From the NCBI RefSeq assembly GCF_002078605.1, contig NZ_MSJR01000002.1, positions 186,001 to 250,000 of the forward strand: 64,000 bases of DNA, given 5' to 3'. The translations under genes and the position numbers were made by a program. This document shows, in pieces, positions 1 to 64,000 of the stretch. This stretch comes from Salegentibacter sediminis. Its GTDB lineage: Bacteria; Bacteroidota; Bacteroidia; Flavobacteriales; Flavobacteriaceae. The notes under the pieces are model-generated. The model searched no databases. It was given only the letters and a program-made list of their open reading frames with translations, and was not told the DNA's origin. Numbering within the stretch: position 1 is the first letter of the stretch; every line of letters begins with the position of its first letter.

Positions 1-153
1 TCATTTCTGCCTTATTATTTCGAACATAATAATTTGAAGACTTTTGATATTGAGGAGGTGGAGAGCCTTCAGTTTTCTATCGGGCCTGGCCTGAATGAAA
101 AGGAAAAATTAGAGAAGCACGGTGTTGGAATTATAAGCGTATCGCTTAAATAG
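1..153 (+). CDS. C-terminal end of an unidentified protein (5' truncated by window edge)
   Basis: Frame 1 is open from the first base to a TAG at 151-153, giving 50 residues that end in KHGVGIISVSLK. The tail alternates short strands and turns (FSIGPGL, GVGIISVSLK), which would suit the last strands of a beta-sandwich domain, but I do not recognise the family. A strong hairpin with a T tract follows 28 bases after the stop, as expected for a real gene end. The start and most of the gene lie outside the window, so no function is offered. Confidence 0.6.
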   Translation, partial: SFLPYYFEHNNLKTFDIEEVESLQFSIGPGLNEKEKLEKHGVGIISVSLK

Positions 154-180
154 CAAATTAAAATCTGCCATAATACAAAA

Positions 181-207
181 AGGTCTTTCAGAATTACTGA
201 AAGACCT
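181..207. terminator. Bidirectional intrinsic terminator
   Basis: A perfect 11-bp stem (AGGTCTTTCAG at 181-191, CTGAAAGACCT at 197-207) closes a 5-base loop. T residues follow on the plus side (TTTCTTT) and on the minus side (TTTTG, complement of 176-180). It lies between the convergent ends of the partial gene and nrdJ, so it can serve both. Confidence 0.85.
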
Positions 208-235
208 TTCTTTAATCTAATCCTACAAGAGTTGT

Positions 236-2791
236 CTATCCACATTTGGAAGAACCGCAGTCCTGACAGGTAAGGCAGCCTTCCTGATACATAAGATTAG
301 ATGAGCCGCAATTGCTGCATTTTTGTTTTGGAGCCAGGGTACCATCGGCGACATAACGCTTCAGGGCTCTTGCCACACCATTTTTCCAGGTGTTTATAGA
401 CTCGCTATCCAGTTGCAGGCTGTTGATGAGGTCTACCACCTTTTCAATAGACATTCCGTGGCGCAAGGTACTTGAAATAAGTTTTGCGTAGTTCCAGTAT
501 TCAGGATTAAACTTATGTGATAATCCTTCAATGGTAGTTTTATAGCCTCGCTTGTTCTGGTACTGAAAATCATACCTTGAGGTTCCGTCTTCGTTTCTGT
601 TCTTGATAATCAGTCCTTCGTTTACCCATCGTGGGATAAGAATTCCATCCTCGTCATCAGAAAATCCGGTAAAGATCTCGTAAGGTCTATCGTCTATAAG
701 TCCTATAAAGGCAATCCATTTGTCTTTGTTGTTCTGAAACCTAACCACATCGGCAGTAAGAACTTCCGGCCTGGTGGTGGGGAAATGAGAGTGATTTTCT
801 GTTTCTTCCTCTTCTTTTTTATCTTCATTTGACAGGAGAACCCCGCTGCGAGAGCCATCCCGATATACGGTTACCCCTTTACAGCCAGCTTGCCAGGCTT
901 CAAGATAAAGCTGACCTACTAATTCTTCGGTAGCATCGTTTGGAAGGTTAATAGTAACACTAATGGAGTGATCTACCCATTTTTGAACCGCTCCCTGCAT
1001 ACGCACTTTGCTTAACCAGTCTACATCGTTAGAGGTAGCCTGGTAATAAGGAGAAGCTTTTACAAGCTCGTCCAATTCGGCCTGGGTGTAATGGCGGTCT
1101 ACATCATGGCCATTAATTTTCATCCATTCCTTGAAACGGTGGTGGAAAACCACATACTCTTCCCAGGAATCGCCAACTTCGTCTACAAAATCAACTCGGG
1201 AATCTTTATCGTTTGGATTTACTTTTCTTCGGCGCTTATAAACAGGAAGAAAAACAGGTTCGATCCCAGAGGTGGTCTGGGTCATTAGGCTGGTGGTTCC
1301 TGTGGGAGCAATGGTAAGTAAGGCGATATTTCTTCGGCCGTACTCCAACATATCATAGTATAATTTTTCATCGGCATCTTTTAGACGGAGAATGAATGGA
1401 TTGTTCTTTTCTCTTTCTGAGTCGAAGATCCCGAAAGCGCCACGTTCTTTTGCTGCATAAACCGATGCCCGGTAAGCTTCCAGGGCAATGGTCTTATGGA
1501 TTTCTGTAGAGAAATCTATGCCTTTATCGCTACCGTATTTAATGCCCAGGGCTGCAAGCATATCACCTTCAGCAGTGATACCTATTCCGGTTCTTCTTCC
1601 TTCGTTTGCTTTCTTCTGAATATTTAGCCAAAGGTTACGCTCCACCCCTTTTATTTCAAGTCCTTCAGGATCGGCGTCAATTTTTTCAATGATCCTGTCA
1701 ATCTTTTCGAGTTCAAGATCAATAATATCATCCATAATTCGCTGAGCGGCTGCGATATGTTTTTTGAAAAGATCAAAGTTGAAACTCGCTTTTTCGGTAA
1801 ATGGATTTTCTACATACGAGAAAAGGTTTATCGCCAATAACCTGCAGGAATCGTAAGGGCAAAGCGGAATTTCCCCACAAGGATTGGTAGATACCGTTTT
1901 GTACCCAAGATCGGCATAACAATCTGGCACCGATTCGTTGATAATGGTGTCCCAGAAAAGAATTCCCGGCTCGGCCGATTTCCAGGCGTTATGAATAATC
2001 TTTTTCCAAAGTTTATCAGCTTCAATCTCCTTGGTGTTCTTTGGGTTTTCACTGAAGATTGGATATTTCTGAACGTAATTTTTATTGTCTTTTACCGCGC
2101 GCATAAATTCATCATCTATACGAACAGAAACATTGGCACCTGTAACTTTGCCCTGTTCCATTTTTGCATTGATGAAATCTTCAGAATCGGGGTGGTTGAT
2201 AGAAACTGAAAGCATAAGGGCACCACGTCTTCCGTCCTGTGCTACTTCACGCGTAGAATTGGAATACCGCTCCATAAAAGGAACAATTCCGGTAGAGGTA
2301 AGAGCTGAATTCTTTACCGCAGAACCTTTAGGACGTATATGAGAAAGGTCATGGCCAACACCACCCCGGCGTTTCATAAGCTGTACCTGCTCCTGATCTA
2401 TTTTCATAATTCCGCCGTAGGAATCTGAATTTCCATCGTTTCCTATCACGAAACAGTTTGAAAGCGAAGCGATCTGGTACGGATTTCCAATTCCCGCCAT
2501 CGGACTGCCCTGTGGAACGATATATTTGAAGTCTTTGATAAGATCAAAAACCTCGTCTTCACTCATCGGATTTGGATAACGTTTTTCGATTCGGGCAATT
2601 TCTTTTGCGATGCGGCGATGCATATCGTTTGGAGTAAGCTCATAAATATTTCCTTCAGAATCCTTCAGGGCATATTTGTTAACCCATACCCGGGCAGCTA
2701 AGTCATCTCCTTTAAAATACTCCAGAGAAGCTTTAAAAGCTTCATCCTGGCTGTAAGTTTTTGGAGGGGCGGTAGTTGTTGGCGCGCTCAT
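236..2791 (-). CDS. nrdJ: Adenosylcobalamin-dependent (class II) ribonucleotide reductase
   Basis: 851 aa, cytoplasmic; reduces ribonucleotides to deoxyribonucleotides with a radical made from coenzyme B12. Visible family marks are SNCFVIGN (C113), the NPCGEIPLCPYDSC block near residue 305, the APTGTTSLMTQTTSGIEPVF loop near residue 495, and a C-terminal Cys-rich tail (CSNCG...CLTCQDCGSSKCG) that probably acts as a zinc ribbon and/or thiol shuttle. No N-terminal ATP-cone is evident, since catalytic-domain sequence begins within about 15 residues. The length is usual for the Bacteroidota form. No partner small subunit lies next to it, which fits class II. The start is the only ATG before the conserved N-terminus. 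No B12 riboswitch is visible upstream. Confidence 0.93.
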   Translation of the reverse strand: MSAPTTTAPPKTYSQDEAFKASLEYFKGDDLAARVWVNKYALKDSEGNIYELTPNDMHRRIAKEIARIEKRYPNPMSEDEVFDLIKDFKYIVPQGSPMAGIGNPYQIASLSNCFVIGNDGNSDSYGGIMKIDQEQVQLMKRRGGVGHDLSHIRPKGSAVKNSALTSTGIVPFMERYSNSTREVAQDGRRGALMLSVSINHPDSEDFINAKMEQGKVTGANVSVRIDDEFMRAVKDNKNYVQKYPIFSENPKNTKEIEADKLWKKIIHNAWKSAEPGILFWDTIINESVPDCYADLGYKTVSTNPCGEIPLCPYDSCRLLAINLFSYVENPFTEKASFNFDLFKKHIAAAQRIMDDIIDLELEKIDRIIEKIDADPEGLEIKGVERNLWLNIQKKANEGRRTGIGITAEGDMLAALGIKYGSDKGIDFSTEIHKTIALEAYRASVYAAKERGAFGIFDSEREKNNPFILRLKDADEKLYYDMLEYGRRNIALLTIAPTGTTSLMTQTTSGIEPVFLPVYKRRRKVNPNDKDSRVDFVDEVGDSWEEYVVFHHRFKEWMKINGHDVDRHYTQAELDELVKASPYYQATSNDVDWLSKVRMQGAVQKWVDHSISVTINLPNDATEELVGQLYLEAWQAGCKGVTVYRDGSRSGVLLSNEDKKEEEETENHSHFPTTRPEVLTADVVRFQNNKDKWIAFIGLIDDRPYEIFTGFSDDEDGILIPRWVNEGLIIKNRNEDGTSRYDFQYQNKRGYKTTIEGLSHKFNPEYWNYAKLISSTLRHGMSIEKVVDLINSLQLDSESINTWKNGVARALKRYVADGTLAPKQKCSNCGSSNLMYQEGCLTCQDCGSSKCG

Positions 2792-3020
2792 ATTATATTT
2801 AAATTTTCAGGTTAGTAATCCAGTTTTTTGAAATACTGTTTTGTAAATATAGATAAACATACACAACAATTTGCATTATTAAAATAAAAAGTTATCAAAA
2901 ATGAATTGTTAATAAGCTGTAAATCAGGTGTATAAAAATTTATCAACAGTTAAAAGTTTACAAATTTTGAAAAAAAGGGAAATTAAATTTGGTGAGAAAT
3001 AAGCTGCTGAATTTGAAGTA
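2792..3020. other. A+T-rich intergenic region upstream of nrdJ
   Basis: About 230 bases without a gene. On the minus strand TATATTTA (2851-2844) resembles the Bacteroidota -7 element TAnnTTTG and could be the nrdJ promoter, but no well-spaced -33 TTTG is visible. I see no cobalamin-riboswitch features (long B12-box helix) and no coding frame of note. Confidence 0.4.
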
Positions 3021-3053
3021 AAAAAAGAGGCCGACTAAAAATTAAGCCGGCCT
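3021..3053 (-). terminator. Terminator of the sus operon
   Basis: The stem AGGCCGACT (3028-3036) pairs with AGCCGGCCT (3045-3053), with one mismatch and an 8-base A/T loop. On the minus strand it is followed by a T tract (complement of AAAAAA at 3021-3026). It sits about 40 bases after the stop of the surface amylase gene, the last gene of the minus-strand sus operon. Confidence 0.82.
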
Positions 3054-3091
3054 TCTTTGAATTAACACCTATGAAAATTCAAAATAGATTC

Positions 3092-4540
3092 TTATTTTGA
3101 AACAGACCAAATGGCATATCCGTTTGCAGGAGCTTCCAGATTGACTGTTCCGTTTTCATCGGAGGTAGGGATGTATGTTGAGTTACCACTGTAATCTAAC
3201 AGGCTAACATTTTTCCAATTTGTTTGAACGTTTCTGCGTTTTGTATTCTCGCTGGTGCTAATATATAGAATTAATCCGGGGTTTTCATTATCTCCGTTTC
3301 TTTTCATAATATATTCGTCATTATCTACATGGAGAAGTTCTATATCTCCTATGGCCAAACTGTTGTGAATCTCAATTAATTGCTGTATTTCAGCCTTGAA
3401 ATTGTCATTTTCATAATCGGAATAAAAAATAGTGGGATATCCGGGATGTGTTAAAATAAATGCATAAGCTTTCATTTTATTTTCCACGGAAATATTATTG
3501 TCTTCATTACTATCTTTTTCGGTATCATGATTTGCGGTAAAGGTTACTGCTTTATCGGGATGGGTTTTCCATAACATATCTCTTTCGAGGTAAGTAAGAT
3601 CATTGTGTCGATCAAAGGCCTCATCCAATTTGTAAAAAGTAGCAAAATCAAAGACGCCACTACCGGTTTTCTCTACATAATTAGCCAGGTTCGATGCATT
3701 TCCATCCCAAAGCTCGGCTACAGAAAAACCACCTACTTCATCCAGCCAGGCTTTAACCACCCAGGGCTCAAAACCAAGAACATAATCGAACCTCCAGCCA
3801 TCGAAGCCCATCTCATTCATGTAATATTTGGCCACCGAATTTTCTTTTTTCCATAGCCAATCCTGCACATATTCCTGATTATGATCCAGGTTGGTTTCCT
3901 CATAAAACAAACTGCCATCATCATAGGGGCTGGTACTGTTTGGATAAAAATTCTCGTAATCGCGGTTAAACCAGCCTGACGCATTTCCGTTTTCCTCATT
4001 AAAAAGGGTCCAGGTTTCTTTTTCCCGATAGGGGTTCCATTCTTTTCCTCCTCCGGAATTATGGTTTATAACGATATCGGCAATTACTTCAAGTCCCAGC
4101 TCATGTGATTTTTCTATGAGGCTTTCCAGCTCAGCTCTTGTCCCGAATCTGGTAGGGATAGTTTGGTGCTGATCATATTCCCCAAAGTCGAAGTAATCTG
4201 AAGGATCGTACCCCATAGAATAGCCTCCCGATTGGCCTTTGGTAGCTACCGGGAACCATAAACGATCTATCCCTGCATCTGCCCAATCTTCCACTTTTTC
4301 TGAAAGTATATTCCACCATTCGTGACGGGGCTCTACATCCCAATAAAAGGTTTGCATCATTACTTTCTGCCCGCTGGAATAATTATTAAGGTCCAGGAAT
4401 TCCTTTTCGTTTGGTTCTACAGGAACCTCTCCGGAATTGCCCTCATCAGGAACCAGGACGGGATCATCATCTTTGGAACAGGAGGTGAAACTCAAAGCGA
4501 GTCCCAAAAACACCGGTAGTATTAATCTTGTTTTTTTCAT
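3092..4540 (-). CDS. SusG-like surface alpha-amylase lipoprotein (GH13)
   Basis: 482 aa. Signal peptide with lipobox ...SFTSC, lipid Cys21, followed by SKDDDP, a tail that in Bacteroidota favours surface display. GH13 regions: I DIVINHN (near 155-161), II GWRFDY with R250 and putative nucleophile D252, III AELWDG with acid/base E276, IV ANHDT (H338, D339). It should cut alpha-1,4 links of starch at the cell surface, feeding SusC/SusD encoded upstream. It is the last gene of the susCDE-G order and is separated from the susE-like gene by a hairpin that may lower its expression. The compact barrel start (MMQTFYWD) resembles the GH13_5/6/7 group rather than Bacteroides SusG with its inserted CBM58, so 'SusG' is a positional and functional analogy. 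Confidence 0.9.
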   Translation of the reverse strand: MKKTRLILPVFLGLALSFTSCSKDDDPVLVPDEGNSGEVPVEPNEKEFLDLNNYSSGQKVMMQTFYWDVEPRHEWWNILSEKVEDWADAGIDRLWFPVATKGQSGGYSMGYDPSDYFDFGEYDQHQTIPTRFGTRAELESLIEKSHELGLEVIADIVINHNSGGGKEWNPYREKETWTLFNEENGNASGWFNRDYENFYPNSTSPYDDGSLFYEETNLDHNQEYVQDWLWKKENSVAKYYMNEMGFDGWRFDYVLGFEPWVVKAWLDEVGGFSVAELWDGNASNLANYVEKTGSGVFDFATFYKLDEAFDRHNDLTYLERDMLWKTHPDKAVTFTANHDTEKDSNEDNNISVENKMKAYAFILTHPGYPTIFYSDYENDNFKAEIQQLIEIHNSLAIGDIELLHVDNDEYIMKRNGDNENPGLILYISTSENTKRRNVQTNWKNVSLLDYSGNSTYIPTSDENGTVNLEAPANGYAIWSVSK

Positions 4541-4552
4541 TTGTTTAGAATT

Positions 4553-4584
4553 AAAAAAGGCTGCCTTCTGAAGACAGCCTTTTT
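4553..4584 (-). terminator. Intra-operon terminator/attenuator between susE-like and amylase genes
   Basis: AAAAAAGGCTGCCTTC and GAAGACAGCCTTTTT form a long stem (arms within 4553-4569 and 4570-4584) with one G-U-type mismatch and almost no loop. On the minus strand it is followed by T residues. It lies in the 58-base gap after the susE-like stop and before the amylase start, so it probably lets only part of the transcripts reach the amylase gene, or stabilises the susCDE message. Confidence 0.7.
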
Positions 4585-4598
4585 GTTAAGATATATAA

Positions 4599-5741
4599 TT
4601 ACTCTGCAGCTTGCGGAATAAGAATATACCGGCCATCAAGTGTGTTAAACCAAATGTCATAAGTTCCGGCAGTTACCGGAATGTTGGCTCCTTTTAATTC
4701 ACTTAGTCCGCTTATGGGTGTATCACCGCCCCAGTCTACGTCCCAGGCATTATCGGCTCTGAATTTAATTTCTCCATCTGTTAATTCGATATCGTTAACA
4801 TACCAAATGTGTGGGTCAAAATCAGATTGAGTCATATCCTGATCGGCATCCCAAGCATCAGCGGTGGCGTCTCCAATAACTCCTATTTCATTGTAAACCG
4901 TAGCTGCTGTTTCATCGATTTCTTCCCAGGTGTAGGTCATATTATCTACATCTACCATCAGGGAATAATAAGCATCAGCATCAACGCCGAATGCAGAAGG
5001 ATCATCAGTATCTCCAGGATTTACAGAAAGAACACCATCTGTACCTCCCCATTGTGGTTGCCATTGTCCAGGAATTTCAAGAAGTTTGAAACCTTCAACA
5101 TCACCACCTCCGGCGAAACGGCCCTGGAAGTAATAAACATTCTCGTTTGCAGGGTCTCTAAACATTGGAGTGTTGTTGTTGTCAGGATCCCATCCTGCTT
5201 CGGTAGCGTCCCCTACAAAGTAAAGCTCTCTTTTAGCAGGCTCTGCTTCTTTTCCACTTTCCGGAAGTTCAACACTAAGGTTCTTTACTTCAGAATATTC
5301 TTCCAAAGGATTACCTTCTCCAGCACCTGCAAAAGCCCGAACTCTAAAGTAAAGATCTCCGGCATTAGGTTCCTCAGTTGCAGGATCATTATCAAGACCT
5401 GCATCTTCGGCCAGGCTTAACATTTGATCTACGGTTACTCCGAGGTTATTTCCTCCTGTATTTCCTAAAATATCGACTACAGTGAAATCGGCATCGGTGC
5501 TTCCCTGAAGTTCGTAGGTGATAGTAGTTGGAGCATCAAAGTCTACCTCATTCCATACAAAGCGCTCTGCAAGGTTTTCCCCCGTGCTACTGGTAAGTAA
5601 GTATACGTCGGAGAAAGAGTTGGTAAATTCAATCCCTTCTGGATCCGGCTGCGCTACAAATACTATATCATCGTCGCTTGTACATGCATTCAAGCTGATT
5701 AACGCGACAAATGCGAATAATAAAATTGAAAGTTTTTTCAT
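4599..5741 (-). CDS. SusE/SusF-like outer-membrane starch-binding lipoprotein
   Basis: 380 aa. Signal peptide with lipobox SLNAC (Cys20) and TSDDD tail, so a likely surface lipoprotein. The N-terminal half (about 30-160) looks like the SusE N-terminal Ig-like domain: FTNSFSDVYLLTSS, then a strand-rich stretch ending in YFRVRAF. Two related glycan-binding modules follow, starting ELYFVGDATEAGWDPDNN (about 172) and EIGVIGDATADAWDADQD (about 285), each with conserved Trp residues that could stack on alpha-glucan. It has no catalytic motif. It lies between susD and the amylase and should hold starch at the surface. SusE versus SusF cannot be settled, because one gene fills both places here. Confidence 0.88.
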   Translation of the reverse strand: MKKLSILLFAFVALISLNACTSDDDIVFVAQPDPEGIEFTNSFSDVYLLTSSTGENLAERFVWNEVDFDAPTTITYELQGSTDADFTVVDILGNTGGNNLGVTVDQMLSLAEDAGLDNDPATEEPNAGDLYFRVRAFAGAGEGNPLEEYSEVKNLSVELPESGKEAEPAKRELYFVGDATEAGWDPDNNNTPMFRDPANENVYYFQGRFAGGGDVEGFKLLEIPGQWQPQWGGTDGVLSVNPGDTDDPSAFGVDADAYYSLMVDVDNMTYTWEEIDETAATVYNEIGVIGDATADAWDADQDMTQSDFDPHIWYVNDIELTDGEIKFRADNAWDVDWGGDTPISGLSELKGANIPVTAGTYDIWFNTLDGRYILIPQAAE

Positions 5742-5760
5742 TTTTAATGTGATTATAAAA

Positions 5761-7356
5761 TTAATATCCTGGATTTTGTGTTAAGTTGGTGTTTACGCCT
5801 AAGTCTGAAGCCGGGATTGGCATAAGGTCTCTGTAAGCTCCTGTAGTAGTTCCCTGAGGAACATTTCCTTTCCATGGCCATACGCCGCGGTCTGAAAATA
5901 CCCCGAATCTTATGCGATCTGTTCTGCGGTGGCCTTCCCAGTAAAGTTCTCTTGCACGTTCATCAAGGATGAAATCTAAACTAAGATCCCCTTCAGAAAT
6001 GTTATTGCTTGGATTGCCGTAAGCTCTCTCACGTAAATCATTGATTAATCTGGTTGCTTCAGAAAGACTTCCGCCTCCCCCTTGCAGGTGTGCTTCAGCA
6101 TACATTAGATAAGCATCGGCCAGGCGGAACATTGGGAAATCGTTATCTGGAAATTCTCCGGTGCTGTCTTTACCGGGATTTCCGTCTACATCTACGTTTT
6201 TAAATTTTGTAACGGCATATCCATCGGTAAAGCTGGAGAGGTCATTGATCTCTTTTGTTTGTCCTTCAGTAAAGAACAAAGCTCTGTTATCGGCAGATTC
6301 AGCTTCTCCCGGGAACTGTTCTACCAGGGCAGAGGTAGTTCTTAATCCGGCCCAACCGCTGCTAACTCCAAAGTCTGCAGGATCCATATCACCACCTACA
6401 GATGCATGAATGAGGAATGCCATTCCGCCGTAACTTTGAGTATTGTTACCATCAAAAGTTATAGGAAAAATAATTTCCTTTTGAGCTCCGTTTTTATCGT
6501 TGTCTGCAAGGAAAAGCTTCTGGTAATCATCTACAAGTTCATAGTTGGTATTAATCACTTTTTGAGAATACTCCATAGCCTTATCATATTGGGGAGTCCC
6601 GGTATAAACTTCGGCATTAAGATAAAGTTTAGACAACAGCATCCAAACTGCGGCCTGGTTGGCACGTCCATATTCTGCAGAACCTACCGGAGTGATCTCA
6701 TCCTCAATTGCTTCCAATTCGGTTTTAATGTAAGTGAACAACTCCTGACTTTGAATTTGCTCCGGAAGGAAGGCTCCAATAGGGTCTTCTTCAGTTACAA
6801 AAGGAGGATTCCCAAACAAATCTAAAGCATGGTAATAATGAAGTGCTCTAAGGAACCTGGCTTCGGCACGGTAGCCCAGAATATTTTCTCTATCAGCAGC
6901 TTCAACTCCTCTGGAATCCAAAAGCTCGGGAGTGGTTTGTCGCAAAAATTCGTTGGTAAGTGCTACCTGGTACATCAATCTAGAGTACATGGTTCTAATA
7001 AACTCATTTCCTGAAGTCCAGTTTTGGGCGTGAAGGTCTTTTATGGTACCATCATTCCAACCAATTACTGCATTTTCGGTAGTTAATTCCTGCATCATCC
7101 AGTATAGTCTCAAATACTGAGAAAAACCTTCGTCAAGACCTTGCAGGTCGGGATTTCCGGCTGGTCCTTCCTGGCCGCTAACAGCCAGACCGGCATATAG
7201 TTTTGCTAAAAACTGCTTGTAAGCCTCGGGGCTATCGAAGGTAGCTTCAGCTGTGCTCCTGTTATCTTCAGGTTGCAATTCCAGGTCGCTCTCGCACGAC
7301 CAGAATAGGGCCACCCCAAGAAAAACGAGCAGAATTGATTTAAATGTTTTAAACAT
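5761..7356 (-). CDS. susD: SusD-family starch-binding outer-membrane lipoprotein
   Basis: 531 aa, RagB/SusD family. Lipobox ALFWSC with Cys21. Helical TPR-like body with family landmarks: RAEARFLRALHYYHALDLFGNPPFVTE (near 160), the FRLADAYLMYAEAHL region (near 415), and RARELYWEGHRRTDRIRFG near the C-terminus, ending LTQNPGY. It forms the lid of the SusC channel and delivers maltooligosaccharides to it. It lies 24 bases after susC in the same operon. Specificity for starch is inferred from the amylase, susE-like and maltose genes around it. Length and ends are normal for the family. Confidence 0.93.
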   Translation of the reverse strand: MFKTFKSILLVFLGVALFWSCESDLELQPEDNRSTAEATFDSPEAYKQFLAKLYAGLAVSGQEGPAGNPDLQGLDEGFSQYLRLYWMMQELTTENAVIGWNDGTIKDLHAQNWTSGNEFIRTMYSRLMYQVALTNEFLRQTTPELLDSRGVEAADRENILGYRAEARFLRALHYYHALDLFGNPPFVTEEDPIGAFLPEQIQSQELFTYIKTELEAIEDEITPVGSAEYGRANQAAVWMLLSKLYLNAEVYTGTPQYDKAMEYSQKVINTNYELVDDYQKLFLADNDKNGAQKEIIFPITFDGNNTQSYGGMAFLIHASVGGDMDPADFGVSSGWAGLRTTSALVEQFPGEAESADNRALFFTEGQTKEINDLSSFTDGYAVTKFKNVDVDGNPGKDSTGEFPDNDFPMFRLADAYLMYAEAHLQGGGGSLSEATRLINDLRERAYGNPSNNISEGDLSLDFILDERARELYWEGHRRTDRIRFGVFSDRGVWPWKGNVPQGTTTGAYRDLMPIPASDLGVNTNLTQNPGY

Positions 7357-7380
7357 AGCTAGTATATTATTTTGTTATTA

Positions 7381-10323
7381 TTAAAATATAAGGTTTAGAC
7401 CAAGTACAACACTGGTAGACCTCGGATAAAAATTATTATCAATCCCATTGGAGATTTCAGGATCAAGCCCGTCATAATCTGTAATGGTCCAAAGGTTGGT
7501 CGCAGTTAATGAGGTTCTGAAATCTACTTCTTCACCCGGGAATAAATACCCTAATGAAATGTTATCCAGCTTCACAAAATCTGCTCTTTGTACGTAATAA
7601 TCTGAAAATAACTGGTTATTCACAAAGTTGCTTTCCAGAACATTGCTATTGAGGTTTGAATAGTAATCCTGAGGAGTTACTGTACCTGCAGTTACAAAAC
7701 CATTTCCAGACTGGGTATTGTTGTACATATAGTTACCAAAGCTTCCTCTGAAGGTAAAGCTGAAATCCAGGTTTTTATAGTTTATGGTATTGGTGAATCC
7801 CATAAAGTAATCTGGATTAGCCTTTTTATAAGGCACTTTGTCGGCTTCGGTAATTTCATTGTCACCGTTCACATCTGCATAAGCCCCTTCAATTGGTTGT
7901 CCAGCTTCGTTATAAACCTGGCGGAATACAAAGAAGGTAGAAGGATCGTAACCTTCTTTCCAGATCTGGATGTTGTTACCAACACCACCACTTATACCTC
8001 CCTGAGGGATAAAGAAATTTGGGTTTTCACCTAAGGATAGCCTGGTAATCTCCAGGTCCTGGAAGGTGATGTTATAGTTCATATCCCAGTTAAAGTCTTC
8101 TTTCTGGATAATAGTTCCATTTAAACCAACTTCAATACCTTTACTTACAGTTTCACCAACGTTGGTCACCAAAAGGTCACTTAGGTTAGCTCCTGCCGGT
8201 ACCGGTACGGTTGCCAGAAGATCTTCTGTTTCTCTGTAATAAGCCTCAACAGTACCTGAGAGTCTGTTATTGAAGAACCCGAAGTCTACACCCAGGTTAT
8301 AGGTTTGCAGTTCTTCCCATTTAAGGTCAGCATCAAATTCCTCTGGTCTAAGGGTGTTGTAGAATTGGTTCCCAAACTGGTACCTGGCTGGGCCCACACT
8401 AGGTGAGTAGATTCCCATATATCCGTAGTTACTTCCAATTTCCTGGTTACCGGTAACCCCGTAACCTGCTCTTAGTTTTAATTCTGAAAGTGTATTGGAG
8501 TCCATTAGGAAGTCCTCATTGTGAATCTTCCAACCCACAGATGCTGCGGGAAAAGTACTCCATTTGTTATCTCCTCCAAATCTGGAAGATCCATCGCGAC
8601 GAACGCTACCTGAGATCAGGTATTTGTTGGCGATATCAAAACTAGCCCGGGCAAAATAAGACTCCAGGGAATTGCGGTCAATAACTGTAGGCACAACACG
8701 GTAACCAGGGTCATCGGCTACGGTGTACTCATCATTATTCTCAATATAGAATTCCTGGTAAGAGTGACCTGCGGTTAAATCCATCTCGGTGTCAAGGGCT
8801 TCCAGTTCCGTCTTGTAATTAAAATAAAAATCCAGAAGTGTGTTACGGTTAATCCCTGAGTATTCCTGAGCGTATTCTCTACCTTGAATATATAATCCGT
8901 TTCCGGCTGCATAACTTGGGCGGTAATTATGCCCTTCATTTTCTGCATAATCAAAACCGGCATTCACGTTGAATTTTAATTCCGGAAGGAAATGGAACTT
9001 ATACTCCGCATTTAAATTGGTGATATTTCTCATTGTTTTTCCTCTTCCATCAAGGGTTTCAAGAAGCGCCAAAGGGTTTCTTGTAGCTTGCAATTGAGGA
9101 ATCACCTGGCCATTGCTCATAGTATTGTGCTCAAAATAGCCTCCAAATGGTAAACTTTCATCATATACCGGTTGAGTAGGGTCAAAAGCCACAGCGGCTC
9201 CAATAGCTCCCTGATCTGCGAAACGGTTTTCGTCTACAATACCTTTTGTAGTTAAGGCCAGTTTTAAGTGATTATCAAATAGATCCTGGTTCAATGCGAT
9301 ATTAAGCGCATTTCTTTCGTACACATCGGTTTTTAATACTCCGGTTTGAGAAGTGTGGTTGTAATTTACACGGTAAGAGAAATTTTCAAATCCCTGGGAA
9401 GCCGTAAGGTTATGTATTGCCCCAACAGAAGTTTGATAGATCTCGTCCTGCCAGTCGGTTTCAGTATCACCTAAAAGCTCTGGATTTGTACCCGGAGTAG
9501 ATTCGATAAGTTTTCTGAATTCCTGAGCATTCAAATTATCTACTTTGTCTATAATTCTTCCCGCGGAAACTTTTAAGTCATATTCCAGCTCAAGCGGGCT
9601 GCTCTTTTTACCGGTTTTAGTGGTAATAAGAATTACCCCGTTAGATGCACGTGAACCATAAATAGAAGTTGCAGCAGCATCTTTAAGGATTACGAAGTCT
9701 TCGATCTCATTAGGGTTAATCGAGTTTAACTGGTTTCTAACCCCCTGAACTCCTCTTTGGTCTAATGGAATACCATCTACTACAATTAGAGGGTCGTTGT
9801 TTCCTGAAAGGGACGAGCCTCCACGAATCCTAATCTGGCCACCTTCTCCCGGAGCACCGCCACCTGGAGTAATTCTAACCCCGGCAGATTTACCTGAAAG
9901 CAATTGTTCAGGAGAAACTACAGCTCCTTTATTAAAGGACTCAGAAGAAACCTTTTCTACCGATCCGGTCGCATCCTGTTCTGAGGTACTACCATATCCA
10001 ATTAATACCACTTCTTCCAAAGTAGCAGCATCTTCATCAAGTTGTACATCAAGGGTGGTTTGACCCTCATAAGGAATTTCCTGAGTTGCAAAACCTAAGA
10101 AGGAGAAGACAATCACATCTCCCGGTTCTACATTATTAATAGTATAATTCCCGTCAAAATCGGTTACAGTACCGTTGGTGGTTCCTTTCACAATAACGTT
10201 TGCGCCCGGGACCGGAAGGCCGGAGGCGCTTTCGCTAACCACCCCGCTAATGCTTTCCTGGGCGAAAAAGCTCATTGGTAGCATAAGGAGCAACATCAAC
10301 GTGCTTTTGAATAGTGTTTTCAT
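7381..10323 (-). CDS. susC: SusC-family TonB-dependent maltooligosaccharide transporter
   Basis: 980 aa, outer-membrane beta-barrel. Order: signal peptide (about 1-21), carboxypeptidase-regulatory-like domain (SGVVSESASGLPVPGANVIV...DGNYTINNV, about 24-100), TonB-box-like VVLIGYG, plug domain with RIRGGSSLSGNNDPLIVVDG and the SusC mark ILKDAAATSIYGSRASNGVILI, then the barrel ending with VLGLNLIF, whose C-terminal Phe is typical of OMPs. It imports starch fragments across the outer membrane with energy from TonB. It is the first gene of the minus-strand operon, divergent from the LacI-type regulator gene, and its upstream region holds the operator-like sites listed separately. Confidence 0.95.
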   Translation of the reverse strand: MKTLFKSTLMLLLMLPMSFFAQESISGVVSESASGLPVPGANVIVKGTTNGTVTDFDGNYTINNVEPGDVIVFSFLGFATQEIPYEGQTTLDVQLDEDAATLEEVVLIGYGSTSEQDATGSVEKVSSESFNKGAVVSPEQLLSGKSAGVRITPGGGAPGEGGQIRIRGGSSLSGNNDPLIVVDGIPLDQRGVQGVRNQLNSINPNEIEDFVILKDAAATSIYGSRASNGVILITTKTGKKSSPLELEYDLKVSAGRIIDKVDNLNAQEFRKLIESTPGTNPELLGDTETDWQDEIYQTSVGAIHNLTASQGFENFSYRVNYNHTSQTGVLKTDVYERNALNIALNQDLFDNHLKLALTTKGIVDENRFADQGAIGAAVAFDPTQPVYDESLPFGGYFEHNTMSNGQVIPQLQATRNPLALLETLDGRGKTMRNITNLNAEYKFHFLPELKFNVNAGFDYAENEGHNYRPSYAAGNGLYIQGREYAQEYSGINRNTLLDFYFNYKTELEALDTEMDLTAGHSYQEFYIENNDEYTVADDPGYRVVPTVIDRNSLESYFARASFDIANKYLISGSVRRDGSSRFGGDNKWSTFPAASVGWKIHNEDFLMDSNTLSELKLRAGYGVTGNQEIGSNYGYMGIYSPSVGPARYQFGNQFYNTLRPEEFDADLKWEELQTYNLGVDFGFFNNRLSGTVEAYYRETEDLLATVPVPAGANLSDLLVTNVGETVSKGIEVGLNGTIIQKEDFNWDMNYNITFQDLEITRLSLGENPNFFIPQGGISGGVGNNIQIWKEGYDPSTFFVFRQVYNEAGQPIEGAYADVNGDNEITEADKVPYKKANPDYFMGFTNTINYKNLDFSFTFRGSFGNYMYNNTQSGNGFVTAGTVTPQDYYSNLNSNVLESNFVNNQLFSDYYVQRADFVKLDNISLGYLFPGEEVDFRTSLTATNLWTITDYDGLDPEISNGIDNNFYPRSTSVVLGLNLIF

Positions 10324-10355
10324 AAATTATTTTATTGATTTAACTAAATATTAAT

Positions 10356-10373
10356 CTTATATTTTTACTTCCT
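10356..10373. repeat. 18-bp repeat, copy 1 (upstream of susC)
   Basis: CTTATATTTTTACTTCCT occurs here and again, identical and on the same strand, at 11631-11648 upstream of the MFS transporter gene. Here it lies 33-50 bases upstream of the susC start and would be in the susC leader if the proposed promoter is right. An exact 18-base match within 1.3 kb is unlikely by chance even in A+T-rich DNA. Confidence 0.6.
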
Positions 10374-10378
10374 GAGGA

Positions 10379-10408
10379 TAAAAGTAGGTAAATTATAAAG
10401 CCTCCAAA
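10379..10408 (-). promoter_or_regulatory. Candidate susC promoter
   Basis: On the minus strand TTTG (10408-10405) is followed 18 bases later by TACTTTTA (10386-10379). This resembles the Bacteroidota sigma-A pattern TTTG-N18-20-TAnnTTTG, with the final G replaced by A. It would start transcription about 50 bases before susC. Confidence 0.45.
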
Positions 10409-10428
10409 GTGATTCTGGTCACCTCCAA
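10401..10428. promoter_or_regulatory. GTGA-N6-TCAC dyad flanked by CCTCCAA direct repeats
   Basis: GTGA (10409-10412) and TCAC (10419-10422) form a perfect CRP/FNR-style half-site dyad with a 6-base spacer. It is bracketed by CCTCCAA at 10401-10407 and 10422-10428, exactly 21 bases (two helical turns) apart. It abuts the proposed -33 element of susC, the usual place for an activator. The regulator is unknown. Confidence 0.45.
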
Positions 10429-10432
10429 CGTC

Positions 10433-10446
10433 CGAAAACGTTTGCG
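10433..10446. promoter_or_regulatory. LacI-family operator
   Basis: CGAAAACGTTTGCG is a near-perfect 14-bp palindrome with the central CG and AAAC/GTTT arms typical of LacI/GalR-family operators. It lies in the divergent region between susC and the LacI-type gene, 105 bases before the latter. It is the natural target of that regulator. I found no second copy before the MFS, pgmB or GH13 genes. Confidence 0.72.
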
Positions 10447-10488
10447 TGTTGAAAACTTTTTTATTATTAATGTTAAGCCATGAAAATT

Positions 10489-10509
10489 GTGATATTTTTA
10501 CCATATCAC
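10489..10509. promoter_or_regulatory. Second dyad, GTGATAT-N7-ATATCAC
   Basis: A perfect 7-bp inverted repeat (10489-10495 and 10503-10509) with a 7-base spacer, 41 bases before the regulator start. It carries GTGA/TCAC ends like the dyad at 10409-10422 but with a longer spacer. It could be an operator or a small leader hairpin. Confidence 0.4.
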
Positions 10510-10550
10510 GTTAGAGGACTTCTTGATTTATTAATTTCACATTAAATAGT

Positions 10551-11573
10551 ATGCGCCCTAAACTTACCTTAAAGCAAATTGCAAGAGAATTAGATGTTTC
10601 TATTTCAACCGTCTCCAAGGCTCTTAAAGACAGCCCCGAAATAGGGGAGGATACCAAGCAAAAAATAAAGGCCTTTGCGAAACTTTACAACTACAAACCC
10701 AACAATATTGCTCTAAGCCTTAAAAACCGAAAGACCAAGACTATTGGGATTATTATTCCTGAGATCGTACATTATTTTTTCACAACAGTAATTAGTGGCG
10801 TGGAGCAGGTAGCCAATGAAAAGGGTTATAATGTAATTGTATGCCTCTCAAATAATTCTTTTGACAGGGAGGTCCTCAACCTCGATCTCCTGGCAAATGG
10901 CAGTACCGATGGGTTTATTCTTTCCCTGGCCAAGGAAACCATGCAAAAAGAAGACTACCATCATCTCACTGAAGTTATAAATCAAGGGATGCCCGTAGTG
11001 CTTTTTGACAGGGTAGTAGATGAGGTTCATTGTGATAAAGTTATTATTGATGATATAATAGGAGCCAAAAAAGCTGTGGAGCATTTAATAAACACTGGTT
11101 GTAAAAAGATTGGAATACTTACCACCGTAGACTATGTGAGTGTAGGCAAACTTAGAACCAAAGGTTATATTGAAGCTCTTGAGGAAAATGCCTATCCTGT
11201 GGATGAAGATCTTATTCTTAAAATAGAGGATATGGATAACAGCGAAAAGGAGATCGGTGAGTTTTTGAAGACCAGGGATATAGATGGTTTGTTTGCTGTA
11301 AACGAGCAATTTGCGGTTTCGGCAATAGGATCTTTAAGACGCCTGGGTCGAAATGTACCTGAAGATGTTTCGGTTGTCGGTTTTACAGATGGAGAGCTTT
11401 CTAAGAATTTCATCCCAAGCCTTACCACCGTAAGCCAGCACGGCACCCGGATGGGTGCAGAAGCAGCGCACCTTCTTATCGATAAACTGGAAAGAAAACC
11501 CGATGAGGTAGAGTCTTATAAAACTGTTATCGTAGAAACCAGTTTGGTTCGTAGAGAATCCACAAAAAACTGA
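10551..11573 (+). CDS. LacI/GalR-family transcriptional regulator of the maltose locus
   Basis: 340 aa. N-terminal helix-turn-helix LTLKQIARELDVSISTVSKALKDSPEIG (about 5-32) with the hinge-side YNYKPNNIALSLKNRKTKTIGIIIP, then a periplasmic-binding-protein-like sensor domain (about 60-335) with DGLFAVNEQFAVSAI and DVSVVGFTDGELS. It binds DNA as a dimer and should respond to a sugar. It is divergent from susC and upstream of the transporter, pgmB, GH65 and GH13 genes, so control of both arms is the simple reading. Bacteroides uses the unrelated SusR at its sus locus; a LacI-type gene with a GH65 phosphorylase instead is the flavobacterial arrangement. Activator versus repressor is not shown. 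Confidence 0.93.
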   Translation: MRPKLTLKQIARELDVSISTVSKALKDSPEIGEDTKQKIKAFAKLYNYKPNNIALSLKNRKTKTIGIIIPEIVHYFFTTVISGVEQVANEKGYNVIVCLSNNSFDREVLNLDLLANGSTDGFILSLAKETMQKEDYHHLTEVINQGMPVVLFDRVVDEVHCDKVIIDDIIGAKKAVEHLINTGCKKIGILTTVDYVSVGKLRTKGYIEALEENAYPVDEDLILKIEDMDNSEKEIGEFLKTRDIDGLFAVNEQFAVSAIGSLRRLGRNVPEDVSVVGFTDGELSKNFIPSLTTVSQHGTRMGAEAAHLLIDKLERKPDEVESYKTVIVETSLVRRESTKN

Positions 11574-11600
11574 TTTAGACTTTTACTTTTAAAATTTTAT

Positions 11601-11608
11601 TATATTTG
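11601..11608 (+). promoter_or_regulatory. Candidate -7 promoter element for the MFS operon
   Basis: TATATTTG followed by CC is an exact match to the Bacteroidota -7 consensus TAnnTTTG, about 98 bases before the transporter start. No clear TTTG is seen 19 bases upstream. The leader between them holds an 18-bp repeat (11631-11648) and a small GATAAG/CTTATC hairpin (11664-11683). Confidence 0.5.
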
Positions 11609-11630
11609 CCCCAGTTTCAATTTATCAGAA

Positions 11631-11648
11631 CTTATATTTTTACTTCCT
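11631..11648. repeat. 18-bp repeat, copy 2 (leader of the MFS gene)
   Basis: Identical to 10356-10373 and in the same orientation on the plus strand, 58-75 bases upstream of the MFS start. Both copies lie before the two import genes of the locus, though in opposite orientation relative to the gene each precedes. Confidence 0.6.
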
Positions 11649-11705
11649 ACCTAATTAAGTTTTGATAAGTCTTAGCGCTTATCGTAACACATCTAAACTT
11701 ACGAT

Positions 11706-13064
11706 ATGCAAAAACGAACCTTGAGTTTTTGGGAGATCTGGAACATGAGTTTTGGATTCCTGGGAATACAACTGGGTTTTGCTCTACAAAATGCCAACGC
11801 GAGTAGAATCTTACAAATTTTTGGTGCCGATGTTCACGAACTCTCATGGTTCTGGCTGGTCGCACCTATCACCGGACTGGTAGTTCAACCAATTATTGGA
11901 TATTATAGTGACAGGACCTGGACCAAATTGGGCCGGCGTCGTCCATTTTTCCTTACCGGTGCTCTTCTTGCAGCGGCTGGTCTTATTTTAATGCCCAATG
12001 CCGATATGTTTATCGCGATTCTACCTTCGCTCTGGATTGGGGCGGGTATGCTATTCGTGATGGATGCCTCCTTTAATATTGCCATGGAACCTTTTAGAGC
12101 CCTGGTGGCAGACAACCTACCCTCAGACCAGCGAACCCTTGGGTTTAGTGTGCAAACAGTTTTAATAGGAGTTGGAGCGGTTATTGGGTCCTGGTTGCCA
12201 TACGTATTGGCCAATTGGTTCGATATAAGTAACCGTACCGTAGCCGGGGAAGTCCCCTTAAACCTGTTGCTTTCTTTTGTGATTGGTGCAGCGATCCTGG
12301 TGGGTAGTATTCTGGTTACTGTTTTTACTACTTCAGAATATTCTCCCGGGGAACTTGAGAAAATGGATGAGCACGTGGAGGAAGAAGTGCCAGAGGATGA
12401 AAAAAAATCCAGTCTTCTGGATATTTTCACCGACTTTAAAAATATGCCATTCACAATGCGCCAGCTTGCCTGGGTGCAATTCTTTTCGTGGTTTGGTTTA
12501 TTTGGAATGTGGGTTTTTTCAACTCCGGCAATAGCGCATCATATCTATGATTTACCGCTTTCAGATAATAGTAGTGAAACTTACCAGGATGCGGGAGACT
12601 GGGTTGGTGTACTCTTTGGGGTTTACAACGCGGTATCGGCCGTTTTTGCTTTCTTTCTACCCGCTATTGCATTAAAGATTGGTAGAAAAAGTACTCATAT
12701 GATCTCCCTAGTTATAGGGGGGCTTGGCTTATTGTCAATTTATATAATGCCCAATCAATACTGGTTATTGCTTTCTATGCTTGGTGTAGGGATAGGTTGG
12801 GCAAGTATTCTTGCTATGCCTTACGCTATCCTCGCAGGTTCTATTCCACCTAGAAAAATGGGAGTCTATATGGGGATATTCAACTTTTTTATCGTAATCC
12901 CTCAAATTATCAATGCACTTATTGGTGGGCCGATGGTGAAATATCTCTATGGCGGAAATCCAATCTATGCCCTGGTGACCAGTGGGGTGGCTTTTCTTAT
13001 TGCAGCCCTGTTAACAGTTAGAATTTATGATGCAGATGAACCTATAGAAGTAAAAAATCACTGA
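11706..13064 (+). CDS. MFS maltose/maltooligosaccharide transporter (inner membrane)
   Basis: 452 aa with about 12 hydrophobic segments, of the GPH/SUC-like MFS group. The sequence begins LSFWEIWNMSFGFLGIQLGFALQNANASRIL, followed by a loop with GYYSDRTWTKLGRRRPF, the conserved TM2-3 D-R-GRR motif. A charged central loop (EKMDEHVEEEVPEDEKKS, about 220-237) separates the two halves. It should carry maltose or short maltodextrins from periplasm to cytoplasm, where the phosphorylase encoded two genes downstream acts. It is the first gene of the cytoplasmic arm and lies 132 bases after the regulator. The substrate is inferred from context; glucose or other disaccharides are possible. Confidence 0.88.
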   Translation: MQKRTLSFWEIWNMSFGFLGIQLGFALQNANASRILQIFGADVHELSWFWLVAPITGLVVQPIIGYYSDRTWTKLGRRRPFFLTGALLAAAGLILMPNADMFIAILPSLWIGAGMLFVMDASFNIAMEPFRALVADNLPSDQRTLGFSVQTVLIGVGAVIGSWLPYVLANWFDISNRTVAGEVPLNLLLSFVIGAAILVGSILVTVFTTSEYSPGELEKMDEHVEEEVPEDEKKSSLLDIFTDFKNMPFTMRQLAWVQFFSWFGLFGMWVFSTPAIAHHIYDLPLSDNSSETYQDAGDWVGVLFGVYNAVSAVFAFFLPAIALKIGRKSTHMISLVIGGLGLLSIYIMPNQYWLLLSMLGVGIGWASILAMPYAILAGSIPPRKMGVYMGIFNFFIVIPQIINALIGGPMVKYLYGGNPIYALVTSGVAFLIAALLTVRIYDADEPIEVKNH

Positions 13065-13100
13065 AAAAGCTCGTAAATAAAACAGAAAAAAAGATTTGAA

Positions 13101-13141
13101 ATTCGAGGCAAACCCCGAATTATTAAATCCCGATTATCGGG
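13101..13141. repeat. Two small hairpins between MFS and pgmB
   Basis: ATTCGAGG/CCCCGAAT (13101-13108, 13113-13120; one mismatch) and CCCGAT/ATCGGG (13129-13134, 13136-13141). The second is the same CCCGAT/ATCGGG core seen at 44305-44320. No T tract follows, so these are more likely repeat remnants or mRNA structure than a terminator. Confidence 0.5.
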
Positions 13142-13155
13142 TAAAAAATTAACTT

Positions 13156-13821
13156 ATGGAAATGATGAAGAGAAAAGCGGTGATCTTCGACCTTGATGGA
13201 GTGATAGTAGATACGGCAAAATTCCATTTTCTGGCATGGCGCAAGCTGGCAAACGATCTTGGTTTTGATTTTACCGAAGAACAAAACGAACAACTTAAAG
13301 GAGTGAGCCGTGTGCATTCACTTCAAAAAATATTGAAATGGGGAGGCAAGGAACTTTCAGAAGAGGAGTTCCAACGCCAGATGGACCTGAAGAATGAAAA
13401 TTACCTGTCTTATGTAAATGAGATGGATGCGTCTGAAATCTTACCGGGAGTACCCAAAATTCTTGACTATCTAATTGAGAATAATATCCCTTTTGCTTTG
13501 GGCTCAGCCAGTAAAAATGCGCGAACCATTCTTGAAAAACTCAATCTTATAGAAAAGTTTGATGCTATTGTAGATGGAACCGATGTCTCCAAAGCTAAAC
13601 CCAACCCAGAAGTCTTTTTGATCGCTGCTGAAAAATTGGGTGTAAAACCAGAAAACAGCATTGTCTTTGAAGATGCGGTGGCTGGTGTTCAGGCCGCGAA
13701 CCGGGCTAATATGACGAGTATAGGAATTGGCGATAAAACCACTTTAGGGGAAGCCGATTATGTGTTTTCCGATTTCACGGAAATAGATAGAGAATTTATA
13801 GAACAACTACTTAGTAAATAG
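13156..13821 (+). CDS. pgmB: Beta-phosphoglucomutase
   Basis: 221 aa, HAD superfamily. Converts beta-glucose 1-phosphate, the product of maltose phosphorylase, to glucose 6-phosphate. Motifs: I FDLDGVIVDT (nucleophile D12, acid/base D14), the cap-domain stretch LKGVSRVHSLQKIL that binds the sugar, II GSASKNA, III KAKPNPEVF, IV FEDAVAGVQAA. The length is usual for the family. It lies 8 bases before the GH65 gene, so the two are surely co-expressed, and this pairing of pgmB with a GH65 phosphorylase is the known maltose-phosphorolysis pair. An in-frame ATG also exists at 13162; the first is kept because both precede the fold start. Confidence 0.95.
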   Translation: MEMMKRKAVIFDLDGVIVDTAKFHFLAWRKLANDLGFDFTEEQNEQLKGVSRVHSLQKILKWGGKELSEEEFQRQMDLKNENYLSYVNEMDASEILPGVPKILDYLIENNIPFALGSASKNARTILEKLNLIEKFDAIVDGTDVSKAKPNPEVFLIAAEKLGVKPENSIVFEDAVAGVQAANRANMTSIGIGDKTTLGEADYVFSDFTEIDREFIEQLLSK

Positions 13822-13829
13822 AGAATTAA

Positions 13830-16136
13830 ATGAACCAGGATTATATAAAACCAAACGAATGGTCGATACTTGAAGAGGGTTTCGATGTAGAGAAAGTAAA
13901 ATCATCCGAGAGCCTATTCAGTATAGGAAATGGGGTGATGGGCCAGCGTGCTAATTTTGAAGAAGAGTATTCAGGACCAAGTTTTCAGGGTAGCTATATC
14001 GGTGGGGTTTATTATCCCGACAAGACCAAAGTAGGCTGGTGGAAGAACGGTTATCCCGAATATTTCGCAAAAGTATTGAATGCGCCAAATTGGATTGGAA
14101 TAAATGTTTTTGTAAATGGCAAGGCTCTGGATCTTTTTACCTGCAAAGAGGTAAAAGATTTCAAAAGAGAGCTTAATATGAAGGAAGGCTTTCACCGCCG
14201 CAGTTTTGTGGCTGTGCTACCAAATGACCTTGAAATTTCGGTTAAAGCAACCAGATTTCTTTCTATTGTTGAAGATGAATTGGGCGCCATAGATTTTGAA
14301 GTAGAAGTATTGAACAGCGATGCAGAAATTCGTTTTGAGCCCTATCTCGACGGCGGCATCACCAATACCGATGCCAACTGGGAAGAGCGTTTCTGGAAGA
14401 CTTTAGAGGTTAAAACTGAAGGAAACCAGGGTTTCATTCTCTCAAAAACCCTAAAAACCGAATTCCACGTGGGCACCTTTATGCAATCGGAAGTTTGGGT
14501 TGCTGGAGAAAAGAAAGACCTGGGTTTTAAGGAATCTAAAACTGATGATAAGCTTACTTTTTCTTATTTAGTGAATGCCAAAAAGGGACAAAAAGTTAGT
14601 CTGAGAAAATATGCCGGTTATGTCACCGATATGAACCATGATAGAGACCGGTTATTTTCAGCAGCGAAAAAAGTATTGGATATTGCAATAGCCTCAGGTT
14701 TTGAGAATTTACTTCAGCAGCAAAAAGAAGCCTGGGCAAAGATCTGGGAAATGGCAGACATTACTATTTCGGGAGATGTAAAAGCCCAGCAGGGAATTCG
14801 CTTCAATATTTTTCAGCTAAATCAAACCTATTTAGGTAAAGATGAAAGGCTGAATATTGGTCCCAAAGGTTTCACCGGAGAAAAATACGGCGGAAGCACC
14901 TATTGGGATACCGAGGCTTATTGTATTCCTTTTTATATGGCGACCAAAGATCAAAAAGTGGCCAGAAATCTTTTGACCTATCGGTACAATCAACTGGATA
15001 AAGCCATTGAAAACGCCAAAAAATTAGGTTTTAAAAACGGTGCCGCCCTTTACCCGATGGTGACGATGAATGGGGAAGAAAGCCATAACGAATGGGAAAT
15101 CACCTTTGAGGAGATTCACCGTAATGGCGCTATGGTCTATGCCATCTATAATTATGTACGTTTTACCGGAGATTTTGAATATATCCCGGAAAAAGGTTTG
15201 GAGGTGATGATTGCTATCGCCAGATTCTGGCATCAGCGGGCCAATTTTAGTAGTGAAAAAAATAAATACGTTATTCTGGGAGTAACCGGGCCCAATGAAT
15301 ACGAAAATAACGTAAACAATAATTGGTATACCAACTATATCGCGAAATGGTGTTTGGAATATACTATGGAAATAATCGAAAAGGTGAAGCATGGTTACGA
15401 AGAGGATTATGAGCGTATTATGGGCCATACCAACCTTACCGATGGAGAATTGATTTCCTGGAAAGAAGTTGCAGACGATATGTATTTCCCGTTTTCAGAG
15501 AAAGATGGAGTCTTCCTTCAGCAGGATGGGTTCCTGGACAAAGAGATTAAACCTGTAAGTGAACTGGATAAAAGCCAAAGACCAATCAACCAGAAATGGA
15601 GTTGGGACCGAATCCTGCGTTCCTGTTACATAAAACAGGCTGATGTGCTTCAGGGATTTTATTTCTTTGAAGATCACTTTAGCAAAGAAGAGCTTGAGAA
15701 ACATTTTGATTATTATGAGCCAATTACCGTTCACGAATCGTCCCTGTCGCCTTGCGTGCACAGTATTCAGGCGGCGGTTCTTGGTAGAATGAAACAGGCT
15801 TATGAATTTTATTTAAGAACATCGCGCCTGGATCTCGACGACTATAATAACGAGGTAGAGCAGGGTTGCCATATTACAAGTATGGCCGGTACCTGGATGA
15901 GTATTGTTGAAGGTTTTGGCGGGATGCGTGTTAAAGACGATCAGCTGGAGTTTACTCCAATAATTCCAGCGGAATGGGAAGCCTATTCCTTTAAAGTGAA
16001 CTTTAGGGATCAAATCCTGAAGGTTACCGTTACCAGCGATCAAACCAGGTTTTCACTTGAAGGCGATAATTCCATAGAGATCAAAGTTAATGGCGAATCT
16101 TTAGAGGTAAGCCCTAACGAGGAGAAAACAGTTTAA
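13830..16136 (+). CDS. mapA: GH65 family maltose phosphorylase
   Basis: 768 aa, the normal GH65 size; cytoplasmic because it has no signal peptide. It splits maltose with phosphate into beta-glucose 1-phosphate and glucose. N-terminal beta-sandwich (about 1-270), linker, then the (alpha/alpha)6 barrel: GGSTYWDTEAYCIPFY (about 354-369), the NGEESHNEWEITFEEIHRNG segment (about 414-433), GVTGPNEYENNVNNNWYTNY (about 484-503) where E490 is the probable general acid, and the late HESSLSPCVHS phosphate-side segment. Trehalose or kojibiose phosphorylase belong to the same family, but the amylases and maltodextrin-type context favour maltose. A terminator follows the stop. Confidence 0.92.
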   Translation: MNQDYIKPNEWSILEEGFDVEKVKSSESLFSIGNGVMGQRANFEEEYSGPSFQGSYIGGVYYPDKTKVGWWKNGYPEYFAKVLNAPNWIGINVFVNGKALDLFTCKEVKDFKRELNMKEGFHRRSFVAVLPNDLEISVKATRFLSIVEDELGAIDFEVEVLNSDAEIRFEPYLDGGITNTDANWEERFWKTLEVKTEGNQGFILSKTLKTEFHVGTFMQSEVWVAGEKKDLGFKESKTDDKLTFSYLVNAKKGQKVSLRKYAGYVTDMNHDRDRLFSAAKKVLDIAIASGFENLLQQQKEAWAKIWEMADITISGDVKAQQGIRFNIFQLNQTYLGKDERLNIGPKGFTGEKYGGSTYWDTEAYCIPFYMATKDQKVARNLLTYRYNQLDKAIENAKKLGFKNGAALYPMVTMNGEESHNEWEITFEEIHRNGAMVYAIYNYVRFTGDFEYIPEKGLEVMIAIARFWHQRANFSSEKNKYVILGVTGPNEYENNVNNNWYTNYIAKWCLEYTMEIIEKVKHGYEEDYERIMGHTNLTDGELISWKEVADDMYFPFSEKDGVFLQQDGFLDKEIKPVSELDKSQRPINQKWSWDRILRSCYIKQADVLQGFYFFEDHFSKEELEKHFDYYEPITVHESSLSPCVHSIQAAVLGRMKQAYEFYLRTSRLDLDDYNNEVEQGCHITSMAGTWMSIVEGFGGMRVKDDQLEFTPIIPAEWEAYSFKVNFRDQILKVTVTSDQTRFSLEGDNSIEIKVNGESLEVSPNEEKTV

Positions 16137-16140
16137 ACTT

Positions 16141-16175
16141 AAACCTGGAGTTCATTATTGAGCTCCGGGTTTTTT
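16141..16175 (+). terminator. Terminator after the GH65 gene
   Basis: AAACCTGGAGTTC (16141-16153) pairs with GAGCTCCGGGTTT (16160-16172) with two G-U pairs and a 6-base loop, followed directly by TTT. It lies in the 52-base gap before the next GH13 gene, so the exported GH13 genes may be read partly from readthrough or a promoter of their own. Confidence 0.8.
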
Positions 16176-16188
16176 AATTATTTATAAG

Positions 16189-18054
16189 ATGAAAAAAATA
16201 ATAATCAGCCTTATTTTCCTGGGAAGCCTCTCTATGGCGGCTCAGATTGAAAGGGTGGAACCACCTAACTGGTGGCTTGGCTTTGACAATGATGAGTTAC
16301 AATTAATGATCTATGGTGAAAATATAGGGGAGGCTGAGGTTAGTCTTGATGCAGTTGGGATTGATTTGGAAGATGTTCATCGCGCGAAAAGTCCCAATTA
16401 CCTGTTCCTGGATTTAAAATTAACAGAACAGGCTAAAGCTGGAAGCTTTCCAATTAATTTCACTTTGGAAAACGGTAAAAAACTGGTTCACCAATACGAA
16501 TTAAAAGAAAGAACCCGGCCTGGATCTGATTTTATCGGGTTCAATAATAAAGATGCGATATATCTTGTCACCCCTGACAGGTTTGCCAATGGAGATCCTT
16601 CCAACGATGAAGATTCGTCCTTAAGAGAAAAAACCATAAACCGGGAAGATGATTATGCCAGGCACGGAGGCGATATACAGGGTATTATAGATCATCTTGA
16701 CTATATAGACGAAATGGGCTTTACTGCTCTTTGGTCGTCGCCCTTATTGATTAACGATATGGAATCCGGCTCTTACCACGGATATGCCATGACCGATTTT
16801 TACCGGGTTGATCCTCGTTTTGGAACTCTGGAAGATTATAAAGAGCTGGCTGAAAAAGCCCGGGAAAGAGACATCAAACTTATTATGGACCAGGTGGCAA
16901 ATCATATAGGTTCAGGCCATTGGTGGATGGACGATCTGCCTTTTGAAGATTGGTTGAATTACCAGAAAGAATTTGAACAGGGAAAGGAAATAACCAAATC
17001 TAACCACATAAGAACCACCAACCAGGATTTTTATGCCGCCGATGTAGATAAGAGAAAAATGACTGAAGGCTGGTTCGTAGATACTATGCCAGATCTAAAT
17101 CAGGAAAATCCATTTATGGCCAAATATCTTATTCAAAACAGTATTTGGTGGATTGAATACCTCGGTCTTGGCGGAATACGCCAGGACACTTATCCTTATC
17201 CGGATAAAGATTTTATGAGTGACTGGGCCGGGGCTATCATGACCGAATACCCCGATTTCAATATCGTAGGAGAAGAGTGGAGTTATAATCCACTGCTAAT
17301 TCGTTACTGGCAGGATGGTGTAGAAAATAAAGATGCTTACGAATCCAACCTTAGATCTACAATGGATTTTGCTATGCAGGGAGAAATTGTAAAAGGTTTA
17401 AAAGAAGATGAAGGTTGGGGCACTGGGCTCACGAGACTTTATGAAGGCCTGGCGAACGATTTTGCCTATGAGCGTCCTGAGGATATAATGATTTTTCCAG
17501 ATAACCACGATAAGAGCAGGATCTTTACTCAATTGGAGGAAGATGTAGCAAAAACCAAAATGGCTGTTGCTTATATGCTGGTGCTTCCGAGGACACCTCA
17601 AATTTACTACGGGACCGAGATTTTGATGGATGATACGGCCAATCCGGGTGACCATGGGCTCATCCGTACCGAATTTCCGGGAGGTTGGGACGATCATGAT
17701 ACAAATGCTTTCACCGGGGAAGGGCTTTCAGAAGAAAAAGCAGATATGCAGGCTTTTCTGAAGAAAATTTTAAACTACCGCAAAAACTCTAAAGCGATTC
17801 ACACAGGTAAAACTCTTCATTTTGCACCTCAGGATGGCGTTTATGTGTCGGCAAGGCAAATTGAAGGCGAAAGTGTAGTTGTTATTCTGAATAAAAATGA
17901 GGAAAAATTCAGTTTAGACCTTGAAAGGTTTGAACAATTAGACCTGAATGGGAAAAATCTAAAAAATCTTATTTCCGAAGAAACTTTGGAATGGAATGAC
18001 AGGCTGGAATTAAACGGAGAAGGAGTATATCTTTTAACAACAAAATTCAACTAA
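16189..18054 (+). CDS. Periplasmic neopullulanase/cyclomaltodextrinase-like GH13 (SusA-like)
   Basis: 621 aa. Signal peptide SLIFLGSLSMAAQ (cleavage near 18), no lipobox, so periplasmic. An N-terminal Ig-like cyclomaltodextrinase domain (about 20-108; PPNWWLGF, LQLMIYGENI) precedes the catalytic barrel (about 115-530). GH13 motifs: DQVANHIG (region I), GGIRQDTY with nucleophile D333, VGEEW with acid/base E362, and PDNHDKSR (region IV). A small C-terminal beta domain ends the protein. It should cut maltodextrins or cyclodextrins brought in by SusCD into maltose-size pieces for the MFS transporter. It resembles Bacteroides SusA in place and fold. The next gene starts 13 bases downstream. Confidence 0.9.
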   Translation: MKKIIISLIFLGSLSMAAQIERVEPPNWWLGFDNDELQLMIYGENIGEAEVSLDAVGIDLEDVHRAKSPNYLFLDLKLTEQAKAGSFPINFTLENGKKLVHQYELKERTRPGSDFIGFNNKDAIYLVTPDRFANGDPSNDEDSSLREKTINREDDYARHGGDIQGIIDHLDYIDEMGFTALWSSPLLINDMESGSYHGYAMTDFYRVDPRFGTLEDYKELAEKARERDIKLIMDQVANHIGSGHWWMDDLPFEDWLNYQKEFEQGKEITKSNHIRTTNQDFYAADVDKRKMTEGWFVDTMPDLNQENPFMAKYLIQNSIWWIEYLGLGGIRQDTYPYPDKDFMSDWAGAIMTEYPDFNIVGEEWSYNPLLIRYWQDGVENKDAYESNLRSTMDFAMQGEIVKGLKEDEGWGTGLTRLYEGLANDFAYERPEDIMIFPDNHDKSRIFTQLEEDVAKTKMAVAYMLVLPRTPQIYYGTEILMDDTANPGDHGLIRTEFPGGWDDHDTNAFTGEGLSEEKADMQAFLKKILNYRKNSKAIHTGKTLHFAPQDGVYVSARQIEGESVVVILNKNEEKFSLDLERFEQLDLNGKNLKNLISEETLEWNDRLELNGEGVYLLTTKFN

Positions 18055-18067
18055 ATAAATTATAAAT

Positions 18068-19504
18068 ATGAAACAATTTTCGATAATAATGGCGCTTTTG
18101 GTGCTGATGGTATCCTGTAAAAATGAACCAAAGCAGGAAGAGCAAAAAGAAGAAAAACAGGAAAGTCTGGAGCCGGTATCTAATGAAGCATTGGAATCAG
18201 CAGTGATTTATGAGGCCAATATTCGGCAATATTCTCCTGAGGGAACTTTCGAGGCCTTTACCAAAGATATTCCGCAGTTAAAGGAATTAGGGGTAAAAGT
18301 GATCTGGCTAATGCCGATTTATCCTATTTCCATGAAGAATCGTAAAGCAACTCAGGGTCTATCTATTGAGGATATTGAAGATGAAGAAGAGAGAAAAAAG
18401 TACCTGGGAAGTTACTACGCTATTGCTGATTATACCGGGATAAATCCGGAATTTGGAGAATTTGATGATTTCAATGAGCTTGTGGATACCGCACACGAAA
18501 ACGGGATGTATGTTATTCTTGATTGGGTGGCCAACCACACCGGCTGGGATCATCACTGGATGGAGGAGCATCCTGAATTCTATACTCAGAATGATAAAGG
18601 AGAGATCGTTGATCCTTTAAATCCCGATACGGGTGAAAGCTGGGGTTGGACCGATGTTGCCGACCTTAACTATGATAATAAAGAACTTTGGGAAGCGATG
18701 ACCAAAGAGATGGAATTCTGGGTGGAAGAATATAATATTGACGGTTTCCGTGCCGATGTGGCCGGTGAGGTTCCTACCGAATTCTGGGAGCAGGCAGTAA
18801 AAAAACTGAATTCCCATAAACCCATGTTTATGTTAGCCGAATCTGAGGATAAGGATTTATTTCATAATGCCTTCGATATGGGGTATAACTGGGAAGGTCA
18901 CCACATTATGAATGAAATGGCCCAGGGCAAGAAAACTGTGAAAGACTGGAATGCCTATATGCAAAAGATCGATACTACCTACCAGGAAGATGACTACCTG
19001 ATGAATTTCGTGACTAATCATGATGAAAATTCCTGGAATGGTACGGTGAAAGAGCGAATGGGAGAGGCTTCAGAAGCTATGATTGCCTTTAGTTATGCGC
19101 TTCCGGGGATGCCACTTATTTACAGCGGCCTGGAATATGATTTAGATAAAAGACTTAGGTTCTTTGAAAAAGATACTATTTCTAAAGAAAAAGGAAAGAT
19201 ATGGCCAATCCTTGAGAAATTAGGGGAGCTTAAGAACCAAAATGTTGCCCTGCACGGAGCCAAAGAGGCAGCCTCTTATGAAGCTCTGGAAACTTCAGAA
19301 GAAGAGAAAGTTATGGCATTTAAACGTGAGAAAAATGGTCAGGAACTTATTTATCTTTCTAATTTCAGTGATGCTTCGTTGAATTTTACGGTTAGACTTG
19401 ACGGAGAGTATATAGATTATATGTCTGGGGCAACTGTAGAAATGGAAGAAAATGAAAATTTAGAATTTAAGCCTTGGGAGTATCGAATATTAGTAAATAA
19501 CTAA
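18068..19504 (+). CDS. GH13 alpha-amylase-family lipoprotein
   Basis: 478 aa. Lipobox VLMVSC (Cys17) then a Lys/Glu/Gln-rich linker (KNEPKQEEQKEEKQES), without the Asp-rich tail of the surface lipoproteins, so it may sit in the periplasm-facing leaflet. GH13 regions: I LDWVANHT (about 151-158), II DGFRAD with nucleophile D230, III LAESED with E258, IV TNHDENSW. The barrel ends near 400 and a small beta domain follows. It lacks an N-terminal starch domain. It probably trims maltooligosaccharides; alpha-glucosidase or alpha-amylase activity cannot be told apart by eye. It is the last gene before a strong terminator. Confidence 0.9.
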   Translation: MKQFSIIMALLVLMVSCKNEPKQEEQKEEKQESLEPVSNEALESAVIYEANIRQYSPEGTFEAFTKDIPQLKELGVKVIWLMPIYPISMKNRKATQGLSIEDIEDEEERKKYLGSYYAIADYTGINPEFGEFDDFNELVDTAHENGMYVILDWVANHTGWDHHWMEEHPEFYTQNDKGEIVDPLNPDTGESWGWTDVADLNYDNKELWEAMTKEMEFWVEEYNIDGFRADVAGEVPTEFWEQAVKKLNSHKPMFMLAESEDKDLFHNAFDMGYNWEGHHIMNEMAQGKKTVKDWNAYMQKIDTTYQEDDYLMNFVTNHDENSWNGTVKERMGEASEAMIAFSYALPGMPLIYSGLEYDLDKRLRFFEKDTISKEKGKIWPILEKLGELKNQNVALHGAKEAASYEALETSEEEKVMAFKREKNGQELIYLSNFSDASLNFTVRLDGEYIDYMSGATVEMEENENLEFKPWEYRILVNN

Positions 19505-19522
19505 AAAAACTCCTAAATTAAT

Positions 19523-19555
19523 AAAAACAGCCCGCTAAAACGGGCTGTTTTTGTT
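19523..19555 (+). terminator. Strong terminator closing the maltose locus
   Basis: A perfect 12-bp stem (AAAAACAGCCCG at 19523-19534, CGGGCTGTTTTT at 19541-19552) with a 6-base loop and T-rich tail. It follows the GH13 lipoprotein stop by 18 bases. Confidence 0.92.
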
Positions 19556-19628
19556 AGTTATCAACCGAAAACGATTTAGTTTTTGCGAAAATTAGGTTAT
19601 ATTAATCAATTGAAATAGCTTTGAGGTA

Positions 19629-20615
19629 ATGATAAAGAAAATCAACAATATAGCAGTATTAACTTCCGGGGGAGATGCTCCTGGAATGAATGCCGCAATA
19701 AGAGCTGTAGTAAGAGCTTGTTCGTATTACAATCTTGAATGCACAGGTGTTTACCGGGGCTATCAGGGTCTTATTGAAGGCGATTTTGAAAAGCTTGATG
19801 CCAGGTCTGTAAGAAATGTAATTAATAAAGGCGGCACTTTCCTTAAATCTACCCGCTCTATGGAATTCAAAACCAAAGAGGGGAGAGCAAAAGCAAATGA
19901 AAATCTGAAAAAGGCGGGGGTAGATGCCCTTGTAGTTATAGGAGGGGATGGAACCTTTACCGGGGGACTTTTGTTCAATCAGGAGTTCGATTTTCCGGTG
20001 GTTGGTATCCCGGCAACCATCGATAACGACATTAGTGGTACAGATTATACCCTGGGTTACGACACCGCATTAAATACGGTAGTTGAAGCCATTGATAAAA
20101 TTCGGGATACCGCCAGTTCACATAACAGACTGTTCTTAGTTGAAGTTATGGGACGCGATGCCGGCGATATAGCCTTAAATAGCGGGATAGGCGCAGGTGC
20201 TGAAGAAATCCTTATTCCTGAAGAAGAAGGGGGAATAGAGCTAATGATGGACTCTCTGGAAAAGAGTAAAAAATCCGGAAAGACCTCAAGCATTATCGTT
20301 GTGGCAGAAGGTGAGAAAAGCGGTAAAACAATTTTTGAACTTGCTGAACATATAGGTGAAAAATATGAAGAGTACGACATCAGGGTATCGGTACTGGGGC
20401 ACATTCAACGTGGAGGCTCACCAAGTTGTTTTGACCGCGTGCTGGCAAGTAAGCTTGGTGTGGGAGCAGTGGAAGCGCTTACCGATGGTAAATCCAATAT
20501 TATGGTTGGAGTACACCATCAGAAAGTAGTTCATGTTTCATTGGAAAAAGCGCTCAAAGAGAAGCGTGAATTAGACAAAGAGTTAAGAAGGGTGGCTAAC
20601 ATCACTTCAGTGTAA
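19629..20615 (+). CDS. pfkA: ATP-dependent 6-phosphofructokinase
   Basis: 328 aa, standard for the bacterial group. Phosphorylates fructose 6-phosphate in glycolysis; cytoplasmic tetramer. TSGGDAPGMNAAIRA (12-26) and GGDGTF (105-110) form the ATP site, and the Gly in GGDG is the residue that favours ATP over pyrophosphate. IPATIDNDISGTD holds catalytic D132/D134, and MGRDAG the substrate loop. It lies 18 bases before gapA, so the two glycolytic genes form an operon directly after the maltose locus. The ATG is preceded by GAGGTAAT, a weak Shine-Dalgarno-like sequence unusual for this window. Confidence 0.96.
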   Translation: MIKKINNIAVLTSGGDAPGMNAAIRAVVRACSYYNLECTGVYRGYQGLIEGDFEKLDARSVRNVINKGGTFLKSTRSMEFKTKEGRAKANENLKKAGVDALVVIGGDGTFTGGLLFNQEFDFPVVGIPATIDNDISGTDYTLGYDTALNTVVEAIDKIRDTASSHNRLFLVEVMGRDAGDIALNSGIGAGAEEILIPEEEGGIELMMDSLEKSKKSGKTSSIIVVAEGEKSGKTIFELAEHIGEKYEEYDIRVSVLGHIQRGGSPSCFDRVLASKLGVGAVEALTDGKSNIMVGVHHQKVVHVSLEKALKEKRELDKELRRVANITSV

Positions 20616-21632
<1,017 letters not shown>

Positions 21633-21642
21633 TACTTAAATG

Positions 21643-21717
21643 AAAAAAGCCTGAAAGAAAATTGGAACTGTAGGATTTCATCATAATCCTACAGCCATTT
21701 TCATCAGGCTTTTTTTT
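21643..21717 (+). terminator. Composite extended terminator hairpin after gapA
   Basis: Outer arms AAAAAAGCCTGA (21643-21654) and TCAGGCTTTTTTT (21704-21717) enclose a middle helix (GAAAAT-TGG with CCATTTTC) and a perfect 10-bp inner stem CTGTAGGATT/AATCCTACAG (21668-21677, 21685-21694). The whole forms a rod of about 75 bases ending in seven Ts, much larger than a usual terminator. It is followed 16 bases later by the next gene. Confidence 0.82.
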
Positions 21718-21732
21718 AAATCACACGAAGAA

Positions 21733-22590
21733 ATGATTTTATTAGCAGACGGTGGCTCAACAAAATGTGATTGGATCTTACTGAATGCCCGGGGAGAACA
21801 GGTTTTTAAAACCAGAACCAAAGGGCTTAACCCGGCGGTCTTTCCTGAGTTGGTTCTTGAACAGCGTATTGAAGAAAACGCAGAATTGCGTGAAGTAAAA
21901 GATAAAGTAGAAAGGGTACATTTTTTTGGTGCCGGTTGTGGGACTGAAACACCCCGTAAACTCCTGGAAGATATTTTTACCAACTTTTTTACCAATGTTA
22001 ACGAAGTAATCGTAAAAGAAGATATTGTAGCTGCTGTATATGCCGCAACTACAGAACCTGGTATAGTTTGTATCCTGGGTACGGGATCTAATTCCTGTTA
22101 TTACGACGGTGAAGAGATTCACCAGGTTGTGCATTCCCTTGGATATATTCTTATGGATGAGGCCAGTGGTAATTACTTTGGAAAAAGACTTTTAAGGGAT
22201 TATTACTATAAGAGAATGCCTCCGGAATTGGTGACTATATTTGAACAGAAATATAACCTTGATTCAGACGAGATAAAGAAAAACCTCTATAGAAGAGAAA
22301 ATCCAAATACCTACCTCGCAAATTTTGCCGAATTTATCTTTACCAACGAGCGGAATGGATATTTCTACAAGCTGGTTCACGAAGGTATTACTGATTTTGT
22401 GCATTCCAGAGTTTTGTCTTATAAACAAGCGCAGAATGTGCCAATACATTTTATAGGAAGTATAGCTTTCTTTAGCGAAGATATTATTCGGGCAGTAGTT
22501 CAGCCATATGGGCTTGAAGTAGGAAATATAGTGAGAAGACCTATTGATGGTTTAATAGATTATTACCGAAATCACGTGTTAAACGTTTAA
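21733..22590 (+). CDS. BadF/BadG/BcrA/BcrD-type ATPase, N-acetylglucosamine-kinase-like
   Basis: 285 aa of the actin-like ATPase fold. Phosphate-1 motif MILLADGGSTKCDWILL at the N-terminus, then a Gly-rich GAGCGTE, the phosphate-2 region VCILGTGSNSCYYDG, and MDEASGNYFGKRLL. These match the N-acetylglucosamine kinase-like branch common in Bacteroidota. It probably phosphorylates an amino sugar or related sugar in the cytoplasm. It is downstream of pfkA-gapA but beyond a strong terminator, so it likely has another promoter or depends on readthrough. The substrate is uncertain, and no amino-sugar gene lies nearby. Confidence 0.78.
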   Translation: MILLADGGSTKCDWILLNARGEQVFKTRTKGLNPAVFPELVLEQRIEENAELREVKDKVERVHFFGAGCGTETPRKLLEDIFTNFFTNVNEVIVKEDIVAAVYAATTEPGIVCILGTGSNSCYYDGEEIHQVVHSLGYILMDEASGNYFGKRLLRDYYYKRMPPELVTIFEQKYNLDSDEIKKNLYRRENPNTYLANFAEFIFTNERNGYFYKLVHEGITDFVHSRVLSYKQAQNVPIHFIGSIAFFSEDIIRAVVQPYGLEVGNIVRRPIDGLIDYYRNHVLNV

Positions 22591-22642
22591 CACTCAAATC
22601 ATTTCGTAAATTTTACTAAATTTAAGGAAACAAAATCTTTAA

Positions 22643-24181
22643 ATGCTGGTAAAAGTCTACGGAAGTGCCGTTTTTGGGGTAGAAGCAACCACAATTACCA
22701 TTGAGGTAAATGTGGCTACCGGCATTGGATATCATCTGGTTGGTTTACCCGATAATGCGGTAAAAGAAAGCAGTTATCGCATAACCGCCGCCCTCCAAAA
22801 TACGGGCTATAAATTTCCCGGTAAAAAGATTATAGTGAATATGGCTCCTGCTGATCTTCGGAAAGAAGGTTCGGCATACGACCTCACTTTTGCCCTGGGA
22901 ATCCTAACCGCATCAGGCCAGATCAAGGCCGAAAACATTTCAGATTATTTAATAATGGGGGAGCTTTCCCTCGACGGAAGCCTTCAACCTATAAAGGGAG
23001 CGCTTCCTATTGCTATTAAAGCCAGAGAAGAAGGCTTTAAAGGTTTTATTCTTCCCAAGCAAAACGCAAAAGAAGCCGCTGTGGTGAACGGGCTTGAAAT
23101 CTATGGCGTAGATAATATCCTGGAGGTAATCAGGTTTTTTGATAAGGAAGAACCCCTGGAACAAACCCTCATTAATACCCGGGAAGAATTTTATAAAAAT
23201 CTGGATAACCCGGAACACGATTTTGCCGATGTAAAAGGGCAGGAATCTATTAAGCGCTGTATGGAAATAGCCGCAGCCGGAGGTCATAATATTATTTTAA
23301 TCGGTCCGCCCGGAGCGGGAAAGACCATGTTGGCAAAACGCCTGCCCAGCATTTTACCACCTATGACCCTGCATGAGGCTTTGGAAACCACTAAAATTCA
23401 TAGCGTAGTTGGCAGGATACGTGAAAATGTAGGCTTGATGTCTCAACGCCCCTTCAGAAGCCCACATCACACAATTTCAGATGTTGCCCTTGTGGGCGGC
23501 GGGGCTTATCCCCAACCGGGGGAAATTTCGCTATCCCATAACGGGGTTTTATTCTTAGATGAACTTCCTGAGTTTAAACGCGGCGTGCTTGAAGTAATGC
23601 GCCAGCCCCTGGAGGATCGGGAAGTCACCATCTCCCGGGCGAAATTCACAGTTACCTATCCTTCAAGTTTTATGCTGGTAGCCAGTATGAATCCAAGTCC
23701 CAGTGGTTACTTTAATGATCCCGATTCACCGGTAACTTCCAGTCCTGCCGAAATGCAGCGTTATCTTAGCAAAATTAGTGGCCCTCTTCTGGATAGAATA
23801 GATATTCATATCGAGGTGACGCCGGTTCCATTTGAAAAGCTCAGTGAAGAACGCAGGGGAGAGAGTAGTGTGGAGATAAGAAAAAGAGTTACCGCGGCCC
23901 GGGAAATTCAGACGCAGCGATTTAAAGAAAATGAGAATGTGCATTATAATGCTCAAATGAGTGTAAGGCAGATCAGGGAATTTTGTGATTTGGATGAAGC
24001 ATCTAAACAACTTTTGAAAACAGCTATGGAACGGCTCAATCTTTCTGCAAGGGCTTATGATCGTATTTTAAAGGTCTCCCGTAGTATCGCCGATTTAGAG
24101 CAATCGGAAAATATTGCCGCCAACCACATCAGCGAAGCGATTCAGTATAGAAGCCTGGATCGGGACGGCTGGTTGGGCTGA
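22643..24181 (+). CDS. YifB/ComM-family AAA+ ATPase (Mg-chelatase-like)
   Basis: 512 aa. N-terminal ChlI-like/Lon-protease-like domain (about 20-140: [23 protein letters not shown]), AAA+ core with Walker A GPPGAGKT (221-228) and Walker [12 protein letters not shown], then the Mg-chelatase C-terminal domain ([32 protein letters not shown]). ComM proteins are hexameric helicases that promote branch migration during natural transformation, while many carriers are not known to be competent. Cytoplasmic. TAAATTTA at about 22617-22624 just upstream is a weak -7 candidate. Length is normal. Confidence 0.92.
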
Positions 24182-24264
24182 GGTCCTAAATTATAAATGA
24201 ATGTAAAATTTTAACGGGTTTATTTTTAAACTTTTATCTTTACTAGCTCACAACCCAAAAATCA

Positions 24265-25410
24265 ATGAAACGAATAATCCTGCTTCTCTTAATAATTATT
24301 TCCGGCTGTAAAAACAACGAAAGCTCTGAAAAAGTTTCAGCAGAGGAAGCCGATAGTATAAAAGTACCTACAATCACTGAGGCTTTACAAAGCGAAATCA
24401 TAGAATTTGATCTCGAAGAAGCCAACAAACTTGCAGAACTTCCCCTTAACTGTATTGAAACCGAATATCCTAATAAACTGGGCCAAACCCTGGAAAATAA
24501 AGAAGCTATGGGCGAACCCAGCGAGCTTCATCCGGCCTTTTACGGCTGTTTTGACTGGCATTCTTCGGTTCATGGGCATTGGTCCCTTATAAGTTTGCTA
24601 AAACAATTTCCGAAGCTTGAAAAGCGAAAAGAAATAAGGGAATTACTTCAAAAAAGTCTTTCTGCTGAAAATATTCAGGAGGAGCTCGAATATTTCCGAA
24701 GAGAACATAGTGATTCTTACGAGCGTACTTACGGTTGGGCCTGGTTGCTTAAACTGGCTCAGGAAATAAAAACCTGGGATGATCCCCTGGCACAGGAACT
24801 TGATCAAAACCTCCAGCCTTTAACCAATCTTATAGTAGAACGATATATGGAGTTTCTCCCAAAACTCAATTACCCTATCAGGGTTGGAGAACACGAAAAT
24901 ACAGCTTTTGGTCTCTCTTACGCCTGGGACTATGCTGTTACCGCCGAAAATGAGGAGCTGAAAGAACTCATTTCGAAACGAGCAAGGGATTTTTACCTTA
25001 GTGATGATCATTGCCCCATAACCTGGGAGCCGGGTGGCTTCGACTTTCTCTCTCCCTGTTTAGAGGAGGTGAATATTATGCGTAGGGTCTTACCGAAAAA
25101 CGCCTTTATGATGTGGTTAGACGATTTTATGCCTAACCTCAAGAATGAAGGTTTTAATATTGAAGTAGGCGAAGTTTCCGATCGCACCGATGGAAAACTG
25201 GTGCATCTCGATGGTCTCAATTTTAGCCGCGCCTGGGTTTTTTACGGCCTGGTCAATAAATATCCGGATGAATTCGGGCATTTAAAGAGCCTTGCCGACA
25301 GTCACGTAGCTTATTCCTTCCCTAATTTGGTAGGTGATAGCTACGAAGGTGGCCACTGGTTAGGCAGTTTTGCTATCTACGCACTTAATGAATCCCGCAA
25401 GGGCAAGTGA
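24265..25410 (+). CDS. DUF2891-family lipoprotein, linked to 5-oxoproline genes
   Basis: 381 aa. Signal peptide MKRIILLLLIIISGC with lipid Cys15, so exported and membrane-anchored. The body matches what I recall of DUF2891: HPAFYGCFDWHSSVHGHW near 92-109, YERTYGWAWLLKL, WEPGGFDFLSPCLEE, and YEGGHWLGSFAIYAL at the end. The Trp/His-rich helical repeat look is like (alpha/alpha) barrel enzymes, but no catalytic role is known to me. Its stop overlaps the GTG start of the Nramp-like gene, which is followed by pxpABC, so a role in the same pathway is likely, for example releasing or binding pyroglutamyl compounds in the periplasm. A TATCTTTA element lies about 25 bases upstream. Confidence 0.75.
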   Translation: MKRIILLLLIIISGCKNNESSEKVSAEEADSIKVPTITEALQSEIIEFDLEEANKLAELPLNCIETEYPNKLGQTLENKEAMGEPSELHPAFYGCFDWHSSVHGHWSLISLLKQFPKLEKRKEIRELLQKSLSAENIQEELEYFRREHSDSYERTYGWAWLLKLAQEIKTWDDPLAQELDQNLQPLTNLIVERYMEFLPKLNYPIRVGEHENTAFGLSYAWDYAVTAENEELKELISKRARDFYLSDDHCPITWEPGGFDFLSPCLEEVNIMRRVLPKNAFMMWLDDFMPNLKNEGFNIEVGEVSDRTDGKLVHLDGLNFSRAWVFYGLVNKYPDEFGHLKSLADSHVAYSFPNLVGDSYEGGHWLGSFAIYALNESRKGK

Positions 25411-26627
25411 GAAATTTTTTAAAAAACCTTGGGCCGGGAATCCTGGTCTCGGCGGCATTTATTGGCCCGGGAACGGTGACCGTCTGCACCCTGGCCGGGG
25501 TGGAATTTGGGTATAGCCTGCTGTGGGCCCTATTGCTCTCTGTTTTTTCCTGTGTTGTTTTGCAGGAAATGGCCGCGCGTTTAGGAGTGGTTTCGCAAAA
25601 AGGTTTAAGCGAAGTGATTCGTGAAGAGATTAAGAGGCCATTTTTAAAGGTTTTCTCAGTCATTCTAATCTTCTCGGCCATAGTGATAGGAAATGCCGCC
25701 TATGAAGCCGGAAATATCACTGGAGCAGTTCTTGGCGCCCAGGCGATATTTGGAGATCAGAGCTTACAGCTGGGGAGTTTCCAGCTCAATCTCTGGAGCC
25801 TGCTCATTGGATTTATCGCTTTTCTTTTACTTTTCTCCGGAAGCTACAAAACCCTGGAAAAAGTATTTATTGGGTTGGTGCTGCTAATGAGCATCAGCTT
25901 TGTGCTTACCGCCATTCTAACCAAACCCGATATCCTTAAAGTCTTACAAGGCTTTATTCCAAATACCAATGCGGCCGGTCTGCTTACGGTTATGGCTATT
26001 GTGGGTACTACAGTAGTGCCTTATAATTTATTCCTGCACGCCTCTCTGGTAAGTGAGAAATGGAAGGATTCGTCGTTTTTACCAACAGCGCGAAAGGAAC
26101 TGGTTGTATCTATTCTTCTGGGAGGTGTGGTTTCTATGGCAATCCTTATTTCTGCTGCTTCGGCAGGGATCACCGATGTGAATTCCGCGGCCGATATGGC
26201 CTTAAGCCTGGAACCGCTTTTTGGTAAATTTGCAACCTGGTTTATGGCACTGGGACTTTTAGCTGCCGGGATTACCTCTTCGATCACCGCTCCTTTGGCT
26301 GCTGCATACGTGGTGCAGGGTTCTCTTGGCTGGAAAGGCGGGATGGCTTCTGCAAAATTCAAAATGGTATGGGCCGGAGTGCTCATCCTGGGTGTTTTCT
26401 TTTCGTCTTTACAGATCAACCCTATCGAGATCATCCGGTTTGCGCAAATTGCCAACGGAATTCTATTGCCTGTAATCGCTATTTTCTTATTTTGGGTAGT
26501 TAATAAACATTCGGTCCTGGGGCATCATCGCAATAGTAGTTGGCAAAATATTCTGGGAATTCTGGTAATCGCATTATCTGTTTTCCTTGGGGTAAAAGCC
26601 ATTGTAAGTGTGATTGGTAGCTTTTAA
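25407..26627 (+). CDS. Nramp-fold transporter lacking metal-binding residues; probable 5-oxoproline permease
   Basis: 406 aa with about 11 hydrophobic segments and clear Nramp-family layout (LGPGILVSAAFIGPGTV, FLHASLV). The two metal-site motifs are changed. The TM1 motif DPGN is GPGT (20-23), so the metal-binding Asp and Asn are gone. The TM6 motif MPH is VPY (204-206), so the Met ligand is gone. A metal role is therefore doubtful. It starts with GTG at 25407 overlapping the DUF2891 stop, and pxpA follows 32 bases after its end. Bacillus subtilis ycsG, an Nramp-like gene beside ycsF (pxpA) and kipI/kipA, is a known parallel. Uptake of 5-oxoproline is inferred from this context. Confidence 0.8.
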   Translation: MRNFLKNLGPGILVSAAFIGPGTVTVCTLAGVEFGYSLLWALLLSVFSCVVLQEMAARLGVVSQKGLSEVIREEIKRPFLKVFSVILIFSAIVIGNAAYEAGNITGAVLGAQAIFGDQSLQLGSFQLNLWSLLIGFIAFLLLFSGSYKTLEKVFIGLVLLMSISFVLTAILTKPDILKVLQGFIPNTNAAGLLTVMAIVGTTVVPYNLFLHASLVSEKWKDSSFLPTARKELVVSILLGGVVSMAILISAASAGITDVNSAADMALSLEPLFGKFATWFMALGLLAAGITSSITAPLAAAYVVQGSLGWKGGMASAKFKMVWAGVLILGVFFSSLQINPIEIIRFAQIANGILLPVIAIFLFWVVNKHSVLGHHRNSSWQNILGILVIALSVFLGVKAIVSVIGSF

Positions 26628-26659
26628 TCTTTATCGAATACTGTCTAAAACCTTAAACC

Positions 26660-27397
26660 GTGAAAGAAATTCATATCAACTGCGACCTGGGTGAGGGAGG
26701 TGAATATGATGCCGACCTGATGCCGCTTATATCGGCCTGTAACATCGCCTGTGGTGGTCACGCAGGTACCCTGGAGACCATGCAACATACCGTAGCTCTG
26801 GCTATGGAGCACAAGGTTGAGATAGGTGCCCATCCTTCTTATCCCGATAAAGAAAACTTCGGAAGAAAAAGCCTGGAAATTTCTGCGGAAGAACTTAAAC
26901 TTTCGCTGGTTGCCCAGATCTTAAGCTTAAAGCAGATCGCTGAAGCTGAAGGTGCAAAACTCAGCCATATAAAATCTCATGGAGCCTTGTATAATGATGC
27001 CGCCAAAGATGAAAATATCGCCCGGATAGTGATCGATTCGGTGTTGGAATTCGATGAAATTCTGCCGCTTTTTGTGCCTCAGAATTCGGTGATTTCTGAA
27101 ATGGCTAAAGGGAAAATTCCACTCATTTTTGAAGCCTTTGCCGATAGAAATTATAACGAAAATTACAGCCTGGTTTCGCGTTCAAAACCCAATGCTTTGA
27201 TCACTGAAAAAGCAGCCGTTTTTGAGCACCTGTTTTTGATGTTTTCTGAAGGGAGAATACGCTGTGAAAATGAGGTTGAAATCAGTTGTAAAGCGAACAC
27301 TTTTTGCCTGCATAGCGACACCCCAAATTCGGTTGAAATTTTGAGATATCTGCACGAAAAACTGGCTGATGAAAATATTAAAATAAAGAACACTTAA
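26660..27397 (+). CDS. pxpA: 5-oxoprolinase subunit A (LamB/YcsF family)
   Basis: 245 aa. With PxpB and PxpC it hydrolyses 5-oxoproline (pyroglutamate) to glutamate using ATP; cytoplasmic. Family marks: INCDLGEG at 5-12, SACNIACGGHAG (about 28-39), GAHPSYPDKENFGR, KSHGALYNDA, FAEAFADRNY-like sequence (EAFADRNYNEN), and CLHSDTPNSVEI near the end. It begins with GTG 32 bases after the transporter and ends one base into pxpB (TAATG overlap). The length is usual (about 245-255). Confidence 0.94.
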   Translation: MKEIHINCDLGEGGEYDADLMPLISACNIACGGHAGTLETMQHTVALAMEHKVEIGAHPSYPDKENFGRKSLEISAEELKLSLVAQILSLKQIAEAEGAKLSHIKSHGALYNDAAKDENIARIVIDSVLEFDEILPLFVPQNSVISEMAKGKIPLIFEAFADRNYNENYSLVSRSKPNALITEKAAVFEHLFLMFSEGRIRCENEVEISCKANTFCLHSDTPNSVEILRYLHEKLADENIKIKNT

Positions 27398-28128
27398 TGG
27401 CTGAATTTCCTAAAATATCGGCGATGGGGGAGCGGGCGATCCTGGTTCAATTTGAGCCGGTGATCGATGAAAACCTGCTCGAAAAGTTGCTTTTTTATAA
27501 AAATAAGCTGGAAGAATTTTATGATGAAGTAAAAGTTGAGGTGACTAACACATATAACTCGTTATTAATTAATTATCTTTTCACTATAGAAGACGTCTAT
27601 GGAGAGGTTTCAGCTTTAAAACGGCTGTTTGCTGAGGCTAAGATAACAAAATTATCCAACCGGCAAATTTTTCATCTTCCCGTTTGTTATGAGGAAGAAT
27701 TCGGGTGGGACCTCGATTATATTTCAAAGGAAAAAAACCTGTCCAAAAAAGAAATTATTGATCTTCATACCTCACCTCTTTACACGGTTTATTTTATAGG
27801 TTTTTTACCCGGATTTTTATACCTCGGGGGCCTTGATAAAAAGCTTCAAATTTCCCGTAAAAACGAACCCCGGTTGAAGATCGAAAAAGGGGCGGTGGGG
27901 ATAGGTGAAAATCAAACCGGGATTTACCCAAAATCCAGTCCCGGCGGCTGGCAGATTTTAGGTAATTGTCCGGTGAACTTTTTCGATAAAAATTCCAATC
28001 CGCCTTGTGAAATTTCCCCCGGCGACAAGGTGAAATTTTATTCGGTTTCTAAAGATGAATTTTTAGAAATTTCCGAAGAGATCTCAAAAGGAAAATTTCA
28101 ATTTAAAAAGGAAAACTATGGAAGCTGA
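27397..28128 (+). CDS. pxpB: 5-oxoprolinase subunit B (KipI family)
   Basis: 243 aa. Partner of PxpC in the ATP-dependent part of 5-oxoprolinase; older annotations call it an allophanate-hydrolase subunit or kinase inhibitor KipI. Marks: ISAMGERAILVQF at the N-terminus, YFIGFLPGFLYLGGL (about 130-145), VGIGENQTGIYPKSSPGGWQILG (about 166-188), and ISPGDKVKFYSVS at the end. The ATG overlaps the pxpA stop, and its 3' end overlaps pxpC by 11 bases, so translation of the three is coupled. Confidence 0.92.
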   Translation: MAEFPKISAMGERAILVQFEPVIDENLLEKLLFYKNKLEEFYDEVKVEVTNTYNSLLINYLFTIEDVYGEVSALKRLFAEAKITKLSNRQIFHLPVCYEEEFGWDLDYISKEKNLSKKEIIDLHTSPLYTVYFIGFLPGFLYLGGLDKKLQISRKNEPRLKIEKGAVGIGENQTGIYPKSSPGGWQILGNCPVNFFDKNSNPPCEISPGDKVKFYSVSKDEFLEISEEISKGKFQFKKENYGS

Positions 28129-28975
28129 AATTGAAGTTTTACACCCGGGATTATTTTCCAGCATACAGGATTTTGGCCGGCGTGGATTTCAAAAATACGG
28201 AGTTCCTTTTTCGGGAGCGATGGACAGGCAGGCATTAAAAACTGCAAATCTTATTTTACGAAATAAAGCCGATGCTGCCGTTTTGGAAATAACCCAAATG
28301 GGGCCTAAGCTTAAATTTTCAGCAACCACTAAAATTGCTATTAGCGGAGCTAATCTTTCTCCCAGAATTAATAATTCAGAAATTCGAAATAATGAGGTGA
28401 TAAAGATAAATGCGGGGGATTTGTTGTCTTTTGGCAAACCCCAACTTGGGATGCGTGCTTATTTGGCGGTGGTGGATGGTTTCAGAACTGAAAAAGCCCT
28501 GGAAAGCCGTAGTTGGTACGAAGGCATCACTGCTAATGAAAAGCTTGAGAAGGGAATGACCTTGAAGTATTGGTCTTCTGAAAACGAGAAACGGGAAACT
28601 AATGCTTCTGTAAAATTTGATGCTTCTTACTTAACTTCTAAAGAAATTAGGGTATACCCGGGACCTGAGTTTGAACTCTTATCCCAAACTTTAAAAACCC
28701 AGTTACTTCAGAATAAATTCAGCATAGACAAAAACAACAACCGGATGGCGGTTCAACTTAGTGAAAAACTCGAAAATTTACTGAAACCCATCATCACCGG
28801 GCCGGTCCTACCCGGCACCGTACAACTTACCCCGGGAGGAAATCTTATCGTTTTAATGCGCGACTGCCAAACTACAGGCGGTTATCCCAGAGTACTTCAG
28901 CTTAGTGAGCACTCCCTTAACATCCTGGCCCAGAAGAAGACAGGAGAGGAAGTACATTTTAAATCAGGTTCCTAA
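28118..28975 (+). CDS. pxpC: 5-oxoprolinase subunit C (KipA family)
   Basis: 285 aa. Biotin-independent carboxyltransferase-fold subunit that completes PxpABC. Marks: HPGLFSSIQDFGRRGFQKYGVPFSGAMD (about 9-36), AISGANLSP, RAYLAVVDGF, VYPGPEFELL, RMAVQLSE, and LTPGGNLIVLMRDCQTTGGYPRVLQ (about 227-251). All are typical of the family. It is last in the five-gene cassette; the gap of 329 bases after it holds large hairpins. The slightly short length compared with some homologues (about 300-330) seems due to short loops. Confidence 0.92.
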   Translation: MEAEIEVLHPGLFSSIQDFGRRGFQKYGVPFSGAMDRQALKTANLILRNKADAAVLEITQMGPKLKFSATTKIAISGANLSPRINNSEIRNNEVIKINAGDLLSFGKPQLGMRAYLAVVDGFRTEKALESRSWYEGITANEKLEKGMTLKYWSSENEKRETNASVKFDASYLTSKEIRVYPGPEFELLSQTLKTQLLQNKFSIDKNNNRMAVQLSEKLENLLKPIITGPVLPGTVQLTPGGNLIVLMRDCQTTGGYPRVLQLSEHSLNILAQKKTGEEVHFKSGS

Positions 28976-29036
28976 AAACTTGGAAACCGGTGGGTACTTA
29001 GAATTCAAATTACATTTCTTTCAATGAATTATCAAA

Positions 29037-29078
29037 AAGGGGATTTTTCCCCTTGTAGACAACCAGGCCTTCGTCTAC
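29037..29078. repeat. Tandem hairpins AAGGGGA/TCCCCTT and GTAGAC/GTCTAC
   Basis: AAGGGGA (29037-29043) pairs with TCCCCTT (29048-29054). Directly after it GTAGAC (29055-29060) pairs with GTCTAC (29073-29078) around a 12-base loop. There is no T tract, so it is not a classic terminator. It could be 3' mRNA structure of the pxp operon or a repeat remnant. Confidence 0.5.
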
Positions 29079-29119
29079 ATTTGTATCAGTCATTTTAGTT
29101 AGCTAAAGTGTTTTGGGGC

Positions 29120-29194
29120 AAAAAAGTGTCGTTGAGGTGGAAAACTAATTGGTAGGGTAATTAGGTTTCCGTAAAACCAAAACGGCACTTTTTT
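29120..29194 (+). terminator. Extended composite terminator hairpin after the pxp cassette
   Basis: Outer arms AAAAAAGTGTCGTT (29120-29133) and AACGGCACTTTTTT (29181-29194) pair with one G-U. The inner arms GGAAAACTAATT (29139-29150) and AATTAGGTTTCC (29159-29170) pair with one mismatch around an 8-base loop. The total is 75 bases, ending in six Ts. Size and plan match the hairpin after gapA (21643-21717), but the sequence differs. Confidence 0.75.
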
Positions 29195-29304
29195 ATTTTA
29201 ACCCGGTAACAGTCTCATATTCTCTTACTTTTTTTAAGCTCCGGGAATTTTCACTAATTTTAGCTTAACAAAATTTTAAGTAAACCAACCAAAAAACCAA
29301 TATT

Positions 29305-29694
29305 ATGGAAAAACCAAAAAAATGTATTTCCCGCCAGGAGGCAAAAGAGCTTCAAAAAAGATGGTGGCATACCCGAGGAAAAGCCATTGAAAGATCAGAA
29401 CAACACAAGGATGTTTGCGCTGTAAAATTTAGTGTGGCTGAATTAGAGGAGTATCTTAAGTATGTAAAAGAAAAATCTGGGGAACAGGGAATCGAAGATC
29501 CAGGAGTTTGTATCTGGATGGGATCTTATGCTCCGGGAAATGGAAAACCAAGTCTGAGCACTGTTTTTCTTTCGGCTACTAAACAGAAATCGGAAAATAT
29601 AGAGGAAGAAGAGTCAGATTTTGAGGATAACCCTGAAATCGAACCTTTTAACACAGGCAGTGGTTTATGGCCCCCCGGTGTTTATGGTGAATAA
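29305..29694 (+). CDS. Conserved-looking small hypothetical protein
   Basis: 129 aa, soluble and charged, with no signal peptide or membrane segment. The N-terminal half is basic and helical (CISRQEAKELQKRWWHTRGKAIE), the middle holds VAELEEYLKYVKEKSGEQGIEDPGVCIWMGSYAPGNGKPSLSTVFLSAT, and the tail is acidic (ENIEEEESDFEDNPEIEP) ending in NTGSGLWPPGVYGE. I do not recognise a family. The ordered composition, ATG after an A-rich leader, and downstream membrane gene 22 bases away support a real gene. The context is a putative signalling operon (membrane protein, histidine kinase, response regulator), but no function is claimed. Confidence 0.7.
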   Translation: MEKPKKCISRQEAKELQKRWWHTRGKAIERSEQHKDVCAVKFSVAELEEYLKYVKEKSGEQGIEDPGVCIWMGSYAPGNGKPSLSTVFLSATKQKSENIEEEESDFEDNPEIEPFNTGSGLWPPGVYGE

Positions 29695-29716
29695 TTTTAT
29701 TTAAAATTTAAATTTT

Positions 29717-30466
29717 TTGAACGAACTTTTTGAATTCTATATCGAAAAGAAGATATATATAACTTTTTTAATGGAATTTTTGGCTGCCTTTACCGGTAGT
29801 ATTTTCCTGTTGCTGAATTTTAAAGTAACAAAATATAAAAGGCTATTTGTTTATTTTCTTTGGTCAGTCTTTATAATAGATTTTTCAGGAGGTTATTCTC
29901 TGTGGGCCTATTTTGATAATTACCAAACGGCGCCTTTTTTAAAAGATTCTCCATTTTCCAGGAATACCTGGTATTTTAATTTAGCACAGATTTACTTCTT
30001 TGTATGTTATGCCTATTTTATTCAGGCGGAAATCTTAAATCCTAAATTGAAGGCTTTTATTAAGTATGGATCCGGAATTTACCTTATATACTCTATTGGT
30101 TTAATCGCGCTGGGTAGTGATATTTTTGTAGCTTATAACCTGCCAATATTATTAGTTGGAGCAATTTGGATTTCAGTAAGTGTAGGAGTTTATTTATATG
30201 ATTTTCTCAACAGTGATAAAATTTTGTTTTTTAAAAAGAACCTATTCTTTTTCGTTTTTACCGGCGTCTTGATATATTATTTAATTGTACAACCGATTAA
30301 TATTTACTCTGCATACTTTACTAAAACAAACCCTGAATTCATTGAGGTTTTTGCTTCGGTATTGCGGTATGCCAATATATTTTTGTACGGAATGTTCATT
30401 CTTGGGTTTGTCCTAGAATATGTTCATAAATCTAAACCCGGAGGTTTAAATTATAAAGAAGTATAG
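29717..30466 (+). CDS. Seven-helix integral membrane protein of unknown function
   Basis: 249 aa, Phe/Ile/Tyr-rich, with about seven hydrophobic segments (roughly 17-36, 44-62, 90-106, 118-135, 139-160, 170-190, 213-232) and a short charged tail. The start is TTG at 29717, only seven bases after an A+T-rich run; ATG at 29771 (MEFLAAFTG) is an alternative that would cut into the first helix. I do not recognise the family. It sits 22 bases after the small hypothetical gene and upstream of the histidine kinase, which lacks its own sensor, so it could supply the sensing part. The DNA is markedly richer in A+T than flanking genes, partly because of the Phe/Ile content. Confidence 0.72.
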   Translation: MNELFEFYIEKKIYITFLMEFLAAFTGSIFLLLNFKVTKYKRLFVYFLWSVFIIDFSGGYSLWAYFDNYQTAPFLKDSPFSRNTWYFNLAQIYFFVCYAYFIQAEILNPKLKAFIKYGSGIYLIYSIGLIALGSDIFVAYNLPILLVGAIWISVSVGVYLYDFLNSDKILFFKKNLFFFVFTGVLIYYLIVQPINIYSAYFTKTNPEFIEVFASVLRYANIFLYGMFILGFVLEYVHKSKPGGLNYKEV

Positions 30467-30472
30467 AAAAGA

Positions 30473-30754
30473 ATGAAGTCTTGGCATTGGAGGCTATTTT
30501 TTTTTGAATTTTTGAAATCTAATAAAATTCTTAATTTTAAATATTCTTTGCCGGTTTATATTGCTTTGGATTTATTGGTTTTTAAATTGACCATAAGTCC
30601 TCTCAAGATTTATTCTAATTATTTTAATGATAATATTAGTCCTGAATTTGTTTCCTTATTCAGTTTAGCTATTCTGGGAACTAATATTTGGCTATATTCT
30701 ATTTTTACTTATGGTTTTTTAAAATGCTCTCTAAAGAAGAACTCTTACTCATAG
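30473..30754 (+). pseudogene. Truncated tandem copy of the upstream membrane protein
   Basis: 93 codons. The reading frame aligns with the C-terminal third of the 29717-30466 protein: FEFLKSNKILNFK against YDFLNSDKILFFK, SPLKIYSNYF against QPINIYSAYF, and SPEFVSLFS against NPEFIEVFA, with the last two helices conserved in order. The first five helices are missing. This looks like a partial duplication left after deletion. It starts with ATG six bases after the full gene and overlaps the histidine kinase start by 31 bases, so it may still be translated and couple the kinase. It could be a functional two-helix remnant; decay is the simpler reading. Confidence 0.65.
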
Positions 30755-31506
30755 TTTATTTTATTGTAGTCATCCTTTTGCTTACGGCCTTTGTGATCGT
30801 ATTCTTTGTCGTCTATCAAAGACGAAAAAATACATTGTTGCAGGAGCAATTTGAAGCCCGACAGCGTTATGAGCGGGAAATTGCCAGCTCTCGTATAGAA
30901 ATGCAGGAACAAACCTTGAAGAACGTGGGTTGGGAATTGCACGATAATATTGGTCAGCTGCTTTCTGTGGCCAAAATGCAGTTGAATATTTTCTCAAAAA
31001 GCTTATCAGAAGATGAAAAAGCTTCAGCTTCAGAAATCCAGGAAACTGTGGCCAATTCGCTTCGGGAAGTGCGTTCCCTTTCAAAATCCCTCAACAACCA
31101 GGTGATTGGCTATGCCGGTTTGCAAACTTCGGTAGAAAACGAACTGGAAAGATTTCAGCGGATGGGCGTAATTGAAACCAGCCTGGATGTAACCGGAGAA
31201 AAGCAGGAGATTCCGCAGGAAGACAGTATTATTTTATTCAGAATACTCCAGGAATTCTTTTCCAACGTCATCAAACATGCCCAGGCTTCAGAACTAAAGG
31301 TTTCCCTGGATTATACTTCCGGGGAAATAAGAATTAAAGCCTGTGATAACGGGAAAGGATTCGATAAGGAAAGCATCGCAAAAAACTCCGGACTTTTTAA
31401 TATGGAAAGCCGCGCTGTACTGGTAAACACGAAGTTTTCGCTAGATTCTTCTATAGGTGCAGGAACTTGCTTATCTTTAGCCTATCCAACCAAGGGGCAA
31501 AAATAA
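30724..31506 (+). CDS. Sensor histidine kinase, HisKA_3 (NarL-partner) type
   Basis: 260 aa from ATG 30724 (MLSKEELLL). One membrane helix (about 8-31), a coiled-coil linker rich in Arg/Glu (about 32-65), the phospho-acceptor helix ELHDNIGQLLSVAKMQL with H73, then the HATPase domain with N box EFFSNVIKHAQA, G1 DNGKGFD and GLFNMESRA. It has no extracytoplasmic sensor domain. The open frame extends upstream to 30688, but those 12 extra residues lie within the truncated membrane copy, so the shorter start is preferred. The next gene, a LuxR-type regulator, starts 2 bases after the stop. The signal is unknown; the neighbouring membrane protein is a candidate partner. Confidence 0.9.
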   Translation: MLSKEELLLIVYFIVVILLLTAFVIVFFVVYQRRKNTLLQEQFEARQRYEREIASSRIEMQEQTLKNVGWELHDNIGQLLSVAKMQLNIFSKSLSEDEKASASEIQETVANSLREVRSLSKSLNNQVIGYAGLQTSVENELERFQRMGVIETSLDVTGEKQEIPQEDSIILFRILQEFFSNVIKHAQASELKVSLDYTSGEIRIKACDNGKGFDKESIAKNSGLFNMESRAVLVNTKFSLDSSIGAGTCLSLAYPTKGQK

Positions 31507-31508
31507 TT

Positions 31509-32141
31509 ATGAGTAAGACGATCGCTATTGTAGATGATCACAATCTGTTTGCAAAATCATTGCAAAATCTGGTAAATTCTTTTGCAGAATTCGAAGTTTC
31601 CGGACTTTATAAAAACGGCCAGGAACTCGTGGAGTTTTTTGGAGCTAATCGCCCAAAACCCGATATCGTACTTCTGGATATAAAAATGCCGGTTATGGAT
31701 GGGCACGATACTATGGCCTGGTTAAAAGATAATTATCCCGATCAAAAAGTGCTTGCCTTAACCATGGAAGATGACGAAGAAACCATTTTTAGAATGGTGA
31801 AACTTGGCTGCCGTGGTTATTTGCTGAAGGATATAGACCCCGATGAATTCCGTTATGCCCTGAAGCAGGTGATCTATGAAGGCTATTATTACACCCAGGA
31901 AGTTTCAGATGCATTAGAGAACCACGGAAAAGCGAAAACCTTCGAAAATTTAAGCGCCCGGGAAGTAGAGTTTCTTAGCCTGGCCTGTACTGAGATGACC
32001 TACAAACAGGTTGCAGAAAAAATGAATTTAAGTCCGAAGACCATAGACGGTTATCGCGAAAGCCTGTTCAATAAACTCAAAGTTCGCAGCCGCATTGGCC
32101 TGGTGCTTTTTGCGATTAAACATAAAATATATCTTATTTAA
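31509..32141 (+). CDS. NarL/FixJ-family response regulator
   Basis: 210 aa from ATG 31509. Receiver domain 1-120 with IAIVDDHNLF (acidic pocket D9-D10), phospho-acceptor D57 in VVLLDIKMPVMDG-like sequence (IVLLDIKMPVMDG), the T/A switch region ALTMEDD, and K in LLKDIDPDEF. A C-terminal LuxR-type helix-turn-helix (about 143-208) contains LSAREVEFLSLACTEM, YKQVAEKMNLSPKTIDGYRE and LFNKLKVRSRIGLV. It is the cognate partner of the kinase directly upstream. An upstream in-frame ATG at 31467 lies inside the kinase gene and would add residues unlike a receiver start. Targets unknown. Confidence 0.93.
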   Translation: MSKTIAIVDDHNLFAKSLQNLVNSFAEFEVSGLYKNGQELVEFFGANRPKPDIVLLDIKMPVMDGHDTMAWLKDNYPDQKVLALTMEDDEETIFRMVKLGCRGYLLKDIDPDEFRYALKQVIYEGYYYTQEVSDALENHGKAKTFENLSAREVEFLSLACTEMTYKQVAEKMNLSPKTIDGYRESLFNKLKVRSRIGLVLFAIKHKIYLI

Positions 32142-32182
32142 AGTACCGGTTATCAAGACCGAGGTATTAATAATTTCAGTTG

Positions 32183-32190
32183 TATCTTCG
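32183..32190 (+). promoter_or_regulatory. Candidate -7 element before the GNAT-nitrilase gene
   Basis: TATCTTCG followed by CA differs by one base from TAnnTTTG and lies 17 bases before the ATG. No -33 TTTG is seen at the right distance. The short distance would give a very short leader. Confidence 0.35.
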
Positions 32191-32206
32191 CAGGCTGTAA
32201 AACCTT

Positions 32207-33736
32207 ATGATCGTGAACGAAACGCCTAAAATAGACCTCCGTAACCTTAGATTAAAAGATTACCAGGAACTCAAGGTTTCTATGATAAAGAGTTATCAAA
32301 AGATGCCTGATGAGTATTGGAGTAAAGACGAGATACGCAATCTCGTAAATAAATTTCCCGAAGGACAGTTTTGTATCGAGATCGATAATAAGATCGCGGG
32401 TTGTGCATTAGCGATAATCATAGACTCCAAGAAATTCGACGAGAATCATACCTACGAAGAGATTATTGGTGGGGAGAATTTCTCTACCCACACCAATAAT
32501 GGCGATGTGCTTTACGGAATAGATGTCTTTATACATCCCGAGTACCGCGGAATGCGTTTGGGCAGGCGTTTGTATGAAGCCCGAAAAGAGCTCTGCGAAC
32601 AACTCAATCTAAAATCTATCGCTTTTGGGGGAAGAATCCCCAATTATGCGAAATTTGCCAAAGAACTTACCCCGAAAAAATATATTGAAAAAGTAAAGCT
32701 ACAAGAGATTCACGACCCGGTTTTGTCTTTCCAACTTTCCAACGATTTTCACGTAAAAAAGGTGATCAAAGGATATCTGCCCGGCGATGCTGAAAGCAAA
32801 GAATATGCGGTATTGATGGAATGGAACAATATCTACTACACCAAAACCAAAAAGCTGATAGACACCCCAAAAACCGTGGTTAGGCTGGGCCTGGTACAGT
32901 GGCAGATGCGTCTTTTCAGAGACTATGATTCGCTGGTGTCGCAAATAGAATTTTTTGTAGACGCGGTTAGCGACTACCAGAGTGATTTTATTCTTTTTCC
33001 TGAACTTTTTAACGCGCCACTAATGGCAGAGTTCAATCATTTGAACGAGCCCGAAGCCATACGCGGACTCTCCACCTATACCGAACGCCTACTGGAGACT
33101 TTCAGGGATTTTGCGATTACTTATAATATCAACATCGTTACCGGGAGTATGCCAATGGTAATTGGGGAACATATGTACAATGTAGGCTTCCTGTGTCGTC
33201 GCGATGGAACTTACGAACGCTACGAAAAACTGCATATCACTCCGGCCGAAGAAACCGCCTGGGGTATGAAAGGCGGCAGCAAACTACAAACCTTCGATAC
33301 CGATTGTGGAAAAGTTGGGGTTTTGGTATGTTACGACATAGAATTTCCTGAGGTTTCAAGAATACTGGCCGAAGAAGGTATGAATATTCTCTTCGTACCC
33401 TTTATGACCGATACCCAAAATGGATATTCCCGTGTGAAGATTTGTGCCCAGGCCAGAGCGGTGGAAAACGAATGTTATGTAGCTATAGCCGGCTCGGTTG
33501 GTAATTTGCCTAAGGTGAATAATATGGATATTCAGTATGCCCAGAGCGCGGTGTTCACCCCATCAGACTTTGCTTTCCCGGTGAACGGAATCAAGGCTGA
33601 AGCTACCCCAAATACTGAAAGCACCTTGCTGGTAGACGTAGATCTGGATTTGCTTAAAGAGCTTCATAACTTCGGAAGCGTGAGAAATATGAAAGACCGG
33701 CGTAAGGATCTTTATTCGCTAAAGAAGAAGAAGTAA
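32207..33736 (+). CDS. GNAT acetyltransferase fused to carbon-nitrogen hydrolase
   Basis: 509 aa, cytoplasmic. Residues 1-215 form a GNAT domain with YGIDVFIHPEYRGMRLGRRLYEA (acetyl-CoA loop about 111-124). Residues 224-509 form a nitrilase-type hydrolase with the full catalytic triad: E266 in FPELF, K341 in YEKLHI, and C375 in VLVCYDIEFPE. The active-site order and spacing are those of amidases that cut linear amides. Both halves look intact, so a two-step enzyme acting on one substrate or a regulatory GNAT are both possible. The gene has no tight neighbours: the two-component pair ends 65 bases before it and the next gene is 511 bases away. Substrate unknown. Confidence 0.88.
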   Translation: MIVNETPKIDLRNLRLKDYQELKVSMIKSYQKMPDEYWSKDEIRNLVNKFPEGQFCIEIDNKIAGCALAIIIDSKKFDENHTYEEIIGGENFSTHTNNGDVLYGIDVFIHPEYRGMRLGRRLYEARKELCEQLNLKSIAFGGRIPNYAKFAKELTPKKYIEKVKLQEIHDPVLSFQLSNDFHVKKVIKGYLPGDAESKEYAVLMEWNNIYYTKTKKLIDTPKTVVRLGLVQWQMRLFRDYDSLVSQIEFFVDAVSDYQSDFILFPELFNAPLMAEFNHLNEPEAIRGLSTYTERLLETFRDFAITYNINIVTGSMPMVIGEHMYNVGFLCRRDGTYERYEKLHITPAEETAWGMKGGSKLQTFDTDCGKVGVLVCYDIEFPEVSRILAEEGMNILFVPFMTDTQNGYSRVKICAQARAVENECYVAIAGSVGNLPKVNNMDIQYAQSAVFTPSDFAFPVNGIKAEATPNTESTLLVDVDLDLLKELHNFGSVRNMKDRRKDLYSLKKKK

Positions 33737-33741
33737 TTGCC

Positions 33742-33867
33742 CGTCATTGCGAGGCCGAAGGCCGTGGCAATCTTTCGATGGGAGTGAGGACCTTCAAGGA
33801 AATTAGAATTTTTCAATAACAGATTGCTTCAGTCTCCCGATTACCATCGGGCTCCTTTGCAATGACG
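33742..33867. repeat. Dispersed palindromic repeat A, copy 1 (full)
   Basis: It begins CGTCATTGCGAGG and ends with the inverse GCTCCTTTGCAATGACG. Inside, CAATCTTT (33768-33775) mirrors AGATTGCTTC (33821-33830). The outer 9-10 bases are perfect inverted repeats. Related copies lie at 33883-33916, 44252-44332 and 62486-62523. No transposase frame is inside. This is a non-coding, REP- or MITE-like family as seen in many Bacteroidota genomes. Confidence 0.75.
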
Positions 33868-33882
33868 TTGTAGGAGAGAATT

Positions 33883-33916
33883 CGTCATTGCGAGGCCGCA
33901 GGCCGCGGCAATCTTT
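33883..33916. repeat. Dispersed repeat A, copy 2 (left half)
   Basis: CGTCATTGCGAGGCCGCAGG followed by CCGCGGCAATCTTT repeats the left end of copy 1 (33742-33775) with few changes, 16 bases after copy 1 ends. No matching right arm is present downstream, so it is a half unit in tandem. Confidence 0.72.
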
Positions 33917-34247
33917 TGTTTTGAATTCAGGTGGTGATAGAAATAAGATTGCGAATTTTATAAATATTTATCTTTTAAATCCTCATTCTTCAATATAATT
34001 TCAATTAAATAAGAATTCCTCAGAAAGCCTGTATCTACTGGTTTTATAAGGATTTTGTCTTAAAATTATTTCTCCCCAAAGAGATGTTTTTCAGCTATCG
34101 TAATCAAAAAGCACTTAAATAATTGAATATCAGATTATTAAATACTTCAAATTTCATTTGAAAGTAATTAAGCAGCAGTTCAAACAACTTCGTCCAAATC
34201 TTATCAGGCTACTTTTAATTTTTTATAAGTGAAAGAAGAAAAAAGCA
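33917..34247. other. A+T-rich leader region before ilvD
   Basis: About 330 bases without a gene, hairpin of note or clear promoter. I looked for a leader peptide rich in Ile/Val/Leu codons followed by a terminator, as in classical ilv attenuation, and see none. The ilvD promoter probably lies here but I cannot place it. Confidence 0.4.
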
Positions 34248-35921
34248 ATGCCTAATAAATTCAGTAAAATTTTAACACAAAGCGATTCGCAACCGGCTTC
34301 ACAAGCTATGTTGCATGCCATAGGCCTTACCAAAGAAGATTTCAAAAAACCTTTTGTGGGGATCGCAAGTACCGGGTACGAGGGCAATCCCTGCAATATG
34401 CACCTAAATGATTTGGCAAAACTGGTAAAACAGGGCTGTACAGATGCCGAGCTGGTGGGATTGATTTTCAACACCATTGGCGTGAGCGATGGGATCTCGA
34501 TGGGCACCCCGGGGATGAGGTACTCGCTTCCTTCCCGTGATATCATCGCCGATTCTATGGAAACTGTGGTGCACGCAATGTCTTACGACGGCATGGTAAC
34601 CGTAGTGGGTTGCGATAAAAACATGCCAGGTGCTCTTATGGCGATGCTGCGTATTAATAGACCGGCGGTTTTGGTCTATGGGGGGACCATTGCTTCCGGT
34701 TGCCATAAGGGGAAGAAGCTGGATGTAGTCTCAGCTTTTGAAGCCTGGGGTGCAAAGACTGCGGGCGATATCGATGAGGAAGAATACGAAAGTATTATTG
34801 AGAAAGCCTGTCCCGGGGCCGGTGCCTGTGGCGGAATGTACACCGCAAATACGATGGCTTCAGCCATTGAGGCACTAGGAATGTCTTTGCCTTATAATTC
34901 CTCAAATCCGGCTACGGATGAGGTTAAAAAAACCGAAAGCATCGCAGCCGGAAAGGCGATGCGATTATTGCTGGAAAAAGATATCAAACCCAGGGATATT
35001 GTAACTAAAAAAGCCCTGGAGAATGCCATCAGATTGCTTACCGTGCTTGGAGGTTCTACCAATGCAGTGCTGCATTTTCTTGCAATCGCTAAAGCGGCTG
35101 AAGTAGAATTCAGTTTGAATGAATTTCAGAGAATTTGTGACAACACACCTTTCCTGGCTGACCTTAAGCCCAGTGGGAAATACGCGATGGAAGATGTTCA
35201 TAGAATAGGCGGTATTCCAGCCGTTTTAAAATATATGCTGAAAAATAATATGCTGCACGGCGATTGTCTCACCGTAACCGGAAAAACTTTAGCTGAAAAT
35301 CTCGCAGAAGTTCCCGACCTGGAAACAGGGCAGGATGTGATAAGAGATTTGGAAAATCCTATCAAGAAAACCGGACATATCAGGGTTCTCTACGGAAACC
35401 TGGCAGAAGAAGGTTCCGTGGCAAAGATCACCGGGAAGGAAGGTTTGGAATTCACCGGGCAGGCCCGGGTGTTCGATTCAGAATATGCTGCTAACGACGG
35501 AATTTCCGAAGGGAAAGTGAAAAAAGGAGATGTAGTGGTCATACGCTACGAGGGTCCTAAAGGTGGTCCCGGGATGCCTGAAATGCTCAAACCTACTTCA
35601 GCCATTATGGGGGCGAAACTGGGAAAAGATGTGGCTTTAATCACCGACGGAAGATTTTCTGGCGGAACCCACGGTTTTGTGGTGGGCCATATCACTCCCG
35701 AGGCCCAGGAAGGTGGCTTGCTGGCATTCCTAAAAGATGGCGACCAGATCACCATCAATGCAGAAACCAACAGGATTGAAGTAGCCCTTTCCGAAGAAGA
35801 GATAAATGAAAGAAAGAAAAAGTGGAAAGCCCCTGCGCTTAAATTCAGCAAAGGCGTGCTTTACAAATATGCAAGAACGGTTGCCTCGGCCTCACAAGGC
35901 TGCGTAACTGACGAATTTTAA
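34248..35921 (+). CDS. ilvD: Dihydroxy-acid dehydratase
   Basis: 557 aa. Third step of isoleucine and valine synthesis, with an Fe-S cluster. Cys ligands are visible in [11 protein letters not shown] (about 122-132) and [15 protein letters not shown] (about 190-204), with an upstream NPCNMHL segment; [18 protein letters not shown] near the C-terminus holds the catalytic Ser region. It is the first gene of ilvD-B-N-C-A, and the next gene starts 11 bases on. The ATG is the first after an A-rich leader and the N-terminus ([25 protein letters not shown]) fits the family. Confidence 0.95.
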
Positions 35922-35932
35922 TAAGGTGAATT

Positions 35933-37666
35933 ATGGAAGTAAAAACAGCTAGTTTCGAAAAGCTTGCCACCCCAGCCACTACAACAGTTTCAGGAGCTGA
36001 AGCCGTGATAAAGTGTTTGCTTGAAGAGGGTGTGGAAACCATTTACGGGTATCCCGGAGGAGCGATTATGCCCGTTTATGACGAATTGTACAAGTACCAG
36101 AATAAGATTCACCACGTCCTCACGCGGCACGAACAGGGCGCTACGCACGCGGCACAGGGTTTTGCCAGGGTTACGGGAAAAGTTGGAGTGGCGATGGCGA
36201 CTTCAGGGCCCGGAGCTACGAACCTGGTCACAGGGATTGCCGATGCCCAGATAGATTCTACGCCCCTGGTGTGTATCACCGGGCAGGTGGGTTCGCATTT
36301 GCTGGGAAGCGATGCCTTCCAGGAAACCGACATTGTTGGTATTTCTACTCCGATTACAAAATGGAATTACCAGATTACAAAAGCTGAAGAGATTCCTGAG
36401 ATCATAGCAAGAGCTTTCTATATCGCCAGGTCGGGACGTCCAGGGCCGGTTTTGATAGACATCACCAAAGATGCCCAGTTTGCCAGTTTGGAATTCAGTT
36501 ATAAAAAATGCTCCGGAATTCGGAGCTATAAGCCCGAACCTGAGATAAGTATGCCTCAGCTGGAAAAGGCTGCGGAAGCGATCAATTCAGCTAAAAAACC
36601 ATTCATAGTTTTCGGGCAAGGAGTAATCCTGGGTGCCGCTGAAAAACTGCTGAAGCAATTGGTGGAAAAAACCGGTATCCCGGCGGCCTGGACCATTTTA
36701 GGGCTTTCGGCATTGCCCACCGATCACCCGCTGAATGTAGGAATGGTTGGAATGCACGGCAATTATGCTCCTAATATGCTCACCAATGAATGCGATGTGC
36801 TAATTGCTATAGGAATGCGTTTCGATGATCGCGTGACCGGAAATCTGGAGAAATATGCCAAACAGGCTAAAGTGATCCATTTTGAAATTGACCCGGCCGA
36901 GATTGATAAAAATGTAAAAGCCGATGTCCCGGTTTTGGGCAATGTGAAAAAGACACTGGCCTTGTTGCTTGAGCTGGTCGAGGGAAATAAACACGAAGCC
37001 TGGCATCAGGAATTTAAAGATCTGTATAAAATTGAATACGATAAAATCATCAAAAACGATCTCAATGCTGAACGCGGTAAAATTGGAATGGCCGAGGTGA
37101 TCGACGAGATCAACACCTGCTCCAAAGGCGATGCAGTAATTGTTTCAGATGTAGGGCAGCACCAGATGGTGGCTTGCCGCTATTCAAAATTTAATCAAAC
37201 CCGAAGCAAGGTGACTTCAGGAGGGTTGGGGACAATGGGCTTTGCCTTGCCCGCAGCTATTGGAGCCAAGATGGGGGCACCAAACCGTGAGGTGGTGGCG
37301 ATTATCGGTGATGGAGGTTACCAGATGACCATCCAGGAGTTGGGAACTATTTTTCAAACTAAAACTCCCGTGAAAATTGTAATTCTTAATAACGGTTTCC
37401 TCGGAATGGTACGCCAGTGGCAGCAGCTTTTCTTTGACAAACGCTATGCTTCCACCGAGATGGTGAACCCTGATTTTGTGACTATTGCTAAAGGCTATCA
37501 CATAAAAACCAATCAGGTGACCGAAAGAGCTCAATTAGCCGAGGCCGTTAAGGAAATGATGGAATCAAAAGAAGCCTATTTCCTTGAAGTAAAAGTTGAA
37601 CAGGAAGAAAATGTTTTCCCAATGGTTCCAACGGGAGCGGCAGTTTCAGAAATATTATTGGAGTAA
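35933..37666 (+). CDS. ilvB: Acetolactate synthase, large (catalytic) subunit
   Basis: 577 aa. Condenses pyruvate with pyruvate or 2-oxobutyrate, using ThDP and FAD. GAEAVIKCLLEEGVETIYGYPGG begins the PYR domain, with catalytic Glu in TRHEQGATHAAQGFARVTG; the central FAD/Rossmann-like domain follows; the PP domain has GDGGYQMTIQELGTI and LNNGFLGMVRQWQ for ThDP-Mg. The start adds about 20 residues before the fold, normal for the group. The stop overlaps the ilvN start by one base, so subunits are made together. Confidence 0.95.
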   Translation: MEVKTASFEKLATPATTTVSGAEAVIKCLLEEGVETIYGYPGGAIMPVYDELYKYQNKIHHVLTRHEQGATHAAQGFARVTGKVGVAMATSGPGATNLVTGIADAQIDSTPLVCITGQVGSHLLGSDAFQETDIVGISTPITKWNYQITKAEEIPEIIARAFYIARSGRPGPVLIDITKDAQFASLEFSYKKCSGIRSYKPEPEISMPQLEKAAEAINSAKKPFIVFGQGVILGAAEKLLKQLVEKTGIPAAWTILGLSALPTDHPLNVGMVGMHGNYAPNMLTNECDVLIAIGMRFDDRVTGNLEKYAKQAKVIHFEIDPAEIDKNVKADVPVLGNVKKTLALLLELVEGNKHEAWHQEFKDLYKIEYDKIIKNDLNAERGKIGMAEVIDEINTCSKGDAVIVSDVGQHQMVACRYSKFNQTRSKVTSGGLGTMGFALPAAIGAKMGAPNREVVAIIGDGGYQMTIQELGTIFQTKTPVKIVILNNGFLGMVRQWQQLFFDKRYASTEMVNPDFVTIAKGYHIKTNQVTERAQLAEAVKEMMESKEAYFLEVKVEQEENVFPMVPTGAAVSEILLE

Positions 37667-38196
37667 TGGAAAAGAAAAATTATACAGTATCGATCTATAC
37701 CGAAAACAATGTTGGGCTTTTGAGCCGAATCGCAGCGATCTTTCTTAAAAGACATATCAACATAGAAAGTGTGACTGTGTCTAAAAGCGAGGTAGAGGGC
37801 GTGATGCGTTTCATTATTGTGGTGCAGGTGACCGAAGAACAGGTTCAGAAAGTCGTAAAACAGATCGAAAAACAAATCGAGGTGATCAAGGCTTTTTATC
37901 ATACCGATGAGGAAATGATCTACCAGGAAACCGCGCTGTATAAGGTGAATTCTGAAGAATTTGTGGAAGATATGAGCATTCAGGATTTCATCAAAGAAAC
38001 CAATGCGAGAATCGTGACGGTAACTCAGAAATTTTTCGTGATAGAAAAAACCGGAAAACGCAGTGAAACAGATAGTTTATATGAAAAATTAAAACCCTAC
38101 GGGCTTATGCAATTCGTACGTTCAGGAACTATTGCGGTGACCAAAAACGAAATGCCGATTTCGAATATTTTAAAACAATTTGATACAACCAATTAA
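37666..38196 (+). CDS. ilvN: Acetolactate synthase, small (regulatory) subunit
   Basis: 176 aa. N-terminal ACT domain (YTVSIYTENNVGLLSRIAAIFLKRHINIESVTVS, about 4-37) that binds valine and raises the activity of the large subunit, then the C-terminal ALS_ss-C domain (about 85-160: IVTVTQKFFVIEKTGKRSETDSLYEKLKPYGLMQFVRSG). Translationally coupled to ilvB by TAATG and 6-9 bases before ilvC. The length is within the usual 160-185. Confidence 0.93.
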   Translation: MEKKNYTVSIYTENNVGLLSRIAAIFLKRHINIESVTVSKSEVEGVMRFIIVVQVTEEQVQKVVKQIEKQIEVIKAFYHTDEEMIYQETALYKVNSEEFVEDMSIQDFIKETNARIVTVTQKFFVIEKTGKRSETDSLYEKLKPYGLMQFVRSGTIAVTKNEMPISNILKQFDTTN

Positions 38197-38205
38197 ATAA
38201 AAGTG

Positions 38206-39681
38206 ATGACGAATTATTTTAACAGCCTGCCATTGAGAGAGCAACTGGCCCAGTTAGGAACCTGCCGATTTATGCAAAGCGAAGAATTTAGCGATGGGGT
38301 AGCTGCCTTAAAAGATAAAAAAATAGTAATTGTTGGCTGTGGTGCCCAAGGCCTTAACCAGGGTTTGAATATGCGCGACAGCGGATTGGATATTTCCTAC
38401 GCCCTAAGAGAAGGAGCGATCAGGGAAAAACGCCAGTCGTATAAAAATGCTTCAGAAAATAATTTTAAAGTCGGGACTTACGAAGAATTGATTCCCACCG
38501 CCGACCTGGTAATTAACCTGACGCCAGATAAGCAACATACTTCCGTAATAAACGCAATTCAACCGCATATTAAAAAAGACGCGGTGCTTTCTTATTCCCA
38601 CGGATTTAATATCGTGGAAGAAGGAATGAAAATCCGCGAAGATATCACGGTAATTATGGTAGCGCCAAAATGCCCCGGAAGTGAAGTTCGCGAGGAATAT
38701 AAAAGAGGATTTGGAGTACCTACACTAATTGCAGTACACCCTGAAAATGATCCTCAGGGAATCGGTTTTGAATGGGCGAAGGCTTATGCCGTGGCCACGG
38801 GCGGTGACCGTGCCGGAGTTTTGGAGTCTTCTTTTGTTGCTGAAGTAAAATCTGATCTTATGGGAGAGCAAACCATATTATGTGGAGTGCTGCAAACAGG
38901 GTCTATTCTGAGTTTCGATAAGATGGTAGCTGAAGGGGTAGAACCTTCTTATGCAGCGAAATTGATCCAATATGGCTGGGAAACTATTACTGAAGCTTTG
39001 AAACACGGAGGAATCACCAATATGATGGACAGACTGTCCAATCCTGCAAAAATTAGGGCAAATGAAATTGCTGAAGATTTGAAGCAGAAAATGCGTCCGC
39101 TGTTTCAAAAACATATGGATGATATTATTTCCGGAGCCTTCAGCAGCAGGATGATGAAAGACTGGGCCAATGATGATAAGGAATTATTGACCTGGCGTGA
39201 AGAAACCGGACAGACCGCTTTTGAGAAAACCGAAGCGACTTCCGAAGAAATCAAGGAACAGGAATATTTCGATAAAGGAGTATTATTAACCGCTTTTGTA
39301 AAATCGGGAGTGGAGCTGGCTTTTGAGACTATGGTGGAAGCCGGAATTGTCGAGGAGTCGGCCTATTATGAGTCGCTGCACGAGGCGCCGCTTATCGCGA
39401 ATACGATAGCGAGAAAGAAACTTTATGAGATGAACAGGATCATTTCAGACACTGCCGAATATGGTTGTTATCTTTTCGACCACGCGGCCAAGCCTTTGAT
39501 CAAAGATTATGTGAACGCACTGCCGAAAGAGGTTATAGGCCATTCCTTCGGAACCGATTATACCGGAGTTGATAACCAGGAATTGATAGCGGTGAACGAT
39601 GCGATAAGACAGCATCCCGTAGAAAAGGTTGGTGGCACTTTGAGAAAGGCGATGACCGCAATGAAGAAAATACACGAATAA
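38206..39681 (+). CDS. ilvC: Ketol-acid reductoisomerase, long (class II) form
   Basis: 491 aa from ATG 38206; an in-frame GTG three bases earlier is ignored because the family begins (M)xNYFN. NADPH-dependent isomeroreduction in valine/isoleucine synthesis. The N-terminus [23 protein letters not shown], the nucleotide-binding [21 protein letters not shown] with following ALREG, and duplicated C-terminal knotted domains match the E. coli-type enzyme of about 490 aa rather than the short 330-aa class. Metal-binding Asp/Glu residues lie in [12 protein letters not shown] and later Glu-rich repeats. It lies 1 base before ilvA. Confidence 0.95.
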
Positions 39682-39682
39682 G

Positions 39683-40957
39683 ATGAGCACTTTGCTGGCA
39701 GAAACGAAAACATACAAACCCAGTCTGGAAGCGGTAAAAGAAGCGGCTGAACGAATTTCTAAAGTGGTGGTAAAAACCCCGCTGGCTCCTTCTTTTACCT
39801 ATAGCAACCGTTATTCAGCAAATATTCTGCTGAAAAGGGAAGATTTGCAACAGGTTCGCTCCTATAAAATTCGCGGGGCTTATAGTAAGATTTCAAGCCT
39901 TCCACAAGAGCAACTTTATAAAGGGGTTATTTGTGCCAGCGCCGGAAATCACGCGCAAGGTGTAGCTTTTGCCTGCAATAAACTGCAGGCAAAAGGCGTG
40001 ATTTATATGCCAATTACCACTCCCAGGCAAAAAGTAGAACAAACTAAAATGTTTGGTGGCCAATGGGTTCAGGTAATTTTAAAAGGGGACACTTTTGATG
40101 ATTCTTTTAAAAGCTCGATGAAACACGCCGAGAAATTCGGACTGGTTTTTATTCATCCCTTTGACGATGAAAAAGTGATTGAGGGTCAGGCTACTATTGG
40201 ATTAGAAATCCTGGAACAGGCAAATGAACCTATAGATTATGTTTTTGCTCCTCTTGGTGGCGGTGGACTTCTAGCAGGATTATCTTCTATGTTTAAAGAA
40301 CTTTCTCCCAAGACAAAAATAATTGGAGTAGAACCTGAAGGCGCAGCTTCTATGACTTCCTCACTGAAACAAGGGAAAGTGGTAGAACTAAGCGATATCG
40401 AACGTTTTGTAGATGGGGCTGCGGTACAAAAAGTAGGCAGCCGGAATTTTGCGATCTGCAAAGAGAATCTGGATAAAATGATTACTATTCCTGAAGGCAA
40501 AATTTGCCAGACCATTCTCGATCTTTATAATCAGGATGCTATTGTAGTGGAGCCGGCAGGGGCTATGGCTATTTCAGCTTTAGATTATTTTGCTGAAGAG
40601 ATCAAGGGGAAAAATGTGGTGTGTATTGTGAGCGGAAGCAACAACGATATCACCAGAACAGCCGAGATCAAAGAAAGAGCCTTGTTGTATGCCGGTTTAA
40701 AACATTATTTCGTGATAAGCTTTCCGCAGAGGGCAGGAGCCTTGAAGGAATTTGTGGCGAAGGTATTGGGACCCAATGACGATATCACCCATTTTGAATA
40801 CTCAAAAAAGCATCACAGGGAAAACGGTCCTGCGGTGGTAGGAATAGAATTAAACGACCCGGCCGATTTTGAGCCGCTGGTTGCCAGGATGAAAGCGAAG
40901 AATTTTTACGGGGAATATTTGAATGACAAGCCAAATTTATTTCAATTTTTGGTGTGA
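39683..40957 (+). CDS. ilvA: Threonine ammonia-lyase (dehydratase)
   Basis: 424 aa. PLP enzyme turning threonine into 2-oxobutyrate, the first isoleucine step. The PLP lysine lies in QQVRSYKIRGAY (about 57-68), with the Ser loop CASAGNHAQGVA and the Gly loop APLGGGGLLAG binding the cofactor phosphate. The C-terminal about 85 residues (HYFVISFPQRAGALKEFVAKVL...) form one ACT-like regulatory domain, as in the shorter Corynebacterium/Bacteroidota type, rather than the two of E. coli. Last gene of the ilv operon, one base after ilvC. Confidence 0.93.
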   Translation: MSTLLAETKTYKPSLEAVKEAAERISKVVVKTPLAPSFTYSNRYSANILLKREDLQQVRSYKIRGAYSKISSLPQEQLYKGVICASAGNHAQGVAFACNKLQAKGVIYMPITTPRQKVEQTKMFGGQWVQVILKGDTFDDSFKSSMKHAEKFGLVFIHPFDDEKVIEGQATIGLEILEQANEPIDYVFAPLGGGGLLAGLSSMFKELSPKTKIIGVEPEGAASMTSSLKQGKVVELSDIERFVDGAAVQKVGSRNFAICKENLDKMITIPEGKICQTILDLYNQDAIVVEPAGAMAISALDYFAEEIKGKNVVCIVSGSNNDITRTAEIKERALLYAGLKHYFVISFPQRAGALKEFVAKVLGPNDDITHFEYSKKHHRENGPAVVGIELNDPADFEPLVARMKAKNFYGEYLNDKPNLFQFLV

Positions 40958-41309
40958 ATTTTTTGTTGGTTAAAAAATTGCATTACATTTACAGCGTGAT
41001 AAAAACGACACAAATAATATTCCCCGTTACTCGCTTGCGCCGCATCCGCCGTTGCTAAGCGATTAACCTGTTCTGTCCTTTTTTTAATATTATTTGATTA
41101 TCACATTTTGAAAAAACTTTTTTACATATTTACTTCAGTTCTCTTCAGAAATCTTTCTGAAAAGCCCGCTTATATTTTAGTTTCAGCCAGGAACCCGCGT
41201 TTTACACGCCGCCGCCCCGGGCGTATGTAAATTTATTGGAACTTAGGTGAGTCCAGTTCCCCCTTCAGCGAAAATTTAAAAATTCATTTCATCTTTAAAA
41301 CTTTAGTCA
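40958..41309. other. Gene-free, hairpin-rich gap between ilvA and the arg operon
   Basis: 352 bases with no supported gene. It contains a long interrupted inverted repeat (40996-41104) and two more hairpins: TTTACACGCC (41200-41209) with GGCGTATGTAAA (41219-41230, 2-base bulge), and GGAACT/AGTTCC (41237-41242, 41254-41259). It also has a short run of high G+C in an otherwise A+T-rich gap. A structured RNA or a repeat element is possible. Confidence 0.5.
40996..41104. repeat. Interrupted inverted repeat downstream of ilvA
   Basis: GTGATAA (40996-41002) and CAAATAATATT (41011-41021) are mirrored exactly by AATATTATTTG (41086-41096) and TTATCAC (41098-41104). The 64 bases between hold CGCTTGCG...TTGCTAAGCG, which can fold again, and a T8 run just before the right arm. 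The outer arms differ in spacing by 7 bases, so they would form a stem with a one-sided loop. A large terminator-like or mobile-element end is possible. Confidence 0.55.
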
Positions 41310-41945
41310 GTGAAAATAATCATTGCTAATACTTCTCATTCCCAGTATGCCGGGATCATTTGCGACACCATAGAAGAGTCAGCAAAGGTTCGTGGTACCG
41401 GAATTGCCCGAAGAACGACCGAGTACATCATTAACAAGATGGAAAAAGGCAATGCGGTTATCGCCCTTGATGGCGAGAAATTCGCCGGTTTCTGCTATAT
41501 CGAGACCTGGAGCCACGACAGGTATGTGGCGAATTCAGGGCTTATCGTACACCCCGATTACAGAAATCAGGGGTTGGCGAAGGAGATCAAGGAGGTGATC
41601 TTCGCGCATTCCAGAAAGAAATATCCGCAGGCAAAGATCTTCGGAATCACTACCGGACTGGCCGTGATGAAGATCAATTACGAGCTGGGCTATCAACCCG
41701 TCCCTTTTTCTGAATTAACCGATGATGACGCCTTTTGGAAAGGTTGCCAAACCTGCAAGAATTACGATATCCTTACCAGGACAGAACGTAATATGTGCCT
41801 TTGCACCGGGATGATGTACGATCCCGAAAGAAAAAAAGATCTCAAAAAAACACAGAAAAAGGAAAGTTTAAATGATAAAGCTTTTAAAAGGCTGAAGAAT
41901 ATTAAACAAACCCTGTTTTATAAAAAGGAGAAAAACGGAAACTGA
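41310..41945 (+). CDS. GNAT acyltransferase, probable first enzyme of arginine synthesis
   Basis: 211 aa, GTG start. GNAT core (about 1-135) with the acyl-CoA loop HPDYRNQGLAKEI (81-93) and a preceding strand VANSGLIV. After the core are four Cys in CQTC and CLC (C146, C149, C163, C165), a possible zinc or structural site, then a Lys-rich tail. It stands before argG-argC-proC-argD-argF'-argB-argE-argH, an operon that needs N-acylglutamate but has no argA or argJ. Making N-acetyl- or N-succinylglutamate is therefore the likely job, by context only. Confidence 0.72.
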   Translation: MKIIIANTSHSQYAGIICDTIEESAKVRGTGIARRTTEYIINKMEKGNAVIALDGEKFAGFCYIETWSHDRYVANSGLIVHPDYRNQGLAKEIKEVIFAHSRKKYPQAKIFGITTGLAVMKINYELGYQPVPFSELTDDDAFWKGCQTCKNYDILTRTERNMCLCTGMMYDPERKKDLKKTQKKESLNDKAFKRLKNIKQTLFYKKEKNGN

Positions 41946-42044
41946 ATTGTTCCTTGCATTTCAAGGGAAGATGGTAGGCGAAAGCCTGACGGAAGGATTA
42001 AACCATCCCGCAAGCCTTTCAGGGAGGAGAAATATAAAATATTA

Positions 42045-42057
42045 GTGAATTCGTGGC
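42045..42057 (+). repeat. Short dispersed repeat GTGAATTCGTGGC, copy 1
   Basis: GTGAATTCGTGGC is repeated exactly at 44364-44376 and, on the minus strand with one change, at 62403-62415. Here it is followed by CGAACCCCACGA, giving a TCGTGG/CCACGA hairpin 15-20 bases before argG. Confidence 0.5.
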
Positions 42058-42082
42058 GAACCCCACGATTTAAATTAAAAAA

Positions 42083-43270
42083 ATGAAAAAAGTAGTTATA
42101 GCATATAGTGGAGGTTTAGATACTTCCTACTGCGCAAAATATTTATCTAAAGAAGAAAATTTTGAAGTCCATGCGGTAAGTGTGAATACCGGTGGATTTT
42201 CAGAAGAAGAAGTGAAGAAAATTGGAGAAAACGCGCAAAAAATAGGGGCAAAGACCTATAAGAATATTGATGCAGTTTCCTCATTTTATCAAAAAGTGGT
42301 GAAATATTTAATCTATGGGAATGTCTTAAAAAACAATACCTATCCGCTTTCGGTGAGTGCTGAACGAATTGTACAGGCCATAGAGATTGTGAATTACGCA
42401 AAAAGTATTGATGCTAAATATATTGCCCATGGCAGTACCGGGGCGGGAAATGACCAGGTAAGGTTTGATATGATCTTTCAAATCATCGCGCCTGAAATAC
42501 AGATCATCACGCCCATAAGAGACAAACAACTCAGCAGACAGGAAGAGATCGAATATTTGCAGAAAAACGGAGTGGAGATGAACTGGGAAAAGTCGAAATA
42601 TTCGGTAAACAAAGGACTTTGGGGTACCAGTGTTGGCGGCGCCGAAACATTGACTTCAGAAAAACCACTTCCTGAAAGTGCTTATCCCTCCCAACTTCAG
42701 GAGAAAGAATCAAAACAAATAAGCTTGAGTTTTACCAAAGGAGTGCTTTCTGCAGTAAATGGGAAAGAAAATACTCCGGAGAAGAATATTGAAATCCTGG
42801 AAAATATCGCTTCAAAGTATGCCATTGGCAGGGACATTCACGTGGGTGACACCATTATAGGAATTAAAGGCAGGGTTGGGTTTGAAGCCGCTGCCGCAAT
42901 TATCACGATTAAAGCTCATCATTTGCTTGAGAAGCACACTTTAAGCAAATGCCAGTTGCAGCATAAGGATTATATGGCCAATTGGTATGGTACGCATTTA
43001 CACGAAGGTCAGTACCTCGACCCTGTGATGAGAGATTTGGAGGCATTTTTAGAAAGTTCACAAAAGCAGGTTAGCGGAGAGGTTTTTATCACTTTGCATC
43101 CTTACAGATTCACTTTAGACGGAATTAAATCTGAAAATGATTTAATGAATTCCAGCTTCGGAAATTATGGCGAAGAAAATAAAGCCTGGACTTCCCAGGA
43201 TGCTAAAGGATTTATAAAAATTCTTTCGAATGCTGGCAAGATCTACCAATACGTTAAAGCAGAAAAATGA
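42083..43270 (+). CDS. argG: Argininosuccinate synthase
   Basis: 395 aa. Joins citrulline and aspartate with ATP. The PP-loop ATP motif VIAYSGGLDTSYCAKYL is at residues 4-20, HGSTGAGNDQVRFD is near 116-129, and ITPIRDKQLSRQEEIEYL and KGLWGTSVGG follow. The C-terminal GVEAAAAIITIKAHHLLEKHTL-like stretch (GFEAAAAIITIKAHHLLEKHTL) and GEVFITLHPYRF complete the fold. It lies 137 bases after the GNAT gene and overlaps argC by four bases (ATGA). The ATG follows a run of seven As and no Shine-Dalgarno, which is normal here. Confidence 0.95.
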   Translation: MKKVVIAYSGGLDTSYCAKYLSKEENFEVHAVSVNTGGFSEEEVKKIGENAQKIGAKTYKNIDAVSSFYQKVVKYLIYGNVLKNNTYPLSVSAERIVQAIEIVNYAKSIDAKYIAHGSTGAGNDQVRFDMIFQIIAPEIQIITPIRDKQLSRQEEIEYLQKNGVEMNWEKSKYSVNKGLWGTSVGGAETLTSEKPLPESAYPSQLQEKESKQISLSFTKGVLSAVNGKENTPEKNIEILENIASKYAIGRDIHVGDTIIGIKGRVGFEAAAAIITIKAHHLLEKHTLSKCQLQHKDYMANWYGTHLHEGQYLDPVMRDLEAFLESSQKQVSGEVFITLHPYRFTLDGIKSENDLMNSSFGNYGEENKAWTSQDAKGFIKILSNAGKIYQYVKAEK

Positions 43271-44229
43271 TAAAAGCAGGAATAATAGGTGGCGCCGGTT
43301 ATACGGCCGGGGAACTCATCAGGATTTTGATAAACCATCCAGAGGTTGAGCTGGACTTTGTTTATAGCACCTCTCAACCGGGGAAACCTGTGGCAGGAGT
43401 GCACCAGGATTTACTGGGTGAAATCGATTTGCAGTTCAGCGGGGAGATCAATAAAAATGCAGATGTGGTTTTTCTATGTCTGGGACACGGAAATTCTATA
43501 AAATTCCTTGCTGAAAATCAGTTTTCGGAAAAAACAAAAATTGTAGATCTAAGTACCGATTATCGAATGAATGGAGAACATGCGTTTGTGTATGGGTTGC
43601 CTGAATTCAATAAAGAAAAGATCAAAAAAGCTGATTTTATTGCAAATCCCGGATGTTTTGCAACGGCTATTAGTCTAGCAATTTTGCCGCTTGCAAAAGC
43701 CGGATTGTTGCAGAATGAAGTGCATATCAATGCGGTAACCGGAGCAACCGGAGCTGGGACTTCACTTTCGGCTACTACGCATTTTACCTGGCGAGATAAT
43801 AATTTCTCCAGTTATAAAGCATTTGAACATCAGCATTTAAATGAAATAGGGCAGAGTTTAAAAAAGTTACAGAATAATAAGCTACCGGAAATAAATTTTA
43901 TTCCAAACAGGGGGAATTTTTCCAGGGGAATCCACGCAACTGCCTACACAAAATTTGAAGGAACTTTGGAAGAAGCCAAGGCGATTTATTCTGAAGCCTA
44001 TAAAGATTCGGTTTTTACGTTTGTGGTAGAGGAAGAGCTGCATTTAAAACAAGTAGTAAATACGAATAAATGTTTGCTGAAATTACAGAAATTTGGGAAT
44101 AAAATTTTAATCACCAGTGTGATTGATAATTTGCTGAAAGGTGCTTCGGGGCAGGCCGTTCAAAATATGAACTTGATGTTTGGTTTAGAAGAGACTTCAG
44201 GCTTGAAATTAAAAGCGAGTTATTTTTAA
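43267..44229 (+). CDS. argC: N-acyl-gamma-glutamyl-phosphate reductase
   Basis: 320 aa. Reduces the N-acylglutamyl phosphate made by ArgB to the semialdehyde with NADPH. GIIGGAGYTAGELIRILINHPEVEL (4-28) is the cofactor motif, the active-site Cys lies in ANPGCFATAISLA (near 128), and HINAVTGATGAGTSLS and the conserved His region NFIPNRGNFSRGIHAT follow. The C-terminus has NLLKGASGQAVQNMNLMFG. The start overlaps the argG stop. The acyl group could be acetyl or succinyl. A 173-base gap with a palindromic repeat follows. Confidence 0.94.
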   Translation: MIKAGIIGGAGYTAGELIRILINHPEVELDFVYSTSQPGKPVAGVHQDLLGEIDLQFSGEINKNADVVFLCLGHGNSIKFLAENQFSEKTKIVDLSTDYRMNGEHAFVYGLPEFNKEKIKKADFIANPGCFATAISLAILPLAKAGLLQNEVHINAVTGATGAGTSLSATTHFTWRDNNFSSYKAFEHQHLNEIGQSLKKLQNNKLPEINFIPNRGNFSRGIHATAYTKFEGTLEEAKAIYSEAYKDSVFTFVVEEELHLKQVVNTNKCLLKLQKFGNKILITSVIDNLLKGASGQAVQNMNLMFGLEETSGLKLKASYF

Positions 44230-44251
44230 TGAAATAGCCACGAATATAAAA

Positions 44252-44332
44252 CGTCATTACGAAAGCAGTGAAGTAATCTTTTTATCAATTAACAGATTGC
44301 TTCTCCCGATAAAAATCGGGATCGCAATGACG
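44252..44332. repeat. Dispersed palindromic repeat A, copy 3
   Basis: CGTCATTAC at the left and GCAATGACG at the right are inverted ends like those of 33742-33867. Internally AATCTT (44275-44280) faces AGATTGCTTC (44294-44303), and a CCCGAT/ATCGGG hairpin (44305-44310, 44315-44320) is added. The element lies inside the arg operon between argC and proC. Confidence 0.72.
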
Positions 44333-44363
44333 AGTATTATAAAGAATGTATTACGGATGATTC

Positions 44364-44376
44364 GTGAATTCGTGGC
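44364..44376 (+). repeat. Short dispersed repeat GTGAATTCGTGGC, copy 2
   Basis: Exact match to 42045-42057, here 27 bases before proC. In both cases it lies just before an arg-operon gene start. Confidence 0.5.
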
Positions 44377-44402
44377 AAGAGTAACCAATTAAAACCAAAA
44401 AT

Positions 44403-45197
44403 ATGAAAATAGCAATCATAGGAGCCGGAAACCTTGGGCTTTCCATAGCCAAAGGCCTTATTGTGAACAATGCGTTTACCACGCTTTATCTCACAAAACG
44501 AAAGATCGAGAAGCTTCAGAATTACGAAGAATATTCAAAGGTAACAGTAACTAACGATAACCGGGAAGCTGTTCAAAATTCAGATATCCTTGTTTTCGCG
44601 GTTCAACCTACGCAAATGGAGCGAATTCTGGAAGAGATAAAAGATCAGCTTACCGAGAAGCATGTGCTTATTTCTACCGTAACAGGCTTTAAGATCGCTG
44701 CTATGGAAGCCATTGTTGGTAAGGATCAGTTTATTGTGCGTTCAATGCCTAACACGGCAATTGCAGTGGGTAAATCAATGACCTGTCTTTGTAGCAACGA
44801 AAAAGGTGAAAAACGTATCGCTATTGCTGAGGCTATTTTTAATCGATTGGGTACAAGTATTATTATTCCGGAAAACAAGATGCAGGCGGCTACGGTAATT
44901 TGCGCCAGTGGAGTCGCTTTTTGGATGCGATTGATTCGCGCTACCACCCAGGGCGCTGTGCAACTTGGTTTTGATGCCAAGGATGCACAGCAGCTGGCTA
45001 TGCAAACCTGTTTGGGTGCTTCCAGTTTACTTATAGAATCTGGTAAACACCCTGAAGAGGAAATTGATAAGGTGACGACACCACGGGGTTGCACAATAGA
45101 AGGCTTAAATGAGATGGAACACAACGGCCTTAGTTCTTCCTTGATAAAAGGAATCCAGGCTTCTTTCAAGAAAATTAACACCATTACAACCGACTAA
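44403..45197 (+). CDS. proC: Pyrroline-5-carboxylate reductase
   Basis: 264 aa. Last step of proline synthesis, NAD(P)H dependent. The Rossmann motif IAIIGAGNLGLSIAKGL is at 3-19, with ILVFAVQPTQM, RSMPNTAIAVGKSMTCL, and the C-terminal family signature segment TTPRGCTIEGLNEMEHNGLSSSLIKGI. It lies 2 bases before argD, within the arginine operon, linking proline and arginine synthesis. P5C can come from glutamate or from ornithine-derived semialdehyde. Length is normal. Confidence 0.93.
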   Translation: MKIAIIGAGNLGLSIAKGLIVNNAFTTLYLTKRKIEKLQNYEEYSKVTVTNDNREAVQNSDILVFAVQPTQMERILEEIKDQLTEKHVLISTVTGFKIAAMEAIVGKDQFIVRSMPNTAIAVGKSMTCLCSNEKGEKRIAIAEAIFNRLGTSIIIPENKMQAATVICASGVAFWMRLIRATTQGAVQLGFDAKDAQQLAMQTCLGASSLLIESGKHPEEEIDKVTTPRGCTIEGLNEMEHNGLSSSLIKGIQASFKKINTITTD

Positions 45198-45199
45198 CT

Positions 45200-46327
45200 A
45201 TGGAATTATTTGATGTTTATCCGCTTTATGATATCACTCCGGTGAAGGGAAAAGGCGCCTATGTTTTTGATAAAGAAGGAAATAAATACCTGGATCTTTA
45301 TGGCGGCCACGCGGTAATTTCTATTGGACATTCCCATCCTGCTTATGTGAATTCTATTTCTAAGCAGGTTGCGGAACTGGGTTTTTATTCTAATTCGGTT
45401 AAAAATCCGTTACAACAAAAACTTGCCGACGGGCTGGAAAAACTTTCAGGAATAGAAGATTATAGCCTGTTTTTATGTAATTCGGGAGCTGAGGCCAATG
45501 AAAATGCGCTTAAAGTAGCTTCTTTTCATACCGGGAAAGATCGCGTGATCTATTTTGAAAATGCTTTCCACGGAAGAACTTCAGGAGTGGTTGCGGTGAC
45601 CGACAATGAAAATATTAAAGCTTCATTCAATCAACATCATCAAGCGACGAAAATTGCTTTTGAAGATACTGATACGCTTGAAAAAGAGTTGAAAAAAGGC
45701 GACGTGGCTGCGGTTATTTTTGAAGTGATCCAGGGCGTTGGAGGACTCGATGAAGCTTCTACAGAATTTTATCAAAAAACCGCTGAATTGTGTAAAAAAT
45801 ATAATTCAGTTTTAATTGCAGATGAGGTACAGTCGGGTTATGGGAGGACAGGAGATTTTTTTGCTTTTCAGAAACACAATATTCGACCTGATATCATTTC
45901 CATAGCGAAAGGAATGGGCAATGGGTTTCCAATTGGCGGAGTCTTAATCGATAAAGCTATTGAAGCAAAACCCGGAATGCTGGGAACTACTTTTGGTGGG
46001 AATCACCTGGCCTGTGCCGCGGGGATTTCGGTTTTGGAGGTTATTGAAAAAGAAAATCTTCTGAAAAATGCCAGTGAACTTTTTGAATATGTAAAAGGGA
46101 AAGCGGCAGAAATTCCGCAGATCAAAAAAATCAAAGGTCGCGGATTAATGATTGGTTTAGAATTCGATTTTGAGATCGCACAAATAAGAAAAGAGCTATT
46201 GTATAAACACCAAATTTTCACAGGAGCCTCGGCCAATAAAAAATTGCTAAGAATTTTACCGCCACTAAATATAAAAAAGAAACATTTTGATGAGTTATTT
46301 AAAGCTTTAAAGATTGTTCTTAATTAA
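45200..46327 (+). CDS. argD: N-acylornithine aminotransferase
   Basis: 375 aa, class III PLP aminotransferase. Converts N-acylglutamate semialdehyde to N-acylornithine. DLYGGHAVISIGHSHPAYV near the N-terminus, FLCNSGAEANENALKVA (about 91-107), LIADEVQSGYGRTGDFFAF (about 205-223) with the Asp that holds PLP, and the Lys in ISIAKGMGNGFPIGGV. The start is 2 bases after proC. N-acetyl versus N-succinyl substrate cannot be told by eye; the relative ArgM/AstC type is less likely in a biosynthetic operon. Confidence 0.92.
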   Translation: MELFDVYPLYDITPVKGKGAYVFDKEGNKYLDLYGGHAVISIGHSHPAYVNSISKQVAELGFYSNSVKNPLQQKLADGLEKLSGIEDYSLFLCNSGAEANENALKVASFHTGKDRVIYFENAFHGRTSGVVAVTDNENIKASFNQHHQATKIAFEDTDTLEKELKKGDVAAVIFEVIQGVGGLDEASTEFYQKTAELCKKYNSVLIADEVQSGYGRTGDFFAFQKHNIRPDIISIAKGMGNGFPIGGVLIDKAIEAKPGMLGTTFGGNHLACAAGISVLEVIEKENLLKNASELFEYVKGKAAEIPQIKKIKGRGLMIGLEFDFEIAQIRKELLYKHQIFTGASANKKLLRILPPLNIKKKHFDELFKALKIVLN

Positions 46328-46376
46328 ACATTTCTGCAAAGTTTTATAAACCCTGTAGGAATAAGGGAAATTAAAA

Positions 46377-46403
46377 CCTTCAAGGTCTTGTAGACCTTGA
46401 AGG
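46377..46403. repeat. Perfect palindrome just before argF'
   Basis: CCTTCAAGGTCT (46377-46388) and AGACCTTGAAGG (46392-46403) form a perfect 12-bp stem with a 3-base loop, 14 bases before the ATG at 46418. A looser CCCT/AGGG pair lies at 46351-46367. No T tract follows, so it is more likely a repeat element or translation-affecting hairpin than a terminator. Confidence 0.65.
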
Positions 46404-46417
46404 ATAAAACGCTAAAT

Positions 46418-47392
46418 ATGAAAAATTACACAGAATTATCAGATATAAAAGATTTACAGCAATTAATTACCGAAGCGCTAGAGCTGAAAAAAAGCACATC
46501 TACTTTAGAAATCGGTAAAGGAAAAACCCTTGGAATGCTGTTTTTTAATCCCAGTTTACGTACGCGTTTAAGTACTGAAAAAGCAGCGAAATTGTTGGGA
46601 ATGGAAGTAATGGTGATGAATGCCGGTAGCGATAGCTGGAAGTTGGAGTTTGAAGCTGGGGCGGTAATGGATTCCGATAAAGCCGAACACATTAAAGAAG
46701 CGGCAGCGGTGCTTTCGCAATACTGCGATATCATCGCAGTACGAGCGTTTCCTGATTTAAAAGACAAAGAAAAAGATGAGGCTGAGACGGTATTAAATAG
46801 TTTTAAAAAATATGCTTCTGTACCTGTTGTAAATTTGGAAAGTGCTACGGGCCATCCCCTGCAGGCACTTACCGATGCAATTACTATTTCAGAATTAAAG
46901 AAAAAAGACAGGCCAAAAGTTGTACTTAGCTGGGCGCCGCACCCAAAAACCTTACCGCAAAGTGTACCCAATTCTTTTGCTGAAATTATGCAAAATCTGG
47001 ATGTTGATTTTGTGATCACCAACCCTGAAGGCTATGATCTAAATCCAAAAATCACTAAAAATGTTTCGGTTATTCACGATCAGGCTGAGGCTTTAAAAGA
47101 TGCCGATTTCGTGTATGTAAAAAATTGGAGTAGCTATGAAAGTTACGGACAGAAACTGAGTGAGGATCGAAACTGGACTTTTTCTGCAGAAAAATTAAAA
47201 TTAACCAATAATGCAAAAGTGATGCATTGTTTGCCGGTAAGAAGAAATATGGTAATTGCCGATGAGGTATTGGATTCAGAAAACTCGGTGGTGATTCAAC
47301 AGGCGGGAAACAGAACTTTTGCTGCTCAGGCGGTTTTGAAAAGAATTTTAGAAGAAAAAGTGAAAGCAAAAGATTTAGGGAAGAATGCTTAA
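46418..47392 (+). CDS. argF': N-acylornithine carbamoyltransferase (N-succinyl/N-acetyl type)
   Basis: 324 aa from ATG 46418; a TTG 21 bases earlier falls in the hairpin and is not used. Carbamoylates an N-acylated ornithine rather than ornithine. Carbamoyl-phosphate site NPSLRTRLSTEKAA (44-57; the usual STRT is SLRT), AWKLE-like SWKLEFEAG (73-81), VVNLESATGHPLQALTD, SWAPHPKTLPQSVPNSF, and HCLPVRRNMVIADEV. These match the Bacteroides/Xanthomonas group. The residue that separates the two substrate classes (Pro in the succinyl enzyme, Glu in the acetyl enzyme, as I recall) is Ala89 in DSDKAEH here, so substrate is open. Confidence 0.9.
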   Translation: MKNYTELSDIKDLQQLITEALELKKSTSTLEIGKGKTLGMLFFNPSLRTRLSTEKAAKLLGMEVMVMNAGSDSWKLEFEAGAVMDSDKAEHIKEAAAVLSQYCDIIAVRAFPDLKDKEKDEAETVLNSFKKYASVPVVNLESATGHPLQALTDAITISELKKKDRPKVVLSWAPHPKTLPQSVPNSFAEIMQNLDVDFVITNPEGYDLNPKITKNVSVIHDQAEALKDADFVYVKNWSSYESYGQKLSEDRNWTFSAEKLKLTNNAKVMHCLPVRRNMVIADEVLDSENSVVIQQAGNRTFAAQAVLKRILEEKVKAKDLGKNA

Positions 47393-47438
47393 ACAGTATT
47401 CAGTTTCATCGTACTCTAATGGACGGAATTAAGGAAAT

Positions 47439-48218
47439 ATGAAAAACAAGGTTTTAAAAGTTGTAAAAATAGGAGGGAAGCTTATTGAAGATGAATCCAA
47501 ATTCGCTGAATTCCTGAATGATTTTGTGGCTTTGCAAGGCCCGAAGATCCTGGTTCATGGTGGGGGAAACCTGGCTACCGAAATTGCAGGAAAACTCGGT
47601 TATAAAACCCAAATGTTTGAAGGGCGAAGAATCACCGATGAAGATTCGATTAAGGTGATCACTATGGTTTATGGAGGCTTTATCAATAAAAATATTGTTG
47701 CTAAACTTCAGGGGCTTCAAACCAATGCAATTGGTTTAAGTGGTGCAGACGGGATGAGCATTGTTTCCAAAAAACGCCCTGTAAAGGAAGTCGACTTTGG
47801 TTTTGTAGGAGATGTGGAGAAGGTTAATTCAGAATTTATAAATTCACTTTTAGAACAAAATATTACGCCGGTTTTTTCGGCTATTTCCTGTACAGAAGCT
47901 GGTTTGCTGTTAAACACAAATGGTGATTCTGTTGCCGCGGAAATCGCCAAAGCGATGAGCGCTATATATGAGACTGAACTTTATTTCTGCTTTGAGAAAA
48001 AAGGTGTGCTGGCTAATGCCGAAAACGATGATTCGGTGATTGAAGAAATTACCAGTGAAAAATACCAGGAATTACTTGAAGAAAAAATAATAAGCGATGG
48101 GATGCTCCCTAAGTTGCACAACAGCTTCAAGGCTTTGGAAAGTGGTGTTAAGAATATTTTCCTGGGAGATTTCAGACTATTGAAAAAAGAATCAGTTTAT
48201 ACTAAAATCACGGATTAA
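47439..48218 (+). CDS. argB: N-acylglutamate kinase
   Basis: 259 aa, amino-acid-kinase fold. Phosphorylates N-acylglutamate. LKVVKIGGKLIED (5-17) and ILVHGGGNLATEIAGKLG (about 37-54) hold the phosphate-binding Gly loops; FEGRRITDEDSIKVITMVYGG and VKIGLSGADG-like NAIGLSGADG follow, and PVFSAISCTEAGLLLNTNGDSVAAEIAKAM binds substrate and ATP. It lies 46 bases after argF' and overlaps argE by one base (TAATG). Confidence 0.92.
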   Translation: MKNKVLKVVKIGGKLIEDESKFAEFLNDFVALQGPKILVHGGGNLATEIAGKLGYKTQMFEGRRITDEDSIKVITMVYGGFINKNIVAKLQGLQTNAIGLSGADGMSIVSKKRPVKEVDFGFVGDVEKVNSEFINSLLEQNITPVFSAISCTEAGLLLNTNGDSVAAEIAKAMSAIYETELYFCFEKKGVLANAENDDSVIEEITSEKYQELLEEKIISDGMLPKLHNSFKALESGVKNIFLGDFRLLKKESVYTKITD

Positions 48219-49288
48219 TGAAGCTCGAAGAATTACAAAAGGAGGCCCTGGATTTACTAAAGAATCTTATTGAGACTCGATCATTCTCAAAGGAAGAAGA
48301 TAAAACAGCCGAATTACTGGAAGACTGGTTCAGGACTAAAGAGATAAGCTTTTATCGGCATTTGAACAATGTTTGGGCTACCAATAAATATTTTGATCCG
48401 GCTAAACCAAGCTTGTTGCTTAATTCACATCACGATACGGTAAAACCAAATTCAGCATATACCCGTGATCCATTTGAAGCTAAAATTGATGGCGGCAAAT
48501 TATATGGTTTGGGTAGTAACGATGCTGGTGGCTGTCTTGTTTCTTTACTTGCAACTTTCAGCTGGTTCTTCGAGGAAAAGGAACTGAAATATAACCTGAT
48601 TTTTGCGGGAACTGCTGAGGAGGAAATAAACGGGAAAAACGGTATTGCATGTCTGTCACCTAAAATGCCAAAAGTTGATGTTGCTATAGTTGGTGAACCG
48701 ACCTTAATGCAAATGGCAATTGCCGAAAAAGGCCTGGTAGTTTTTGATGCTACAGTAAAGGGAACTCCTTCACACGCCGCTCATCCCAATGATAATAATT
48801 CCATTTATAAAACGGCGGAAGTTTTAAAATGGTTTCAGGAATTTGATTTTCCGAAGGAATCTGAAACCCTGGGGAAAGTAAAACTTACGGTAACCCAAAT
48901 CAATGCCGGTAGCCAACATAATGTAGTGCCTGGCCATGTAGACCTGGTGATAGATGTTCGGGTGAATGATGCGTATTCCAACGCTGAAATTGAACAAATT
49001 TTAAAGAAAAAAGCTCCGGTTGATGAAATAACTGCACGCTCGCTTCGGTTGAATTCTTCTTCAATTCCGAATAATCATGAGTTAGTAAAGGCTGGAGTTG
49101 CTTTAGGAATGGAAACTTACGGTTCGCCTACACTTTCAGACCAGGCGATGTTAAGCTGTCCTTCTTTAAAATTAGGTCCGGGAGATTCAACCAGATCACA
49201 TTCCGCAGATGAATTTATTTATGTAAAAGAAGTAGAAGAGGGAATTGAGAAGTACATTAAATTGCTGGATAAAGCTTTAAAAAAATAA
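48218..49288 (+). CDS. argE: N-acylornithine/citrulline deacylase (M20 peptidase family)
   Basis: 356 aa. Zinc-dependent; removes the acyl group late in the linear pathway. LLLNSHHDTVKP (about 67-78) gives a metal His and catalytic Asp, SNDAGGCLVSLLA the bridging Asp, GTAEEEINGKNG the catalytic Glu pair, and VGEPTLMQMAIAEKG a third ligand. In this type of pathway the substrate is most likely N-acylcitrulline, because carbamoylation precedes deacylation. Its start overlaps argB; argH follows after 48 bases. Confidence 0.9.
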   Translation: MKLEELQKEALDLLKNLIETRSFSKEEDKTAELLEDWFRTKEISFYRHLNNVWATNKYFDPAKPSLLLNSHHDTVKPNSAYTRDPFEAKIDGGKLYGLGSNDAGGCLVSLLATFSWFFEEKELKYNLIFAGTAEEEINGKNGIACLSPKMPKVDVAIVGEPTLMQMAIAEKGLVVFDATVKGTPSHAAHPNDNNSIYKTAEVLKWFQEFDFPKESETLGKVKLTVTQINAGSQHNVVPGHVDLVIDVRVNDAYSNAEIEQILKKKAPVDEITARSLRLNSSSIPNNHELVKAGVALGMETYGSPTLSDQAMLSCPSLKLGPGDSTRSHSADEFIYVKEVEEGIEKYIKLLDKALKK

Positions 49289-49336
49289 TATCGCAATCAC
49301 GGGTTTTTATACCTGTGGAGTAAAAAAAGATAAAGT

Positions 49337-50614
49337 ATGAAACTCTGGGATAAAGGAATATCAATTGATAAAAAGATCGAAAAGTTTACGGTGGGAAATG
49401 ACCGGGAGCTTGACATGCACCTTGCCGAATATGATTTAAAAGCTTCAAAAGCTCACGCAAGAATGTTAGGGAAAGTTGGTATTTTGACTTCAGAAGAAGT
49501 GAAAAGTATAGAAGTAGAATTAGCAAAACTTCAGCAGCAACTTGAATATGGAAGTTTTGAGATTGAAGAGGATTTTGAAGATGTACATTCCAAGATCGAA
49601 TTTGAACTAACCAAAGTCCTGGGCGATACCGGGAAGAAGATCCATACCGCCCGCTCCAGGAACGACCAGGTGTTGGTAGCTATGCAGTTGTATTTCAAAG
49701 AAAACTTGAAAAGTATCTCTGGAAAAACCAAGCAATTAATAGATGTTCTTTTAGGCTTTGCAGATAAACATCAGGAGAAACTTCTTCCCGGATATACGCA
49801 TTTGCAGGTAGCGATGCCTTCAAGTTTTGGATTATGGTTTTCAGCTTACGCAGAATTACTTATCGACGATCTTTATTTACTAGAAGCCGGGCTAAAGGTT
49901 GTAGATCAAAATCCCTTAGGTTCTGCAGCAGGTTATGGCTCTTCTTTTCCTATAGACCGGGAATTCACCACCAAAGAGTTAGGGTTTTCTACTTTAAAAT
50001 ATAATGTAGTAGCTGCGCAATTGGGACGTGGAAAATGTGAGCGAACAGTGACTTCTAATATTTCATCAGTAGCAAATACACTGTCTCGTTTCGCGATGGA
50101 TATTTGTTTATATATGAGTCAGAATTTCGATTTTATCACATTCCCCGATGAACTTACCACCGGCTCCAGCATTATGCCACACAAGAAAAATCCTGATGTT
50201 TTTGAATTGATTCGTGGTAAATGCAACAAGTTACAGAGCATTGCTAACGAGATGATTTTAATTACCAATAATTTACCAAGCGGTTATCATAGAGACTACC
50301 AACTGATCAAAGAAAACAGCATTTATGCGGTAGAAAATATTAAAGAGATCTTGGATGTTTTTATTCACTCCATCGCTTTAATTAAGGTGAAGGATATCAA
50401 TTTACAGGATGAAAAATATAAATATCTTTTTACGGTAGATAGTATTAACGATTTGGTGATGCAGGGAAAATCTTTTAGAGAGGCTTATCAAATAATAGGT
50501 GGCCAGGTGCAGGAAGGAACTTATGAAGCTTCTGAAGGTAAAAAGCATTCGCATTTGGGCAGTAAAGATAATCTTGCTTTAGCCGAAATTAGGAGAAAAA
50601 AGGATGCGGTTTAG
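49337..50614 (+). CDS. argH: Argininosuccinate lyase
   Basis: 425 aa, shorter than the about 460 of E. coli but usual for Bacteroidota. Splits argininosuccinate to arginine and fumarate. DVHSKIEFELTK and HTARSRNDQVL (about 105-115) form the first conserved region, GYTHLQVAMPSSFG the second with catalytic His, and GSSIMPHKKNPDVFELIRG (about 279-297) the signature loop with catalytic Ser. Helical throughout. It ends the arginine operon; a series of hairpins separates it from the convergent leu operon. Confidence 0.94.
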   Translation: MKLWDKGISIDKKIEKFTVGNDRELDMHLAEYDLKASKAHARMLGKVGILTSEEVKSIEVELAKLQQQLEYGSFEIEEDFEDVHSKIEFELTKVLGDTGKKIHTARSRNDQVLVAMQLYFKENLKSISGKTKQLIDVLLGFADKHQEKLLPGYTHLQVAMPSSFGLWFSAYAELLIDDLYLLEAGLKVVDQNPLGSAAGYGSSFPIDREFTTKELGFSTLKYNVVAAQLGRGKCERTVTSNISSVANTLSRFAMDICLYMSQNFDFITFPDELTTGSSIMPHKKNPDVFELIRGKCNKLQSIANEMILITNNLPSGYHRDYQLIKENSIYAVENIKEILDVFIHSIALIKVKDINLQDEKYKYLFTVDSINDLVMQGKSFREAYQIIGGQVQEGTYEASEGKKHSHLGSKDNLALAEIRRKKDAV

Positions 50615-50649
50615 ATATTTGAATTTTTATGTGAGTATAGAACAATAAG

Positions 50650-50669
50650 ATCCCGACTTCAGTCGGGAT
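50650..50669. repeat. Perfect hairpin ATCCCGACT/AGTCGGGAT
   Basis: 9-bp perfect stem (50650-50658, 50661-50669), 2-base loop, 35 bases after the argH stop. It is followed by the related unit at 50698-50717; both are preceded by AACAATA(T)AAGA, so the two look like diverged copies of one element. Confidence 0.6.
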
Positions 50670-50697
50670 AGTTCTACCAAAATTAAAACAATATAAG

Positions 50698-50717
50698 ACC
50701 CCGATTTTCATCGGGGT
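50698..50717. repeat. Perfect hairpin ACCCCGAT/ATCGGGGT
   Basis: 8-bp perfect stem with a 4-base loop, and the same leader (AACAATATAAGA) as the unit at 50650. TTAATT follows, too weak a tail for a strong terminator of argH but possibly contributing. Confidence 0.6.
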
Positions 50718-50729
50718 TAATTCAACTAA

Positions 50730-50765
50730 GACCTGGTGGAAATTTATTTAAATTCCCATCAGGTC
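50730..50765. repeat. Long hairpin GACCTGGTGGAAATTT / AAATTCCCATCAGGTC
   Basis: The 16-base arms (50730-50745 and 50750-50765) pair with two mismatches and a 4-base loop. It lies between the argH-side hairpins and the leuB terminator, so this 226-base convergent gap holds four hairpins in a row. Confidence 0.65.
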
Positions 50766-50775
50766 AAGTTTCATT

Positions 50776-50813
50776 AAAAAACCCTCCGCAAAACCACACG
50801 AAATGCGAAGGGT
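50776..50813 (-). terminator. Terminator of the leu operon
   Basis: ACCCTCCGCA (50781-50790) pairs with TGCGAAGGGT (50804-50813) with one mismatch. On the minus strand the stem is followed by TTTTT (complement of 50776-50780). It lies 28 bases after the leuB stop. Confidence 0.85.
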
Positions 50814-50840
50814 TCAAAACATAATTGAAGAAAAATAATC

Positions 50841-51956
50841 TTAAATAATAGTCATTTGCCCAAGGTTTAGGTTCTCGTTGTTGATACTAATATTATCAAC
50901 TTCACTGATAAGTCCCTCAAGGAAATCACCCACTTTTTCTGTGGTATAATGGTTATCTTTGTTAATGTCTATAGTACAAACATTTAGTTTGATACTAAGT
51001 TCCACCGCCTTTTTTACTGCCTCAGCTTCATCTACCAAACCGAAATGTTCTAAAAGCATTGCAGCCGATAAAATGGAGGCAACAGGGTTTGCAATTCCTT
51101 TACCGGTTGCCTGCGGATAGGAACCGTGAATAGGTTCAAACATTGCGTTTTCTTTTCCTACAGATGCCGATGCCAATAACCCGATACTACCGCCAATTAC
51201 ACTAGCTTCATCTGAAAGAATATCGCCAAACATATTTTCGGTAAGAATTACATCAAATTGAGTTGGGTTAAGAATCATTTGCATTGCTGCGTTGTCTACA
51301 AAAAGGAAGTCCAAGGCTACATCTGGATATTCTTCCCCAATTTTAGTCACTGTTTTTCGCCATAACCTTGAAGTTTCTAATACATTGGCTTTATCTACCA
51401 GCGTTAATTTTTTAGAACGTTGTTGTGCAGCTTTAAAGGCCAGGTGTGCCATTCTGGAAATTTCTTCGACAGAATAGGTGCAAACATCGGTGGCGCTTTG
51501 GCCGTCTTCAGCCGTAAACTTATCGCCAAAATATATCCCGCCGGTAAGTTCCCGGTAAATAACCATATCTGCCCCGGCAATGCGATCGGCCTTTAATGGC
51601 GATTGTTCAATAAGTTTATCATAAGCTTTTACGGGTCTAATATTGGCAAAAAGCCCAAGGCCTTTTCTTAGCTGTAAAAGTCCCTGTTCGGGTCTAACTT
51701 TTGCATCTGGATCATTGTCATATTTTGGATGTCCTATAGCCCCAAATAACACAGCATCAGATTTCTTGCACAATTCCAGCGTAGCTTCAGGTAACGGATT
51801 GTTCAGCAAATCAATTGCTGCCGCACCTACCAAGGCGTCTTCAAACTGAAAGTGGTGATCAAAACGATCTGCTACAGCTTTCAAAACTTTAACTGATTGC
51901 TGTGTGATTTCAGGACCTATCCCGTCTCCGGGCAAGACTGCTATTTTTAATTTCAT
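50841..51956 (-). CDS. leuB: 3-isopropylmalate dehydrogenase
   Basis: 371 aa. Oxidative decarboxylation of 3-isopropylmalate with NAD. The N-terminal IAVLPGDGIGPEITQQSVKVL (4-24), substrate Arg region IRPVKAYDKL and DMVIYRELTGGIYFG, metal-binding NMFGDILSDEASVIGGSIGLLASAS and NAD loop EPIHGSYPQATGKGIANP are all present. The 15-residue C-terminal tail (DNISINNENLNLGQMTII) looks extra. It is last in leuA-C-D-B and is separated from leuD by 150 bases that contain a palindromic repeat. Confidence 0.95.
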   Translation of the reverse strand: MKLKIAVLPGDGIGPEITQQSVKVLKAVADRFDHHFQFEDALVGAAAIDLLNNPLPEATLELCKKSDAVLFGAIGHPKYDNDPDAKVRPEQGLLQLRKGLGLFANIRPVKAYDKLIEQSPLKADRIAGADMVIYRELTGGIYFGDKFTAEDGQSATDVCTYSVEEISRMAHLAFKAAQQRSKKLTLVDKANVLETSRLWRKTVTKIGEEYPDVALDFLFVDNAAMQMILNPTQFDVILTENMFGDILSDEASVIGGSIGLLASASVGKENAMFEPIHGSYPQATGKGIANPVASILSAAMLLEHFGLVDEAEAVKKAVELSIKLNVCTIDINKDNHYTTEKVGDFLEGLISEVDNISINNENLNLGQMTII

Positions 51957-52011
51957 TTTTCTTCTTCTTTATGTGTGGTTATTTTTTAATACTTCTAAAA
52001 GCTTTTGATTG

Positions 52012-52087
52012 TGTCATCCTGAATTTATTTCAGGATCTAAGTTCTTTTGGTTGTTTTATCATGTTTGAAGCTGAAACAAGTTCAGCT
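52012..52087. repeat. Palindromic repeat B in the leu operon
   Basis: TGTCATCCTGAATTTATTTC opens with a perfect hairpin ATCCTGAA/TTCAGGAT (52016-52023, 52029-52036). The right part has AGCTGAA/TTCAGCT (52069-52075, 52081-52087) then CGACGA. This 'gtcatcctgaa...' motif is of a kind widely dispersed in Bacteroidota. It sits between leuD and leuB on transcribed DNA. Confidence 0.65.
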
Positions 52088-52106
52088 CGACGAAAACGAT
52101 TATAAA

Positions 52107-52721
52107 CTACAAGGGTGTGGTCGCTTGCAGGTTTTGTGATCTTTTCTGTTCATATTCTTTTATCGCATCCAGTTTACTTACCAGAAAATCTATATCATCA
52201 AAACCATTGAGCATACAGGTTTTCTTGTACGGATCTATTTCAAAGCTTTCTGAAATATTTTTCTTCGGAATACTAATTTTCTGAGCTTCCAGATCTACCT
52301 TAATTTCTATGGAAGTATCTTTGGTGATTTCAACAAAAAGCTGCTCCAAAAACTTGGGACTTACCTGAACCGGAAGCAGACCATTATTAAGAGCATTTCC
52401 TTTGAAGATATCGGCAAAATAACTGGAAACAACTACTTTGAATCCGTATGCTTTAATTGCCCAGGCCGCGTGTTCCCGGCTGGATCCGCAACCAAAATTA
52501 TCTCCTGCTACTAAAATAGATCCTTTATATTCCGGTTTGTTTAAAACAAATTCGGGATGTGGTTCGTCGTTATTATCAAAACGCCAATCCCGAAACAGGT
52601 TTTCTCCAAATCCCGCTTTATCGGTTGCTTTTAGAAATCTTGCAGGAATTATCTGGTCGGTATCTACGTTTTCTATTTCTAAAGGAACCGCTGTATCGGT
52701 TAAAGTGATAAACTTTTCCAT
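52107..52721 (-). CDS. leuD: 3-isopropylmalate dehydratase, small subunit
   Basis: 204 aa. Swivelling domain of isopropylmalate isomerase. [14 protein letters not shown] (about 18-31), [40 protein letters not shown] (about 70-109) with the conserved GCGSSREHA loop, and GLLPVQVS. Its ATG directly abuts the leuC stop (no gap), so the subunits are made together. The length is normal for the E. coli-type small subunit (about 200). Confidence 0.95.
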
Positions 52722-54104
52722 TTAATTTAAGTGTTTTGTAAAGTCGGTTAATTTTCCTGAAACAGCTGTGGCCGCTGCAGTTAACGGACTTGCTAATATT
52801 GTTCTGGAACCCTGTCCCTGTCTTCCTTCAAAATTTCGGTTACTGGTAGAAACACAGTATTCTCCGGTAGGAATTTTATCGTCGTTCATCGCTAAACACG
52901 CGGAACATCCCGGTTGTCTAAGCGTGAAACCGGCATTTTCGAATACTTCGCGAAGGCCTTCTGCTTCAATTTGTGCGGCCACCTGGCGTGAACCCGGTAC
53001 AATTAAGGCATTTACATTTTTCGCTTTTTGTTTACCTTTTATATAAGCTGCTGCCTGTCTAAAATCCTCGATTCTTGAGTTAGTACAGCTTCCGATGAAA
53101 ATCCAATTAATAGGTTTTTCCAATAAAGATTCTCCGGGCTTAAAGCCCATATAAGCCAAAGCTTTAGCGTCGCTTTTTCCACCTTCCATGGGGATTGCAC
53201 CTGTGATTTTAATTCCCATCCCCGGATTTGTTCCGTAAGTGATCATCGGTTCAATATCTTCGGCATCGAATGAATATTCCTGATCAAATTCAGCGTCTTC
53301 ATCGGTTTTTAGAGTTTCCCAGTAAGCTTTTGCCGATTCAAATTCTTCACCTTTCGGTGCGAATTCTTTGCCCTTTACATATTCAAACGTCGTTTCATCT
53401 GGAGCTATAAGTCCTCCACGAGCACCCATTTCAATGCTCATATTACAAACCGTCATGCGGCCTTCCATAGACATTTCTTCGAATACATTTCCGGCATATT
53501 CGCAGAAGTATCCTGTTCCAGAATTAGTTCCCAGTTTGCTTATGATATAAAGAATCACATCTTTTGGTAAAACCCCTTTTTTAGGTTTTCCATTTACGTT
53601 TACACGCAATTTTTTAGGTTTTTGAACCAAAACACACTGGCTGGCAAAAACCTGAGAAACCTGGCTGGTGCCAATTCCAAAAGCAATAGTGCCAAATGCT
53701 CCGTGAGTAGAGGTATGGCTGTCACCACAAACCATTGTCATTCCCGGTTGGGTAATCCCAAGTTCAGGTGCCATTACATGAACAATCCCATTATAAGGAT
53801 GGCCAAGACCGTAAAGCGTAATATTATTTTCTTCGCAATTTTGGGTTAATTCCTTAAGTTGCTTTCTGGACAATAAATCTTTAACCGGTAAATGTTGATT
53901 TTCAGTGGGTGTATTATGGTCGGCCGTAGCAACAATCTGATCTGGTCGGAAGACCGAAATGTCACGTTCCTTTAGCTCGTTAAAGGCCTGCGGACTCGTG
54001 ACTTCGTGAATTAGGTGTTTATCGATATATAAAATATCGGGCCCATAGGGTATAGATTCTACCACGTGAGCGTCCCAAATTTTATCGAATAAAGTTTTCT
54101 TCAT
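52722..54104 (-). CDS. leuC: 3-isopropylmalate dehydratase, large subunit
   Basis: 460 aa, aconitase family with a 4Fe-4S cluster. [12 protein letters not shown] at the start, [27 protein letters not shown] (about 129-155), cluster Cys residues in [12 protein letters not shown] (near 344) and [10 protein letters not shown] (near 405), and [14 protein letters not shown] at the end. Interconverts 2- and 3-isopropylmalate with LeuD. It follows leuA by 81 bases on the minus strand. Confidence 0.95.
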
Positions 54105-54185
54105 TTGTTTATAAATTCAATCCCATCCCGGGAATTCATCACAGGTTTATAATTTTTTCCTGTGCTGCCATTTTTGCGTCCGCAT

Positions 54186-55358
54186 CTAGGCGATCGCTCT
54201 TATTCTTCTTTCTGAAATTTGCATAATCTCGTGGATATCATGGTCTTCAACACATCTTCGCGCATCAGCATAATTCAAGAATTCTGCATAAACTTCATCT
54301 AATTGAAGTTTAGTTAAATTATATCCCATTTTTTTGGCTTTATGTGCCAAAGCTGCTCTTCCGCTTCTTGCAGTTAAAACAATAGCCGATTCGGTAACTC
54401 CAACTTCGGCAGGATCAATAATTTCGTAGGTTTCACGATTTTTGATCACTCCGTCCTGATGAATTCCAGAGCTATGTGCAAAGGCGTTAGCGCCTACAAT
54501 GGCTTTATTTGGTTGAACAAACATTCCCATTTCTTTTGAAACCATACAACTGGTATCAAAAAGGAACTTAGGATCTATTAAAGTATTTAAATTCAAATTC
54601 GGATGTTGTCTCAAGATCATAACAACCTCTTCTAAAGCCGTATTTCCTGCACGCTCACCAATACCGTTAATGGTACATTCTATCTGGCGGGCACCGTTCA
54701 TCACTCCCGCGATGGCATTTGCCGTAGCAAGACCCAGATCGTTATGGCAGTGACAGGAAATTCTAACCTTATCAATGTCTTTTACATTATCTTTTAAGTA
54801 CTTTATTTTTCTTCCATATTCTTCAGGAAGACAATATCCTGTAGTATCAGGAATATTTAATACCGTGGCTCCGGCTTTAATCATCTCGGTACAGACACGA
54901 GCTAAAAATTCGTTATCTGTTCTCCCCGCATCTTCAGCATAAAATTCAACATCATCTACAAAATTCTTGGCGTGTTTTACCGCGGCAACACCACGCATAA
55001 TAATTTCTTCTCTTGTAGAATTGAATTTATATTTAATATGAGAATCTGAAGTGCCAATCCCGGTATGAATTCGTGGCTTTTTGGCATATTTTAGAGCTTC
55101 AGCAGCCACTTCGATATCTTTTTTAACAGCACGGGTGAGTCCACAAACGGCGGCGTTCTTAGCCAATTTTGAGATTTCGTAAACCGATTGAAAATCGCCG
55201 GGACTGGAAACAGGAAAACCTGCTTCAATAACATCTACTCCCAGCTCATCAAGGCGCGCAGCTATTTTTAGTTTTTGGGCTGTATTCAATTTACAACCTG
55301 GAACCTGCTCTCCGTCTCGTAACGTCGTGTCAAAAATTTCTACCTTTTCTGTGCTCAT
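54186..55358 (-). CDS. leuA: 2-isopropylmalate synthase, short form
   Basis: 390 aa. Condenses 2-oxoisovalerate with acetyl-CoA, the first leucine step. [16 protein letters not shown] (8-23) gives the catalytic Arg/Asp, [16 protein letters not shown] (about 203-218) the metal His pair, and [14 protein letters not shown] the Gly-rich loop; [13 protein letters not shown] lies in the communication region. At 390 aa it lacks the about 130-residue C-terminal leucine-binding domain of the 510-aa enzymes, so feedback control by leucine through that domain is not expected. Homocitrate or citramalate synthase are relatives, but the leuCDB operon settles the role. Confidence 0.92.
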
Positions 55359-55487
55359 AAGAGATTTATTTTGCTTTATCTTTAACTAAAGTATAGTTTT
55401 AGCCTGGCCTTAATTCTGTTTTCAGAACGAGTATTACGATAATAAAAACTAAATATAAGTCGTAATTATGCTGATTTACAGTTACTT

Positions 55488-55495
55488 ACAAACCT
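55488..55495 (-). promoter_or_regulatory. Candidate -7 element for the leu operon
   Basis: On the minus strand TAGGTTTG (55495-55488) matches TAnnTTTG exactly, about 130 bases before leuA. No TTTG is seen at the right upstream distance. The leader between contains a weak TTCTG/CAGAA hairpin but no obvious leucine leader peptide. Confidence 0.4.
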
Positions 55496-55505
55496 ACTTG
55501 TTACA

Positions 55506-57050
55506 ATGACTAATGAATTGAATGACAACCTGTTTTCGCTTATAAAGTCTCTTTCGCCCTCTGAGAAGCGACAATTTTCTTTATATGTGGGGAGAATTGG
55601 AGTGAACACCGACAGTAAATTCCTGAATTTATTTAAGGTGATGACCAAGCTGAAAAAGTATGATGAGAAGGAGATATTACAGAAAACCAGGATTAGTAAG
55701 CAACAGCTTTCAAATGTAAAGGCACATTTATACAAGCAGATATTGGTGAGTTTAAGGCTCAATCCTGCAAATCAAACGGTACCGGTGCAAATTAGGGAAC
55801 AACTGGATTTTGCATATATTCTTTACCGAAAAGGTTTATACAATCAGGCCCTTAAACTGCTTGATAAAACCAAAACAACCGCCTTGCACTACGAGGAGAA
55901 AAGTCTGGCTTATGAAATTCTTGAGTTGGAAAAGATCATAGAATCTCAGTATATCACCCGAAGTATTCGAAACCGTGCTGAGTTATTGATCCAACAAACC
56001 GAAGAGCTAAGTGCACGAACACAATTAAACGCCAAATTATCAAACCTTTCCTTACAGCTATACGGGATTTTTCTAAAAATGGGTTATGCCAGGACCCAGG
56101 AGGAGGCAGCCACCATCAGGAGTTATTTTTACGACAATATTCCCGACTATAATTTTAAGGAGCTGGGTTTTCATGAAAAACTCTGGCTTTATAAAGCACA
56201 TTTATGGTTTAGTTTCATCACACAGGACTTTTTAGCCTGTTACCGCTATTCCATGAAATGGATAGATCTTTTTAATGAGTATCCGCATTTGGTTTCCTTG
56301 CATCCTGTTTCTTATTTAAAGGGCAATCATTACTTACTGGAGTCACTTTTTTATTTGAATCATGTGAAGTTGTTTGAAAAGGTGTTGAAGAAAATGGAGG
56401 CCACCCTTAAAGACCCTAAAATACCCGATGATGATAATATAAAAGCCCTTTCGTTTCTTTACCTGTATTCCAATAAATTAAACCTTCGCTTTATGAAGGG
56501 GGAGTTTGCCAATGGCGAAGAGCTGGTGGAGAAATTACAGAAGAAAATAAAAAAATATAAAGGTCGAATAGACGAACACCATATAATGGTTTTCTATTAT
56601 AAGATTGCCTGTTTATATTTTGGTAATGGGGATAACAGGAAATGTATCATATTTCTTAAAAAGATAATCGATAATAAATCCCTGGAGATGCGGGAAGATT
56701 TGATGTGTTTTTCCAGAATTCTAAACCTCGTGGCCCATTACGAAGCCGGGATGGACTATCATCTGGAAAGTTTAATCAAATCCACTTATAAGTTCCTAAT
56801 TAAGATGAATGATTTGCACGAGGTTCAGAAGGAAATGATCCGTTTTTTGAGAAATTTACCAGATGTTTCTCCTTTGGATATCAAAGATGAATTTCGCAAA
56901 CTTCACACTACTCTAAAAAAATATGAGGACCACCCATACGAACGTAGATCATTTTTATACCTGGATATTTTATCCTGGCTGGAAAGTAAAATAAATAATA
57001 AACCTGTTGCCCAGGTAATCTCCACTAAATTATCTAAGATGAGCAGGTAG
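55506..57050 (+). CDS. Large alpha-helical (TPR-like) protein of unknown function
   Basis: 514 aa, no signal peptide or membrane segment. It starts with a Ser/Lys-rich stretch LIKSLSPSEKRQFSLYVGRIG (about 11-31), followed by a region like a small helical DNA- or protein-binding domain (LFKVMTKLKKYDEKEILQKT, ISKQQLSNVKAHLYKQIL), then repeated helix pairs (RKGLYNQALKLLDKT, YKIACLYFGNGDNRKCIIFLKKII) that look like degenerate TPRs. I recall similar uncharacterised proteins in Bacteroidota but no function. Divergent from leuA with 147 bases between. A role as a scaffold is possible, but nothing proves it. Confidence 0.82.
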   Translation: MTNELNDNLFSLIKSLSPSEKRQFSLYVGRIGVNTDSKFLNLFKVMTKLKKYDEKEILQKTRISKQQLSNVKAHLYKQILVSLRLNPANQTVPVQIREQLDFAYILYRKGLYNQALKLLDKTKTTALHYEEKSLAYEILELEKIIESQYITRSIRNRAELLIQQTEELSARTQLNAKLSNLSLQLYGIFLKMGYARTQEEAATIRSYFYDNIPDYNFKELGFHEKLWLYKAHLWFSFITQDFLACYRYSMKWIDLFNEYPHLVSLHPVSYLKGNHYLLESLFYLNHVKLFEKVLKKMEATLKDPKIPDDDNIKALSFLYLYSNKLNLRFMKGEFANGEELVEKLQKKIKKYKGRIDEHHIMVFYYKIACLYFGNGDNRKCIIFLKKIIDNKSLEMREDLMCFSRILNLVAHYEAGMDYHLESLIKSTYKFLIKMNDLHEVQKEMIRFLRNLPDVSPLDIKDEFRKLHTTLKKYEDHPYERRSFLYLDILSWLESKINNKPVAQVISTKLSKMSR

Positions 57051-57322
57051 TTATTTTTGAAGAAAAATAGACAAAATATATCTCCAAGGGCACTAAAATA
57101 CCGTTTTTAGGTCTCCACTTCGGAAAAGACAACTTCTGCTTTCTACCTAAGGGGAAAATTTCCCACTATTATAATTTCTGATAGATTGCCTTCAGGATTT
57201 ATTTTTCCGTTGGAAAAGAGAAGACGGTATTAAAATATCCAGTCTTGTTTTCTGAAGAGTAAGCGGAAATTGAAATTATTATAAAAAATAAAAAGAGTAT
57301 AAAGATTTATTCAAGGATTGTT

Positions 57323-58027
57323 TTAGATAACACAGTTATTCCATAACACTTTATCTGGAGGCGGCGCAATCAAATGAATTTCCTCTTTTTTTACCGGATG
57401 TATGAACTTGAGTTCCCGGGCATGCAGGTGTATACTTGCATCTTTGTTGCTGCGATCAAAACCATATTTTAGATCTCCTTTTATGGGACAACCAATGGCA
57501 GATAACTGACTGCGTATTTGATGATGCCGGCCTGTGTGTAAATCTACTTCCAGCAGGTAATAATTATTAAGTTTTTTGAGAACCCGGTATTCCAGGACAG
57601 CTCTTTTGCTGTCTGGAACCTCTTTAATGTGAGCGTAGGATTTATTTTGTTTCGGATTTCTTTTGAGAAAATGGGTGAGGGTGGCGGCCTGTTTTGGTGG
57701 GGCATTTTTCACAATCGCCCAATAAGTTTTCTCAGCTTCTTTTTGCTGAAAAAGTTTGTTAAGTCTGGGCAGCGCTTTGGAGGTCTTGGCGAAAACTACG
57801 ATTCCACTGGTAGGACGGTCCAGCCTGTGCACCACACCCAGATATACATTTCCGGGTTTGTTGTGTTTTTCCTTGAGATAGGATTTCACCACCTCGCTAA
57901 GGGGTTTATCGCCTGTTTTGTCACCCTGCACTATATCCCCCGGACGCTTATTCACCACAATAATGTGATTGTCTTCGTAAAGTACCTGAAGATTGGTTTT
58001 ATTTGAAATGATCTTTTCCAAGTGCAA
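57323..58027 (-). CDS. RluA-family RNA pseudouridine synthase
   Basis: 234 aa. Converts uridine to pseudouridine in rRNA or tRNA. It begins close to the catalytic domain (LQVLYEDNHIIVVNKRPGDIVQ), with no S4 domain. The signature GVVHRLDRPTSGIVVFAKT (65-83) carries catalytic D70; LEVDLHTGRHHQIRSQLSAIGCPIKGDLKYG (near 168-198) is the second conserved block. The lack of S4 and size are like RluA/TruC-type enzymes; the target base is unknown. It is 26 bases downstream of panB on the same strand, so probably cotranscribed. Confidence 0.92.
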   Translation of the reverse strand: MHLEKIISNKTNLQVLYEDNHIIVVNKRPGDIVQGDKTGDKPLSEVVKSYLKEKHNKPGNVYLGVVHRLDRPTSGIVVFAKTSKALPRLNKLFQQKEAEKTYWAIVKNAPPKQAATLTHFLKRNPKQNKSYAHIKEVPDSKRAVLEYRVLKKLNNYYLLEVDLHTGRHHQIRSQLSAIGCPIKGDLKYGFDRSNKDASIHLHARELKFIHPVKKEEIHLIAPPPDKVLWNNCVI

Positions 58028-58053
58028 AATTTATCTAAACTGCCCACCGCGCA

Positions 58054-58872
58054 TTAATACTGTTCCTGGTCTGACGGAAAATCCTTACTTTTCACATCGT
58101 CCCTGAAATTCTCAAAAGCTTTAGTCATTTCCAAATGCAGATCGGCATAGCGCCTTAAGAATCGTGGATTGAATTCATGAGTCATTCCCAACATATCATG
58201 AACTACTAAAACCTGACCGTCAACGCCATTTCCAGCACCAATTCCAATAACGGGAATGTTGATGCTTTCAGCTACTTCCCTGGCCAGTTTAGCAGGAACC
58301 TTTTCCAATACAATGGCAAAACAGCCAATTTTTTCAAGCAGTTTGGCATCAGATTTAAGTTTTTCGGCTTCAGCTTCTTCCTTCGCTCGCACGGTATAAG
58401 TTCCAAATTTATAAATAGACTGAGGGGTGAGCCCTAAATGACCCATCACCGGAATTCCGGCGTGAAGAATTCGTTTTAAGGATTCTTTAATCTCCTTTCC
58501 ACCTTCAAGTTTAACGGCGTGAGCCCCACTTTCTTTCATAATCCTAATGGCGGAACGCAAAGCCTCTTTGGGGTCACTCTGGTAACTTCCGAAGGGAAGA
58601 TCTACTACTACCAGGGCGCGATGAATAGCTCTGATAACACTTTGAGCGTGATAGATCATCTGATCTAAAGTAATAGGAAGCGTAGTTTCGTGCCCGGCCA
58701 TTACGTTACTGGCCGAATCGCCCACCAGGATGACATCTATCCCGGCGCCATCTACGATTTTTGCCATAGAATAATCGTAGGCGGTGAGCATTGCGATCTT
58801 CTCACCATTTTGTTTCATATCTACCAGAGACTTGGTGGTTACCCTTTTATATTCCTTTTTTGCAACAGACAT
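58054..58872 (-). CDS. panB: 3-methyl-2-oxobutanoate hydroxymethyltransferase
   Basis: 272 aa. First step of pantothenate synthesis: adds a hydroxymethyl group from methylene-THF to 2-oxoisovalerate, the valine precursor also made by the ilv operon in this window. [43 protein letters not shown] (about 27-69) holds metal Asp and the GDS loop; [18 protein letters not shown] and [11 protein letters not shown] follow, then catalytic Glu in [10 protein letters not shown] and [15 protein letters not shown] normal-length protein. panC or panD are not nearby. Confidence 0.95.
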
Positions 58873-58883
58873 CTATCGAATTT

Positions 58884-58891
58884 TAAATTTG
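58884..58891 (+). promoter_or_regulatory. Candidate -7 element for the small secreted protein gene
   Basis: TAAATTTG matches TAnnTTTG exactly and lies 46 bases before the ATG at 58937, in the divergent gap with panB. No -33 element is clear. Confidence 0.4.
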
Positions 58892-58936
58892 AGTAAAAGT
58901 AGTAAATTAGACCGCATCAATCAAAAATCAAGCTTT

Positions 58937-59401
58937 ATGAAATCTCTTATTACCTTTTCTTTGCTTTTGTTTGTGACAATAAGTTTTTCGCAAACACTAA
59001 CCCAGGAGGAAATGGCTAAAAAAACGGTTGTTGGTTTTTTTGAGGCATTTCATAAGCAAGACACTGTAAAACTAAGAAGTTTTGCCCATCAGAATATTGT
59101 TTTACAAAGTATATCGGTTTCTGCAGAAAATGAAACCAAACTCACAACCGATTCCTATTCTAAATTTCTACAAGGAATAGCCTCAATTCCTGATACCACG
59201 AAATTCGAAGAGGTGCTTCATAGTTTTGAGATTTCGGTGCACGGAAAAATGGCTAATGTTTCCACACCATATTCATTTTATTTAAATGGAGAAATCAGCC
59301 ATTGTGGGGTGAATTCTTTCCAACTCCTGAAGCAAGACGGGCAGTGGAAGATCATTTACCTGGTAGATACCCGAGAGAAAACGGGTTGCCATAAAGATTA
59401 A
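58937..59401 (+). CDS. Secreted NTF2-like (SnoaL-type) small protein
   Basis: 154 aa from ATG 58937, chosen because it starts a good signal peptide (KSLITFSLLLFVTISFSQ, cleavage near 18); the frame continues open upstream into panB antisense, which is not coding. After cleavage, MAKKTVVGFFEAFHKQDTVKLRSFAHQNIVLQSIS fits the helix-hairpin start of nuclear-transport-factor-2-like domains, and NSFQLLKQDGQWKIIYLVDTREKTGC the closing strands. No catalytic residues can be named. Periplasmic or secreted. Its end overlaps the convergent FGE-like gene by four bases. Confidence 0.78.
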   Translation: MKSLITFSLLLFVTISFSQTLTQEEMAKKTVVGFFEAFHKQDTVKLRSFAHQNIVLQSISVSAENETKLTTDSYSKFLQGIASIPDTTKFEEVLHSFEISVHGKMANVSTPYSFYLNGEISHCGVNSFQLLKQDGQWKIIYLVDTREKTGCHKD

Positions 59402-60441
59402 ATATCTTTGACGCAACGAAAACCAAGGTGTTCCAGGCTACTATCTGGGGTGGAGCTCATTCGGGCAGAGTTGCGATAACCTGTACAATAGGATTCGCTA
59501 CATAGAAAGGAGCCACCGCGAATCACCTTATGTTGTTCGGCATTAAAATATTCCCTGAAATATCCATCGGTTCTGCTTTCCAGTTTGCTGTAGGCGTTGG
59601 GGTAGTAGGTGTCCAGGCACCATTCCCAGACATTTCCCGCCATGTCATAAAGTCCGAAATCATTGGCAGGAAAACTTTTCACCGGCGAGGCGTTCTCGAA
59701 ACTATCATCCTGTGAATTAGAGACAGGGAAATCTCCCTGGTGGAAGTTTACAAATTCTGCAGCTACAGAAAAATCATCCCCCCAGTGGTATACCTGTTTA
59801 TCCCTACCTCCACGGGCCAGGTATTCAAACTCGGCCTCGGTTGGTAAGCGTTTCCCGGCCCATTTGGCATAGGCCATCGCATCGTACCAGGAGATTTGGA
59901 CTACGGGTAAGTCGTCTTTATTTTTAATAGTGCTTTTGGGGCCTTCGGGATGCTTCCAGTTGGCGCCTTCAATGAATTTCCACCAGGCTTCAGGATTTTC
60001 AGGATCAAATACCATTGCCCCCGGGGCGTAGGTTTTCCCATCCAATTCAAATTCTCTTTCTGCGGTAGTCAAGTAGCCCGTAGCTTCTATAAATTTCCTG
60101 AATTCCGCATTGGTCACTTCGGTTTTGTCAACCCATAGGTCTTTTATAGTCTCCTGGTGTTGCGGAAATTCATCCTGCCTGGCTTGCCGGGAATTTCCCC
60201 CCATAGTATAAGTGCCTCCTTCAAGCATTATCATACCTTCAGTTGACGCTAAATCTTCCCTGACTTCGATTTTTTCGATCTCGATCATCATTTGCTCGTG
60301 AAAACTTTGTTCGCTTTTTTCGGAAGTCACTTTTGAATTTTCTTCAGAAGTATTTTCCGATTCAACATTTTTACAACTGCTGAAGTTTAAGAGGAAAGCG
60401 AGTAGAAAGAGGGAGAATTTTGAGTAGGGAATCATAACCAA
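59398..60441 (-). CDS. Formylglycine-generating-enzyme-family lipoprotein with catalytic cysteines
   Basis: 347 aa. Lipobox LLNFSSC with Cys23 after a hydrophobic stretch, then an acidic/Ser linker to about 65. The FGE-sulfatase domain fills the rest: LEGGTYTMGGN (about 73-83), WVDKTEVTNAEFRKF, PVVQISWYDAMAYAKWAGKRLPTEAEFEYLARGG (about 174-207), GLYDMAGNVWEWCLDTYYP, and RGGSFLCSESYCTGYR with C314 and C319, the pair that binds copper and does catalysis in true FGE. Most lipoprotein paralogues of this fold (GldJ/GldK-like) lack that pair. It may convert Cys to formylglycine in an exported sulfatase; no sulfatase gene is in the window. Confidence 0.86.
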   Translation of the reverse strand: MVMIPYSKFSLFLLAFLLNFSSCKNVESENTSEENSKVTSEKSEQSFHEQMMIEIEKIEVREDLASTEGMIMLEGGTYTMGGNSRQARQDEFPQHQETIKDLWVDKTEVTNAEFRKFIEATGYLTTAEREFELDGKTYAPGAMVFDPENPEAWWKFIEGANWKHPEGPKSTIKNKDDLPVVQISWYDAMAYAKWAGKRLPTEAEFEYLARGGRDKQVYHWGDDFSVAAEFVNFHQGDFPVSNSQDDSFENASPVKSFPANDFGLYDMAGNVWEWCLDTYYPNAYSKLESRTDGYFREYFNAEQHKVIRGGSFLCSESYCTGYRNSARMSSTPDSSLEHLGFRCVKDI

Positions 60442-60533
60442 AGATTTTTGGCAAAGATAAAAAAGATAAAAAGAGGTGAAATTGAGATTTTTGTCAAAAG
60501 GAGACCAGTCACGAAGGTACGGGAATCTAAGTT

Positions 60534-60588
60534 CGAGGAGAGTCGGGAGCTATATTTTTTTATAGCTCTAACAGCCCGACTCTCCTCG
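60534..60588. terminator. Large two-part hairpin between FGE-like and alcohol dehydrogenase genes
   Basis: Perfect 14-bp arms CGAGGAGAGTCGGG (60534-60547) and CCCGACTCTCCTCG (60575-60588) enclose a perfect inner hairpin AGCTATA/TATAGCT (60548-60554, 60561-60567) with a T6 loop. It lies just after the alcohol dehydrogenase stop on the minus strand. It lacks a T tract outside the arms, so termination is likely but not certain; it may equally be a repeat. Confidence 0.6.
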
Positions 60589-60601
60589 ATATCCCAGGAG
60601 A

Positions 60602-61606
60602 TTATGGTTTAAGTACCACCCGGAAACGGGCTTTGTTATTAATCATCCTGTCATAGGCTTCATTTACCTTATCCAGTGGATATTCTTCAATTTTTGGTTT
60701 GGTGCCGGTTAGTGCGCTGAAGTTCAGGGTATCTTCAGAGTCCATTGCCGTCCCGCTGGGCCATCCTGCCACCGATTTTCTTCCCATAAGTAATTCCATA
60801 GGTGAAACTTCTATCGGGTCGCCGGTTGCAGCTACCATGAGTAATTTCCCATCTGTTCCCAGGCCACCAACAACCGATGTTATGGCTTTGCTATAGGGTG
60901 CGGTAGCCAGGATAAGTTTGGCTCCTCCCAGTTTTTGCAATTCTTCGGCGGCATCCATTTCATCGGTATTGATAAAATGGTGAGCGCCGAGTTCCCTGGC
61001 CAACTCTTTTTTGCTATTGCTGGAAGAAATCGCCACGGTGCGCATTCCCATTTTTGCGGCGTATTGCACAGCAAGGTGGCCCAGACCCCCAATTCCTTGA
61101 ATGGCTACCAGCTCTCCGGGTTTAATTCCTGAATTTCTCAAGGCATTGAAAACCGTAATTCCAGCACAGAGCAGGGGAGCAGCTTCTGCTGAAGAAAGCT
61201 CTTCAGGGATGGCCGCGATAGCTTCTTTTGGGGCACACATATATTCGGCGTAGCCTCCATCATACGAAATTCCACTAATCTGGGCATTTTCGCAGCTAAT
61301 GAAATCGCCACGTCTGCAAGGCTCACATTCAAAACAATGTCCCCCGTGCCAGCCAACACCAACTCGCTGACCTTTTTTCCAGTTTTTCACCTTTTCGCCT
61401 ACTTGCTCCACGAGGCCCACCACCTCATGGCCGGGAACACGTGGATATTCAATTCCGGGGAAAATCCCGTCTTTTACAAAAGCATCACTATGGCAAATGC
61501 CACAGGCTTCTACTTTTATCAAAACTTCATCTACTTTTGGGGAGGGCTTATCAATATCTAAAAGGACAAAATCTCCTCCCTTTTCTTTTACTTGAGCAGC
61601 TTTCAT
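60602..61606 (-). CDS. Zinc-dependent alcohol dehydrogenase
   Basis: 334 aa, medium-chain dehydrogenase family. Catalytic zinc ligands C38 in CGICHSD and H60-E61 in PGHEVVG, plus a Cys in LLCAGIT near 149. Structural zinc Cys 91, 94, 97 and 105 in HCFECEPCRRGDFISC. NAD(P) loop GIGGLGHLAVQYA (about 174-186) followed by SSSNSKKELARELGAHHFI. It oxidises alcohols or reduces aldehydes in the cytoplasm; the substrate is not evident. The sequence is most like AdhP/cinnamyl-type enzymes. It stands alone, with a large hairpin downstream and a CPBP gene upstream. Confidence 0.92.
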   Translation of the reverse strand: MKAAQVKEKGGDFVLLDIDKPSPKVDEVLIKVEACGICHSDAFVKDGIFPGIEYPRVPGHEVVGLVEQVGEKVKNWKKGQRVGVGWHGGHCFECEPCRRGDFISCENAQISGISYDGGYAEYMCAPKEAIAAIPEELSSAEAAPLLCAGITVFNALRNSGIKPGELVAIQGIGGLGHLAVQYAAKMGMRTVAISSSNSKKELARELGAHHFINTDEMDAAEELQKLGGAKLILATAPYSKAITSVVGGLGTDGKLLMVAATGDPIEVSPMELLMGRKSVAGWPSGTAMDSEDTLNFSALTGTKPKIEEYPLDKVNEAYDRMINNKARFRVVLKP

Positions 61607-61675
61607 AATTATTTTTTTTATTCAGCTGATAAGTTACAAAATGAGGTAGGGAACAACTTATAAGCCTTTGTTAAA

Positions 61676-62353
61676 TTAAAGGAGACGGGGCAAAAGAAAG
61701 AAAACCACCACTGCATTGTTCATTGCGTGCAGGTAGATTGGCCAGAGCAGGCTATGGTTTTCAAGCTTAATTTTTCCGAAGAAATATCCGGCGATTATCC
61801 GCGGAAATATTAAAATAAAAAGAATTAAGTCGAATTGCCAACCTTCGATATAGTTCCATACGTGCACCAACCCGAAAAGAATAGCGGTGATCATCCAAAA
61901 ACTCACATAATTACGGCAAAGAAATATCCTGAATTTTCTTAAAAAACGGCTGGGTTTAAGAGCAGAAAAAAAGAGAAAAAGTATAAAAGCTGATAATACC
62001 ACCAGGCTATATTTCAATATAGCGTTAGACTCCACAGGAATAAAAGCAAGAGCGATAAAACTAAAAACCGCACAGATGAAAATATAAATTTCGGTAAGGC
62101 TTGGTTTTACCAGGCTTCGAAAAAGGCTTTCTTCCAGAACGGGAGCGATAACCACCGCCATAATCACGAAAGCCAGCGGACTTTCATTCATAAAATTAAA
62201 AAGCTCGGTTTGCTGGTATTTTTCAAGATCGATCGAAGGAATTACTGTTGTGAGAAAACCCAGCAAAAAAAAGAACAAAAAATAGGTTCCCAGCATTAAC
62301 CAGTAATTTCGAAAAAGATTGCTGACTTTTGGTGGGAGATTTAGGAGCTGCAA
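61676..62353 (-). CDS. CPBP-family intramembrane metalloprotease-like protein
   Basis: 225 aa with about six to seven membrane helices. The family motifs are in order: VLEESLFR (E74, E75, R79, the EExxxR motif), FGLVHVWNY near 162-170 (the second motif, with His), and LHAMNNAVV near 208-216 (third motif, with His/Asn). The family includes Rce1-like glutamic proteases and bacterial members with roles in bacteriocin immunity or membrane protein processing. The target is unknown. The C-terminal end is just after the last motif. It is 70 bases upstream of the alcohol dehydrogenase start. Confidence 0.85.
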   Translation of the reverse strand: MQLLNLPPKVSNLFRNYWLMLGTYFLFFFLLGFLTTVIPSIDLEKYQQTELFNFMNESPLAFVIMAVVIAPVLEESLFRSLVKPSLTEIYIFICAVFSFIALAFIPVESNAILKYSLVVLSAFILFLFFSALKPSRFLRKFRIFLCRNYVSFWMITAILFGLVHVWNYIEGWQFDLILFILIFPRIIAGYFFGKIKLENHSLLWPIYLHAMNNAVVVFFLLPRLL

Positions 62354-62402
62354 AGACTTAAATTTGATTATTACTGCAATTTAAAACTGTATGCTATTTT
62401 AA

Positions 62403-62415
62403 GCCACAAATTCAC
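62403..62415 (-). repeat. Short dispersed repeat GTGAATTTGTGGC, copy 3
   Basis: On the minus strand this differs by one base from the copies at 42045-42057 and 44364-44376. It lies in the 186-base gap between the serine ammonia-lyase and CPBP genes. Confidence 0.4.
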
Positions 62416-62485
62416 GAATTTTTATTTCTGAAAATAGTAAAGATTCGTAATAACTCATACCTGGAAACAGATAATTGATATAGAA

Positions 62486-62523
62486 CAGATTACCACGTCG
62501 GCTATCGCCTCCTTGTAATGACG
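62486..62523. repeat. Dispersed repeat A, copy 4 (right half)
   Basis: CAGATTACC followed by CTCCTTGTAATGACG resembles the right half of repeat A (AGATTGCTTC...CTCCTTTGCAATGACG at 33821-33867). It has no left arm. It lies 17 bases after the serine ammonia-lyase stop. Confidence 0.55.
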
Positions 62524-62539
62524 ATTATAGCAGGATGTT

Positions 62540-63973
62540 CTAACAATCACTCAAACTCACCTTCACCGCAAGCCCGCCTTCAGAGGTTTCCTTGTATTTT
62601 GAGTTCATATCCTTTGCGGTATCCCACATTGTCGCAATAACTTTGTCCAGGGGAACTTTAGCTTTACTGGCATCGCTTTCCAGGGCGATTTCAGCGGCAT
62701 TTATAGCTTTAATTGCCCCCATTGAATTTCTTTCAATACAAGGCACCTGTACCAATCCGGCTATGGGATCGCAGGTAAGGCCCAGGTGATGTTCCATAGC
62801 GATTTCGGCGGCCATAAGGGATTGTTCGGGAGTGCCCCCTAAAAGGTCAGTAAGGCCTGCTGCAGCCATTGCTGAGGAAACTCCAATTTCGGCCTGACAC
62901 CCGCCCATAGCAGCAGAAATGGTGGCTCCTTTTTTAAAGAGACTGCCAATTTCACCGGCAACCAGCATAAAGCGCTTTAAATCTTCAAAAGTGGCGTTGT
63001 GATTTTCGATTACCATATAATACATCATCACAGCCGGAAGCGTTCCCGAACTGCCATTTGTAGGAGCAGTAACTACCCGGCCCAGCGAGGCGTTTACCTC
63101 GTTTACACTAAAGGCGAAACAGCTAACCCATTTAAGGATCTGGCGGAATTTTACTTCAGTCCTTCTTATTGCGGTGATCCATTCTTCCGCATTCGAATAT
63201 TGTTCGTCTCCTATTAAGCGTTGGTGCATCTCAAAGGAGCGTCGTTTCACATTCAAGCCCCCGGGAAGGGTGCCTTCGGTATGACATCCAATATACATAG
63301 ATTCCAGCATTACATCCCAAACCTGGCGGAGGCCTTTATCTATTTCTTCATCGGTGCGGAGGGATCTTTCATTTTCCAGAACTACTTCAGAAATACTCAT
63401 ATTTTGCTCCTTGCAATACTGAAGTAATTCGGTAGCTTTTTCTATGGGGAACGGAAATTCCAAAAAGCTTTGCATTTTTTTGCTGGCATTCTTACGTTCC
63501 TTTTTTACCACAAACCCACCACCGATGGAATAAAAGGAGGAAGAGTATTTCTTCCCGTTTGCCAGGCTTGCCCTAAAGGTCATTCCGTTGGGATGAAACT
63601 CCAGGAATTTACGGTTGAACTTCACATCGTTTTCTATATTAAAAGGGATAGCTCTTTCTCCGTTGAGCAACAATTCAGCATTCTGACGGATTTTTTCTAT
63701 CTCCCTGTCAATTATGCTGATGTCCATAGTAACCGGATCGTGACCTAATAAGCCTAGAAGTGTGGCCACATCTGTAGCGTGACCTTTTCCGGTTAAAGAA
63801 AGGGAACCATACAAATCTATATGGAGTTTTTCCACCTGGTCGAAGCAGCCTTTTTTCTTTAATTCAGCAATAAAACGCTGGGCAGCACGCCAGGGACCAA
63901 GAGTATGAGAGCTGGAGGGGCCAACGCCTACCTTCAGCATATCAAAAACGCTAATACATTCAATTTTTCGCAT
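62540..63973 (-). CDS. sdaA: L-serine ammonia-lyase, single-chain iron-sulfur type
   Basis: 477 aa. Deaminates serine to pyruvate with a 4Fe-4S cluster; cytoplasmic. N-terminal beta domain with SVFDMLKVGVGPSSSHTLGPWRAA (about 8-31; SSHT binds serine carboxylate), then the catalytic alpha domain with APTNGSSGTLPAV, GGCQAEIGVSSAMAAAGLTDLLGG (near 356-379), and GLTCDPIAGLVQVPCIERN (near 398-416); the Cys residues there are cluster ligands. Both domains are in one chain, as in E. coli SdaA/SdaB. The start ATG is 28 bases from the window end. Length and ends are normal. Confidence 0.95.
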   Translation of the reverse strand: MRKIECISVFDMLKVGVGPSSSHTLGPWRAAQRFIAELKKKGCFDQVEKLHIDLYGSLSLTGKGHATDVATLLGLLGHDPVTMDISIIDREIEKIRQNAELLLNGERAIPFNIENDVKFNRKFLEFHPNGMTFRASLANGKKYSSSFYSIGGGFVVKKERKNASKKMQSFLEFPFPIEKATELLQYCKEQNMSISEVVLENERSLRTDEEIDKGLRQVWDVMLESMYIGCHTEGTLPGGLNVKRRSFEMHQRLIGDEQYSNAEEWITAIRRTEVKFRQILKWVSCFAFSVNEVNASLGRVVTAPTNGSSGTLPAVMMYYMVIENHNATFEDLKRFMLVAGEIGSLFKKGATISAAMGGCQAEIGVSSAMAAAGLTDLLGGTPEQSLMAAEIAMEHHLGLTCDPIAGLVQVPCIERNSMGAIKAINAAEIALESDASKAKVPLDKVIATMWDTAKDMNSKYKETSEGGLAVKVSLSDC

Positions 63974-64000
63974 TCAGAGCAAATATTTGAATGCAAAAAT

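Follow-up and report, generated by a model that had tools for sequence, protein, structure and literature searches.

An Nramp-related protein lacking the metal ligands, encoded beside 5-oxoprolinase genes in Salegentibacter sediminis, as a proposed 5-oxoproline importer

What is carried by an Nramp-type protein that has lost the metal ligands and whose gene precedes those of a 5-oxoprolinase? The question is raised by a locus of Salegentibacter sediminis, located in the window analyzed here, a stretch of 64,000 nucleotides of contig NZ_MSJR01000002.1. The source organism is close to Salegentibacter flavus, the transporter of which is 97% identical to the one encoded in the window. On one strand, the order is DUF2891, Nramp-type gene, pxpA, pxpB, and pxpC:

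24265..25410, + strand: DUF2891 gene (PF11199; Pfam, 456 bits)
25407..26627, + strand: Nramp-related (PF01566) transporter, proposed 5-oxoproline importer (Pfam, 295.9 bits; gene context; AlphaFold model)
25464..25475, + strand: TM1 segment GPGT, replacing DPGN (profile alignment with the D. radiodurans Nramp)
26007..26024, + strand: TM6 segment TTVVPY, replacing ATVMPH (profile alignment with the D. radiodurans Nramp)
26660..27397, + strand: pxpA, 5-oxoprolinase subunit A (LamB/YcsF; Pfam PF03746 and NCBIfam, both above cut-offs)
27397..28128, + strand: pxpB, 5-oxoprolinase subunit B (Pfam CT_C_D; TIGR00370 above cut-off)
28118..28975, + strand: pxpC, 5-oxoprolinase subunit C (Pfam CT_A_B above cut-off; NCBIfam PxpC_5OPro, 183.9 bits, below its cut-off of 500)

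The transporter frame (406 amino acids) starts with a GTG that overlaps the TGA of the DUF2891 gene by four bases. This overlap, with pxpA-pxpB-pxpC behind, had been claimed in the original prediction and is borne out by the ORF coordinates and the profile matches. The genes may well be co-transcribed. No hyu gene was found at the locus in the profile searches.

The protein is a member of the Nramp family (PF01566, 295.9 bits vs. a cut-off of 29.8), and the NCBI naming rule NF037982 labels it a divalent metal transporter (88.3 bits vs. a cut-off of 50). The canonical motifs, DPGN in TM1 and MPH in TM6, are absent: residues 20-23 read GPGT and residues 204-206 VPY. When the group profile is aligned to the D. 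radiodurans structure, GPGT falls on DPGN and VVPY on VMPH, ungapped there, which places the replaced motifs exactly where they had been predicted. The alanine of TM6 (the A of ATVMPH) is a threonine in the window protein. The ligand loss is common to the whole group of the window protein and to two further groups. A chance loss in one gene was rejected, as the motif residues are invariant (G20, P21, G22, T23, T201, T202, V203, V204, P205, and Y206) in an alignment of 36 rows, the window protein and 35 relatives.

The AlphaFold model of the window protein (mean pLDDT 79.8, with 56-58 over residues 11-30) has the LeuT/Nramp fold, with TM1 broken at 19-20 and TM6 at 204. Its ten best Foldseek matches all come from structures of Nramps or NRMTs (TM-score, normalized by query length, 0.79-0.86), followed by amino-acid carriers such as ApcT. 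The top PDB sequence match for the group profile is EleNRMT (7qia), narrowly above BfraNramp. Membership of the NRMTs, characterized by DxxG in TM1 and TxxA/T in TM6, was rejected, since the window protein has GxxT and TxxV. A second PF01566 protein is encoded in the same genome, about 2.5 kb past the window end (L002, G000 C12:252496-253527). It is very divergent (46 bits, GVSH in TM1) and, like the transporter of the window, not canonical.

One set of 247 Bacteroidota genomes was searched with PF01566, PxpA, DUF2891, HyuB, a profile of the window type (A1), and a group-3 profile (A2). Three ligand-less groups are present. Group 1, that of the window protein, counts 33 places (A1, at least 453 bits), group 2 counts 20 (A1, 237-325 bits), and group 3 counts seven (A2, at least 553 bits). 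Proteins with A1 scores of 204 bits or less are canonical and others; 88 places scoring at least 359.7 bits in the PF01566 search were taken as canonical. The motif was examined in 47 of these 88 sequences, and all 47 carry DPGN/MPH. DAGG, an NRMT-like motif, is found at another two places, with 328-331 bits. On an Alicyclobacillus plasmid (L141), an NRMT-like protein with DAGG is encoded behind an MgtE_N/CBS domain gene, as fits a magnesium carrier.

In group 1, 29 of the 33 places lie within 10 kb of PxpA, and in the four exceptions (G053, G194, G076, and G111), PxpA is located elsewhere in the genome. All 33 group-1 genomes possess PxpA, vs. 51 of the 247 overall (one match below the family cut-off, in G106, is left out of the counts). 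In group 2 (GPGT, TT[VI]V-Y), ten of the 20 places lie within 10 kb of HyuB, at distances of 90 to 4993 bases, and six of these neighborhoods were seen directly in sequence; the other ten genomes hold HyuB (five) or PxpA (five) elsewhere. In group 3, six of the seven places adjoin PxpA, one of them (G138) with one stop in the matched stretch. The seventh (G190) has two stops and lies in a genome with HyuB and without PxpA. Altogether, PxpA or HyuB is found in 60/60 genomes of the ligand-less groups (44 PxpA, 16 HyuB) vs. 86/247 overall. The Fisher values of the linkage are tiny, kinship being ignored; group 1 spans 16 genera in four families, group 2 ten genera in nine, and group 3 seven genera in six.

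The stops at the G190 place (L227, C63:51669-52871) possibly reflect a decay of the transporter along with the loss of the pathway. At the G053 locus (L050), the DUF2891 and transporter genes are followed by a gamma-glutamyltranspeptidase gene, with PxpA about 260 kb off on the same contig. Across the sample, 51 genomes hold PxpA and 35 HyuB, and the two never share a genome: none vs. about seven expected in the 247 genomes (Fisher 2e-4 without regard to kinship), as though one of the two were enough.

None of the 88 canonical places in the 247 genomes lies within 10 kb of PxpA or HyuB, a count that says less than it seems because 78 of the 88 genomes hold neither enzyme; the direct contrast is 0/10, from the ten canonical genomes holding one of them.

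The whole-genome test covers the Bacteroidota, and other phyla are represented by plasmid records. The plasmid relatives of the window group amount to 24 records at 41-45% identity, 23 haloarchaeal and one of Pseudoalteromonas. HyuA lies directly behind the transporter in seven of the nine examined (in the Halobellus record, it came to light only in a separate search); no HyuA follows in those of Natrononativus and Pseudoalteromonas. The subfamily of the window protein thus has PxpABC as its partner in the Bacteroidota and, in haloarchaea, the unrelated HyuAB. Among the named homologues, the best 80 of 589 confirmed loci, picked by likeness to the window group and mostly from Flavobacteriaceae, PxpA is in the locus for 78 and DUF2891 for 62. 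In the remaining two without PxpA (L111 and L124), the DUF2891 and transporter genes are kept, and no pxp gene occurs in the 8 kb behind.

PxpABC acts on 5-oxoproline, and its chemistry, the ATP-dependent opening of 5-oxoproline-like rings, is shared with HyuAB. Linkage to two unrelated ring-opening enzymes points to the ring compound as the cargo, not to a metal cofactor, and the loss of the side-chain ligands fits such a cargo. In APC-superfamily amino-acid carriers, the carboxylate is held by main-chain amides. Judging from context and sequence, the window protein is probably an inner-membrane LeuT-fold importer of 5-oxoproline (pyroglutamate), or of a very similar carboxylated lactam, feeding PxpABC. 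In the window protein, GPGT and TTVVPY would bind the carboxylate through their main-chain amides in the same way, and the ATP-dependent 5-oxoprolinase PxpABC would open the ring of the imported molecule to give glutamate.

The DUF2891 protein looks like a lipoprotein: by eye, Cys15 lies behind a hydrophobic N-terminus, and this residue is invariant in 29 aligned rows. It is probably an envelope lipoprotein that may supply or handle the substrate outside the membrane. Residues 59-375 match the structures of C. jejuni Cj0554 (8ieu/8iev; TM-score of the model vs. 8ieu, 0.72). The next structural matches are weak (E 0.04 and worse), the first being unsaturated glucuronyl hydrolases, and no activity follows from them. 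As only seven of the 33 group-1 places in the 247 genomes have it alongside, every one in family f1, and another 15 genomes possess DUF2891 but no group-1 gene, DUF2891 is not an essential part. It is found beside HyuAB and an Nramp-type gene at locus L188. At another locus (L201, G198), the upstream neighbors of DUF2891 look by eye like those in the window (GAPDH-like, BadF-like), and DUF2891 is followed by a tricorn-like protease, with no transporter or pxp gene after it.

The characterized relatives of the protein appear to fall in group 3. A group-3 query matched 168 plasmid records, 93 of them from Klebsiella, and PxpA lies within 6 kb in all seven examined (picked from the best 40 of the 168). 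In Bacillus badius, the member of which is 50% identical to the query, the order is PxpA-Nramp-hydro-lyase with pxpB-pxpC on the opposite strand, like ycsF-ycsG-ycsI. The Fusobacterium order PxpA-Nramp-PxpB-PxpC is the one of pxpAGBC, named for C. difficile, and the order in Pararhizobium and Klebsiella, Nramp-PxpA-hydro-lyase-PxpBC-biotin carboxylase, resembles mumT-L-U-H-C. From gene order and the identity of these relatives, YcsG, PxpT, PxpG, and MumT appear to belong to group 3, not to the group of the window protein, and the mum operon would be of the pxp type. The YcsG model in the PDB (9a52) is 22% identical to the window model; from this value and the identity and gene order of the B. 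badius member, a single orthologous branch with YcsG appears improbable. One Klebsiella plasmid (L246) carries a group-3 transporter gene together with a pxp-type gene set, with an IS1 element and GntR genes nearby.

The published readings of these apparent relatives conflict: manganese importers according to two papers, whereas a further paper takes one of them for a 5-oxoproline importer. In C. glutamicum, deletion of pxpT stops growth on 5-oxoproline, with complementation, and import of 5-oxoproline is proposed for PxpT and YcsG; metal transport is not excluded there (PMC13274462). YcsG is called a manganese importer and renamed MntG in PMC10448178: its overproduction raises cellular manganese and that of only the downstream genes does not, mutations in ycsG, mntH, and mntA could be combined only when ycsG was supplied in addition, and the operon promoter is bound and repressed by MntR. 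In the same text, a polar effect is described as not fully ruled out in the older 5-oxoproline evidence. In PMC5050338, MumT is called a manganese importer: the A. baumannii mumT mutant contains less manganese (complemented), resists toxic manganese, and grows worse with calprotectin.

These reports count against the 5-oxoproline reading, even if both proteins appear to be of group 3, and favor an importer of Mn2+ or Mg2+ with a rebuilt site, supplying the oxoprolinase or nitrogen metabolism. Ligand loss alone does not separate organic from metal cargo, because the NRMTs carry Mg2+ without the canonical motif; furthermore, EcoDMT given the NRMT site residues still carries Mn2+ (PMC8806188). 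Against a metal, the side-chain ligands are all gone from the window protein, including the Asp kept by NRMTs, the linkage tracks two unrelated enzyme families, PxpABC and HyuAB, and none of the ten canonical genes in genomes holding either enzyme is near it. A metal importer is considered unlikely.

The distribution of canonical Nramps also counts against the 5-oxoproline reading. They never share a genome with group 1 (0/33 vs. 88/247 overall; Fisher 2e-7, kinship ignored), and they co-occur in six of seven group-3 and two of 20 group-2 genomes. Such exclusivity would also be expected from a replacement manganese carrier. It looks like an effect of lineage, however, as it mostly fades within families: among the listed genomes that have no group-1 gene, the canonical protein is absent from 10/10 in f23 and from 3/3 in f1 (genus g2 left aside); in f8, it is present in one of three (G146). 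Profile searches of the genome of the window yielded two ZIP proteins as further metal-import candidates, but neither a canonical Nramp nor a binding protein of the ZnuA type, so that a role in manganese import is conceivable. The last point against is the places apart from oxoprolinase genes: four of 33 in group 1, the two among the best 80 of 589 named loci (L111 and L124), and those of Pseudoalteromonas and Natrononativus.

The cargo could also be another organic ring, such as hydantoin or D-5-oxoproline, with L-5-oxoproline a minor substrate or none. The names of the HyuAB families refer both to hydantoins and to 5-oxoproline, and in three archaeal loci, an Asp/Glu racemase-family or maleate isomerase gene lies behind hyuAB. 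The window locus, on the contrary, has PxpABC, for which the substrate is 5-oxoproline (PMC13274462), and no hyu gene, making this quite unlikely here. A symport of 5-oxoproline with a metal ion would reconcile both data sets published for YcsG (PMC13274462 and PMC10448178), but no canonical metal ligand is kept, and it is very improbable.

An organic-acid branch of the Nramp family had been predicted from the window. The oxoprolinase context supports an organic acid well (29/33 places near PxpA, and relatives with HyuAB), but the ligand-less proteins form three groups and no simple single branch. They are together in a careful tree and apart in a quick one, both unrooted and without outgroup. 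The quick tree has 93 rows, the careful one 73 of those, omitting five long rows of other proteins and 15 near kin (nine of group 1, four canonical, two NRMT). Groups 2 and 3, canonical, and NRMT are each on one side of a branch; group 1 is so in the quick tree, and the careful tree does not reject it (p 0.46). The canonical proteins are the neighbors of groups 1 and 2 in the quick tree, where group 3 and NRMT stand at a greater distance. The careful tree sets canonical and NRMT opposite the three ligand-less groups, with support of 95/96 and a warning of canonical/NRMT long-branch attraction; groups 1 and 3 are joined without support (14/3), and groups 1 and 2 held together are not rejected (p 0.52).

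According to PMC12873925, Nramp-related proteins without DPGN and MPH are paraphyletic to the canonical Nramps, a rooting that would make the metal site the derived state. A wider reading, possible if rather doubtful, is that groups 1 to 3 are lactam or organic-acid carriers and this the older Nramp trade. The DPGN/MPH and Mg-carrier DxxG sites would have been built later in the former carboxylate pocket, the manganese effects of YcsG and MumT would be indirect, and many annotated metal transporters would be 5-oxoproline importers. Ligand state combined with linkage to two unrelated oxoprolinase families gives a testable rule. If this rule is right, many annotations would be corrected, the mum and ycsG operons recast, and a possible route opened to view from an organic-acid carrier to a metal transporter.

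The importer idea has in part been published already, for PxpT and YcsG, which appear to be of the distant group 3. New here are a subfamily separate from group 3, its link to HyuAB, and its recurrent DUF2891 partner. Among the open-licence papers listed by the searches, judged by title and abstract opening, none links Nramp-type proteins to HyuAB, or ligand loss to 5-oxoproline.

Among known systems, other transporter types are also linked to 5-oxoproline: the Bordetella TRAP receptors (PMC13274462) and DUF969/DUF979 of C. jejuni, which have DUF2891 alongside. The three C. jejuni genes, cj0552-4 (DUF969, DUF979, and DUF2891), are needed for the use of 5-oxoproline as a nitrogen source, a preliminary result (PMC12795558). 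The canonical Nramp/MntH proteins (DraNramp, BfraNramp) share the fold, at 22-26% identity to the window model, and have both DPGN and MPH, lost in the window protein. NRMTs such as EleNRMT have, like it, the Nramp fold with an altered site; they keep the TM1 Asp (DxxG) and carry Mg2+ (PMC8806188), whereas the window protein has GxxT. The substitutions named for the Slc11 orphan outgroup (PMC10606218) are found as invariant residues in the window group: helix 6 has V and Y, helix 3 has Y, N, and four Gly, and A228 is replaced by T. A parallel in gene content is given by PxpT (C. glutamicum), YcsG/MntG (B. subtilis), and PxpG (C. difficile), each of the PF01566 type in a pxpABC operon, and the window locus likewise has such a gene within a pxpABC cluster. 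The parallel with Bacillus ycsG drawn in the original prediction concerns the gene neighborhood and apparently not close kinship: these three appear to be of group 3, with GPGF and GTVGGY, whereas the window protein falls in group 1, with GPGT and TTVVPY.
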